Shown here one piece after another: positions 1 to 40,803 of a stretch of DNA of 40,803 nucleotides. The notes beneath the pieces were generated by a model. It searched no databases. It had not been told where the DNA came from and saw only the letters and a list, made by a program, of their open reading frames with translations. Every line of letters starts with the position of its first letter. The stretch's first letter is position 1. The stretch lies in NCBI GenBank assembly GCA_021324365.1, contig JAJPJE010000074.1:1-40803 (forward strand). The letters run 5' to 3'. Origin of the DNA: Terriglobia bacterium (GTDB lineage: Bacteria; Acidobacteriota; Terriglobia; Terriglobales; Acidobacteriaceae). Both the position numbers and the translations under genes were made by a program.

Positions 1-155
1 GGAACGTACGCCCGGTTATGATATGCGTCACATTTGGCAGTGACTGAGGCCACAATTGTTGCGAAATACGACAGAGAATTGGCCCGAAAAGGCAGCCGTC
101 GCTGGTGATAGGAACAAAAAAGCGCCCCCCCGGTGCGCGATACCGCGATTCTCCA
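1..155. other. Intergenic start of window, no gene seen
   Basis: No convincing coding frame is present. On the minus strand, downstream of the small HTH gene, a GC-rich GCGC-N9-GCGC element (about 122-138) is followed by a T-run (forward A-run near 116-121). This could be a weak terminator, but the stem is only 4 bp. Confidence 0.3.
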
Positions 156-353
156 TCAGGCCGCCTGCGGTTTGCGATAAACGCCAGCCGCTTGCAGCAC
201 GGGCCGCACACGGTTGTTGCCATGGCCGCGCGGGTAGCCACAAGCCTGCGCGATATCCGAAACGCACTTGCCCGCCTTGTACATTGCGATAACGCGCGCC
301 GGGGCCAACTTCACCCGCTTGTACTTTATGGATTTGCCAATCGTGATTTTCAT
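156..353 (-). CDS. Small helix-turn-helix protein (resolvase-type HTH)
   Basis: A 65-residue basic protein. Residues about 16-45 read as a helix-turn-helix of the kind at the C-terminus of serine recombinases (APARVIAMYKAG followed by VSDIAQACGYPRG). No catalytic recombinase domain is present, so it could be a small DNA-binding regulator of the accessory block or a recombinase remnant. The start at 353 is chosen because GGGAGG lies 5 bases upstream; a longer frame to 392 lacks such a site. It is the first gene of a block with no housekeeping neighbours. Confidence 0.55.
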   Translation of the reverse strand: MKITIGKSIKYKRVKLAPARVIAMYKAGKCVSDIAQACGYPRGHGNNRVRPVLQAAGVYRKPQAA

Positions 354-491
354 CGTGCCCTCCCGAGCGAGACGACTCTGGAGGACAGGCACGGAGAATG
401 TCTAGTCCGAAGTTCGCGCTGTTTTACGGTCGGGAAGCAAGCTATTATTATTCGGGGCACAAAACGGAATTATCCACGGAGAACGTTAGAA

Positions 492-884
492 ATGAGACGA
501 TTGCCGCTTCTCGTTAGCGCAGTAGTTCTTCTATTTTCTGTTGCCGCATTTTGTACAGACGACAATGTGCCGGAGCCAACACAGAAACCAGACGCGATTT
601 ACCGCCTTTATAGAACGCTGAATATTTACACGTTCCTTAAGTTGGATACCCGCACCGGCCTTGTTTGGCAGCTTGAGTGGGGAACAGAGGACGCATATCG
701 ATGGGTTTCGCCGATTAATCTTAAGCCGCTCACCGCGACACCAAAGGCGGGGCGTTTCACTTTGTATCCGACGTCTAATATCTACAATTTCGTTTTGTTG
801 GACCAAGAAGATGGTAGGGCGTGGCAAATACAGTGGGGCAAGGATAAGGACCGCGTAATAGTACCCATCGCAGGCGACAACTGA
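492..884 (+). CDS. Secreted two-repeat protein of unknown function
   Basis: A 130-residue protein. Residues 1-22 (MRRLPLLVSAVVLLFSVAAF) are a clear signal peptide, so it is exported. The mature part holds two copies of an about 30-residue unit, each with Y..YRTLNIYTFLKLDT or Y.TSNIYNFVLLDQ followed by a W-Q-(L/I)-(E/Q)-W-G ending. This suggests two small beta modules. The frame stays open upstream to 105, but the signal peptide fixes the start at 492. It converges on the Hypoth_ymh gene with a 9-base gap. I do not recognise a function. Confidence 0.65.
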   Translation: MRRLPLLVSAVVLLFSVAAFCTDDNVPEPTQKPDAIYRLYRTLNIYTFLKLDTRTGLVWQLEWGTEDAYRWVSPINLKPLTATPKAGRFTLYPTSNIYNFVLLDQEDGRAWQIQWGKDKDRVIVPIAGDN

Positions 885-893
885 CGGGGCGCG

Positions 894-1388
894 TTACTTA
901 TAACCGGCCTGTTCCAGCCTTCGCAGTAACAAAGACACAAAGGCTAGATGGTCAAGGCACGTATCTATGTCATCGACAATCTTGGCATCGTGGCCGCGAG
1001 GGTTGCGAATGGCTTGCACCCCGCCTGCAAAAATGAATCGGAACCCCTTCTGTTCGTCGATTTCGCTTATTGTTACGAGCGGCGTTAGTTTTACCTTTGG
1101 ATTGGAGTCATCGAAAGCCTGCATCATCAACTTATAGCCCGACTCCTTAATTGCAGAATGCTTCTGTACCACGTTGTCGAGGTATGTGCAGGCTAGAAAA
1201 GTTGCCTGCACATAATAGCCATCATCGAACAGTTCTTTAACTTTCGGGGGCAGGTCGGGGTGGATATTTCTGACATCGAATGGATGCAAGAGCGGCGATT
1301 CGGCAGCAGGCTGGACAGCAGGTTCCCGTTTGGGCAACCGGGCCAGCGCGCGAGTAATAGCCTCAAACGCATCAAGGCTATTTGGCAT
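894..1388 (-). CDS. Hypoth_ymh (TIGR02391-like) family protein
   Basis: A 164-residue protein. Residues about 40-160 match what I know of the TIGR02391 / Hypoth_ymh family: HPDLPPKVKELFDDGYYVQA, a Y-L-D-N segment, and the conserved I-R-N-P-R-G-H motif near residues 130-136. The family is helical and of unknown biochemical role. It is common in mobile and defence-associated islands (family knowledge). The start overlaps the stop of the upstream DUF5343-like gene by 11 bases, so the two are probably translationally coupled. Confidence 0.75.
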   Translation of the reverse strand: MPNSLDAFEAITRALARLPKREPAVQPAAESPLLHPFDVRNIHPDLPPKVKELFDDGYYVQATFLACTYLDNVVQKHSAIKESGYKLMMQAFDDSNPKVKLTPLVTISEIDEQKGFRFIFAGGVQAIRNPRGHDAKIVDDIDTCLDHLAFVSLLLRRLEQAGYK

Positions 1389-2046
1389 TCAGCAAGTTCT
1401 CGCGGATGCTGCGGAAGATGCGGTCGTAAGTTTCTTGGTCGCCGCCCGCCGGAAGATTCACTTCGACACGAACCGTAAGCGCCATTCCTTGCGTGCCGTT
1501 GCCATGATTGGGCTGTACCGCAGCGACCACCGGAGCGCCATTAGGTACTTTGGCGGCTTTGGTTCTTGCGGCCTTGGGTTTTGATTCGCGTGGCTTTCCT
1601 GCGCCTTTTGGGGCCGCCGGTTCGCCGTGCCCCGCAAGGGCTGCCAATGCCTGAAACGTAGAGGCCTGACGCCTGCCCACTACGTCACTGGTCTGGTCCG
1701 AGTTCCGAAAGAACGAAATCAAATCGTCTGTCGATAAGTTCCATGCGCCTTCGGCATGCAGACTGAAAAGTTCCGAATACGCAGGCTTAATCATTGCTTC
1801 GAAGGCTTTCTGAAATTCGTCGTCGTTGTGCTTAGAAAACGCCGCAGTGGACGCTTCTGTTTTGTTGCTCTCCGCATCAATCGCGCCAATGAAGCGAAGC
1901 ACATTAATAATGTAGCTTTCGTTTTGCGGCGCAATCCCGAGCTTTTTTAACGTATCGGCTGTGACTTTAGGCGGAAACGCTTTCCTAAGTTGGACGATAG
2001 TGGCGGAGATACTGCCCGGAGAGGCATACGGATGTTTTTCAGCCAA
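1378..2046 (-). CDS. DUF5343-like protein
   Basis: A 222-residue protein. The N-terminal half (LAEKHPYASPGSISATIVQL, then LRKAFPPKV) has the feel of DUF5343 proteins, which begin with a short leader and a PY.SPG..... L..L.KAFP segment. A lysine/alanine/proline-rich linker (about residues 145-175) leads to a C-terminal part with VEVNLPAG and a final helix. I choose the TTG at 2046 because GAGGAA stands 7 bases upstream; the frame extends to 2109 without a better site. It overlaps the following Hypoth_ymh gene by 11 bases. This gene pair recurs in islands, but no enzymatic motif is visible. Confidence 0.65.
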   Translation of the reverse strand: MAEKHPYASPGSISATIVQLRKAFPPKVTADTLKKLGIAPQNESYIINVLRFIGAIDAESNKTEASTAAFSKHNDDEFQKAFEAMIKPAYSELFSLHAEGAWNLSTDDLISFFRNSDQTSDVVGRRQASTFQALAALAGHGEPAAPKGAGKPRESKPKAARTKAAKVPNGAPVVAAVQPNHGNGTQGMALTVRVEVNLPAGGDQETYDRIFRSIRENLLNAK

Positions 2047-2285
2047 TTGTAAGTTCCTCGTTTTGCCGCAGATTGTAGCACCGGGAAGGGCAAAAGCGAT
2101 GTGATGCACAGAGCGTTACGGTTTTTCGGAACACGATAGAAAAGACGGCCCGGTGATGGGGCGACCAAACCCGTTTCCGCTAACGGATAAATACGATGCC
2201 CACGCGATTAAAGCGGTCCGCCCTGTCGTGGATATGCCAAAGTGCAAGCGCACCGCAAAATGGAACGGGCCGCCACCCGGCGTCC

Positions 2286-2579
2286 CTAGCCACCAGCTTC
2301 CAGCACGTGTTCCGGTCCGCCGTACTTGTTAACACGGTCCCGGACTTCATCGTGCATCTGAGTTGCAATCTGAATGGACTGCGCAACGAAACGGCACATC
2401 GTGGGGCCGTACTTGCCGGATTCAATCAACCGCTGCACTTGCTCCGCATCGTCCAGCATGTTGGTTGCAAACTTAAGCCTGCTTTTTAGGTACGGCGTGC
2501 GCTGATTATCCAGCGCGTTGTCCAGCTTCGCTATCGCAGCGCGCTGTTCCGCGATTTGTTGTTCCAATCCGTTTTGCAT
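2286..2579 (-). CDS. Small coiled-coil protein, unknown
   Basis: A 97-residue, largely helical protein. Residues 4-50 show a heptad-like pattern (LEQQIAEQRAAIAKLDNAL) consistent with a coiled coil. No catalytic motif is visible. The start at 2579 lacks a strong ribosome site. The frame stays open upstream to 2909, but that extension is antisense to the membrane gene that starts at 2613, so I use the internal ATG. The two genes are divergent with 33 bases between starts, so they would share a very compact promoter region. Confidence 0.5.
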   Translation of the reverse strand: MQNGLEQQIAEQRAAIAKLDNALDNQRTPYLKSRLKFATNMLDDAEQVQRLIESGKYGPTMCRFVAQSIQIATQMHDEVRDRVNKYGGPEHVLEAGG

Positions 2580-2612
2580 GGCCACATTGTACTCTGCTGC
2601 TACAATCCGGCC

Positions 2613-3089
2613 ATGCAACCCCAAGCAGCTAACAATGCTGTGCTGACACTGTCGAACGTCGCCGCATTGCTTGGCATGGTGCTTGGTACAGCCGGTTTCG
2701 TAATCAGCATGATGGAATATCTTCGAAATCGACCCAAGGTGAAGGTCACGCTCAAATGGGATATGACTGACACCCTGACCAAAGAGAAAATGGGCATAAT
2801 TAAAGTGACGAACGTGGGTCGTAGGCCGATATTCATCAGCATTGTCGCGTTGGAGCTTCCAAAAGGGTTCAACAGATATCTTGTGATATCCGACTCCATC
2901 AAGGGCCACAAGTTATCAGAAGGAGACGCACCGGCGGGCTTTTTAGTGAACTACAAGGACTTGCAGCAGTACTCACGCCTTTGGTGGAAAATCCGTGCGT
3001 ACGTCGAAGACAGTGCCGCCAACAAATATCGCTCGCCCGAACTGCCCAAGGCTTCAAAAGCCCCGTCGTGGGTTGTGACTGGCGAATGA
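2613..3089 (+). CDS. Membrane-anchored protein of unknown function
   Basis: A 158-residue protein. Residues about 12-33 (LSNVAALLGMVLGTAGFVIS) form one transmembrane helix. A soluble domain follows, beginning with a basic segment (EYLRNRPKVKVTLKW) and containing beta-strand-like stretches such as GIIKVTNVGRRPIFISIVAL. The plan, a short N-terminal anchor followed by a beta-sandwich-like domain, is seen in many uncharacterised accessory proteins. The start is the ATG at 2613; the frame is open to 2556 but that part has no anchor-like sequence. Confidence 0.6.
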   Translation: MQPQAANNAVLTLSNVAALLGMVLGTAGFVISMMEYLRNRPKVKVTLKWDMTDTLTKEKMGIIKVTNVGRRPIFISIVALELPKGFNRYLVISDSIKGHKLSEGDAPAGFLVNYKDLQQYSRLWWKIRAYVEDSAANKYRSPELPKASKAPSWVVTGE

Positions 3090-3141
3090 TTAGCTGAAAA
3101 AGTATCAGCCCGGCAAATAAGCCGAGCACAAAGGACGAAAG

Positions 3142-3438
3142 ATGGCAGAACCAGATAAGCAGCTATCCCTTAGCGACGGAACAGTGCGGCTGTATACCAA
3201 CGTAAAGTTTTTAGAGGGCACGAAAGAGATTTGCTCCGGCGACCACATGATTGTGCAACACGTAACCGGGCGCGACGAAGATGTTGTTATCCTCCGCGAG
3301 GATGGCAAGGCAACCGTGAAGCGTATAGTGCTGAAGATGGAATTTCCAAGCGGCAGGGGCGGAGTATCTTTTGCCGATTTGGACGCTAAGGACGTGGAGC
3401 GATTGCTCGCAATCTATAAGCTGGTAAACGAATCGTAA
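3142..3438 (+). CDS. Small protein of unknown function
   Basis: A 98-residue protein, soluble and acidic/basic mixed. AAAGGA lies 7 bases upstream of the ATG. Residues 10-70 look like a small beta barrel (VRLYTNVKFLEGTKEI, DHMIVQHV, DVVILRED, ATVKRIVLKMEF) followed by a C-terminal helix (AKDVERLLAIYKLV). I do not recognise the family. It lies 53 bases after the membrane-anchored gene in the same direction, so the two may be co-transcribed. It is the last gene of the accessory block before the isc operon. Confidence 0.55.
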   Translation: MAEPDKQLSLSDGTVRLYTNVKFLEGTKEICSGDHMIVQHVTGRDEDVVILREDGKATVKRIVLKMEFPSGRGGVSFADLDAKDVERLLAIYKLVNES

Positions 3439-3460
3439 TGGGGGGGCGCGCCGGGTGCTT

Positions 3461-3489
3461 TGGCATATTTTTGGCATACTTATTGCCAA
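3461..3489. repeat. TTGGCATA direct repeat and TTGGCA/TGCCAA inverted repeat
   Basis: Between the accessory block and iscX there are two direct copies of TTGGCATA (about 3460-3467 and 3471-3478). The second forms a perfect inverted repeat, TTGGCA (3471-3476) with TGCCAA (3484-3489). Its location at the border of accessory and core DNA makes an integrase arm-type or attachment site possible. No matching second att copy is visible in this window. Confidence 0.35.
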
Positions 3490-3541
3490 TTCGACCGGTT
3501 TGTCAGGTTTTATAGGAGCGCAGAATCAGCAACTTACTGAC

Positions 3542-3760
3542 TTACTGTGTGCGCTCGCTGTACTCCTCGTACCACGCCATCTGAATAGCTTCGAGTTTTC
3601 CTTCGGTCGATTTGGAAGGGTCATCGACAAAGGTCGGCAGACCGGTAATCAGTTTGTGCAGATCAGTGAACCGTACTTCCAGCGGGTTCTGCTCCGGATA
3701 CATGTCCGCGAGCTTTAATCCAAGATCTTCGGCGTCATCCCAGCGCAGTTCTTCGGGCAT
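3542..3760 (-). CDS. iscX: IscX, Fe-S assembly adaptor protein
   Basis: A 72-residue acidic protein matching IscX/YfhJ: L-R-W-D-D near the start, then a Y-P-E-Q-N-P segment, V-R-F-T-D-L-H, a D-D-P pair, and the C-terminal E-A-I-Q-M-A-W-Y-E-E. In E. coli it binds IscS and iron and modulates cluster assembly. The ATG at 3760 is preferred because GGGAG sits 7 bases upstream; a 24-residue extension from a TTG at 3832 has no counterpart in the family. It is the last gene of the isc operon, 101 bases after fdx. Confidence 0.9.
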   Translation of the reverse strand: MPEELRWDDAEDLGLKLADMYPEQNPLEVRFTDLHKLITGLPTFVDDPSKSTEGKLEAIQMAWYEEYSERTQ

Positions 3761-3861
3761 GCAAGTCTCCCAGTCTTTCAGTTTTTCACTGGTCCAGTGG
3801 TTCAGTCGTGAGTTGTCGGTTTGGATGTTCAATTAAACCAATCCCCAAATCGCGCAATCAC

Positions 3862-4284
3862 TCAATGGCCTGGTTCTTCGCTCACGTAGTTCCGATTCCA
3901 GGCCGGAATCTCCACTACAATGTCGCCCGGCTTCTCGATCACACTCTGACATCCCAAACGCGAATTGAGTTGGAGATCGGCAGCCATATCCAGTCGGTCG
4001 GCTTCATCATCATCCATTTCGCTCAGGCACTCCGAGCCCTGTTTCACCCAAACGTGACAGGTCGTGCAGGCACAATTACCGCCGCACGCATGGTCTAGCC
4101 GGACACCATTGTTCAGCGCAACATCTAAAATCGATTCAGGTTTGCCATGATCTTTGTACGGCAACTTGCCGTGCTCGAACTCCACCACCTTGCCCTCGGG
4201 CAAGAACGTGACGCGAACCGTATTCGGGCCAGGAGGACTGTCGATCGTAGCGGCTCCTGAGTTGTTCGTCTTCTCGTCAGCCAT
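3862..4284 (-). CDS. fdx: ISC-type [2Fe-2S] ferredoxin
   Basis: A 140-residue adrenodoxin-type ferredoxin supplying electrons to Fe-S cluster assembly. Cluster ligands are visible as C67-x5-C73-x2-C76 and C112, with exactly 35 residues between the last two, as in E. coli Fdx. An additional C71 lies inside the loop. The protein carries an about 20-residue N-terminal extension relative to E. coli Fdx. GAGGG lies upstream of the ATG. It follows hscA with a 36-base gap and precedes iscX, the standard isc order. Confidence 0.93.
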   Translation of the reverse strand: MADEKTNNSGAATIDSPPGPNTVRVTFLPEGKVVEFEHGKLPYKDHGKPESILDVALNNGVRLDHACGGNCACTTCHVWVKQGSECLSEMDDDEADRLDMAADLQLNSRLGCQSVIEKPGDIVVEIPAWNRNYVSEEPGH

Positions 4285-4320
4285 ATTCTTCCCTCTTGTG
4301 TTCCTTCGTGTCCTCTGTCG

Positions 4321-6225
4321 TTAGCTTTTGAATTCCGCCGGTGCAAACGGATGTGGCGCCGCAGGTCCTTCCCCTACATCGGCCTGCTCGAATGTCTTGC
4401 CTTTCAATGCGCTCGACACCGCCGAATCCATCATCAGCTCAGCCAATCGTGTCGTGCCCTGATTAAGAGCATCAATCGCTGCGCGAATAGATTGGTAATC
4501 ATCGCGCTGCATCACTTCTTTCAATGCTGTTTCTTGCTTTGCTACCTTTTCGCGCTCATCGCTGGTCAACTGCTCCCACGCGGGACCTGTCCGGCCTTTC
4601 TCCAGCGCGGACAGAATCGTGTTCGCTTCATTGCGAGCTTCGATCACCTGCCGCTGCCGAAAATCTTCTTCCGCGTAGTCGAATGATTCGAGCAACATAT
4701 TCTCGACCTGCTCGTCCGTAAGACCATAGCTGGGCTGAACTGAGATTTCCGCTTCCTTCCCGCTGCGTTGCTCTCGCGCTGAAACATGCAGAATGCCGTT
4801 CGCATCGATAAGGAACCGCACTTCAATGCGCGGAATCCCAGCCGGCATGGGAGGAATTCCCTTCAGATCGAAACGCGCCAGCGAACGATTGTCTTTCGCC
4901 AGTTCGCGCTCGCCTTGCAGCACATGGATTGCAACGCTCGTTTGCCCTTCCACACCGGTTGTGAAATGCTCCGTCGCGGAAGCGGGGACGGTGGAATTGC
5001 GATGAATGATCTTCGCAACCACACCGCCCAATGCTTCGATGCCTAGCGACAGTGGCGTCACGTCCAACAACAGCATGTCTTTCGTTGCTTCTGACCCGCC
5101 GCCAAGAATGTTTGCTTGCACTGCCGCCCCGAGCGCGACAACTTCATCCGGATTCAGTTCCGTGTGCGGTTCGCGCTTAAATAACTCTCCTACAAGTTGG
5201 CGAACCCGCGGAATGCGCGTCGATCCGCCCACCAGCACGACTTCGTCGATCTGCTCGGGCTGAAGCTGCGCGTCTTTTAGAGCCTGCTTCACCGGACTGA
5301 CCGTGCGCTGAATTATCGGCTCTGCCATTTGCTCAAATAACGCTCGCGAGATCGTCCGCTGATAATGCTTTCCTCCTGGCAGCTCCAGTTCAAGATCAAC
5401 TGAATCCCGAGATGACAAAGCGATCTTCGCCTCGATCAGCGCCTTCCGCAACTGCTGCACGACTTCAGCATTATGGCGAACATCAACTTTCAAATCGCCT
5501 TCGATATCATCTAGCGCTATCGCGATCAGCAAGTTATCGATATCATCTCCACCCAGGTGAGTGTCGCCATTCGTCGCGATCACCTCGAAGATGCCGTCGT
5601 GCAGCTTCAGAATTGAAATGTCGAAGGTTCCGCCGCCCAGATCGTAAACCGCTACCGTGCCGTTCTTCTTCTGATCGAGTCCGTAAGCCAGCGACGCCGC
5701 CGTCGGCTCATTCACCAGTCGCAGCACTTCCAGCCCGGCGATGCGGCCCGCGTCTTTCGTTGCCTGACGTTGCGCATCGTTGAAGTAGGCCGGAACCGTG
5801 ATCACAGCCTTCTTCACGGGGGCGCCGAAATATCGTTCAGCATTGCGCCGCAATTGCCGCAGGACGAAAGCCGAAATCTCCGGCGGCGTGAAATCCTTGT
5901 CTCCGAGCTTGATGCGCAGCACCTCGCCCGGCTGCAGGTCTTCCGCCAACCGAAACGGAAAGAGCTTCAACTCTTGATGCACATCTTCGAGGCCGCGGCC
6001 CATCAAACGCTTCACCGAATACACCGCACGATCGGGAGTCTCAATCAGATGCCTGCGCGCCGGATTTCCGACGACGATCTGCCCTTGCGGATCGAGTGCG
6101 ACCACCGACGGCACCAGGTTCGACCCATCTTCACCCGGAATGACGATCGGCTTGTCCCCTTCCATGTAGGCGACCAGCGAATTGGTCGTCCCGAGATCGA
6201 TTCCAACTATGCGTTCTTGTGCCAT
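4321..6225 (-). CDS. hscA: HscA, Hsp70-type chaperone for Fe-S cluster transfer
   Basis: A 634-residue Hsp70 family protein, close to the 616 of E. coli HscA. The ATPase domain opens with GIDLGTTNS, has [14 protein letters not shown], and holds the phosphate-binding [12 protein letters not shown] motif. The substrate-binding domain follows ([13 protein letters not shown]). HscA acts with HscB on IscU, recognising its LPPVK motif, which is present in the IscU of this operon. The position between hscB and fdx separates it from a general DnaK. The C-terminus ends in AEFKS, not the EEVKD-like tail of DnaK. Confidence 0.92.
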
Positions 6226-6306
6226 GAAATTTGCTTTAGCCGAAGATCAACGCGGATGAACGCTGACCGAACAACATCTGTGAAACTCTGCGTTCATCAG
6301 CGGCTC

Positions 6307-7074
6307 TTAGCTTTCCAAAACCTCGTTCACATCCCTCACCAGGTTTCTGATATACGAGCGTCGATTCAGCAAATCCACCATCTTGTCGCGAACGGAACTC
6401 CGCTCCTGATCCGGTACCGCATCGCTGTCTCCAGCAGCGGCACGATCTTCTATTGCATCCCACTCGTTCCAGTAGGACTCCAATTCCTCCATCAGCCCGT
6501 CGTACTTTGCCTGGAGATTCTTCTTCGTCTCCTCGAGTTCGCCAGAAAGCGCTTCATCCACTTCGCCCATCTTCTTATTCATACGCGCTTCCTCCAGCTG
6601 CATGTTCAACTCGAAAACCTCTTCCAGCAGTTCCGGAGGCACGACTTGTTTCTTCTGGGTGCCTGTCTCCCGTGCCCGGTCCGTCGCCGCCTTCGATTGT
6701 CCTTCGAACTCCACGCCTTCCAGTTTCAGCAGGTACTCGGTTCGCGCGATCGGGTCCTTCAAAGTGCGATAGGCATCATTCAGCAACGAACTCTGTTGCA
6801 GGCTCCACTCCTGCTCTTTTGACGATGCGTTCGCATACACGTCCGGATGAAGCTTGCGGCTCATCTGGTAAAACGCTCGCTCCAGCGAGCCGGCGTCGAC
6901 ATTCAACTTTCGAGGCAATCCGAAAAATGAGAAGAAGTCTGTGGGAGCCGGCGGTTGCACTCGACCGCACGCGGTGCAAAACGCCGCCGCGCGCATGTCA
7001 CCGCACGACCAGCATTGCTCCCCAGTCGGTGCACCGATCTGAACAGTTTGGGAATGATTGTGCGTCGCAGACAT
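6307..7074 (-). CDS. hscB: HscB, J-domain co-chaperone with N-terminal zinc domain
   Basis: A 255-residue co-chaperone that stimulates HscA and brings it IscU. Residues 21-36 hold two CxxC pairs (C21-x2-C24 and C33-x2-C36), a probable zinc site. A J-domain follows, with the HPD triad at 76-78, then a C-terminal helical domain (about 130-255) with long charged helices. The N-terminal zinc module and the linker QPPAPTDFFSFFGLP look strikingly like mitochondrial HSC20; E. coli HscB lacks this module. AGGAAG precedes the ATG. The 81-base gap before hscA is short. Confidence 0.9.
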   Translation of the reverse strand: MSATHNHSQTVQIGAPTGEQCWSCGDMRAAAFCTACGRVQPPAPTDFFSFFGLPRKLNVDAGSLERAFYQMSRKLHPDVYANASSKEQEWSLQQSSLLNDAYRTLKDPIARTEYLLKLEGVEFEGQSKAATDRARETGTQKKQVVPPELLEEVFELNMQLEEARMNKKMGEVDEALSGELEETKKNLQAKYDGLMEELESYWNEWDAIEDRAAAGDSDAVPDQERSSVRDKMVDLLNRRSYIRNLVRDVNEVLES

Positions 7075-7092
7075 TTAGCTTCCTACATAACT

Positions 7093-7172
7093 CAGCCCGG
7101 CTGGCGTCTTACGCGGAGCCGCCGGGCTGCAATTCTCGCGCTGAACCTGGGTGGAGCAGACCTTCAGGTCTG
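7093..7172. repeat. Two hairpin-forming repeats in the hscB-iscA gap
   Basis: The 140-base gap between iscA and hscB contains a perfect 9-bp inverted repeat, CAGCCCGGC (7093-7101) with GCCGGGCTG (7121-7129). A shorter one follows, CAGACC TTCA GGTCTG (7157-7172). Neither has a T-run, so they look like dispersed palindromic elements. In the operon mRNA they could act as stability or processing sites between iscA and hscB (inference). Confidence 0.55.
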
Positions 7173-7214
7173 AAGAAAATTGCTCCTGCTGAAAGCAGCT
7201 TTAGCCGCGCGATC

Positions 7215-7592
7215 TCACGCCGTAAACGACGTCCCGCATCCGCATGACTTCTGCGCGTTCGGATTGCGGAAAACGAATCCCTGCTGCATCAGCGTCTCTT
7301 CATAGTCGAGTGTCATGCCATGCAGGTAAATGAACGACTTCGGATCAACGAATACGCGCACATCGCCGAACTGAAAGATGCGATCCCGCTCGCGCGGTTG
7401 CGAATCGAAACGGATGTTGTAGCTCAACCCCGAGCAGCCACCGCCCTGCACACCGACACGCAAACCACCCTCAGCCGGGGAGATCCCTTCCTTCGCCATG
7501 GCCGACTTGATTTTGGCAATCGCCTTATCGGTGACAGCAATCCCCTTCGAGCTCTGCGTCGCCGTTCCCGGATTTACAGTCGTCGTTACCAT
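7215..7592 (-). CDS. iscA: A-type Fe-S carrier protein (IscA/ErpA family)
   Basis: A 125-residue A-type carrier. The three conserved cysteines are present as C53 (GGGCSG) and C117-x-C119 (SCGCG) near the C-terminus. The conserved V-D-P-K-S segment is at about 82-86. The role is accepting and delivering Fe-S clusters or iron. The ATG at 7592 is preferred, with AAGGA just upstream; the frame extends 10 residues further. Its place after iscU in the operon supports the name iscA; ErpA is the alternative. Confidence 0.9.
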   Translation of the reverse strand: MVTTTVNPGTATQSSKGIAVTDKAIAKIKSAMAKEGISPAEGGLRVGVQGGGCSGLSYNIRFDSQPRERDRIFQFGDVRVFVDPKSFIYLHGMTLDYEETLMQQGFVFRNPNAQKSCGCGTSFTA

Positions 7593-7719
7593 TTCGTCCT
7601 TCACCACACCACCTCGCAACACGCCATTTTAGGCACATCGCAATAGGTGTCGCAGTGAGACTTACACTCAGGTGGCCCACCCTTTAGCCTTCTTCTGGCG
7701 TAAGGATGAGGTCGAAAGC

Positions 7720-8148
7720 TTAGTCTCCTGCCTTCGCTTCGACCGGAGTTTCAGCCGGCTTCGCTGCGCCGTTCTTCTTTTTCCAGTCGCCGATCGCAGC
7801 GCGGATCGCGTCTTCCGCCAGTACCGAGCAGTGAATCTTTACCGGAGGAAGCGAAAGTTCCTTCACGATATCGGTGTTCTTGATGGCTAATGCCTCTTCC
7901 ACCGTGCGGCCCTTCACCCACTCGGTCGCCAGGGAAGACGAAGCAATCGCAGATCCGCAGCCAAACGTCTTGAATTTTGCCTCTTCGATCACCTGCGTCT
8001 CAGGGTTCACCTTAATCTGCAGCTTCATCACATCGCCGCACTCCGGCGCCCCCACCAGCCCGGTGCCCACGTCTGTACTGTTCTTGTCCAGCGAACCAAC
8101 GTTACGCGGGTTTGTGTAGTGATCGAGAACCTTATCGCTATATGCCAT
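7720..8148 (-). CDS. iscU: IscU, scaffold for Fe-S cluster assembly
   Basis: A 142-residue scaffold. The cluster ligands are in place: C37 and D39 (APECGD), C64 (FGCGSA), H106 and C107. The HscA-recognition motif LPPVK is at 100-104, immediately before H106-C107. IscS provides sulfur, and HscA/HscB drive cluster release. A 16-residue Ala/Lys-rich C-terminal tail extends past the usual end. The ATG at 8148 has GGAG 8 bases upstream; the open frame upstream to 8247 is non-coding in appearance. Confidence 0.95.
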   Translation of the reverse strand: MAYSDKVLDHYTNPRNVGSLDKNSTDVGTGLVGAPECGDVMKLQIKVNPETQVIEEAKFKTFGCGSAIASSSLATEWVKGRTVEEALAIKNTDIVKELSLPPVKIHCSVLAEDAIRAAIGDWKKKNGAAKPAETPVEAKAGD

Positions 8149-8250
8149 TTCATCTTCTCCAAAACTTTGCTGGTTGGTGCCCCAGGGCTGTCCTGAGCGA
8201 AACTGAAGGATTCGGCCTTCTGCTGGCCTACCCCGGGAATACCGCAACCT

Positions 8251-9522
8251 TTATTCCGCGCTCCACACCACCGACTTCAAGTCGATGCCTTCTTTCGCCA
8301 TCTCGTACAGCGGCGACAGTTCGCGCAAGCGCTTCACTGTCTCCACCACACGATCGCCAACGTAGTCGACTTCTGCTTCCGTGTTGAACCTGCCGATGCC
8401 GAAGCGAATCGAGCTATGTGCCAGGTCATCTCCGGTTCCGAGCGCCTTTAGTACATAAGATGGCTCAAGCGTGGCGGAGGTGCAGGCCGAACCGCTTGAC
8501 ACGGCAATATCATTGATCCCCATCAGCAGCGACTCACCTTCCACGTAAGCAAAGCTGATGTTCAGGTTGTGGGGCAGGCGATGCTCCCACGATCCATTGA
8601 TATAGACCTCGTCGAGGTTGTTCATGATCTTGTCTTTCAACCGATCGCGCAGCCCCTGAAGCTTCTTTGTCTCTTCGGGCATGTCCTTCATCGCGATCTC
8701 ACAGGCCGCGCCCAGGCCAACAATGCCGGGGACATTCAGCGTGCCGGAACGCATGCCGCGCTCGTGACCGCCGCCATCAATCTGCGCCGCTAGCTGCACG
8801 CGGGGATTCTTGCGCCGTACATACAGGGCACCTACACCCTTCGGGCCATAAATCTTGTGACCCGAAATCGACGCTATATCAATGTTGTCCTTATTTACGT
8901 CAACGGGGATTTTGCCCACTGCCTGCACTGCATCGGTGTGGAACAGTACGCCCCTTTCACGACAAATCTTGCCGATTTCTCGAATCGGTTGCAGCACGCC
9001 AATTTCATTGTTCGCGGCCATGATCGTAACGAGAATCGTCTTGTCATCAATCGCGCGCTTCAGATCCTCAAGATCGATCAGGCCATCCTTCTGCACGGGC
9101 AGGTAGGTAACACGGAATCCGTACTTTTCCAGTCGCTTGCAGGTATCCAGCACCGCCTTGTGTTCGGTTACCGCGGTGATAATGTGATTGCCCTTTTCGC
9201 GGTACATCTCCGCGACGCCTTTGATCGCCAGGTTGTCGCTCTCGGTCGCGCCAGAGGTGAAAATGATCTCTTTCGCCGTCGCTCCGATCAGTTTTGCCAC
9301 CTGATCGCGCGCCCGCTCGACGCCCTCTTCCGCCACCCAGCCGAACTGGTGGTTGCGGCTCGCCGCATTACCGAACTCGGTCGTCAGGTACGGCATCATC
9401 GCTTCGAGCACCCGCGGATCGAGCGGCGTCGTCGCGTGGTTGTCCATATAGATAGGCAGCTTCACGCCAGGGGGAGGCGTCAGGTTTGTCTCACGCCCAT
9501 TGCCGTTTCCATTCGTACTCAT
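8251..9522 (-). CDS. iscS: IscS, cysteine desulfurase
   Basis: A 423-residue PLP enzyme that takes sulfur from cysteine for cluster assembly. The N-terminus of the fold is [15 protein letters not shown]. The PLP lysine is in [10 protein letters not shown], and the active-site cysteine loop is [16 protein letters not shown], as in group I desulfurases (IscS/NifS). An about 22-residue Asn/Gly-rich leader precedes the usual IscS start. GGAG is placed 8 bases upstream of the ATG at 9522. The gene lies 102 bases before iscU and 26 bases after iscR. Confidence 0.95.
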
Positions 9523-9548
9523 TGCCAATTCTCCAATTGCACTTACTC

Positions 9549-10004
9549 TTATGAATTCAGCGTTATCAGTTGATCCGTGATTTCGCCGCAAGACGCGCCT
9601 GCAGGCTGCTTCAAATCCCAAATCGTCAGCTTCGAGAGAACTTCTTCAATCCCCAGGCTCACCTTCCGCAACGGCTCACGCACGGTGCAGCGCGTCGTCT
9701 GTTCGCATTCACCTTTGTGCGTAACACACGACGTGATGAACAGCGGGCCTTCAATCGCCTTGATCACGTCGAAGGCCGAGATCGTCCGCGGATCCCTCGA
9801 CAGCGTGTACCCGCCATTGGTTCCGTGATGCGAACTCAGCAGCTTGGCCCTGACCAGTCGCTGCAAGATCTTCGCCAGCAGTTCACTCGGTATGCCATTC
9901 GCCTCCGCAATATCTTTCGCACTGGAAGCCTGCCCATCCGGACGCTCTGCCAGGTACTTCATGGCAATCAGTCCGTAGTCCGCTCGCTTTGTCAGTTTCA
10001 GCAT
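9549..10004 (-). CDS. iscR: IscR, Rrf2-family Fe-S-sensing regulator
   Basis: A 151-residue Rrf2 regulator. The winged HTH starts at [19 protein letters not shown], with the recognition region near 38-66. Three cysteines, C93-x6-C100-x5-C106, match the cluster ligands of IscR. In the [2Fe-2S] form IscR represses its own operon. The ATG at 10004 is preferred over an extension to 10040. It heads the isc operon, and a candidate type 1 IscR box lies just upstream. Confidence 0.93.
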
Positions 10005-10033
10005 GCCGGGAGTTTCCGACCAGTGGAGAAGGC

Positions 10034-10048
10034 CGACCAAATCAGTCG
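10034..10048 (-). promoter_or_regulatory. Candidate type 1 IscR operator
   Basis: On the minus strand this reads CGACTGATTTGGTCG. The core GACT-GATTT-GGTC differs at one base from the 13-base core of the E. coli type 1 IscR consensus (GACT-RNWWY-AGTC). It lies about 30 bases before the iscR ATG and just downstream of a plausible promoter, a position suited to autorepression. Binding is not shown. Confidence 0.6.
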
Positions 10049-10057
10049 TACATTGGT

Positions 10058-10087
10058 AGTTTAGATGCGGCAGAGGTGAGAAAGCAA
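10058..10087 (-). promoter_or_regulatory. Putative isc operon promoter
   Basis: On the minus strand, TTGCTT (10087-10082) and TAAACT (10063-10058) with an 18-base spacer form a weak sigma-70-like promoter. Transcription would begin close to the IscR-like box. Nothing else in the 227-base gap between iscR and the next gene looks more like a promoter. Confidence 0.45.
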
Positions 10088-10231
10088 CACTTTTCAGGGA
10101 AACGCCCTATCGGGCAGTGAGAGGTAAGCCTATCGCATCCAGCGGCTTAAATTCCGTCCTTTTCCAGTCGGATATTTCGGGATGCAACCGCCCAGAAGAG
10201 CAACGAGTTGAGTCAGCTTGCCTAGTATTTG

Positions 10232-10807
10232 CTAATTGGTGCAGCCTGACCCTGAGGCTATGTGCTTCAGTCCCACTCCGATCACCATCAGTTTAACCGC
10301 TTGCAGCTTCAACGCATTCACGGTGGACGGGGCGGAAGTGCGCAGCGCCTGGTCCTGAAGTTCCGCCATGTCCTTCTGCTCCTGCGTAATCTTCAACAGG
10401 ACTTCTCTTTGCAGGGCAGCATCGCCTGACGCCGGCGATCCGGTCTTTTTCTCGGTGCAAACCGCGGTTTGCACTCGCCCGATTAACTCTTGCCAGGAAC
10501 CGTCCTGGCGAGCGGAGGTCAACCCATCCGTGAGCAGGGAAGCTGCGGTTTCCGGCGAAGCCTTCTGCAGCAGCATTCCTCGCACTTCGTCCTGACAGGT
10601 GTTGTCACAGAACTTCTCGTTCGACAGAGACTCGCTCGATACATGTGCTCTTGCGTGGATCGCGTCCAAACTATCCTGATCGAATACTTTGGCAGTGGTG
10701 ACGCCGTTCTGGGCTGACTTCGCGGTGTCGGCAACGGATTGCGCGTTACCAATGATCGCGCAGCTTGCAAAAATTAACGATGAGGAAACGAAACTGCTCC
10801 ATTTCAT
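10232..10807 (-). CDS. Secreted protein of unknown function
   Basis: A 191-residue protein with a signal peptide in residues 1-22 (MKWSSFVSSSLIFASCAIIG). The mature part is mostly helical and hydrophilic. It has a cysteine pair in KFCDNTCQDE and two later single cysteines that could form disulfides in the periplasm. No conserved domain is recognised. GGGGTG stands 5 bases upstream of the ATG. It is upstream of, and in the same direction as, the isc operon, but a 227-base gap with a promoter suggests separate transcription. Confidence 0.6.
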   Translation of the reverse strand: MKWSSFVSSSLIFASCAIIGNAQSVADTAKSAQNGVTTAKVFDQDSLDAIHARAHVSSESLSNEKFCDNTCQDEVRGMLLQKASPETAASLLTDGLTSARQDGSWQELIGRVQTAVCTEKKTGSPASGDAALQREVLLKITQEQKDMAELQDQALRTSAPSTVNALKLQAVKLMVIGVGLKHIASGSGCTN

Positions 10808-11013
10808 CGGACACCCCGGTAGCGGAACTTCATCATGAGCAGATACCCTTCACAAGTTACCGAGGTTCCGGTTTGCGTGTTGGCTGAACAACCATTTACT
10901 TCCAAATTCCAGCTCTGAATGCAATCCTTCTCTTGACAACGCTGAGAGGGCAGCTAGAATACCCCGAGATTTTCAAATCGGACGGTACCCCGGACGGGGC
11001 ACTTGTTCCCTGT

Positions 11014-11220
11014 ATGAGTCAGAACCAGCCTTTATCTCCTAACGGATCCCCTCAGAGAGTCCCAATGCAGACAGTGTGCAAGCATCCTCGTGTGCAGATC
11101 GTTGCCCGGGAAGAAGACGTGGAGTACGTCGAGTGCAAAGAGTGCGGCGAAGTCTTCGAGTCCAGCGAGTTTAAGGACATGGCAATCGAGGAAACTCACG
11201 TGGACGATACCGAAGAATAA
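11014..11220 (+). CDS. Small zinc-ribbon-like protein
   Basis: A 68-residue protein with CKHP near residue 21 and CKECGEVF near 46, so a C-x-H plus C-x2-C set could bind one zinc. The tail is very acidic. The sequence VECKECGEVFESSEF resembles the zinc ribbons of small DNA- or RNA-associated proteins, but no function can be assigned. The start is uncertain: the ATG at 11014 lacks a good ribosome site, and an ATG at 11065 (preceded by AGAGAG) would give 51 residues. Confidence 0.5.
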   Translation: MSQNQPLSPNGSPQRVPMQTVCKHPRVQIVAREEDVEYVECKECGEVFESSEFKDMAIEETHVDDTEE

Positions 11221-11386
11221 GAACCCCAACCACTTACGGCACAGATTGTCGACAGGCACATCGAAAGTGTGCACGACGGTAACCTCGTCCTATTTCCGTT
11301 AGCTTGCCCCTTGGGTACATGGCTGTTAGCTTCAACGCAGCCGCAGACCGCTCGCGCGGCCGGACTCTTGACCCTTGTCAGAAGCT

Positions 11387-11770
11387 ATGATCAACACAGC
11401 CCTCGTTGTGGATGATTCCATGCTCATCCGACACACAGTGTGCCGTCTCCTGGAAACGCACGGCTTCACCGTCGAAAGCTCCTGCAACGGAGTGGAAGCT
11501 CTCGGCGTTCTCACTCACCGTCTGCCCTCTCTAATCGTGACCGATCTGATGATGCCCAAGATGGGCGGTACCGAACTCATTGCGGAATTAAAGAAAAAAC
11601 GCGCAACTGCGGCGATTCCGGTCATCGTGGTGGCCGGCCGCAAATCAGCTTCTGAGAAACAAATCCAGGAAGAATCAGGGGCTGATTACGTGATCTTCAA
11701 AGACATAGACATTATCGAACAGCTCGAAAAAGCTCTCACTGCGCTGGATTGCCTCCCCAGCCTGGCGTGA
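11387..11770 (+). CDS. Single-domain response regulator (receiver only)
   Basis: A 127-residue CheY-like receiver with no output domain. The acidic pair D9-D10 and phosphoacceptor D53 (VTDLMMPKMGG) are present. K105 is kept, but the proline after it is replaced by Asp (FKDIDI). The conserved Thr/Ser of the switch is replaced by A83 (VIVVAGRK), which may alter the phosphorylation-driven switch. No histidine kinase is adjacent. A TTG four codons upstream at 11375 is an alternative start. Confidence 0.85.
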   Translation: MINTALVVDDSMLIRHTVCRLLETHGFTVESSCNGVEALGVLTHRLPSLIVTDLMMPKMGGTELIAELKKKRATAAIPVIVVAGRKSASEKQIQEESGADYVIFKDIDIIEQLEKALTALDCLPSLA

Positions 11771-11852
11771 CTGGCCCTACCCGCGCATTCCCTTTCTCTT
11801 CCGGTAAAGGCGATCTACGCCGGCTATGATGATTTGGCGTTACCGCGACTAA

Positions 11853-12074
11853 CTACCGCCCTCGCGCTCGGCGCTCCCGTTCGGCTCTTATCACCGTGGC
11901 AGGAGGCTTTTTCGCCGCCATGGCATGATTCGCAACCTGCGCGTGGCAGGTGTCGCAGAGCACCATCTCGCATTGCGAGCAATATTCGCCGGGCTCATTA
12001 CACAACAGGGCCGACTCGCCGGTCGGATCGTACCCGAGTACCTTCGTGTTCTCGCACAGCTCCTTAGGACTCAT
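11853..12074 (-). CDS. Small Cys-rich, zinc-finger-like protein coupled to Ku
   Basis: A 73-residue protein with a dense cysteine/histidine cluster: C25, C32-x2-C35, C40-x2-C43-H44 and H50, plus C7. This spacing resembles a B-box-like zinc fold with one or two zinc sites. The C-terminus is basic (RAERERRARGR) and could contact DNA. The ATG overlaps the stop of the Ku gene (ATGA), so translation is likely coupled. I know no named family. A role with Ku in end joining is inferred only from the overlap. Confidence 0.7.
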   Translation of the reverse strand: MSPKELCENTKVLGYDPTGESALLCNEPGEYCSQCEMVLCDTCHAQVANHAMAAKKPPATVIRAERERRARGR

Positions 12075-12949
12075 GAACTCTCACCCGCTGCCGTCTTGCG
12101 TGAGCGTTTGCCATTTCCAGTCGCAGCTTTTTTCGCCGGCGCAGCAGTTTCTGCCGTAACAGGAGCAGACTGAACCGGTTTCTTTTTCATCTGGTCAAGG
12201 CTCTGCTTCAGAGCGTCCATGATGTTGATGACCGGCGCGCGATGTTCCACCACAGCCGGCTGCACTACTTGCTTACCGCGAACCTTCGCCTCGATCATCG
12301 CCTTGATATTTTCGCGATACGTGTCCTTATACTTCGTCGGCTCAAACGGCGCCGCCAGCGAATTGATCAGCATAGTCGCCAGCTCGAGTTCTTTGTCTTT
12401 GATCAGGCTGGTGTCGGTCCGGAACTCATCCACCGCGCGCACTTCGTCCGAGTAATACATCGTATGCAGGAAAATGCCCTTCGATCCCGGACGCAAAATC
12501 ACGACATGCTCGCGGTTATGCATCGAGACCTTGGCGATCGCTGCATATCCTGACTTCCGCAGAGCCTCGAACATCAGGGCGTAAGGAGTCTCGCCGCCTT
12601 CATCCGGTGCAACGTAATACGATGCGTCCAGATATACCGGATCGATCTCCTGCATCTTCACGAACTCGAGGATCTGCATCGTTCGCGATGTCTCGGGAGC
12701 GACGGCCTTGATCTCTTCTTCGTCCACGACGACATACTTGCCCTTCTCGTACTCGAAGCCTTTGACCAGTTCTTCGCGAGGCACAGGCCTATCTTCGGCC
12801 TGGCAATACAGGACCTGCTTTACGCGCGAATTATCGCTCTGATGAAGCTGGTTGAAACTGATGCTCTCGCCACGTGCTGCACTGAACAGGCGCACCGGCA
12901 ACGATACTAGGCCAAAGGTAAGATGGCCTTTCCAGACAGTACTCGCCAT
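12071..12949 (-). CDS. ku: Ku, non-homologous end-joining DNA-end binding protein
   Basis: A 292-residue bacterial Ku. The Ku core runs from residue 3 (STVWKGHLTFGLVSLPVRLF) to about 230, including YEKGKYVVVDEEEI, a stretch with S-Y-Y-V-A-P-D, and the C-terminal segment ENIKAMIEAKVRGK. A lysine/alanine-rich tail (about 255-292) may bind DNA, as in other bacterial Ku proteins. Ku homodimers hold DNA ends and recruit LigD, which is not encoded nearby. The ATG at 12949 is preferred over a TTG two codons upstream, as GGGGTG stands 7 bases before it. Confidence 0.93.
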   Translation of the reverse strand: MASTVWKGHLTFGLVSLPVRLFSAARGESISFNQLHQSDNSRVKQVLYCQAEDRPVPREELVKGFEYEKGKYVVVDEEEIKAVAPETSRTMQILEFVKMQEIDPVYLDASYYVAPDEGGETPYALMFEALRKSGYAAIAKVSMHNREHVVILRPGSKGIFLHTMYYSDEVRAVDEFRTDTSLIKDKELELATMLINSLAAPFEPTKYKDTYRENIKAMIEAKVRGKQVVQPAVVEHRAPVINIMDALKQSLDQMKKKPVQSAPVTAETAAPAKKAATGNGKRSRKTAAGESS

Positions 12950-13180
12950 GAGCAATCACCCCAAATGACCGCGGAAGCCCGTAGAATAGCCAGCAATTTC
13001 CTATTGTTCAACCCTCGGCTGCACCGTTCCGTGTGCATCTATTCAGGTTTATTCAGACGACCACAATGCCTTGTAGGGGGAAGCTGCAGGGTACGGTATA
13101 CGGGACCCGAGTAGCTTCAGGGTCTCAGGAAGCGCGTTCTTCTGTTGGACGGTATTATCGTGTTCGAATACTCCATAAGG

Positions 13181-13438
13181 CTACGCCGCTGAACGCTTAT
13201 CCCGCTCAGGCTGCTCCGGTTTCTCCACGTCTTTGCCATTTACCGACACTATTGGATGCGGATTCGCGCTGTCACTCTCATCCAGGGGTTGAACGGGTGC
13301 TGCCGGTTCGTCGCTCTCATCGGCAGCAGTGAGAATCTCCTGTTTGGCATCCTTTATTTCTTGTATTTCTCGCGAAAGTTGATCCTGTTGCTCACGAGGA
13401 TTGTCTGACAGCTTCGCTTGCCGGCGTTGCGTACCCAT
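13181..13438 (-). CDS. Small charged protein, unknown
   Basis: An 85-residue hydrophilic protein. Residues 17-40 are a probable coiled coil (EQQDQLSREIQEIKDAKQEI), followed by an acidic, proline-containing, low-complexity tail. GGGGAG lies 6 bases upstream of the ATG. It may be a stress-type or disordered protein; I cannot assign a function. It is divergent from the HDAC-like gene, with 141 bases between starts. Confidence 0.5.
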   Translation of the reverse strand: MGTQRRQAKLSDNPREQQDQLSREIQEIKDAKQEILTAADESDEPAAPVQPLDESDSANPHPIVSVNGKDVEKPEQPERDKRSAA

Positions 13439-13579
13439 GTTCTTCTCCCCGCAGTTGGATGCGTTATTACCTGAACCGCGGTTTCAACTCCATGAATTCT
13501 CTTCCGCAAACTCGATGGTGGTCGTAAGCTTTTGGGTTGCAGCTTGGTGCCGGGGAAACTCGGAACCAGGTCGGCGTCG

Positions 13580-14569
13580 ATGCTGCCCTTCAAACTCGTC
13601 TACAGCGACCGCTACTACCTCCCTATCGGCGAACACGTTTTCCCGGCCGAAAAGTTCCGACACATTCATGACCGGCTGCTCATGTCCGGAGTCGCCGAAG
13701 CTGCCGATTTCCTCGAACCCACTCCTGCCGAAGACCGCGACATTCTGCGTGTACACACGAGTGAGTACGTCTACAAATTGCAAAACGGCACACTGTCGGC
13801 CAGAGAAGAATTGCAAATGGAGATCCCTTACTCCTACGAACTGGTCGACGCGTTCTGGCTGGCGGCAGGCGGCTCAATGCTCGCTGCGGACTGTGCACTG
13901 CGAGACGGAATCTCTCTCAATATAGGCGGTGGTTTTCATCATGCGTTCCCCGATCACGGTGAGGGCTTTTGCATGATTCATGACGTGGCGGTGGCGATTC
14001 GCCGTATGCAGGCCGACAAGAAAATCCAGCGCGCCATGACCATCGACTGTGACGTGCATCAGGGCAACGGAACCGCTTTTGTTTTTGCTCCGAAACGGAC
14101 CGTTCCTGGCGAGACCGCGTCACGCACTGCGGTTACCATTCCGTCGCTCGGCACCATGACTATCAGCGACATTCCCCCGAAAGACGTATTCACCATCTCG
14201 CTTCATCAGGAGAACAACTATCCGCATTGGAAACCGCCATCCTCCATTGATGTCAACCTTCTCGACCACTGCAAGGACGAAGACTATCTCTCCTGGCTCG
14301 ACAAGGCCGTCAGCGCAGGCCTGAGCCAGTTTCAGCCCGACCTGATCTGCTACATCGCCGGCGCCGACGCCTATCGCGAAGACCAACTCGGTGGACTCGA
14401 TTTGACCATTCAAGGCCTGAAGCGACGCGACGAATACGTTTTTCAAACCGCCCGCGAGAAGAAGATTCCCGTCATGGTCGCCTACGCCGGTGGCTATGCC
14501 CGGAACGTCGAGGACACGGTAACGATTCACGCCAACACCGTCATCGCCGCCAAAGAGGTCTACTCGTAG
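13580..14569 (+). CDS. Histone deacetylase superfamily protein
   Basis: A 329-residue zinc hydrolase of the HDAC/acetoin-utilisation/polyamine-deacetylase superfamily. Catalytic features seen: GGGFHHAFPDHGEGFC with tandem H120-H121, zinc ligands D158 and H160 in DCDVHQGNGT, D263 in AGADAY, and the catalytic tyrosine in AYAGGYA (Y306). The substrate is unknown; acetylpolyamine, acetoin-related and protein lysine deacetylases all share these residues. The start at 13580 gives the usual N-terminus (LPFKLVYSDRYYLP); the frame extends 16 residues upstream without support. Confidence 0.88.
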   Translation: MLPFKLVYSDRYYLPIGEHVFPAEKFRHIHDRLLMSGVAEAADFLEPTPAEDRDILRVHTSEYVYKLQNGTLSAREELQMEIPYSYELVDAFWLAAGGSMLAADCALRDGISLNIGGGFHHAFPDHGEGFCMIHDVAVAIRRMQADKKIQRAMTIDCDVHQGNGTAFVFAPKRTVPGETASRTAVTIPSLGTMTISDIPPKDVFTISLHQENNYPHWKPPSSIDVNLLDHCKDEDYLSWLDKAVSAGLSQFQPDLICYIAGADAYREDQLGGLDLTIQGLKRRDEYVFQTAREKKIPVMVAYAGGYARNVEDTVTIHANTVIAAKEVYS

Positions 14570-14695
14570 TGCCCGAGTCTCGCTCGTACGCCGGTGTCAG
14601 TCACCAGCATTGATCTTCGTTCGTCTCCGACCAAACGAGTTTTTAGCTGTCTCGACTTTCGCAATCGCAGAACTTTCATTTACTCTGTCTTTCCT

Positions 14696-15196
14696 ATGGC
14701 TACGAACGAAACCCCGCTGGTTGGCATTCTCATGGGCAGCAAGAATGATCTCGAGATCATGTCCGCTGCTTGTGAAGTCTTCAAAGAACTGGGCATTCCC
14801 TACGAAGTGCGTGCGCTCTCGGCGCATCGTACGCCGGATCAAACATTGGAATACGCCGCCACGGCTGAGAGTCGTGGCATCGAAGTGCTGATCGCCGGCG
14901 CTGGTGGCGCCGCGCACTTGCCGGGCGTGCTGGCCGCAAAGACGGCACTGCCAGTTCTCGGTGTTCCGATTCCCTCCAGCAGTCTCGGCGGTCTCGATGC
15001 GCTGCTCGCCATCGTGCAGATGCCCAAAGGCGTTCCTGTCGGCACGCTCGCCATCGGGAAAGCAGGAGCTGCCAACGCGGCCCTCTTCACCGCCTCGATC
15101 ATCGCCAAGAAGAAACCGGAAATCGGCCAGAAGCTGAAAGAGTGGCGCGCCGCTCGCGCCCAGGAAGTACTGAAGAATAGTGTCTTAAACGCCTAA
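14696..15196 (+). CDS. purE: PurE, N5-carboxyaminoimidazole ribonucleotide mutase
   Basis: A 166-residue class I PurE of purine synthesis. It has the GSKNDLEIM segment, the AHRTPDQTLEYA motif, and the AGAGGAAHLPGVLAAKT glycine-rich loop, followed by GVPI and a conserved S-L-G-G-L-D-A-L-L. The length agrees with bacterial PurE. No purK is adjacent; it is probably elsewhere in the genome. The start at 14696 is taken because MATNETPLVGILMGSKND begins like known PurE; an upstream extension to 14594 looks spurious. Confidence 0.93.
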   Translation: MATNETPLVGILMGSKNDLEIMSAACEVFKELGIPYEVRALSAHRTPDQTLEYAATAESRGIEVLIAGAGGAAHLPGVLAAKTALPVLGVPIPSSSLGGLDALLAIVQMPKGVPVGTLAIGKAGAANAALFTASIIAKKKPEIGQKLKEWRAARAQEVLKNSVLNA

Positions 15197-15199
15197 GGT

Positions 15200-15223
15200 C
15201 GCGCGGGCGTCTTCGCCCGCGCG
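15200..15223. repeat. Perfect GC-rich palindrome after purE
   Basis: A perfect 10-bp stem, CGCGCGGGCG (15200-15209) and CGCCCGCGCG (15214-15223), with a TCTT loop starts 3 bases after the purE stop. It is very stable but lacks a T-run, so it is more likely a dispersed palindromic repeat or an mRNA 3'-end stabiliser than a classic terminator. Confidence 0.55.
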
Positions 15224-15315
15224 GATTTACTGGAGTTTCCCCGGTGATCTCCGCGCCTCCGTGGTGAAATCGCTCTGTCGTTGTACCTGAAATCCAGCAT
15301 TTATAATGGTCTCCG

Positions 15316-16674
15316 ATGTTTGAGAATCTCAGCGAAAAACTGAACCGCGCCTTCAAGAACCTGCGCGGACAGGGCAAGATCACCGAAGAAAACATTGGCG
15401 AAGCCCTGCGGGAAATCCGTCTCGCCCTGCTCGAGGCCGACGTCAACGTAAAGGTCGTCAAAGACCTGATTGATCATATCCGCGAAAAGGCGCTCGGTAC
15501 CGAGGTGATGACCGCGCTCACCCCCGCCGAGCAGATTGTCAAAATTGTTCGCGATGAACTCATCGCGCTCCTCGGCAAGGACACCGCCAAGTTCAAGTTC
15601 GCCTCGCAGCCCCCCACTATCGTGCTGATGGCCGGATTGCAAGGTTCCGGTAAGACGACCACCTCCGGCAAGCTCGCCAATTGGCTGAAAAAGGGCGGGC
15701 ACAGGCCCATGCTCGTTTCCGTCGACGTCTACCGCCCGGCTGCGCGCGATCAGCTCAAAGTTGTGGCCGACGCCATTAAAGCGCCGATCTACGCCGGCAA
15801 TCTCGAGCAGCCAAATACCGAAAACGTCCTGCGCCTGGCAAAGGAAGCCCGCAAAGAAGCTGTCATTTCGGGTTGTGACATCCTCATTGTTGATACTGCC
15901 GGGCGCTTGCACATTGACGATCAGCTTATGGACGAAATGCAGGGACTCAAGGCCCTGCTCAATCCGCAGGAAATCATGTTCGTGGCCGACGCCATGACTG
16001 GCCAGGACGCCGTCAAATCCGCTGACGAATTCCACAAAAAACTCTCGCTCACCGGCGTGGTGCTTACAAAGATGGATGGCGACGCCCGCGGCGGTGCGGC
16101 ACTCTCGATTCGGCATGTTACAGGCCAGCCGATCAAGTTCATTGGCATTGGCGAAAAGTACGATGCTATCGAACCATTCCACCCCGACCGCATCGTCTCC
16201 CGCATCCTCGGCATGGGTGACATCCTCTCGCTGATCGAAAAGGCGGAGGCCACTGTCGACAAGAAGAAAGCCGAAGAGTTCACCAAGAAAGCGTTCGCCG
16301 GCGACGGTTTCAGCCTCGAAGATTTTCGCGATCAACTGCGTCAGGTAAAGAAGATGGGATCGTTCCAGAGCATTCTCGGCATGCTCCCGCGCATTGGGCC
16401 GTTCGCGAACATGCAGAAGATGGCCGACAAAGTGGACGAAAAGCAGATCAACCGCGTCGAGGCAATCATCAATTCGATGACAGCCTACGAGCGCGACCAT
16501 CATGAAGCGATCAATGGCAGCCGCCGCAAACGCATTGCGCGCGGTTCGGGAACATCAGTTCAGGAAGTCAATAACCTGCTGCGCCAGTACGCGCAAATGC
16601 GGAAAATGTTTAAAGATATGGGCAAGGCCAGCTTTGCCCGCAAACTTGCCGGCATGAAAATGCCCGGCATGTGA
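15316..16674 (+). CDS. ffh: Ffh, signal recognition particle GTPase
   Basis: A 452-residue SRP54. The N domain (1-90) is followed by the G domain with P-loop GLQGSGKTT at 107-115, then VDVYRPAARDQL, DTAGRL, and TKMDGDARGG. The M domain from about 327 is methionine-rich (MGSFQSILGMLPRIGPFANM) and holds the RNA-binding RKRIARGSGTSVQEV. It binds 4.5S RNA and targets nascent membrane proteins to FtsY. The length fits bacterial Ffh. No rpsP/rimM/trmD genes follow, unlike the arrangement common in many bacteria. Confidence 0.97.
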   Translation: MFENLSEKLNRAFKNLRGQGKITEENIGEALREIRLALLEADVNVKVVKDLIDHIREKALGTEVMTALTPAEQIVKIVRDELIALLGKDTAKFKFASQPPTIVLMAGLQGSGKTTTSGKLANWLKKGGHRPMLVSVDVYRPAARDQLKVVADAIKAPIYAGNLEQPNTENVLRLAKEARKEAVISGCDILIVDTAGRLHIDDQLMDEMQGLKALLNPQEIMFVADAMTGQDAVKSADEFHKKLSLTGVVLTKMDGDARGGAALSIRHVTGQPIKFIGIGEKYDAIEPFHPDRIVSRILGMGDILSLIEKAEATVDKKKAEEFTKKAFAGDGFSLEDFRDQLRQVKKMGSFQSILGMLPRIGPFANMQKMADKVDEKQINRVEAIINSMTAYERDHHEAINGSRRKRIARGSGTSVQEVNNLLRQYAQMRKMFKDMGKASFARKLAGMKMPGM

Positions 16675-16729
16675 TTTGAACCAGGGTTGTGAAGAATCTC
16701 GATCGTGCTGCACGGATCTGAATTCTGTG

Positions 16730-16751
16730 GCGCGGACATTCCTCTCCGCGC
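16730..16751. repeat. Degenerate REP-like palindrome
   Basis: GCGCGGA (16730-16736) pairs with TCCGCGC (16745-16751) around CATTCCTC. It closely resembles the three palindromes around the RAYT gene at 39,929 (GCGCGGACA...TGTCCGCGC), including a flanking TGTG. It is probably a decayed distant member of the same family. Confidence 0.45.
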
Positions 16752-16923
16752 TAGCTAGCAGCTTACGCGCGAGTGCCCACCATATTCTCGACACTTTCGC
16801 TACGGAATTGCGACAGAATTGTTACAACTGCACCGAAGTTGCACCAGCCGTAATCTAGGCACCCATTCCATCCACCGTTAAACTTCAGGCATTCCGCTTC
16901 AATCTTGCGATGGGGATAAGGAA

Positions 16924-17286
16924 ATGAGAGCACAAGTTATTCTGATTTGCTTTTTGGCAGCTACTGCACTTTGGGCTGCCAATTCGACGAAAACCTATAC
17001 GGGCCGGATCAGCGACAGCCAGTGCGCGCTGAACATTCACTCCAAAACACACTCGCACACCGAAATGCTGCAGGGCGGTCACATGGGAAAAGATCCCGCC
17101 GATTGTGCGCGCATGTGCGTCCGCGAAATGGGTGGCGCGTACGTCCTGATCACGAAGACCGCGATTTACAAGTTAGACGATCAGAAAGCTGCGGATGCTT
17201 TTGTCGGAAAAAGCGTGAAGGTTGCAGGCACCCTCGATGCTGCCAACCACATGCTGCACGTAGTCAGCATGAAAGCAGCGGAATAG
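16924..17286 (+). CDS. Small exported protein, DUF5818-like
   Basis: A 120-residue protein with a signal peptide (MRAQVILICFLAATALWA). The mature part has TYTGRISDSQCALNIH, a histidine-rich stretch (HSKTHSHTEMLQGGHMG) and a cysteine pair in DCARMCVRE, then a small beta domain (GGAYVLITKTAIYKL, GKSVKVAGTL). Such proteins are common in acidobacteria and look like DUF5818, with no known function. AAGGA precedes the ATG. Metal binding through the His/Cys residues is only a suggestion. Confidence 0.65.
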   Translation: MRAQVILICFLAATALWAANSTKTYTGRISDSQCALNIHSKTHSHTEMLQGGHMGKDPADCARMCVREMGGAYVLITKTAIYKLDDQKAADAFVGKSVKVAGTLDAANHMLHVVSMKAAE

Positions 17287-17305
17287 GGCACCCCATTACT
17301 ACACA

Positions 17306-17348
17306 GCGCAGCCGCCTCTCGGCTAACTCAGGGCTTGCCCGGCTGCGC
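17306..17348. repeat. 9-bp inverted repeat between convergent genes
   Basis: GCGCAGCCG (17306-17314) pairs perfectly with CGGCTGCGC (17340-17348), with a 25-base loop that itself contains CGGCTAA and TTGCCCGG segments. It lies between the stop of the exported-protein gene and the stop of proC, so a bidirectional transcription end is plausible, although no T-run follows. Confidence 0.45.
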
Positions 17349-17351
17349 TCC

Positions 17352-18176
17352 TTACGCGAACATCAACTCTTTCGCACGCTGCGTGGCTTTCACCACAGCT
17401 TTGATCAGCGTTACCCTGAGTTTGCCTTCTTCCAACTCCATGATGCCGTCGATCGTGCACCCTGCCGGCGTGGTCACCGCGTCTTTCAGTAACGCGGGAT
17501 GATCTCCGGTTTCGAGCACCATGCGCGCCGCACCCAGCGTGGTTTGCGCAGCCAAAAGCGTCGCTAGATCGCGCGGTAATCCGACCTTAACGCCGGCCTC
17601 GGCCAGCGATTCGAGGATGATGTAAATGTAAGCCGGCCCGCTCGCTGACAGTGCCGTCACTGCGTCCATGTGCTTTTCGTCAACCACCACAGTTCTACCA
17701 ACAGTCTCGAAGAGACGGCGGGCAACCTCCATTTGTGCTGGCTTCACGGACTGACCGGCGGCGAGCCCGGTGATTCCTGCTCCGAGAATCGAAGGCGTGT
17801 TCGGCATAGCACGGATGACAGGTACGCGTGCAGGGAGTCGCGCTTCGATAAAAGAAGTCGGAACTGACGCGGCAATCGAGATCACCAATTTCTCGGGCGT
17901 CATCTCCTGCTTCACTTCGTCGAGGACTTCACCTACGGTCTGCGGCTTTACGCATACCAGGACCACATCAGCGTGTCGAACCGCTTCGCGGTTGTCGGTA
18001 CCGAGACGTACACCAAGATCGGCGCTGCGTTTCGCCACCTTTTCTGCATGAGAGAGCGTTGCCCAAATCGCATTGGCAGTGGCCAGCTTGTGTTTGAGGA
18101 ATCCCTGCACGAGAATGCCGCCCATCTTGCCCGCGCCCAGCACTGCGAGCTTATGTTTCGCAGATTTATCTGCCAC
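17352..18176 (-). CDS. proC: ProC, pyrroline-5-carboxylate reductase
   Basis: A 274-residue enzyme reducing pyrroline-5-carboxylate to proline with NAD(P)H. The Rossmann motif LAVLGAGKMGG is at the N-terminus. V-L-V-C-V-K-P-Q and V-I-R-A-M-P-N-T-P follow, and the C-terminal signature region has ALSASGPAYIYIILESLAEAGVKVGLPR and DAVTTPAGCTIDGI. I choose the GTG at 18176 because GGCGGAG stands 8 bases upstream; a TTG at 18200 would add 8 residues without a clear site. Confidence 0.94.
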   Translation of the reverse strand: MADKSAKHKLAVLGAGKMGGILVQGFLKHKLATANAIWATLSHAEKVAKRSADLGVRLGTDNREAVRHADVVLVCVKPQTVGEVLDEVKQEMTPEKLVISIAASVPTSFIEARLPARVPVIRAMPNTPSILGAGITGLAAGQSVKPAQMEVARRLFETVGRTVVVDEKHMDAVTALSASGPAYIYIILESLAEAGVKVGLPRDLATLLAAQTTLGAARMVLETGDHPALLKDAVTTPAGCTIDGIMELEEGKLRVTLIKAVVKATQRAKELMFA

Positions 18177-18369
18177 AGAGTGTGCTCCGCCTGATGACAA
18201 GTTTTACAGTAGCCTTCAGTCTACAATTTCGCGACTGAATACGCGAAACACCTCGTTTTCACAACATCGCTAAACTTCGGCGCTGGGTTAAGCGGCGGTC
18301 ACTTGGCGCGTCCATTCGCCGGATACAACCTACGTAGACTCAGCCTGTTTTTCGATTAGCTTATGGCAT

Positions 18370-18396
18370 TTAACAAATGGTTAACCCTTCGTTAAT
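18370..18396 (+). promoter_or_regulatory. Pho-box-like array upstream of the TonB receptor
   Basis: Three units with exact 11-base spacing: TTAAC (18370), TTAAC (18381) and TTAAT (18392). A weak -10-like TAGTCT begins 10 bases after the last unit. The arrangement matches the pattern before pstS in this window and the 11-bp repeat read by PhoB. The receptor start codon is about 85 bases further on. The rest of the 18,201-18,481 gap shows no gene. Confidence 0.55.
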
Positions 18397-18481
18397 ACCG
18401 CAACAATAGTCTCCTCGTCTACTCCAGGCACCGTTTCCGTGTAGAAGCAGCCTAAAAATTACGACAAGGAGAAAGACACCA

Positions 18482-21163
18482 TTGAGGCAAGCTCAAGTTG
18501 TGGTGGGCCTTTTGGCTTTGAGCTGGATGCTTACTGGCACACTCTGTAATGCTCAGAAAGTAGCAGCGATCAGGGGGAAGGTAGTAGACGCCAGCGGCGC
18601 TACGATTTCCGATGCAGCTGTATCTTTAACCGACCTGACGACCAACACAGTACGACACGCGACGAGTGGCGATGACGGGCGGTTTGCATTTAACGACTTG
18701 CATAGCAATCAGCAACTCATCACGATCGAGAAGGCCGGATTTGAGTCTTTCAGTGAACGTATTCCGCCGGCGAAAGAATCCTCTGTGACTGTCAACGCCA
18801 TCTTGAAGGTTGCCACGCTTTACGACAGCGTTGTCGTTCGCGGCACTGTTGCCCCGGACGCAAAGCCTGTGCCCACCCGGGAAGACGTGATGCTGATCCC
18901 ACAGACGGTTCGCGTCCTCGACCGCAAACAATTGGATACGGGCGGGCCGCTCGCCGGAGGGGCGCAGATGATTTCTTCCACGCCCGGAGCTAACGTGGTC
19001 GGTTACGGAGAGACGGGCGCTACAAAATATACGGTTCTTTTGAACGGCATCCAGCAAGGCTGGGCAGGCGAAGCAACCAGTTTCACCGCGCCGGGTTCGC
19101 TGGGAATCACGTTCGATGGCGTCCCAGTAGTCGATGCGGCGACTGGCCTGTGGCAGTCAGCGACAATGCCGCAGAACCTGGTAATGCAAAACCTGGGAGT
19201 CACCTACGGGCCCGGTGATCCGGCCAATCGCTGGTATACCAACATCGGGGGACAGGTGGAGTTCACACCCGTTCAACCGACGGAAAGCGTTCATGCTAGC
19301 GTGGCCCTCACTCAGGGACCTTACGGCCAGCAGAATCTCGCCTTTGTTATGAACACAGGCGCGTTCCACGGGTGGTCCACTGTGCTCGGCGGGGGTCTGG
19401 GGCGAGGTGACGACTTCCGCGTGGCTCCTGATGGCTTTGGCAATCATGCAAAGGATGGCTCGGCATTCGGTAAAACCCTCAAAACATTTTCGGCCGGAAG
19501 CTTCGTATTCGGCGGTTATTACGCAAAAGCAGGCGGCTATCGGCCAACCGTGATTCCCACTACAGATGTGGGCCTTGTTCAACCCGACGGTTCGCACTTC
19601 AGCCAGGACACGAGCGGGTTCTACAGCGCCCTGCCGTTCGACGCATATAACAAGTACGACACGAACGAAATGGCAATGGTTTACGGACGAGAGAATTTCA
19701 ATCTGGGTAGTCTGACGACTTTGCAGAATATGACCTGGTTCACGCACATTCGGCGTCTGCATCGCCGCAACCAGGATCTTCTCAGCCCGGGCGCACAAGT
19801 GGACGAGTACAACAATCCACACAGCAACATCTTTGGAGATCAGATCGGAATGTCGGTAGCGCTTCCGCACAACACGATCGGGTTCGGTGGGTACGCTCTC
19901 CATGAAACCTATAACACTCGTAACAACTTTTACAATCCTCTATATGGCGGAGATGGCGCGCTCGGCCTTATCGGTGCGGGCGGCCGATTCCGCTCTGGTT
20001 ATTTCCAGCATGATGACCTTGCATTTTATGCTCAGGATGATTTCCATCCTATACCGCAGATTCACATTACCCCCGGGGTTCGCGTTGTCGGCTTCTCAAC
20101 CAGCTACAGTGACCAGGCACAACGCGACTTCACGTTTGCGCCTGGCGTGATCTATGCAACTCATTGCGCGCTGTACCCTGCAGGGTCTGACCCGTTCAAC
20201 AATATCCTGGGTACTCCGACAGTAGCTCCAGACGGCAGCACCACGAAGGATCAGGGCTCTCTCTGCGGTGGCCATGAAAACCGTTCGGCCGTAGAACCCT
20301 CGATCAATGTTGGCATAATGCCGTACGAGTGGCTGACGGTTTATGGCGGATACGAGGTAACATATCGCTCTCCCGCGCTCGGCGGTGGCGGTGGAATGTT
20401 CCAAGCCGTGGATCCCGCTTTCTACACTTTGGCGAAAGGTGGTTACGGTCAAGCCGGCGTGAAGGTTCACTTCCGGAACGCTCCTGTACTCAAGGATTTC
20501 ATCGCAGGAGTGAGCTACTTCCACCTGGATTACACCAACCAGGAAATTGACTTCGAAACAGCTCTCGGCTTGCAGATTTCCGGAGGTGGCAACTCCACCT
20601 ACCACGGGGTAAACGTCTTCTTTGACGATGATCCCTTGCAAAATGTTCACTTCTTCCTGAACTTTGCGGGAGAATCGGCGAACTTCACGAACTACGTCGT
20701 CGGAGGTCCTAGCCTGGCTGAATGCTCGGCGCAGGGGCTTTCTTGCACCGCTTACAACAATCTCCCCGTCTCCTATGTCCCCGATGTGACCCTGAACACT
20801 GGAATCTACTACGGGATTGAACACAACCACCGTGTACTTGTGGAACCGCGCTTCTGGGTGGAGCACATCGGTTCGCAACATCTCTGGTCAAATCTGACTG
20901 GCGCCCCTACGACGCAAACGATGCCCTCGTACACGACGGCAAATCTGGCATTTGCGATTCCGCTCAATATCGAAAAACAATCCTTCAACCTGAAGATCGA
21001 CGTGCTGAACCTCTTCAATTCGCAATACAACCAGTGGGAATACATCTCCAGCGGCGGATACTTTGCATCGCTGTTCACTGGACCAAACCCTCCCAGTGGT
21101 TACATCAACGGTTACCCTGGGGCTCCGCGCGCGGTTTATGGCACCATCAGCTATCAATTCTGA
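18482..21163 (+). CDS. TonB-dependent receptor with carboxypeptidase-regulatory-like domain
   Basis: An 893-residue outer-membrane receptor. A signal peptide covers residues 1-24. A carboxypeptidase-regulatory-like domain follows at about 29-110 (IRGKVVDASGATISDAAVSL). Then comes a plug domain (LIPQTVRVLDRK, TKYTVLLNGIQ, about 130-270) and a long beta-barrel ending in the aromatic terminus GTISYQF expected for BAM insertion. The substrate is not readable from sequence. TTG is the start codon, with AAGGAG about 10 bases upstream. The plug resembles siderophore receptors, but the Pho-box-like array in front suggests a phosphate-related ligand. Confidence 0.9.
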   Translation: MRQAQVVVGLLALSWMLTGTLCNAQKVAAIRGKVVDASGATISDAAVSLTDLTTNTVRHATSGDDGRFAFNDLHSNQQLITIEKAGFESFSERIPPAKESSVTVNAILKVATLYDSVVVRGTVAPDAKPVPTREDVMLIPQTVRVLDRKQLDTGGPLAGGAQMISSTPGANVVGYGETGATKYTVLLNGIQQGWAGEATSFTAPGSLGITFDGVPVVDAATGLWQSATMPQNLVMQNLGVTYGPGDPANRWYTNIGGQVEFTPVQPTESVHASVALTQGPYGQQNLAFVMNTGAFHGWSTVLGGGLGRGDDFRVAPDGFGNHAKDGSAFGKTLKTFSAGSFVFGGYYAKAGGYRPTVIPTTDVGLVQPDGSHFSQDTSGFYSALPFDAYNKYDTNEMAMVYGRENFNLGSLTTLQNMTWFTHIRRLHRRNQDLLSPGAQVDEYNNPHSNIFGDQIGMSVALPHNTIGFGGYALHETYNTRNNFYNPLYGGDGALGLIGAGGRFRSGYFQHDDLAFYAQDDFHPIPQIHITPGVRVVGFSTSYSDQAQRDFTFAPGVIYATHCALYPAGSDPFNNILGTPTVAPDGSTTKDQGSLCGGHENRSAVEPSINVGIMPYEWLTVYGGYEVTYRSPALGGGGGMFQAVDPAFYTLAKGGYGQAGVKVHFRNAPVLKDFIAGVSYFHLDYTNQEIDFETALGLQISGGGNSTYHGVNVFFDDDPLQNVHFFLNFAGESANFTNYVVGGPSLAECSAQGLSCTAYNNLPVSYVPDVTLNTGIYYGIEHNHRVLVEPRFWVEHIGSQHLWSNLTGAPTTQTMPSYTTANLAFAIPLNIEKQSFNLKIDVLNLFNSQYNQWEYISSGGYFASLFTGPNPPSGYINGYPGAPRAVYGTISYQF

Positions 21164-21182
21164 AAGCTGATGAATTTGCTTG

Positions 21183-21213
21183 AAGAGGCTCGGCGTTCTC
21201 GCCGGGCCTCTTT
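21183..21213 (+). terminator. Rho-independent terminator after the TonB receptor
   Basis: A 13-bp stem (AAGAGGCTCGGCG / CGCCGGGCCTCTT, one G-T wobble) with a TTCT loop, followed by TTTGTGTT, 20 bases after the receptor stop. It also lies in the gap to the convergent M50 protease. Confidence 0.8.
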
Positions 21214-21305
21214 GTGTTGATAGGTCTTCCTATGGCTGGATTCTTTTAAGATCAGACGAAGTTCTGCGTTTCGCGACTGTATCGAGAGGCACAAAGCGAA
21301 CAAAA

Positions 21306-22307
21306 TTACCGCAGAATGTCGGCGAGGCTTCCATCGAATGGGATCGGAATAAACGTCAGAATGAGCAGCAAGAGTGCAACCAGCGCCAGCCACTTGCGTC
21401 CTCTACTCAGCCCCGGCGACTTCGGAACCTGCGGATGACGCAATCCCGTGAGCGCGAGCAGTCCTGCCCAAAGCAGCCATCCCACCCACAAGCGTACGGC
21501 CAGCGGAATCAGGATCCCAATCGTCAGCCAAGAGATGTACTTATGTATCCGTGGCGAGAGGGAATATACGATGTGCCCTCCATCCAGTTGCCCACCCGGG
21601 AGCAGATTCAGCGCAGTAGCGAACATGCCGACCCACGCCGCAATCGCGACCGGATGCATGTGGATTGCATCCAGCGGGACGCGATCTGGCGATCCCAGCG
21701 TCAGGATGTAGTGCGCCACATGAAAGATCAGCGGATAGCCAAAAACAATGTCGTCCGCACGCGACACTGTTGCCGTTGCCGGTGAAATCAACAAAGATCC
21801 GAATAGCACGACCACAGCAACGACAAACCCCGCGATCGGGCCTGCAATTCCGATATCGAACAGCGCTTCCCGTGAGCGAATCGGCGAGCGAATTCGTATG
21901 AAGGCTCCCAAGGTTCCGATCAGAGTCGGCGCAGGAATAAAGTACGGCAGCGTGGCCTCCACCCCATAACGCACGCAGTAGAGGTAGTGCCCCATCTCGT
22001 GCGCGACAAGGATCAGCATCAGCGTGGCTGCGAACGGCACCCCCATCAGAATTCGTGCCGGATGCTCCGCAATCCATCCGATCGGAAACATCGCCGCCCA
22101 ACTGGCATCTTCGGGTAGCGAGAACGCTGGACGATTCTCCAGGAAATTTTGCTGTAGCCGCGCTCCAACTACCAGGGTAGTGAAGATCGTTAACACCAGC
22201 AGCACAATATGCAGCCAATAGCGCCGTCGTGTTTGCGGAACGACAAACACGTCGACAGGGATCGGCCGCTCGAAATAGCTGGGAACAGATGGGGTGGTAT
22301 CAGACAT
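21306..22307 (-). CDS. Site-2-protease-like M50 zinc metalloprotease
   Basis: A 333-residue multi-pass membrane protein. The zinc motif HEMGH is at 103-107 inside a membrane helix (LILVAHEMGHYLY), and the second conserved motif NLLPGGQLDGGH is at about 239-250. At least six hydrophobic helices are visible, including IVLLVLTIFTTLVVG near the N-terminus. The family cuts membrane-embedded substrates, often anti-sigma factors, or has housekeeping roles. The substrate is unknown. A soluble N-terminal 28 residues precede the first helix. Confidence 0.88.
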   Translation of the reverse strand: MSDTTPSVPSYFERPIPVDVFVVPQTRRRYWLHIVLLVLTIFTTLVVGARLQQNFLENRPAFSLPEDASWAAMFPIGWIAEHPARILMGVPFAATLMLILVAHEMGHYLYCVRYGVEATLPYFIPAPTLIGTLGAFIRIRSPIRSREALFDIGIAGPIAGFVVAVVVLFGSLLISPATATVSRADDIVFGYPLIFHVAHYILTLGSPDRVPLDAIHMHPVAIAAWVGMFATALNLLPGGQLDGGHIVYSLSPRIHKYISWLTIGILIPLAVRLWVGWLLWAGLLALTGLRHPQVPKSPGLSRGRKWLALVALLLLILTFIPIPFDGSLADILR

Positions 22308-22453
22308 CCCAAACCAGATTCATTTGATGCAACTGCAGACAATTCCTAGATGCTATGGGGCCGGGTAGCGATAGGTGGGCAGGATCGGCAACAGGTTCCG
22401 GGTCGTGCGCCATCGCACCCCACTGGCGCCGTCGGAACCAACCCGCTCAGAAT

Positions 22454-22723
22454 TTAATCGATCGACTGCAACTCTTTCCCTGGCTTAAACCGAACTGCCT
22501 TCCCGGGTGGAATGCTAACTTCGGCGCCGGTCCGGGGATTGCGTCCGATGCCTGTCTTGCGTGGACGAACGTTGAAAACGCCGAATCCTCGCAGCTCAAT
22601 GCGGTCACCATTGGCCAAGGCTTTCTTCATGCTTTCGAAGACCGTTTCCACGGCCATCTCAGCCTTAGTTTTGGTGATCCCGGTTTTGGTTACCACTTCA
22701 TTGATGATATCCAGCTTGATCAC
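22454..22723 (-). CDS. HU/IHF-family histone-like DNA-binding protein
   Basis: An 89-residue HU-family protein: IKLDIINEVVTKTGITKTKAE at the N-terminus, then the beta-arm segment GRNPRTGAEVSIPPGKAVRFKPGKEL. It bends and compacts DNA as a dimer. The GTG at 22723 is chosen because GGAG is 6 bases upstream and the protein then starts like other HU proteins. An ATG six codons upstream directly follows the same GGAG, which leaves no spacing. A good promoter is present about 115 bases upstream. Confidence 0.92.
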   Translation of the reverse strand: MIKLDIINEVVTKTGITKTKAEMAVETVFESMKKALANGDRIELRGFGVFNVRPRKTGIGRNPRTGAEVSIPPGKAVRFKPGKELQSID

Positions 22724-22837
22724 AAGCATCTCCAGCCGCACAGTTTGGCCGCTATTTGCGAGTCAAAACTTGCCATCCGCTGCCTGCCCGCAAGAGGCCG
22801 ATTTTTCACAGGCCTGCAGCTATACTGTAAGCTGCTG

Positions 22838-22866
22838 ATAATAAAGGTCGCAACTGCCATTGTCAA
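22838..22866 (-). promoter_or_regulatory. Sigma-70-type promoter of the HU gene
   Basis: On the minus strand TTGACA (22866-22861), a 17-base spacer and TATTAT (22843-22838) form a near-consensus promoter. The leader to the HU start is about 108 bases and contains GCAGCT...AGCTGC, an imperfect hairpin. The 300-base gap between HU and dcd otherwise shows no gene. Confidence 0.8.
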
Positions 22867-23023
22867 TGCGAGCTTTCCTCCGTAAGATGACTCTTCGACT
22901 CACGCTCGCAACACCCCGCACCCCTGCTCCAGCCGCAAGAAGGTGCTCCCGAGGCAGATTAGCGCCTCTAGTGTTCGATCTGCTATTCGTTCCGCAGAGA
23001 ACCCGGCAGTTAAAAGGAGAACT

Positions 23024-23578
23024 ATGGCTATTAAGAGTGACCGGTGGATTCGCAAAATGGCACTCGAACACGACATGATTAACCCCTTCTCCGAGAAGCA
23101 GGTACGGCAGCATGTCGTTTCTTACGGCTTGTCTTCCTACGGCTACGACTTGCGGGTTGCGGACGAGTTCAAAATATTTACCAACGTAAACAGCACTATC
23201 GTCGATCCGAAGAAATTCGACGAGCGCTCGTTTGTTACCGTCACGGCGGACTGCGCCATCGTTCCACCAAACTCCTTCGCGCTGGCACGTTCCGTCGAGT
23301 ACTTCAAGATTCCGCGCGATGTCCTCACCCTGTGCGTCGGCAAATCGACGTACGCCCGATGCGGCATCATCGTAAATGTCACCCCGTTCGAACCCGAATG
23401 GGAGGGCTTCGTGACCCTCGAGATTTCGAATACGACGCCATTACCCGCGAAGATCTACGCCAACGAAGGGCTCTGCCAGATTCTGTTCTTCCAGTCCGAC
23501 GAGGTTTGCGAAGTGAGCTATAAAGACCGTTCCGGCAAGTACCAGGCGCAGACGGGAATCGTGCTTCCCAAGGTCTAG
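23024..23578 (+). CDS. dcd: dCTP deaminase
   Basis: A 184-residue dCTP deaminase of the trimeric dUTPase-like fold, making dUTP for dTMP synthesis. The core runs [13 protein letters not shown], then [35 protein letters not shown] and [23 protein letters not shown] stands 5 bases before the ATG at 23024. An upstream frame to 22943 is spurious. The GKSTYARCG loop replaces the more common GRSSLARLG, a recognised variant in many bacteria. Confidence 0.9.
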
Positions 23579-23693
23579 ATGCTGCGCCAAATAAAGTTGT
23601 GCCCCATCTCTGCCTTCTTTCGGCGGAGGTGGGTACGGCAGTGGGCGCGATACCACTCACCAGATCGATACCCGCTGACTATAATGGCTCGCC

Positions 23694-24803
23694 ATGGCCG
23701 CGCCTGCCTTCGTCACTCCGCATCAATCCGACGCGCGCGATCACATCACAATCGCCGGCGCAGGTCCCGCGGGACTGGCATGCGCCATCGTACTTGCCCG
23801 CGCTGGACGCCGTGTCGTTGTCCATGAGCACCAGAATCGCGTCGGCGCACGCTTTCACGGCGACTTCCAGGGACTCGATAACTGGACAGGCGACTCGAAC
23901 GTCCTCGATGAACTCGGCTCGCACGGGATCCGCGCAAACTTTGAATGTCACCCGGTGCGCGGCGGAATCGCCTACGACGCCTGGGGAGCCACTTATCCAT
24001 ATTCCAGTAGCGCACCGATCTATTACCTCGTACGGCGAGGTAAAGATGCCGGCACGCTCGATTCAGGATTGCTGCAACAGGCGCTTGATGCAGGTGTGGA
24101 GGTACGTTTCGGAAACCGCTACCATGCGAACGACGCCAGGATCGTCTCTTGCGGTCCGCGAGGCGCCGACGTAATCGCCGTCGGATATCTATTCCAGACC
24201 GAGATGCCCGACGGCGCCTGGATCTGCTTCAACCGCGAACTCGCGCCACAGGGCTATTCGTATCTTCTCATCCATGCCGGACGCGGCACTGTCGCTTCCT
24301 GCATCTTCACTGATTTTAAGCGCGAGCAGCACTACCTGCAGAAGACCGTCGACTTCTTTCGGGAATGTGTCGGAATGAAGATGGATTCGCCTCGCAAGTT
24401 CGGTGGTTATGGCAATTATTTTCTGCCCAAGACAGGGATTCGAGGTGGGTCCTTGGTTCTTGGCGAAAGCGCCGGATTTCAGGATCCTCTTGCGGGCTTT
24501 GGTATCCGCTACGCTTTACGATCCGGCATCCTGGCGGCGCGCAGTTTGCTGGAAGGTGTCGACTACAACTCGCTCTGGCGTCGCGATCTGCTGCAATTAC
24601 TCCGTACCGGACTTGCCAATCGCTTTTTCGTGACGCTTACCGGCGACCGCGGCTGGCGCTGGATACTCTCCCATCGCCTGGCCAGTGAAGACGTCTGCGA
24701 AGCCATGCGCAAACTGTACCGCCCCACGAAGCTCACGCAGGCGTTGTACCCGATTGCTTACCTCCTTCATCGCTTCTCGAAGCGACCATCACCTCGCGAA
24801 TAG
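23694..24803 (+). CDS. FAD-dependent oxidoreductase (geranylgeranyl-reductase-like)
   Basis: A 369-residue flavoprotein. The N-terminal FAD-binding motif is ITIAGAGPAGLACAIVLARAG followed by V-V-V-H-E at the end of strand 2. A later GESAGFQDPLAGFGIRYALRSG is the second FAD-contacting motif (GD-like, with E for D). The pattern matches the geranylgeranyl reductase / FixC-like family. A substrate cannot be named; reduction of isoprenoid chains is one possibility. The C-terminus (KLYRPTKLTQALYPIAYLL) may be amphipathic. Confidence 0.75.
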   Translation: MAAPAFVTPHQSDARDHITIAGAGPAGLACAIVLARAGRRVVVHEHQNRVGARFHGDFQGLDNWTGDSNVLDELGSHGIRANFECHPVRGGIAYDAWGATYPYSSSAPIYYLVRRGKDAGTLDSGLLQQALDAGVEVRFGNRYHANDARIVSCGPRGADVIAVGYLFQTEMPDGAWICFNRELAPQGYSYLLIHAGRGTVASCIFTDFKREQHYLQKTVDFFRECVGMKMDSPRKFGGYGNYFLPKTGIRGGSLVLGESAGFQDPLAGFGIRYALRSGILAARSLLEGVDYNSLWRRDLLQLLRTGLANRFFVTLTGDRGWRWILSHRLASEDVCEAMRKLYRPTKLTQALYPIAYLLHRFSKRPSPRE

Positions 24804-24877
24804 GCTGCTTCTGTTGCGGGAGCTACGGTACCCTACGTGCGCCCTCTTTTCACAGATTTGGGAACTGGGCAGCCCAT

Positions 24878-25552
24878 CTACCGGTTCGCTGCTTGCGATC
24901 CAAACAAATGCCGCACATCGGCGCCGCGCACCCAGAAAATCACATCCTCGGCGATATTCGTTGCATGGTCACCGACGCGCTCCAGGTTCCTGGAAATCAG
25001 CAGGGTATTGAGCGCCTGTGTAGTCAATGCTGGAATTTCATGCATCGTTTTCAGCATCGCGTGGTAGACCTCGGCGTTCAACTGGTCGAGTTGGCTGTCG
25101 GTCTTGAGCACCTGCTCCGCCACATCAGCCCGCGCATAGATAAACGACTCCAGCGCCGTGCGTACCATCGTGGACGCGACGCTTCCGACCCGCGGAATAT
25201 CGACGCTCAGTTCGCCATCCTGAAGCTTCAGCAGTTCCATCACGCGCTGCACCACATTGACCGCCTGATCTCCCACGCGCTCCAGGTCGGCGTTGATCTT
25301 CACAATTGCGATGATAAACCTCAAGTCGACCGCCATCGGCTGCTGCATGGCGAGTAGATCCAGCGCCAGTTCATCGATTTCGCGCTCCATCGTGTTGATG
25401 GCGCGTTCGCCTTCCAGCACCTGTTGGCACAAATTTGCATCGCGCAGCCGGTATGCCTCGATGGCGCGGTCGACCGCCTGTTCTGCGAGGCCTCCCATTC
25501 GCAACAGTTTTTCTTTTAAATCGTCTAACGACTGGTGGAAGCGAGTACGCAT
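24878..25552 (-). CDS. phoU: PhoU, phosphate signalling regulator
   Basis: A 224-residue all-helical PhoU protein with two repeated three-helix bundles. The conserved metal-binding motifs are visible as E..ERVGDQAVN (first half) and E-R-V-G-D-H-A-T-N-I-A-E (second half). It links PstSCAB activity to PhoR and shuts off PhoB when phosphate is plentiful. The ATG overlaps the stop of pstB by one base (TAATG). A second phoU-type gene lies upstream in the same cluster. Confidence 0.93.
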   Translation of the reverse strand: MRTRFHQSLDDLKEKLLRMGGLAEQAVDRAIEAYRLRDANLCQQVLEGERAINTMEREIDELALDLLAMQQPMAVDLRFIIAIVKINADLERVGDQAVNVVQRVMELLKLQDGELSVDIPRVGSVASTMVRTALESFIYARADVAEQVLKTDSQLDQLNAEVYHAMLKTMHEIPALTTQALNTLLISRNLERVGDHATNIAEDVIFWVRGADVRHLFGSQAANR

Positions 25553-26313
25553 TATCCAAACCTGCCCGTAATGTAATCTTCCGTACGCTTGTCGCTCGGA
25601 TTAGTAAATATTTTTTCCGTTTTGTCGAATTCCACCAGCGTGCCCAACAGAAAGAAGCCGGTAAATCCGGCCACGCGCGCTGCCTGTTGCATATTATGGG
25701 TAACGATCACGATCGTGTAATTCGCCTTCAGTTCGTCAATGAGTTCTTCAATTTTGCCCGTCGAAATCGGATCCAGAGCCGATGCCGGCTCGTCCATCAG
25801 CAATACCTCCGGCTCGACCGCCAGCGCCCGCGCAATGCACAACCGTTGCTGCTGGCCTCCGGAAAGACTGGCTCCCGATTTCTTCTTCAACGTGTCCTTT
25901 ACTTCATCCCAGAGCGCCGCCTGCTTTAGCGACTTCTCCACAATCTCGTCCAGCCGGTGCCGGTTACGGAATCCATTCAGCTTCAATCCTGCAGCTACGT
26001 TGTCATAGATCGACATCGTAGGAAATGGATTCGGCTTTTGAAATACCATTCCGACGCGCCGCCGCACTTCCACGGCCGGCGTGCCGTTTGCATAGATATC
26101 CGTGCTACCGATGCGGACGTCGCCTTCAACCTTCGTCCCCGGAATGGTCTCGTGCATCCGGTTCAGGCAGCGAACGAACGTCGACTTGCCGCAGCCCGAA
26201 GGTCCAATCAGCGCTGTCACCTGGTTCGCGCCCATCTGCATGTTCACACTGTGCAGTGCTTCAGTATTGCCGTACCAGGCTTTCAGGTTTCGGACTTCAA
26301 TTCCGACACCCAT
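25552..26313 (-). CDS. pstB: PstB, phosphate ABC transporter ATPase
   Basis: A 253-residue ABC ATPase: Walker [10 protein letters not shown], PstB-typical [20 protein letters not shown] after it, the LSGGQQQR signature, and the Walker B motif [12 protein letters not shown]. It energises uptake through PstA and PstC. The length agrees with PstB (about 257). It starts 3 bases after pstA ends and overlaps phoU by one base, so the operon is tightly packed. Confidence 0.96.
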
Positions 26314-26316
26314 TCG

Positions 26317-27195
26317 CTATGTAGCTCCCTTCATCATTCCGCGGCTGGTCACGACTCGCACCGCCGTCACCGCGCCCACGATCAAGATGATCAACACCAA
26401 TGCTCCCGCCCATGCCAGCCTGTGCCAGTCATCGTATGGAGAAATGGCATAAACGAAGATCTGCAAGGGCAGCGCTGCCATCGGCTGATTAACGTTAAAG
26501 CTCCAAAACTGATTTCCAAAGGCCGTAAACAGCAGTGGCGCCGTTTCTCCTGCCGCCCGCGCAAAGGCCAGCATCACGCCGGTAATTACGCCCGCCGACG
26601 CTGTCTTCAGTGTGACCGAGAGCGTGGCACGCCATTGGGAAATCCCCAACCCCCATGCGGCTTCGCGAATGGTACGGGGCACCAGCAGCAGCATCTCCTC
26701 GGTGGCCCGCGATACTGTTGGTATCATCATGATTCCCAAAGCTACGCCGCCCGCGAGCGCTGAGAAGTGCCTCTGTGTGACTACTACCAGCGACCAGACA
26801 GCGATTCCCACCACAATCGATGGAATCCCATTCAGCACGTCAGCAGTAAATCGGACTGCATTGCCCAGCCAGTTTCGTCCGTACTCGGCGAGGTAAACTC
26901 CTGCGCCAATCCCCAGTGGTATCCCTATCAACGATGCTACCCCAAGGATAATTCCTGATCCCACAATGGCGTTGCCCATTCCGCCACCGGTTTCTCCCAC
27001 GGGCTTCGGCGCCTGTGTCAGGAAGGCCCAGTTGATCGACCCTATCCCCTTGATCACCAGGTATGCGAATATCGCAAACAGGGGAACGATGACAAGGATC
27101 GAACATACGACGGCAAAGATGGTCAAAGCACTATTCGATAGCCGCCGTGTCCAACTGATCGGTTGTGACCCCGATCCCAGCGCTCTACTGGCCAT
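26317..27195 (-). CDS. pstA: PstA, phosphate ABC transporter permease
   Basis: A 292-residue inner-membrane permease. About six transmembrane helices are seen, beginning at ALTIFAVVCSILVIVPLFAIF. The cytoplasmic EAA-like loop is in REAAWGLGISQWRATLSV, and the conserved AAGETAPLLFTAF lies near the C-terminal third. The ATG overlaps the 3' end of pstC by 11 bases and is preceded by GAGGG. With PstC it forms the channel. Confidence 0.95.
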   Translation of the reverse strand: MASRALGSGSQPISWTRRLSNSALTIFAVVCSILVIVPLFAIFAYLVIKGIGSINWAFLTQAPKPVGETGGGMGNAIVGSGIILGVASLIGIPLGIGAGVYLAEYGRNWLGNAVRFTADVLNGIPSIVVGIAVWSLVVVTQRHFSALAGGVALGIMMIPTVSRATEEMLLLVPRTIREAAWGLGISQWRATLSVTLKTASAGVITGVMLAFARAAGETAPLLFTAFGNQFWSFNVNQPMAALPLQIFVYAISPYDDWHRLAWAGALVLIILIVGAVTAVRVVTSRGMMKGAT

Positions 27196-28219
27196 GTGCC
27201 CTCGACGGCATCCCGCGTGTGGTCATCCATACCAGCATCTGTGCGAGTGCATTGACGATCAAAGTAACAAGAAATAGTGCCAAACCGACTTCCACAATCG
27301 CGCTTGCATACAGAGTACCGGTTGCTTCGGTGAACTCGTTGGCGATGACACTCGCCATCGTATATGCTGGCGCAAAGAGCGACTTCGTAATATCAGGGCG
27401 ATTGCCAATCACCATAGTTACAGCCATGGTCTCGCCCAGTGCTCGCCCCAGTCCCAGAATTATGGCGCCGATAATTCCCGTACGCGCATTGCGCAGCACG
27501 GCTATTCTCACCATCTCCCACCGTGTTGCGCCCAGCGCCAGCACAGCTTCTCGCTGAGTCTGGGGAATCGCGGCCATCACGTCGCGTGTAATCGATGCAA
27601 TGATGGGAACGATCATGATTGAAAGGATGACGCCGGCCGCCAACATTCCAATTCCATAGACAGGGCCGCTGAAAAATCCGGTCCATCCAAGCGACTTGGC
27701 CAGCGCGGGTCCCACGTAAACGCGCAGAATCGGAGCAAGAACAAAAATTGCCCACAGCCCGTAAATCACACTGGGGATTGCCGCCAATAACTCCATCAGG
27801 AACGAGATCGGCGTTCGCACCCACCCGGGCGCCATCTCCGTGACGTAGATTGCCACACCCAACGAAAGCGGCACCGCGATCAAGAGCGCAAGAAAAGACG
27901 ACACGAGCGTACCGTAGATAAAAGGCAGCGCTCCGAACTCACCCGAAACCGGGTCCCAGTCCTGCCCAACGAAAAAGTGCCAGCCAAACTCCTTCAGGGA
28001 GGGTTGCGAGTTGACTATCAGTTCGTAAACAAAGAAGCCCACAATCGCCAGCACGGAAAGCGCGCAGAGCGTGATCAGCCAGCGAAAACCGGCATCGGCA
28101 AAACGGTCAGCAAACGAGCGTCGAACCGCGATTGGCTTTTCAGCCACGACTCGCATCACGCTTTCGGCTTGGTCTCCGCTGGACACGGGCTTGCGCAGGG
28201 CATTGTGGGGTGCCACCAA
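27185..28219 (-). CDS. pstC: PstC, phosphate ABC transporter permease
   Basis: A 344-residue permease partner of PstA. The first helix is at LITLCALSVLAIVGFFVYEL. The loop REAVLALGATRWEMVRIAVLRNARTGI is the EAA-type coupling region, and ALGETMAVTMVIGNRP is the characteristic PstC sequence. The TTG start at 28219 has GAGGTG 7 bases upstream. Compared with E. coli PstC it has a longer N-terminus of about 25 polar residues. It is separated from pstS by a 123-base gap with a terminator-like hairpin. Confidence 0.94.
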   Translation of the reverse strand: MVAPHNALRKPVSSGDQAESVMRVVAEKPIAVRRSFADRFADAGFRWLITLCALSVLAIVGFFVYELIVNSQPSLKEFGWHFFVGQDWDPVSGEFGALPFIYGTLVSSFLALLIAVPLSLGVAIYVTEMAPGWVRTPISFLMELLAAIPSVIYGLWAIFVLAPILRVYVGPALAKSLGWTGFFSGPVYGIGMLAAGVILSIMIVPIIASITRDVMAAIPQTQREAVLALGATRWEMVRIAVLRNARTGIIGAIILGLGRALGETMAVTMVIGNRPDITKSLFAPAYTMASVIANEFTEATGTLYASAIVEVGLALFLVTLIVNALAQMLVWMTTRGMPSRAHGQ

Positions 28220-28288
28220 GGGATGTCACCTCTGTTTCTTAACTTAACAAGGGTCTGTTACAGAATGATGAAAGCCACTCGCAGGTTG

Positions 28289-28321
28289 AAAAAGGCGGCC
28301 AGAACACAATCATGACCGCCT
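28289..28321 (-). terminator. Hairpin with T-run between pstS and pstC
   Basis: On the minus strand a 9-bp stem, AGGCGGTCA with TGGCCGCCT (one or two G-T wobbles), an 11-base loop and TTTTTC. It lies about 22 bases after pstS and 70 bases before pstC. A partial terminator here would lower expression of pstC-pstA-pstB-phoU relative to pstS, which is needed in excess (inference). Confidence 0.6.
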
Positions 28322-28342
28322 CTTCCCTCAGCTCAGATTGCA

Positions 28343-29353
28343 TTATCGGATCTGCTGAATAACAGAACGCTCACGCTGAGCGATTTCCTTCGGAAGCGGT
28401 GCGTAATCGAGAGAAGTCACCATGCCCTGTCCGCTGTCGAGCATCCAGTTCAGAAAGCCGATCATGGCGCCTTTCTTTGTACTATCCTTCCATTGTTTGG
28501 GAATCAGCAAATACGTGAAGCTGGCGATCGGATAAGCCTCTCTTCCGGCAGCGTTGGTAATCGAAACCCGGAAGTCATCTCCCGTGATCTTCGCCGAAGA
28601 TGCCGCCGCGGTAGTTGAATCCAGGCTTGCCTTCACGAAGTTACCGGCTGCGTTTCTCACCGGGCCAAAGGTGATCTTGTTTTGCAGTGCGTAAATCAAC
28701 TCAACGTAGCCGAGGCTGCCGTCCATCTGCCGCACCAGTCCAGCCACACCCTCGTTACCCTTACCGCCCAACCCTACGGGCCACTTTACCGAGGTATTGG
28801 CACCGACCTGTGACTGCCATTCCGGACTGATCTTGGAGAGGTAGTCGGTCCAAACGAAGGTCGTGCCGCTGCCATCCGAGCGATGCACTACTATGATGGA
28901 TCTATCGGGCAGCTTCATGCCGGGGTTGGCGGCAGCGATGGCCTTATCGTTCCATTTTGTGATTTTTCCAAGGTAGATACCGGACAGGATCTCCGGTGTG
29001 AATTTAATCTCACCCGACACGCCGGAAACGTTGTAGGCGGGTACCACTGATCCAAGAACCGTTGGAAGTTGGAAGATTGGCTGCGGGATCTGTTTTGCCT
29101 GCTGATCGTTCAGCGGCATGTCGCTGGCGCCGAAATCGACGGTGCCTGCGGCCAACTGCCGGATTCCGCCGCCGCTCCCGATTGACTGGTAGTTGATCTC
29201 CACATCGGAATGGGCGTTGTGATACTCGCTAAACCACTTTGAATACATCGGATACGGAAAGGTCGCACCCGCCCCGTTCAACCTTGTCTGAGCAAACGAT
29301 AGTCCAACCAGGAACAATATGCAGAATAGAACCAGAGTGACGCGTTTCAACAT
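28343..29353 (-). CDS. pstS: PstS, phosphate-binding periplasmic protein
   Basis: A 336-residue phosphate-binding protein. A signal peptide (MLKRVTLVLFCILFLVGLSFAQ) is followed by RLNGAGATFPYPMYSKWF, YQSIGSGGGIRQLAAGTVDFGASDMPL (phosphate loop region), then HRSDGSGTTFVWTDYLS, all hallmarks of PstS. It delivers phosphate to PstCA. The ATG at 29353 is preferred because AGGAGG stands 4 bases before it; the preceding ATG at 29356 is only 1 base away. It follows the Pho-box-like array. Confidence 0.96.
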   Translation of the reverse strand: MLKRVTLVLFCILFLVGLSFAQTRLNGAGATFPYPMYSKWFSEYHNAHSDVEINYQSIGSGGGIRQLAAGTVDFGASDMPLNDQQAKQIPQPIFQLPTVLGSVVPAYNVSGVSGEIKFTPEILSGIYLGKITKWNDKAIAAANPGMKLPDRSIIVVHRSDGSGTTFVWTDYLSKISPEWQSQVGANTSVKWPVGLGGKGNEGVAGLVRQMDGSLGYVELIYALQNKITFGPVRNAAGNFVKASLDSTTAAASSAKITGDDFRVSITNAAGREAYPIASFTYLLIPKQWKDSTKKGAMIGFLNWMLDSGQGMVTSLDYAPLPKEIAQRERSVIQQIR

Positions 29354-29393
29354 CATGCCTCCTGAAGGTGAAGGCAAATTTTTATTGAATCAT

Positions 29394-29431
29394 GTTAATG
29401 AGCGGTTACAGACCGTTGAATATTGAGTGAA
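29394..29431 (-). promoter_or_regulatory. Pho-box-like array before pstS
   Basis: On the minus strand four units are spaced exactly 11 bases apart: TTCAC (29431-29427), TTCAA (29420-29416), GTAAC (29409-29405) and TTAAC (29398-29394). A TAAAAA, as -10, begins 9 bases after the last unit. The array lies 41 bases before the pstS ATG and has the same orientation as the gene. Confidence 0.75.
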
Positions 29432-29517
29432 TGCGTCGCTTCCGATCCACATTGAAATCTGGGATTACTCGCTGACGGCGGAGAAGCACGGATCGATCGA
29501 CTCGAAAGACGGCCGCT

Positions 29518-30243
29518 CTATCGCTTCCCGGCTTCCTGCTTTCGCATCCAGTCCAGAAACATTTCTTCGAAGGGTTTATCGCTCGCTCTGAGCAGGTGCC
29601 GGATACTTTGCTTGGTAACCAGGTGACAAACTTCTTCCGCGAGGTTCTTCACATGATCGCCGGCGCGTTCCAGCGTCTGCGTCATGAAGACAATGTGGAA
29701 ACTTTCTTGCCTCGGCTGATTCTCGGGATTCTCCACGTGCCGCATGAAAATCATGTTTCGCATCCGGTCGATTTCGGAATCTGCGCGCAGTACCGCCAGG
29801 CACGGATTCAGTTCGCGGCTCTCGAATGCGCGGTGCACGTCCGTAAGCATGCGTTCGATGATCGACGCCATGAGCGTCAGGTCTTTCACATCCTGCTGAT
29901 CCATGCGCTTTAAGACTGCACCTGCGCGATTAACGAAATTCAGTAGGAGATCGCCGATGCGCTCCAGTTCCAGTATGAATTTCAAGCAAGCCAGCAGCTC
30001 GCGCGCCTCCGGCTCCGATACTTTTGAGATCGTGCTGGTCACCGACTGGTTGATTTCGCGATCGAGACTGTCAAGCTCTTCTTCGTAATCGCGCATCACG
30101 CGCAGATGTGAAGTAGAGGCGGTTGCGATTCCTTCAGCGATGGCGGCAGCAGCAGCCTGAGCTACTTCAACCGCATGCAGCGTCTGCCGCATGATTCGCT
30201 CGCATCCAGATTCCGGCTGGGTCTTAAATATCGCAGTGCTCAT
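29518..30243 (-). CDS. PhoU-like protein (second copy)
   Basis: A 241-residue all-helical protein with the PhoU pattern. The first half has DRE and E-L-E-R-I-G-D-L-L-L-N-F (motif 1), and the second half has T-Q-T-L-E-R-A-G-D-H-V-K-N-L-A-E-E-V (motif 2). A different N-terminal half from PhoU at 24,878 indicates an old duplication. GGGGGAAA is upstream of the ATG at 30243. It lies between phoR and pstS, with a Pho-box-like pair before it. The paralogue may have a separate sensing or metal-binding role. Confidence 0.85.
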   Translation of the reverse strand: MSTAIFKTQPESGCERIMRQTLHAVEVAQAAAAAIAEGIATASTSHLRVMRDYEEELDSLDREINQSVTSTISKVSEPEARELLACLKFILELERIGDLLLNFVNRAGAVLKRMDQQDVKDLTLMASIIERMLTDVHRAFESRELNPCLAVLRADSEIDRMRNMIFMRHVENPENQPRQESFHIVFMTQTLERAGDHVKNLAEEVCHLVTKQSIRHLLRASDKPFEEMFLDWMRKQEAGKR

Positions 30244-30302
30244 CACGGTTTCCCCCGGCCCGGACAGCTTCTGCTCTTGGGACCGCGGCTTGGGATGCAT
30301 TT

Positions 30303-30334
30303 AGCATACCGCCTTTTTGTGAATCTAAAATGAA
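30303..30334 (-). promoter_or_regulatory. Single Pho-box-like site before the second phoU
   Basis: On the minus strand TTCAT (30334-30330) and TTCAC (30323-30319) lie 11 bases apart, followed after 10 bases by TATGCT (30308-30303), a -10-like element. The start of the downstream gene is about 60 bases further. Only two units are seen, the minimum for a Pho box. Confidence 0.5.
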
Positions 30335-30394
30335 GAACCGCAAAATTCCGCTTTTGAAACAGGACAGCGATGTGCAGACAACTCTGATACATAC

Positions 30395-32152
30395 TTAACT
30401 TGTCGCCTTCTCTACCTCCTCGACCAGAGCTCCCTTCGTCGCGAGGGGCAGCCGGAACGAGAATTCCGATCCATAACCCAACAGACTCTCCGCCCGCACA
30501 CTGCCTCCATGTACGCGGATGATGTGTTTTACAATCGCCAGCCCCAATCCCGTTCCACCAGATTCCCGCGAACGTGCCTTGTCCACCCGGTAGAAGCGCT
30601 CGAACAGCCGCGGCAGATGTTCCGACGGGATGCCCTGCCCGTTATCGCGGACATAGAACTCCAGTGTGGAATCGACCGTTCGAACGCCCAAAAACACCTG
30701 GGCTCCCGCAGACGAATACTTGATCGCGTTGTCGATCAGGTTGGCAAACACCTGCTGGATCGCGTCCTCGTCGGCCTGAACTAACTGCTCCGAATTGCTC
30801 TCGATCGTCATCTCCACGTCGCGAGCTCGGGCTACTTCTGCAAATGTCTCGTACGCGTTTTGAAGCAATGTGCTGGCCGCAACCGGATGAAAGCGGAAAT
30901 TCTGCTCCCCCGACTCCACTCGTGCCAGCGTGAGCAGGTCTTCCGTCAGCCGCGACATTCGTGCCGCATTTTTTCGAATGATTTCCAGAAACTCATGAGT
31001 CATCGACGAATCACCCGGCGGCGCATCCAGCAACGTTTCCGTGTATCCCTGGATCGATGTCAGGGGCGTGCGCAGTTCGTGCGAAACATTGGCAATAAAA
31101 TCCCGACGCGTCTTTTCCAGGCGCTCGACCTCTGAAAGGTCGTATAGCACTGCGACGGCTCCCCCATTCGGCATCGGGGCCGCAGTTACGCTGAACGCCC
31201 GCCGCACCGCGCTCCAGTTCACCCGGGTGGTCTGGACTTGCTTATCTTTCGCCGCGAGCTCAATGGCACGAAGAAAATCAGGATCGCGCACGGTTTCAAC
31301 GATGGGCGCATTCAACCGCACTCCCGGAGGCGCCAACTCGTTCATCTTGCGATTGGCCCAAAGCGCCCGCCCATCGCCGGAGATCGCAATCACCGCCTCC
31401 TGCATACTGTTGAGCACTGCTTCCAGTTCTTCATGACTTGTCTCGATAGCCTCAAAGCTTTCTTCTAATCGCCGAGCAGTTTTGTCGAGTGCGGTGGCAA
31501 CCGCAGCAATCTCATCGGAAGAGCGCCGTTCGTCGATGCGCGCCGTAAGATCACCCTGCGCGACCCGATGCGCAAAACCAACAATTGCCTTCAGCCTCCG
31601 GCTAATCCCCTGTGCGGCGATTCCCGCCAGCACCGTTGCCACAGCCATTGCCAGGAGCGTCGCCCAGAAGAGATTTCCCCAGACACGCTTTCGAACCGCG
31701 GCGATCGAACCGAGCGGATATGCCAATCGCACTGCGCCTCCCGGGATCGGCGCTGCCACGTATAGGAACTGGATGCCAAGCGTGTGACTCCAGCGCGAAT
31801 CCTCGCCAATCTCGCCTCGTAATGCCTTAATGAACTCAGGGCGCGTGGCATGATTTTCCATCTCCGTCGGGTCGGCACTCGAGTCCGCGAGGACATGCCC
31901 CTGCTGGTCGATAATCGTCGCACGTGCGTCTGAAGCCTCGCCCGCTTCTCTGGCAATTGCCACGTAGTCAGGATGGGCATCGCCGCGAACGCGGTTCGCC
32001 AGCATCAGCGTTTCGCGCCGCAAAGAACCTTCCGTGCTTTGATAAAGGGAGCGCTCCCAGGATTTACGGATAGCAAGGTCGAGAGTGAGGGTGGCTGCTG
32101 CGATAACGATGAGGAAGAAAGCCAGCAGCTTGAAGAATATCTGCGTCTTCAC
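30395..32152 (-). CDS. phoR: PhoR, phosphate-responsive sensor histidine kinase
   Basis: A 585-residue kinase. Transmembrane helix 1 is at about 8-28, an extracytoplasmic domain runs to about 157, and TM2 is at about 160-180. HAMP follows (186-232), then a PAS-like domain (about 243-345). The HisKA H-box has H358 in FIANVSHELRTPLTS. The catalytic domain has N-box NLIDNAIKYSS, DNGQGIP and GGTGLGLAIVKHI. The large periplasmic domain is unlike E. coli PhoR, which has none. It overlaps phoB by four bases (ATGA). Confidence 0.88.
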   Translation of the reverse strand: MKTQIFFKLLAFFLIVIAAATLTLDLAIRKSWERSLYQSTEGSLRRETLMLANRVRGDAHPDYVAIAREAGEASDARATIIDQQGHVLADSSADPTEMENHATRPEFIKALRGEIGEDSRWSHTLGIQFLYVAAPIPGGAVRLAYPLGSIAAVRKRVWGNLFWATLLAMAVATVLAGIAAQGISRRLKAIVGFAHRVAQGDLTARIDERRSSDEIAAVATALDKTARRLEESFEAIETSHEELEAVLNSMQEAVIAISGDGRALWANRKMNELAPPGVRLNAPIVETVRDPDFLRAIELAAKDKQVQTTRVNWSAVRRAFSVTAAPMPNGGAVAVLYDLSEVERLEKTRRDFIANVSHELRTPLTSIQGYTETLLDAPPGDSSMTHEFLEIIRKNAARMSRLTEDLLTLARVESGEQNFRFHPVAASTLLQNAYETFAEVARARDVEMTIESNSEQLVQADEDAIQQVFANLIDNAIKYSSAGAQVFLGVRTVDSTLEFYVRDNGQGIPSEHLPRLFERFYRVDKARSRESGGTGLGLAIVKHIIRVHGGSVRAESLLGYGSEFSFRLPLATKGALVEEVEKATS

Positions 32153-32832
32153 CGCGGCGCCTCGAACCGATACCCTGCCCCCCGAACCGTTTTAAGCATA
32201 CGCGGAGTGTCCGGCTCGCGTTCAATTTTCTCGCGAATACGGCGAACGTACACGTCCACGGATCGAGGCGTCACAAATTGAGTATCCCGCCAAACCGCAT
32301 CGAGCAACTGATCGCGTGTGAACACTCGTCCCGGGTGCCGCGCCAGGTAATCCAGCAGCCGGAACTCGGTCGCGGTCGTCGGAACCTTTTTCCCTCGGAC
32401 CGTCAGCGTCATCGCGCCGGTATCCACTTCAATATCGCCGGCCTTCAATAACGAAGGAACAAGCGGGCGCTCGAACCTGCGCAGTACAGCTTTCACTCGC
32501 GCCACCAGTTCTCGCGGGCTGAACGGCTTGCTGATGTAATCGTCGGCCCCGAGTTCCAGACCAACAACCCGGTCCGCCTCGGAAGTGCGTGCCGTGAGAA
32601 AAATCACCGGTACGACGGCAAGGGATTGGCTTTGCCTAACCCGACGGCACAACTCCAGACCGTCCCCTCCGGGGATCATGATGTCCAGCAGGAACAACGT
32701 CGGCGTATTCTTTTCCGCTTCGCTGATAACACCTGCCACACTCGAAAACGAGCGCACGTTAAAGCCGGCTCCTTCCAGGTGATGGCGCACCAGGCGCGCG
32801 ATGTCCAGATCATCTTCAACCAGATAGATCAT
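32149..32832 (-). CDS. phoB: PhoB, OmpR-type response regulator
   Basis: A 227-residue response regulator. The receiver has the acidic pair in VEDD, phosphoacceptor Asp in FLLDIMIPGGDG, the Thr in FLTA and the Lys of ISKPFSPRELVARV. The winged-helix DNA-binding domain covers the C-terminal 100 residues (TEFRLLDYLARHPGRVFTRDQLLDAVW, SVDVYVRRIREKIE). With PhoR and the pst genes beside it, this is PhoB. The start is uncertain: the ATG at 32832 or a TTG at 32841. Confidence 0.9.
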   Translation of the reverse strand: MIYLVEDDLDIARLVRHHLEGAGFNVRSFSSVAGVISEAEKNTPTLFLLDIMIPGGDGLELCRRVRQSQSLAVVPVIFLTARTSEADRVVGLELGADDYISKPFSPRELVARVKAVLRRFERPLVPSLLKAGDIEVDTGAMTLTVRGKKVPTTATEFRLLDYLARHPGRVFTRDQLLDAVWRDTQFVTPRSVDVYVRRIREKIEREPDTPRMLKTVRGAGYRFEAPR

Positions 32833-32986
32833 CTCCAGCAAAGATTACCGCAGGTCTCCTCAATGCGCTATGACTTCGCGCGCGCAATCCCCCGGCCGCG
32901 CGGCGCCCGTGTTATCAAACGGCGCGTAAACACTGCAGATTTGCATTCGCCCGCCTTTACCGGTACCCTGTTTCGCGCTCACCGTT

Positions 32987-33035
32987 TTCACCGTCTGTTC
33001 ACGAAATTGTAACCGGGTATTCACACTTGCTTCAC
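32987..33035 (+). promoter_or_regulatory. Five-unit Pho-box-like array between phoB and the S9 peptidase
   Basis: Five units at exact 11-base intervals: TTCAC at 32987, TTCAC at 32998, GTAAC at 33009, TTCAC at 33020 and TTCAC at 33031. This is the longest such array in the window. Units read on the plus strand, toward the peptidase, yet the array ends only 11 bases before its ATG. It could also autoregulate phoB on the other side (start about 155 bases away). I cannot tell which. Confidence 0.7.
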
Positions 33036-33045
33036 GGGGATTGCC

Positions 33046-35010
33046 ATGTACTCTTATCGCTTGACGATATGTGTTTTATTGCTGTCGATTTCGATTTTCG
33101 CAATTTCCGGGCCCGACTCCCGCCAACCCACCGATCCGAAGTCGCTTACCGCGCCGGTAAACCCGGCGGCGCAACCCATTTCAATCGATGATCTTTTCTA
33201 CAGCAGGCAGACGGTTCCCGGCGGCTGGTCGCCGGACGGCCATGACGTCGTATTCACGACCAACCTAACCGGCCGGATGAATATCTGGAAGGTGAACTCT
33301 TCAGGGGGCTGGCCGATCCAACTGACGCAATCCGATGATCGCGAATTCCAGGCCATCTTCTCTGCCGACGGTAAATGGATCGTCTACCAACAGGACCTGG
33401 GCGGCGGTGAAATCTGGGACATCTACAAGGTCCCAAGCGATGGCGGACCGGCGGTAAACATTACCAACACACCTGAAATCTCCGAGACCAATCCGTTCTT
33501 TTCGCACAACGGCGATCTTGTTTCCATTAACTGGAAACCGAAAGTGGCTTCCTCTACCGACATTGCTGTGCTCGACTGGAAAACCGGCGCCGTTCGAAAT
33601 CTTACCAACGAGAAATCCAAGGACCACAGCTGGTTCGCAAGCACTTGGAGTCGCGATGACCGCTACATTTATGCGACCCGTTTCCTCGTATCGTTCACCG
33701 ACTCCGACATCTATCGTATCGACGTTCAAACCGGAACCATGGAAAACCTGACCCCTCATCAGGGGCAAATCGTCTACGAAGCCAGCTCCGCTTCTCCGGA
33801 CGGGCGCACCCTCCTGATCTCCGAGAACGCAAAGGGGGGATTCTCGAATGTCGCTCTCCTCGATATCGCAACAAAAAAGATCACTCCGGTTACCGATACG
33901 GAATGGGAGGCTTCATCGCGCGATTTCTCCCCTGATGGGAAAAGTTTCACCTACGTGATCAACCAGGACGGCCGCACCGACACCTATATTGCGGACACCG
34001 CGACCCGGCAAGCTCGAAAACTGAATATGCCGGAAGGACTGACGACGCCAGTTGGCGAGCCCACTGCGTTTTCAAGCGATGGCCGATCTCTTTTGCTGTC
34101 TCACCAGAGTTCTCAACGTGTCAGCGATCTCTGGGTCTACGATCTTGCTTCCAGCAAGGCACGGCAACTCACCTATTCCACAATCGCCGGCCTCAGCCCC
34201 CGGGAGATCCCGCCGTCTCAGCTGGTGCACTACCGAAGCTTCGATGGGAAGATCATCAGCGCGTTTTTGTGGCTTCCCTACAATCTCAAGCGCGATGGCT
34301 CCAATCCCGGTGTCGTTCTGCCGCACGGCGGTCCGACCGGCCAAACGTTAGACACTTTCAGTCGGACAGTAGCGGCCCTCGCCAGCCGTGGGTACGTCTG
34401 CATTGCGCCCAATGTCCGTGGCTCCACGGGCTACGGCATGGCGTTTCAGCGCGCCAACTATCAAGATCTTGGTGGCGGTGATCTTCAGGACGAAGTTTAC
34501 GCCGCGCACTTCCTGGTTGATACCGGGTACGTCAATGCGAAGAAAATCGGAATTACGGGAGGCTCTTACGGTGGCTACATGACCTTAATGGCTATCGGCA
34601 AGACTCCCGATGTCTGGGCTGCTGCTGTCGAGGAGTACGGGATCATCGATTGGTTCACCATGCTTCAGCACGAAGATCCCATGCTCCAGCAGTATGAAAA
34701 GTCATTGCTTGGCGATCCGGTGAAAGACCGCACTGTGTACGAAAATGCATCGCCGATCAAGTATCTCCGTAATGCGAAGACTCCTCTTCTTGTACTGCAG
34801 GGAGAAAATGATATTCGCGTACCTAAGGAAGAAGCCGAGCAAGTGGTCAAGATCCTCCAGGATGCAGGTAAGACCGTGGAATTCCACTACTATCCTGCCG
34901 AAGGACATGGATTCTCTAAACGAGAGAATCAGGTTGATGCAATTCAGCGCACACTCTCATTTTTCGACGAATATTTGAAGAACGAGCCTCAACCGTCCGC
35001 TGCTCGGTAG
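33046..35010 (+). CDS. S9 family peptidase (dipeptidyl/acylaminoacyl-peptidase-like)
   Basis: A 654-residue serine peptidase. A signal peptide (residues about 1-20) suggests export. A beta-propeller of WD40/PD40-type repeats occupies about 50-380. The alpha/beta-hydrolase domain covers about 390-645, with catalytic S507 (GITGGSYGGYM), D589 (LQGENDIRVP) and H621 (AEGHGFSK). It cleaves short peptides at the N-terminus. The family includes DPP-IV-like, acylaminoacyl and prolyl oligopeptidases; the specificity cannot be read here. The position next to a Pho-box-like array is unusual for such a gene. Confidence 0.9.
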   Translation: MYSYRLTICVLLLSISIFAISGPDSRQPTDPKSLTAPVNPAAQPISIDDLFYSRQTVPGGWSPDGHDVVFTTNLTGRMNIWKVNSSGGWPIQLTQSDDREFQAIFSADGKWIVYQQDLGGGEIWDIYKVPSDGGPAVNITNTPEISETNPFFSHNGDLVSINWKPKVASSTDIAVLDWKTGAVRNLTNEKSKDHSWFASTWSRDDRYIYATRFLVSFTDSDIYRIDVQTGTMENLTPHQGQIVYEASSASPDGRTLLISENAKGGFSNVALLDIATKKITPVTDTEWEASSRDFSPDGKSFTYVINQDGRTDTYIADTATRQARKLNMPEGLTTPVGEPTAFSSDGRSLLLSHQSSQRVSDLWVYDLASSKARQLTYSTIAGLSPREIPPSQLVHYRSFDGKIISAFLWLPYNLKRDGSNPGVVLPHGGPTGQTLDTFSRTVAALASRGYVCIAPNVRGSTGYGMAFQRANYQDLGGGDLQDEVYAAHFLVDTGYVNAKKIGITGGSYGGYMTLMAIGKTPDVWAAAVEEYGIIDWFTMLQHEDPMLQQYEKSLLGDPVKDRTVYENASPIKYLRNAKTPLLVLQGENDIRVPKEEAEQVVKILQDAGKTVEFHYYPAEGHGFSKRENQVDAIQRTLSFFDEYLKNEPQPSAAR

Positions 35011-35025
35011 CAACACGGATTTCTT

Positions 35026-35052
35026 CCGGGGCGCTCATTCGCGCTCCGGTTT
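35026..35052 (+). terminator. Terminator-like hairpin after the S9 peptidase
   Basis: CCGGGGCGC (35026-35034) pairs with GCGCTCCGG (35041-35049), one G-T wobble, loop TCATTC, followed by TTTCCC. The stem is strong but the T-run is short. It lies 16 bases past the peptidase stop. Confidence 0.55.
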
Positions 35053-35134
35053 CCCTCAAAATCCCTTGCAGCCTGTAAAACGCCCCGGGCACGTGCCTCA
35101 TCCAATTAGAAGTCGAATGCAAAAAGGGGTGTCC

Positions 35135-35647
35135 ATGTTTGAAGCTGCTAGACACGATGGCGCTCGGGGTGAAATTCCGCGCGAAGATCAATACGAAGCA
35201 GGAGCCGGTGAAGGCGTTCGTAATGTCGCGGTCTCACCTGCGCTGAACCCGGTAGATCCAGATCGCGAATTGCCGGAGCACGGTACTCCGTCCGAGCTCG
35301 GAGAGTGGCCCGTCACCACCACTCGTCCGAGAACGCCCCAAGCTGCGGATCGGCTCGGGCAAGCGTTGGGGAGCGCAGCGAGCCAGGTTCGACAGATTCC
35401 GATAAATCTGAAGTACCGAATCGAGGATCTTCGCGAACGCTTCAAGGTTATTCGCGGACGGGCGTCCAATGATGTACGCGAAGCTGCAGGCGACCTCCAG
35501 CAGGGCGCAGCGCGCAATCTGCGTCAGGCGCGTTCGCGAGCGCAGCGCCTCGCTCACGATTATCCGATCGAGTTCGTTCTTGGCTCCGCAGCAGCAGCGT
35601 TCCTGGTCGGATTCATTTTGGGGTGGTGGAGACAAAGCAATGAATAG
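35135..35647 (+). CDS. YqjD/ElaB-like membrane-anchored protein
   Basis: A 170-residue protein. The N-terminal about 70 residues are polar and probably disordered. A coiled-coil-like region follows (residues about 80-145: AADRLGQALGSAASQVRQIP and GAARNLRQARSRAQRLA). A C-terminal transmembrane helix (FVLGSAAAAFLVGFILGWW) anchors it. This is the layout of the ElaB/YqjD proteins, which bind ribosomes at the membrane in E. coli (family knowledge, similarity not strong). The ATG at 35135 has AGGGG 6 bases upstream. It begins a three-gene operon. Confidence 0.65.
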   Translation: MFEAARHDGARGEIPREDQYEAGAGEGVRNVAVSPALNPVDPDRELPEHGTPSELGEWPVTTTRPRTPQAADRLGQALGSAASQVRQIPINLKYRIEDLRERFKVIRGRASNDVREAAGDLQQGAARNLRQARSRAQRLAHDYPIEFVLGSAAAAFLVGFILGWWRQSNE

Positions 35648-36098
35648 TCGCGACGTCACTTATATCAACAGCCGCCGTCGAGTAGAAGGCGTCGAAAGCG
35701 AGCGCCCGCTAGGTTCCGTTGTGAACGAAGTCAAAGACGAGGTGAAGGTTTTCGCCCAAACTCGCATAGCCATGCTGATTTCCGAAATGCGGGAAAACCT
35801 GCAGACCATCCGTGCGGCCGCTCCCATGATGGGAGTTGGACTGTTTTTCGTGATATCCGCATGGCTAGTGTTGACCGGGGCACTCATCTGTTTGATCTGG
35901 GTAGCATTCGCGCCCAGCGTTTACGCTCCTTTCCTCGCCTTCGTGATCGTCGGAATTTTCTACTTGGTAGTAGGCGGCATCTGCACGCTTCTGGCCTACT
36001 CGTCGCTCCAAAAGAAAGCGATTATGCCCAGACGCACGATCCAGGTACTAAAAGACGACCGCATATGGTTCCAGAATGAAGCGAGGACGCAACTATGA
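35640..36098 (+). CDS. YqjE/phage-holin-family-like membrane protein
   Basis: A 152-residue protein with two strong membrane helices: about 62-85 (MGVGLFFVISAWLVLTGALI) and about 93-118 (FLAFVIVGIFYLVVGGICTLL). An amphipathic N-terminal region precedes them. The two-helix pattern fits the YqjE / actinobacterial holin X family, which despite the name is not a lysis holin. It overlaps the first gene of the operon by 8 bases, and GGAG lies upstream of its ATG. The next gene overlaps by four bases. Confidence 0.7.
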   Translation: MNSRDVTYINSRRRVEGVESERPLGSVVNEVKDEVKVFAQTRIAMLISEMRENLQTIRAAAPMMGVGLFFVISAWLVLTGALICLIWVAFAPSVYAPFLAFVIVGIFYLVVGGICTLLAYSSLQKKAIMPRRTIQVLKDDRIWFQNEARTQL

Positions 36099-36367
36099 CC
36101 CTGCACAACGTCACCAGCGAAGTCGATATCAGATCGCGAAGTGGCATCTCGCCGGCAACGCCACCTGACATCCTGGAACTCCGCGCTGTCGAGCAGCGAG
36201 AGCGGTTGCACCAGACGCTGGTGGAACTGCGCTCGGGCGTGCGCCAGAAGCTCGACATCCGCAGCCAGGCGCGGGAGTACGTGTGGCCGGCATCGGTAGT
36301 CGCTGCCTTGTTGAGCCTCGCATTTGGTTATACAGCCGGCAGCGTTATCCATCGCGGCCTTCGCTAA
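36095..36367 (+). CDS. DUF3618-like membrane protein
   Basis: A 90-residue protein. Residues 27-60 hold a helix with ERLHQTLVELRSGVRQKLDI, typical of DUF3618, where E-x(2-4)-L-x(3)-L precedes a K-L-D-motif. One transmembrane helix (ASVVAALLSLAFGYTAGSVI) follows. ATGA overlap with the previous gene points to coupled translation. It may form a membrane complex with the other two proteins; this is inferred from the operon only. Confidence 0.6.
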   Translation: MTLHNVTSEVDIRSRSGISPATPPDILELRAVEQRERLHQTLVELRSGVRQKLDIRSQAREYVWPASVVAALLSLAFGYTAGSVIHRGLR

Positions 36368-36646
36368 TCAGGATCACATCGCCCGGGCATTCTTGACCGG
36401 GCAGCCGTTTGCCTTAGTTCGTGTAGACGTCACGAGTCCAAACTCCAAACGCTGTGGAGGATTGAGTAACCATTTCCCTACGGCAAACACCTTGCCCATC
36501 TGATTGCCGTCTCCACCCTCCCCTCCTAAGGCATTGATAAACGTTGCTACCTCCTTAGTTTCCGTATATCTATCTAGGGAGGGTCGTGGTATAAACCCCA
36601 GCGTAGAAGCTCCCTGACAGCTTTAGCTGTATCCGAAGGAGGTTTC
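36368..36646 (+). promoter_or_regulatory. Long leader of the PilZ gene with anti-Shine-Dalgarno element
   Basis: Outer stem ACCCTCCC (36515-36522) with GGGAGGGT (36577-36584). Inside it CTAAGG (36526-36531) can pair with CCTTAG (36553-36558). ACCTCCTT (36549-36556) is an exact 8-base complement of AAGGAGGT (36636-36643), the ribosome site of the PilZ gene. A short ACAGC TTTA GCTGT hairpin (36617-36630) precedes the site. Two exclusive foldings are possible, as in a translational switch. No known riboswitch class is recognised. The upstream part of the gap shows no gene. Confidence 0.4.
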
Positions 36647-36964
36647 GTGTCCGAAGCGCGAACTGGGAAGCGATTCGATTTGCGGCTTCCTATTGTCATA
36701 AAAGAGTCTGATTCGGCAGACCTGCTTCAAGGAACTACCGATAATCTCAGTGTTGCTGGTGTTTATCTGCGGGCGGGCGCGAATTTTCACGTCGGCTCGA
36801 AGGTCACGTTCGAAATCACTTTGCCGGCTGAAGTCACGGGCGGCAGTAACGACGTCAAGCTGAACTGCCGTGGCACCGTGGTACGGGTCGACGAACCCGA
36901 GAACGGCGAACACAGCAACGGCGTAGCTTGCGTCATCGATGGTTATGAATTTGTGCGCAGTTAA
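36647..36964 (+). CDS. PilZ-domain protein
   Basis: A 105-residue single-domain PilZ protein. The c-di-GMP-binding signature is recognisable: RxxxR as R-F-D-L-R near residues 6-10, then N-L-S-V-A-G. The beta barrel follows (VYLRAGANFHVGSKVTFEITL). GTG is the start codon, with AAGGAGG 4 bases upstream. Single PilZ proteins act as c-di-GMP-sensing adaptors. The gene may be co-transcribed with the regulator that starts 9 bases after it. Confidence 0.85.
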   Translation: MSEARTGKRFDLRLPIVIKESDSADLLQGTTDNLSVAGVYLRAGANFHVGSKVTFEITLPAEVTGGSNDVKLNCRGTVVRVDEPENGEHSNGVACVIDGYEFVRS

Positions 36965-36973
36965 CTGACTACC

Positions 36974-37651
36974 ATGCTCAAACTGGTCGTAGCCGATAAA
37001 CAACCTGTGTTCCGGGCCGGGATCGCTAAAGTGCTCGCGGTGGAAGATGAGATGCGCATTGTTGCGCAGGTTCAATCACCCGAGCAGATGCCCATGGCCC
37101 TGGAGCGGTTCCGCCCCTCCGTCGTCGTTTGCTCTGCCAACTTTTATCCCGACATTCACGGTCTGGCCCAGTCGGCGGCGAAATTCAAAAGCCGGCTGAT
37201 CGTGATTGCAGAGCCCGGCGAAAACGCTTCGAGCTATCTCAGCTCGGGTGCCCACGGAGTCGGCTCCCGCAACGTTACCGGGCCTAACCTGCTTGACTGT
37301 GTGCGCGCCGTCTCGCGTGGCGACGCCTGGGTTCAGGACAATGCCGTTCCCGTGGAAGTCAGCGAGAACGATATGGTAGGCGCCCGGGTCGTCGATCGCC
37401 TGACGCAGAAGGAATTGCGCATCGTTGCGTTGATCGTGCAGGGCTACAAGAACAAAGAGATCGCCACTGAACTTGGCACGACCGAGCAGGTCATCAAGAA
37501 CTACCTGCGCAACGTCTACGACAAGATCGGCGTCTCCGACCGCCTGGAATTGGCGCTGTTCACGATTCACCACCGCATCCTCGCGGAAGCAGCGGCAGCG
37601 AGCGCAGCCGGAACGACGGCTGCTGCAGCAGCTCCCAGCGAAGCGCGATAG
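36974..37651 (+). CDS. NarL-type regulator with degenerate receiver
   Basis: A 225-residue protein. The receiver is degenerate: the acidic pair is reduced to D8-K9 (VADKQPV), the phosphoacceptor Asp is replaced by S54 (VVVCSANFYP), and the conserved Lys lies within G-S-R-N-V as Arg. The C-terminal LuxR-type HTH at about 143-205 is intact (LTQKELRIVALIVQGYKNKE, then TEQVIKNYLRNVYDKIGVSD). The alanine-rich tail follows. It cannot be switched by ordinary phosphorylation. It lies just after the PilZ gene, so the two may act together. Confidence 0.85.
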   Translation: MLKLVVADKQPVFRAGIAKVLAVEDEMRIVAQVQSPEQMPMALERFRPSVVVCSANFYPDIHGLAQSAAKFKSRLIVIAEPGENASSYLSSGAHGVGSRNVTGPNLLDCVRAVSRGDAWVQDNAVPVEVSENDMVGARVVDRLTQKELRIVALIVQGYKNKEIATELGTTEQVIKNYLRNVYDKIGVSDRLELALFTIHHRILAEAAAASAAGTTAAAAAPSEAR

Positions 37652-37729
37652 CGGCATCAACCCTCTTCCCATCCCCAACTCATTCGGGGATGGGATTTTG
37701 TTTGCGTGCAGCCGGAACTACCAAGGTCA

Positions 37730-38689
37730 ATGCCGGATTCCCCAAGACAAGGTATCGACACGAACACCGTCGACTGGCTCCTTGATTCGGACCCGGTCAT
37801 CCGCTGGCAGACGATGCGCGATTTGTCCGGCGCTTCGCCGAGGGAGGTCGCGGCGGAGCGCGCCCGCGTCGCACGCGAAGGGCTTGCCGCAGAAATTCTC
37901 GCGCGCCAGGGCTCGGACGGCTCCTGGCGTGTCGCTGATCGCCCTGCCTGGTTGTCGACTCTCTTCACGCTTCTTCTCCTACGCTCGACTGGCGTGGATC
38001 GCACTGAGCCTGAAGTCACGGTCGCGGTGACGCGGTTAGAAACTGGCCTGCGATGGAGCGATAAGCCCGACGGCTGGAATTTGCGTCTGGCCGAATTCGG
38101 CGGAAATTCGTTCTTCGAGGGCGAAGTCGAGCCGTGCATCAATGGTGGCGTGCTCGCACTGGGGGGCTACTTCGGCCATCCCTCGGAGAGACTGGCGCGG
38201 CGGCTCATCAGTGAGCAACTTGAAGACGGCGGGTGGAATTGCGAAGCGCCGGAGAGCAAGGTTTCGTCGTTTCATACGACAATTTGCGTTCTCGAAGGAC
38301 TGCTCGAATACGAGCGTGCGGTCGGATCCGCGCCGGAGATCGCGGCCGCAAGACTCCGAGGCGAAGAGTACCTGCTGAAGCGATCGCTGTTTCGGCAGCT
38401 CTCGACCGGTGAGGTCGCGAATGAACAATTCCTTGAACTCGCCTTCCCGCCGCGATACCACTACGACATTCTCCGCGCGCTCGACTATTTCCGAGCTGCC
38501 GGTGTGCAACCTGACCCACGCATGAGCGCTGCCGTTGCGCTAATCGAAAGCAAACGGCTGCCAGACGGCCGCTGGCCGCTCGATCGATCGTATGACGAGG
38601 CACTCGCAGTGAGCTTGGGCGAATCGGTTGGCGAACCTAGCCGGTGGAACACGCTGCGGGCGATGCGGGTGCTGCAGTGGTACGAGTGA
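37730..38689 (+). CDS. Terpene-cyclase-like alpha-toroid protein
   Basis: A 319-residue protein. QW-like repeats are seen three times: QGSDGSW, LEDGGWNCE and LPDGRWPLD, each ending a helix pair, as in the squalene-hopene cyclase / prenyltransferase alpha-alpha toroid. The catalytic DXDD motif of hopene cyclases is absent, and the protein is half the usual length, so it may be a regulatory or substrate-binding relative. The ATG at 37730 is preferred over a GTG at 37706; the choice is uncertain. Confidence 0.65.
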   Translation: MPDSPRQGIDTNTVDWLLDSDPVIRWQTMRDLSGASPREVAAERARVAREGLAAEILARQGSDGSWRVADRPAWLSTLFTLLLLRSTGVDRTEPEVTVAVTRLETGLRWSDKPDGWNLRLAEFGGNSFFEGEVEPCINGGVLALGGYFGHPSERLARRLISEQLEDGGWNCEAPESKVSSFHTTICVLEGLLEYERAVGSAPEIAAARLRGEEYLLKRSLFRQLSTGEVANEQFLELAFPPRYHYDILRALDYFRAAGVQPDPRMSAAVALIESKRLPDGRWPLDRSYDEALAVSLGESVGEPSRWNTLRAMRVLQWYE

Positions 38690-38717
38690 AAATGCGATTG
38701 CGCGGAGTTTTTTACGG

Positions 38718-38812
38718 CGTCCCGCAAAACAAAGGACTTAGCCTCGGGACAATGAGGCCGTCCCGCATGATAAAGGACTTAATCCGAGCGTCCCGCATAA
38801 CAAAGGAGTTAG
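38718..38812 (+). repeat. Three near-identical 24-base repeats
   Basis: Units CGTCCCGCA...AAAGGA.TTA begin at 38718, 38759 and 38789. The three differ at a few positions. Spacers are 17 and 6 bases. Spacer length varies too much for CRISPR. No function is known to me. Confidence 0.65.
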
Positions 38813-39170
38813 TCGATCTTGTTTGCGGTGCTCCGTGTTTCAAGCCTACTTCTATTGTGCCAAATTGAGTGGCACCTACCGGACACTTCGGCGAAATTTA
38901 TTTCCCGGCTGGAATGAAGAAGTTGCGAGGAAATTGGCGATTTTGGGCTATTGACAAAGAAACGGCGTTTCACCGCAGAGGCAGGAAGAGCACGAACATG
39001 ATCAAGATAGAATTGCGAGCATGCTTGGGACTTCGAGCATTGCAAGAAGACATTTTCCTGCGAGATTTTTCACTGCGGCTTTGCCGATTCTTCCTACGCG
39101 TATTGCGATCGTTGTGGACAAACAGCAATACTCAACGGCTGGAGCAAGGAGTGGCCCATGGCTGTGAAGT

Positions 39171-39230
39171 GCACACAGGCGGAGATTACAAAAGAGATGG
39201 AACCATTTCTCTCTTCTTGTAATTGTGTGC
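39171..39230 (+). repeat. Long imperfect hairpin
   Basis: Two consecutive arms face each other: GCACACA (39171-39177) with TGTGTGC (39224-39230), and ATTACAA (39185-39191) with TTGTAAT (39217-39223). The loop has AGAGATGG-AA-CCATTTCTCT pairing. A 7-base bulge is on the left arm. It is RNA-like in form; no promoter or T-run is obvious. Confidence 0.4.
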
Positions 39231-39352
39231 CATCGCCGCGACCGAGTACATAGAGCGCCAATCACCGGGGACATTGAAAGGCTGGAGATGGCAGCGTAAC
39301 TGGTGCGACATCTACTGTATCGTGATTGAGAAGGGTTGCGTTCGCGACAATT

Positions 39353-39735
39353 TCAGTTCGACGCGCCAGTATCCTCTCCGCTCTGCCGAAACTCCGCAAT
39401 AATCTTGATCTTCCCGACGATGTTCGAATTGAACTCGCTCAATTGATCGGCGGGAATCCAATACTCCAGGTGTTCACTGGAGCCTGCGCGTTGAACAGGG
39501 AACTGCTCCAGATATTCGGTGCGAACCTGAAACTGCACAATGTAGCCAACGTATCCCGATCGTGGATCTGTTGTATTCCAGTCGCGAGCGATCTGCTCGG
39601 CATACAATCGGGTCAGCACGGGATAGAAGATGGGCTGCTCGGGCAAGCGCGGCGGAAAGGCAGTGAAACCGCTCTCACGAATGAGATCAGTTCAGCCTGG
39701 CCGACAGGGCGGTAGAGGGTGGTGGTGTGGTTCAC
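39353..39735 (-). pseudogene. Frameshifted small gene (crystallin J1-like annotation family)
   Basis: A GTG at 39735, with AAGGGAG 5 bases upstream, starts a frame reading NHTTTLYRPVGQAEL. From 39688 the sequence continues in another frame: DLIRESGFTAFPPRLPEQPI, then FYPVLTRLYAEQIARDWN through to 39353. Inserting one base near 39688 (CTGAT to CTGGAT) restores an about 127-residue protein. It resembles a small family often labelled ADP-ribosylation/crystallin J1; that label is from memory and gives no function. The lesion is a natural frameshift or a sequencing error. Confidence 0.6.
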
Positions 39736-39768
39736 CTAGACTCCCTTAAAAGTCTGCGATGTCTGTGT

Positions 39769-39790
39769 GCGCGGACACTCTTGTCCGCGC
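39769..39790 (-). repeat. REP palindrome upstream of RAYT
   Basis: GCGCGGACA (39769-39777) pairs perfectly with TGTCCGCGC (39782-39790) around CTCT. Its flank (TTTTG on the minus strand before, CACACAG after) matches the other copies in inverted orientation. Confidence 0.75.
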
Positions 39791-39892
39791 AAAAGCATTT
39801 CAAATGGTCAAGAAACTCCCGAGAGTAAGAAAACCTCGACGTCACAGACACAATCGGCCGGCTCCTTGAAGATTATCGGCGCAGAAGCCTTT

Positions 39893-39914
39893 GCGCCGAC
39901 AAGAGTGTCCGCGC
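39893..39914 (+). repeat. REP palindrome just before the RAYT start
   Basis: GCGCCGACA (39893-39901) with TGTCCGCGC (39906-39914), loop AGAG, one mismatch. It is followed by CACACAAAAG, which is shared with the downstream copy. It lies 15 bases before the RAYT start codon. Confidence 0.7.
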
Positions 39915-39928
39915 CACACAAAAGTCGA

Positions 39929-40396
39929 ATGTTCGATCGGAACTATATCTATCGTCGACGGCTGCCACATTATCAGAAGCATGGCGCTCCAATTTTCGTC
40001 ACGTTCAGAAAACTGACGCGAGAACCGTTTACTCATGCGGCCTGCGAATTGATCTTCAGACACTGCCTCCATGATCACGAGAAAAAGTATCTTCTGCATG
40101 CAGCGGTGGTAATGCCAGATCACGTTCATCTCCTCCTTCGTCCGCTGGCAAACGATGAGGGATGGCCATTCAGCTTACCTTCCATTCTGAAGCCGCTGAA
40201 GGGTGCTTCTGCAAGAAGTGTTAACAAGCTGACGTACAGTGAGGGTCCGATCTGGCAGGACGAATCGTTCGACCACGTGTTGAGAAACGATGAAAGCTTG
40301 CGGGAGAAAATTGATTACATTCGACAGAATCCAGTAAAAAGAGGCTTGGTGCAGAAACCCGAAGAGTATCGCTGGTTGTGGATCGAAGGAGATTAG
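39929..40396 (+). CDS. REP-associated Y1 transposase (RAYT, IS200-like)
   Basis: A 155-residue HUH single-strand transposase. The HUH motif is H65-V-H67 in MPDHVHLLL, and the catalytic tyrosine is Y130 in DYIRQNPVKRGLV. The middle part has W-Q-D-E-S-F-D-H-V-L-R, typical of RAYT proteins. RAYTs cut and rejoin REP palindromes rather than move as full IS elements (family knowledge). REP palindromes are on both sides. The ATG at 39929 is taken as the start; the frame is open to 39767, but that extension runs through repeat sequence. Confidence 0.88.
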   Translation: MFDRNYIYRRRLPHYQKHGAPIFVTFRKLTREPFTHAACELIFRHCLHDHEKKYLLHAAVVMPDHVHLLLRPLANDEGWPFSLPSILKPLKGASARSVNKLTYSEGPIWQDESFDHVLRNDESLREKIDYIRQNPVKRGLVQKPEEYRWLWIEGD

Positions 40397-40447
40397 TCAC
40401 CGGAGTAGGTCAGTAGCTACTCGAAGTTGCGAAGTACGCTGCTTTTC

Positions 40448-40469
40448 GCGCGGACAGGAGTGTCCGCGC
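40448..40469 (+). repeat. REP palindrome downstream of RAYT
   Basis: GCGCGGACA (40448-40456) with TGTCCGCGC (40461-40469), loop GGAG, perfect 9-bp stem, followed by CACACAAA as in the upstream copy at 39893. Confidence 0.75.
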
Positions 40470-40647
40470 CACACAAACGCCACCAAGCATGCTTCGGACT
40501 CATTCCCACCTGATCTGCTCGAAGATTCTTCGCAGCCGCGCGCTCTGGCGAAACTGACCTCGCCGGCGAGAAAGCGTGAGCCAGCATTCTCGCGAACAGG
40601 CGTGCCTCTGTGTCTCTGTGGTGAAAAGGAATTTGGCGGAAAAAGGA

Positions 40648-40679
40648 AAAGGCCAACCATGTATCCATGATTGGCCTTT
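40648..40679 (-). terminator. Rho-independent terminator of the rrn operon
   Basis: On the minus strand a 14-bp stem (AAAGGCCAATCATG / CATGGTTGGCCTTT, one wobble) with a GATA loop is followed by TTCCTTTTT. It sits 5 bases after the 5S rRNA 3' end. Confidence 0.85.
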
Positions 40680-40684
40680 ATTTA

Positions 40685-40803
<119 letters not shown>

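Follow-up and report, generated by a model that had tools for sequence, protein, structure and literature searches.

Acid soils poor in phosphate are rich in Acidobacteria, whose genomes encode many TonB receptors of unknown ligand. In the stretch of 40,803 nucleotides analysed here (hereafter the window), the gene of one such receptor is preceded by a short array of direct repeats resembling a binding site for the phosphate regulator PhoB. Is the receptor controlled by phosphate starvation, and does it import a ligand that bears phosphate? A sequence-only reading of the window had described three TTAAC/TTAAT units at exact 11-base spacing before the receptor, about 11 kb from the pst operon. 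The distance, measured to pstS, is correct, and the units are read directly at 18370-18396 on the + strand, where the cores TTAAC, TTAAC and TTAAT, separated by AAATGG and CCTTCG, follow each other in exact 11-base steps. The features of the region are as follows.

17352..18200, - strand: proC-like gene, on the other side of the array and reading away from it
18370..18402, + strand: predicted PhoB-type box, three 11-bp units TTAACAAATGG / TTAACCCTTCG / TTAATACCGCA; 23.5 bits with a matrix trained on pstS
18407..18412, + strand: candidate -10 element TAGTCT, spaced 10 bp from the last core as at pstS promoters; suggestive
18482..21163, + strand: TonB-dependent receptor, 893 aa, with an N-terminal carboxypeptidase-regulatory-like domain (PF13620) and a beta-barrel (PF00593), over cut-off

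The last core is separated by 85 bases from the start codon of the receptor. Direct repeats, a period of 11 bp and a location upstream of the receptor gene are traits of a Pho box, and the array at 18370-18402 is in all likelihood a PhoB binding site.

Short A+T-rich words are common in promoters, and a chance similarity in an A+T-rich gap had to be considered. The pattern TTAAY-N6-TTAAY-N6-TTAAY has one match without mismatches in the window; in 100 dinucleotide shuffles it was never found, even with one mismatch. In the genome (4,444,665 bases) the receptor site is the sole match free of mismatches, and up to one mismatch gives 5 matches versus 2 for a control pattern. The empty shuffles, the lack of comparable sites before neighbouring genes and the one-strand conservation before orthologues, both described below, leave practically no room for chance.

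The Pho box of the group

The Pho genes of the window are all on the - strand between 27.2 and 32.8 kb, in the order PF00528 permease, pstS, PhoU-like protein, PhoR-like kinase and PhoB-like regulator. Three ORFs on the same strand at 24.9-27.2 kb, outside the domain scan, are found where pstA, pstB and another phoU are expected.

28343..29377, - strand: pstS, phosphate-binding protein (TIGR00975, 384.8 bits, cut-off 205)
29388..29431, - strand: four-unit array before pstS, TTCAC-TTCAA-GTAAC-TTAAC from 29431 down to 29388; best three units 21.1 bits
29518..30300, - strand: PhoU-like protein (PF01895, 76.6 bits)
30395..32152, - strand: PhoR-like histidine kinase (NCBIfam PnpS 362.6, cut-off 400, and PhoR 313.9, cut-off 334.2; both below)
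32149..32841, - strand: PhoB-like response regulator (PF00072 and PF00486), presumed binder of the arrays
32987..33041, + strand: five-unit array (TTCAC, TTCAC, GTAAC, TTCAC, TTCAC) in the gap between phoB (-) and an S9 peptidase gene (+)

A matrix of three tandem units, each of 11 columns, was trained on pstS upstream sequences, at most 300 bases long, from 29 further genomes of the family. The training loci (L040-L068) are the 29 best pstS matches after the window's own, and the window genome was left out. All 29 pstS upstream regions feature an array (21.7-32.5 bits; best of 870 shuffles, 11.1), commonly in the form TTCAY-N6-TTCAC-N6-GTAAC-N6-GTAAC, followed 10 bases on by TAnAAn. With this matrix, learnt from pstS alone, the highest score in the window falls on the receptor site (23.5 bits), ahead of pstS (21.1) and of the phoB/S9 peptidase interval (20.3). 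The receptor array is thus of the pst type. The earlier claim that both arrays have the same form is true of the 11-base period and of the degenerate core, which is much alike; the letters differ.

The spacer columns of the matrix lean to C and T, and the A/T-rich 4-bp spacer of the E. coli box is absent. Because the pstS arrays have them too, spacers that are not A/T-rich are the group's own form of the box. At pstS promoters (n=30) the mean score for a -10 element is 1.41 at a gap of 10, the next best being -2.89. Before the receptors (n=37), a general -10 matrix scores highest at gaps of 21 (-1.96) and 10 (-2.58), and a -10 matrix derived from pstS does not single out gap 10. A -10 element 10 bp after the box is therefore clear for pstS, and only suggestive for the receptors.

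The five-unit array at 32987-33041 faces the S9 peptidase gene, but the ATG of that gene (33046) follows after only 4 bases, too few to accommodate a promoter. The array may act in reverse on the divergent phoB or repress the peptidase gene, or the peptidase start may be misassigned.

Occurrence of the motif in the genome

The window belongs to a genome of 4.44 Mb in 125 contigs, 95% complete. The degenerate pattern KTMAY-N6-KTMAY-N6-KTMAY has 13 matches in it, versus 1 for the reversed control, and these fall in nine distinct places. Five of the eight places other than the receptor adjoin phoB, a second pstS (pstS2), a DUF47-PiT pair, a PF04185 phosphoesterase and a calcineurin-like phosphoesterase. 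Scores at the places outside the window are listed below.

Contig 104, L076:1501-1544, + strand: motif in the gap between pstS2 and a divergent ORF, four units, on the strand of the ORF; best three 22.0 bits
PF04185 phosphoesterase: motif, 17.2 bits
Calcineurin-like phosphoesterase: motif, 14.4 bits
Contig 42, L072:766-1473, - strand: 235-aa protein without Pfam match; motif 27 bases before its start, 14.3 bits
DUF47 and PiT phosphate transporter: motif, 11.0 bits
Hemerythrin-like protein and multihaem cytochrome: weak motifs, 4.7 and 2.7 bits

At both phoB and pstS2 the array reads in the direction of the gene across the gap (S9 peptidase and 464-aa ORF, respectively), and the phosphate gene is adjacent to the array, not behind it. 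The ORF next to pstS2, toward which the array points, measures at least 464 aa, being cut by the end of the locus, and has no Pfam match. The 235-aa protein is a candidate member of the Pho regulon. At E <= 1e-5 the receptor has four further matches among the proteins of the genome; all are confined to the N-terminal part, and none of these four is preceded by an array within 600 bases (1.8, -10.7, -5.3 and -4.7 bits).

Other regulators of the OmpR type bind repeats of similar period. The best NCBIfam match of the PhoB-like protein is TIGR02154 PhoB, whose 244 bits fall under the cut-off of 296.2, and this would fit with the array being bound by some OmpR-family regulator with an 11-bp direct-repeat site, and not by PhoB. 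Such a reading is improbable, however, as the motif was learnt from pstS in 29/29 genomes, and five of the eight other places adjoin phosphate-related genes. A PhoB site is the preferred interpretation of the array.

Conservation of the array before receptor orthologues

Sequences upstream of 59 receptor genes were scored with the pstS matrix: the window, 29 of 33 loci from named genomes (four have no upstream DNA) and 29 further loci. Removal of 8 duplicates leaves 51 distinct regions. Within 400 bases, on the strand of the gene, 26 of these score above 10 bits and 29 above 8; shuffles of the 59 regions do so in 8 and 18 of 3540 cases, respectively. Among the upstream regions of the other ORFs (mechanically called, at least 150 aa) in the receptor loci from named genomes, 0 of 115 exceed 8 bits, the best reaching 7.0. 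Nine of the same 115 exceed 8 bits on the reverse strand, and each hit is the site of the adjacent receptor, facing the receptor.

These data also bear on the direction of the site. GTTAAC is its own reverse complement, hence the receptor site scores on the - strand too (15.2 bits, versus 23.5 on the + strand), and it is the orthologues, not the window alone, that settle the direction. The location of the site between two genes, along with the 15.2 bits of its GTTAAC centre on the - strand, would be compatible with an array serving the divergent proC-like gene. On the opposite strand, however, just one of the 51 upstream regions exceeds 8 bits, namely the window with its palindromic centre. 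Flanking genes vary among orthologues and the array is kept: the gene on the other side is MutL-like in L007 and an MFS-type transporter in L010 (by eye), and the array still faces the receptor. Control of the proC-like gene is accordingly very improbable, and the array is assigned to the receptor.

The coupling of array and receptor is common, not universal. Within 400 bases 25 of the 51 regions do not exceed 10 bits, including those of the fairly close orthologues L014 (66% identical) and L019 (65%); at least one of the 25, L010, has its array further upstream. With the L037 orthologue as query, 22 of 299 genomes of the class gave a match. In families other than that of the window, five of ten receptor rows score above 10 bits (18.1, 21.4, 14.8, 15.9 and 16.3). 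These belong to families f5 and f7, and are 46-47% identical to L037, except one at 34%. Three rows score 9.7, 8.1 and 7.6, and two that repeat already scored loci, judging from the printed stretch, score 4.3 and -1.6. The array recurs, therefore, in two further families of the class. Of 52 receptors placed in a FastTree tree, 35 are positive (scoring above 10 bits in the roughly 500 to 600 bases searched). Positives occur in the clade of the window, its sister clade and outer rows alike, with a minimum of 15 state changes. We read this as an old site subjected to repeated loss or decay; state-change counts alone do not separate gain from loss. The scan of related genomes for the same array before orthologous receptors, which had been suggested as a check on the Pho-box idea, thus turned out in its favour by all these counts. 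Judging from the site and its conservation, the receptor is very probably a member of the Pho regulon, and its induction in low phosphate is highly likely.

The receptor protein and its neighbourhood

The barrel domain PF00593 is found in the protein at 56.3 bits (cut-off 27). The plug domain PF07715 gave no match at E <= 0.001; fold alignments with solved receptors span 762-903 columns, gaps included. Solved structures searched by sequence provided no useful match. A structural model, built on 26 aligned sequences (mean pLDDT 58, pTM 0.62), features by our own reading of the strands an N-terminal sandwich, a plug region and a barrel. Its best fold match is PqqU (9c4o, E 8.8e-26), and the best 50 are all TonB-type receptors by title, with E values of 6.3e-22 or lower and TM-scores by query length of 0.51-0.58. 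By barrel domain and fold, the 893-aa protein is a TonB-dependent receptor.

The 33 relatives of the receptor in named genomes are all titled as Acidobacteria, Acidobacteriota or members thereof (Acidobacteriaceae, Granulicella, Bryobacterales). In 27/27 aligned receptors, residues 634-641 read as five glycines, one free residue and FQ, a possible signature of the family. One relative (L133; 31% identity over 86%) is encoded by the mobilizable plasmid pACRY05 of the alphaproteobacterium Acidiphilium cryptum, beside a MotA/TolQ/ExbB gene. It lacks an array by the pstS-trained matrix, and may hint at transfer between phyla.

The three flanking ORFs of the window scanned by Pfam are the proC-like gene, an M50 peptidase and one without match; neither SusD nor phosphatases are among them. 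Some orthologues share neighbours, among them adenosine deaminase, phosphoglucose isomerase and a MutL-like gene. They were set aside as a guide to the ligand, and are read as local synteny. In L114, a neighbour that had looked by eye like a phosphatase proved to be an alpha-L-fucosidase.

Nature of the ligand

The cargo is read as phosphate-bearing because the regulation of the receptor is of the Pho type. On these grounds we infer, with some reserve, that the ligand probably carries phosphate. Two orthologues lend this slight independent support: immediately downstream of the distant L037 is a gene for an AppA-like phytase (over cut-off with PF00328, below it with the NCBIfam model), and in L120 a PF04185 phosphoesterase is encoded by the second gene downstream. 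Most orthologues have neighbours other than phosphate genes.

The L037 phytase raised the idea that phytate is the general ligand. This was discarded: the genome of the window has no phytase of the PF00328 family, and in 200 genomes the receptor, found in 31, and PF00328 proteins, found in 30, occur together in 4, versus 4.65 expected by chance (counted by hand, equal handles being taken as the same genomes). A different association emerged from the phytase-type histidine-acid-phosphatase loci of other genomes in the family. In 11 of 30 the ORF right upstream resembles, by eye, a TonB receptor; these ORFs (L187-L197) encode 760-1061 aa and precede the phytase, and 10 of the 11 are weakly similar to the window receptor N-terminally. 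No Pho box was found before them, the best forward scores, 5.7 and 2.3, both falling within genes; for L195 and L197, the sequence covered ahead of the ORF is shorter than 190 bases. These receptor-like genes located before phytases are another kind, devoid of the Pho box.

A receptor might also belong to the Pho regulon and yet take up a ligand free of phosphate, such as a chelate of iron or another metal, a cofactor like PQQ, or a sugar aiding phosphate-stressed cells. The top fold matches are PqqU/YncD and siderophore receptors, though TonB-dependent receptors match generally; no phosphatase is conserved beside the receptor gene, and the Acidiphilium relative adjoins a MotA/TolQ/ExbB gene, not a phosphatase. 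Against this, the phytase and the PF04185 phosphoesterase are near two orthologues, and TonB receptors of low-phosphate cells are taken for importers of phosphate compounds by the authors working on Caulobacter (PMC11208175) and Flavobacterium (PMC8115612). A phosphate-free ligand is rather unlikely, and a phosphate-bearing one is the reading retained.

Comparison with known systems

Various TonB receptors of Caulobacter crescentus are in the PhoB regulon, and are proposed importers of alternative phosphate donors (PMC11208175). The likeness to the present case lies in the PhoB-type control of TonB receptors; Caulobacter is of another phylum, and control is here predicted from the DNA site. 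A Caulobacter TonB receptor present in stalk extracts in low phosphate is, yet, constitutively expressed (PMC2996285). In Flavobacterium, phosphate depletion induces TonB transporters and PusCD complexes, and one induced transporter is co-localised with a phytase (Fjoh_1368) (PMC8115612). These transporters carry the same kind of N-terminal domain (PF13715 is listed, and one orphan has PF13620) as the window receptor, which has PF13620. Pus genes cluster with phosphatases or SusD, whereas neither is found among the three flanking ORFs scanned in the window; moreover, plant-associated Bacteroidetes are described as lacking PstSABC (PMC8115612), in contrast to the window genome, which hosts pstS. 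A further study deals with TonB receptors and reports a pho-pst gene set in Gemmatimonadetes (PMC10875860).

The PhoB box of E. coli and Pseudomonas measures 22 bp, and is formed by two direct repeats of 7 bp, each followed by a 4-bp A/T-rich part; in E. coli promoters it replaces the -35 element (PMC4971064). The arrays described here share with it the 11-bp period, the direct repeats and the orientation toward the gene, and the pstS box is located 10 bp ahead of the -10. They differ in the core, K-T-M-A-Y (TTCAC, GTAAC, TTAAC), and in the number of recognisable units, three to five as opposed to two with an A/T-rich spacer.

The sequence-only reading had held that the uptake route matches no described system in the group. 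This is right for Acidobacteria: among the matches listed in a literature search, limited to titles and beginnings of abstracts of open-licence papers and thus weak evidence, none dealt with an Acidobacteria Pho box or a phosphate-regulated TonB receptor. It does not extend further, given the Caulobacter (PMC11208175) and Flavobacterium (PMC8115612) systems. TonB receptors controlled by PhoB or induced by low phosphate are thus already known in other phyla, and what appears to be new is an Acidobacteria receptor with a conserved, putative Pho-type array.

A model for phosphate scavenging

The data can be assembled in a model to which we assign, as a whole, a probability of about two in three. 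It comprises a Pho box, expression of the receptor driven by PhoB, and import of a phosphate-bearing ligand; binding of PhoB, induction in low phosphate and the ligand are inferred steps. Low phosphate would be sensed by the Pst, PhoU and PhoR proteins encoded about 11 kb away, resulting in the activation of PhoB. Once bound to the 11-bp repeats, which would substitute for a -35 element, PhoB would recruit RNA polymerase to the candidate -10 near 18407-18412, and transcription would proceed toward the receptor. The TonB-dependent beta-barrel would then bring its ligand, an ester of organic phosphate or some complex that contains phosphate, into the periplasm; there, phosphoesterases belonging to the regulon may free phosphate for the Pst transporter.

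More tentatively, the receptors might form an ancient, class-wide Acidobacteria family of transporters devoted to phosphate scavenging, tied to Pho control before the families of the class split, with a ligand new among Pho-regulated receptors, for example a metal- or humus-bound phosphate ester. The Pho box of the group, found upstream of pstS in all 29 genomes, offers a means of mapping the group's Pho regulon. A conserved switch that would tie the receptor to phosphate starvation provides it with a physiological role that is readily testable.
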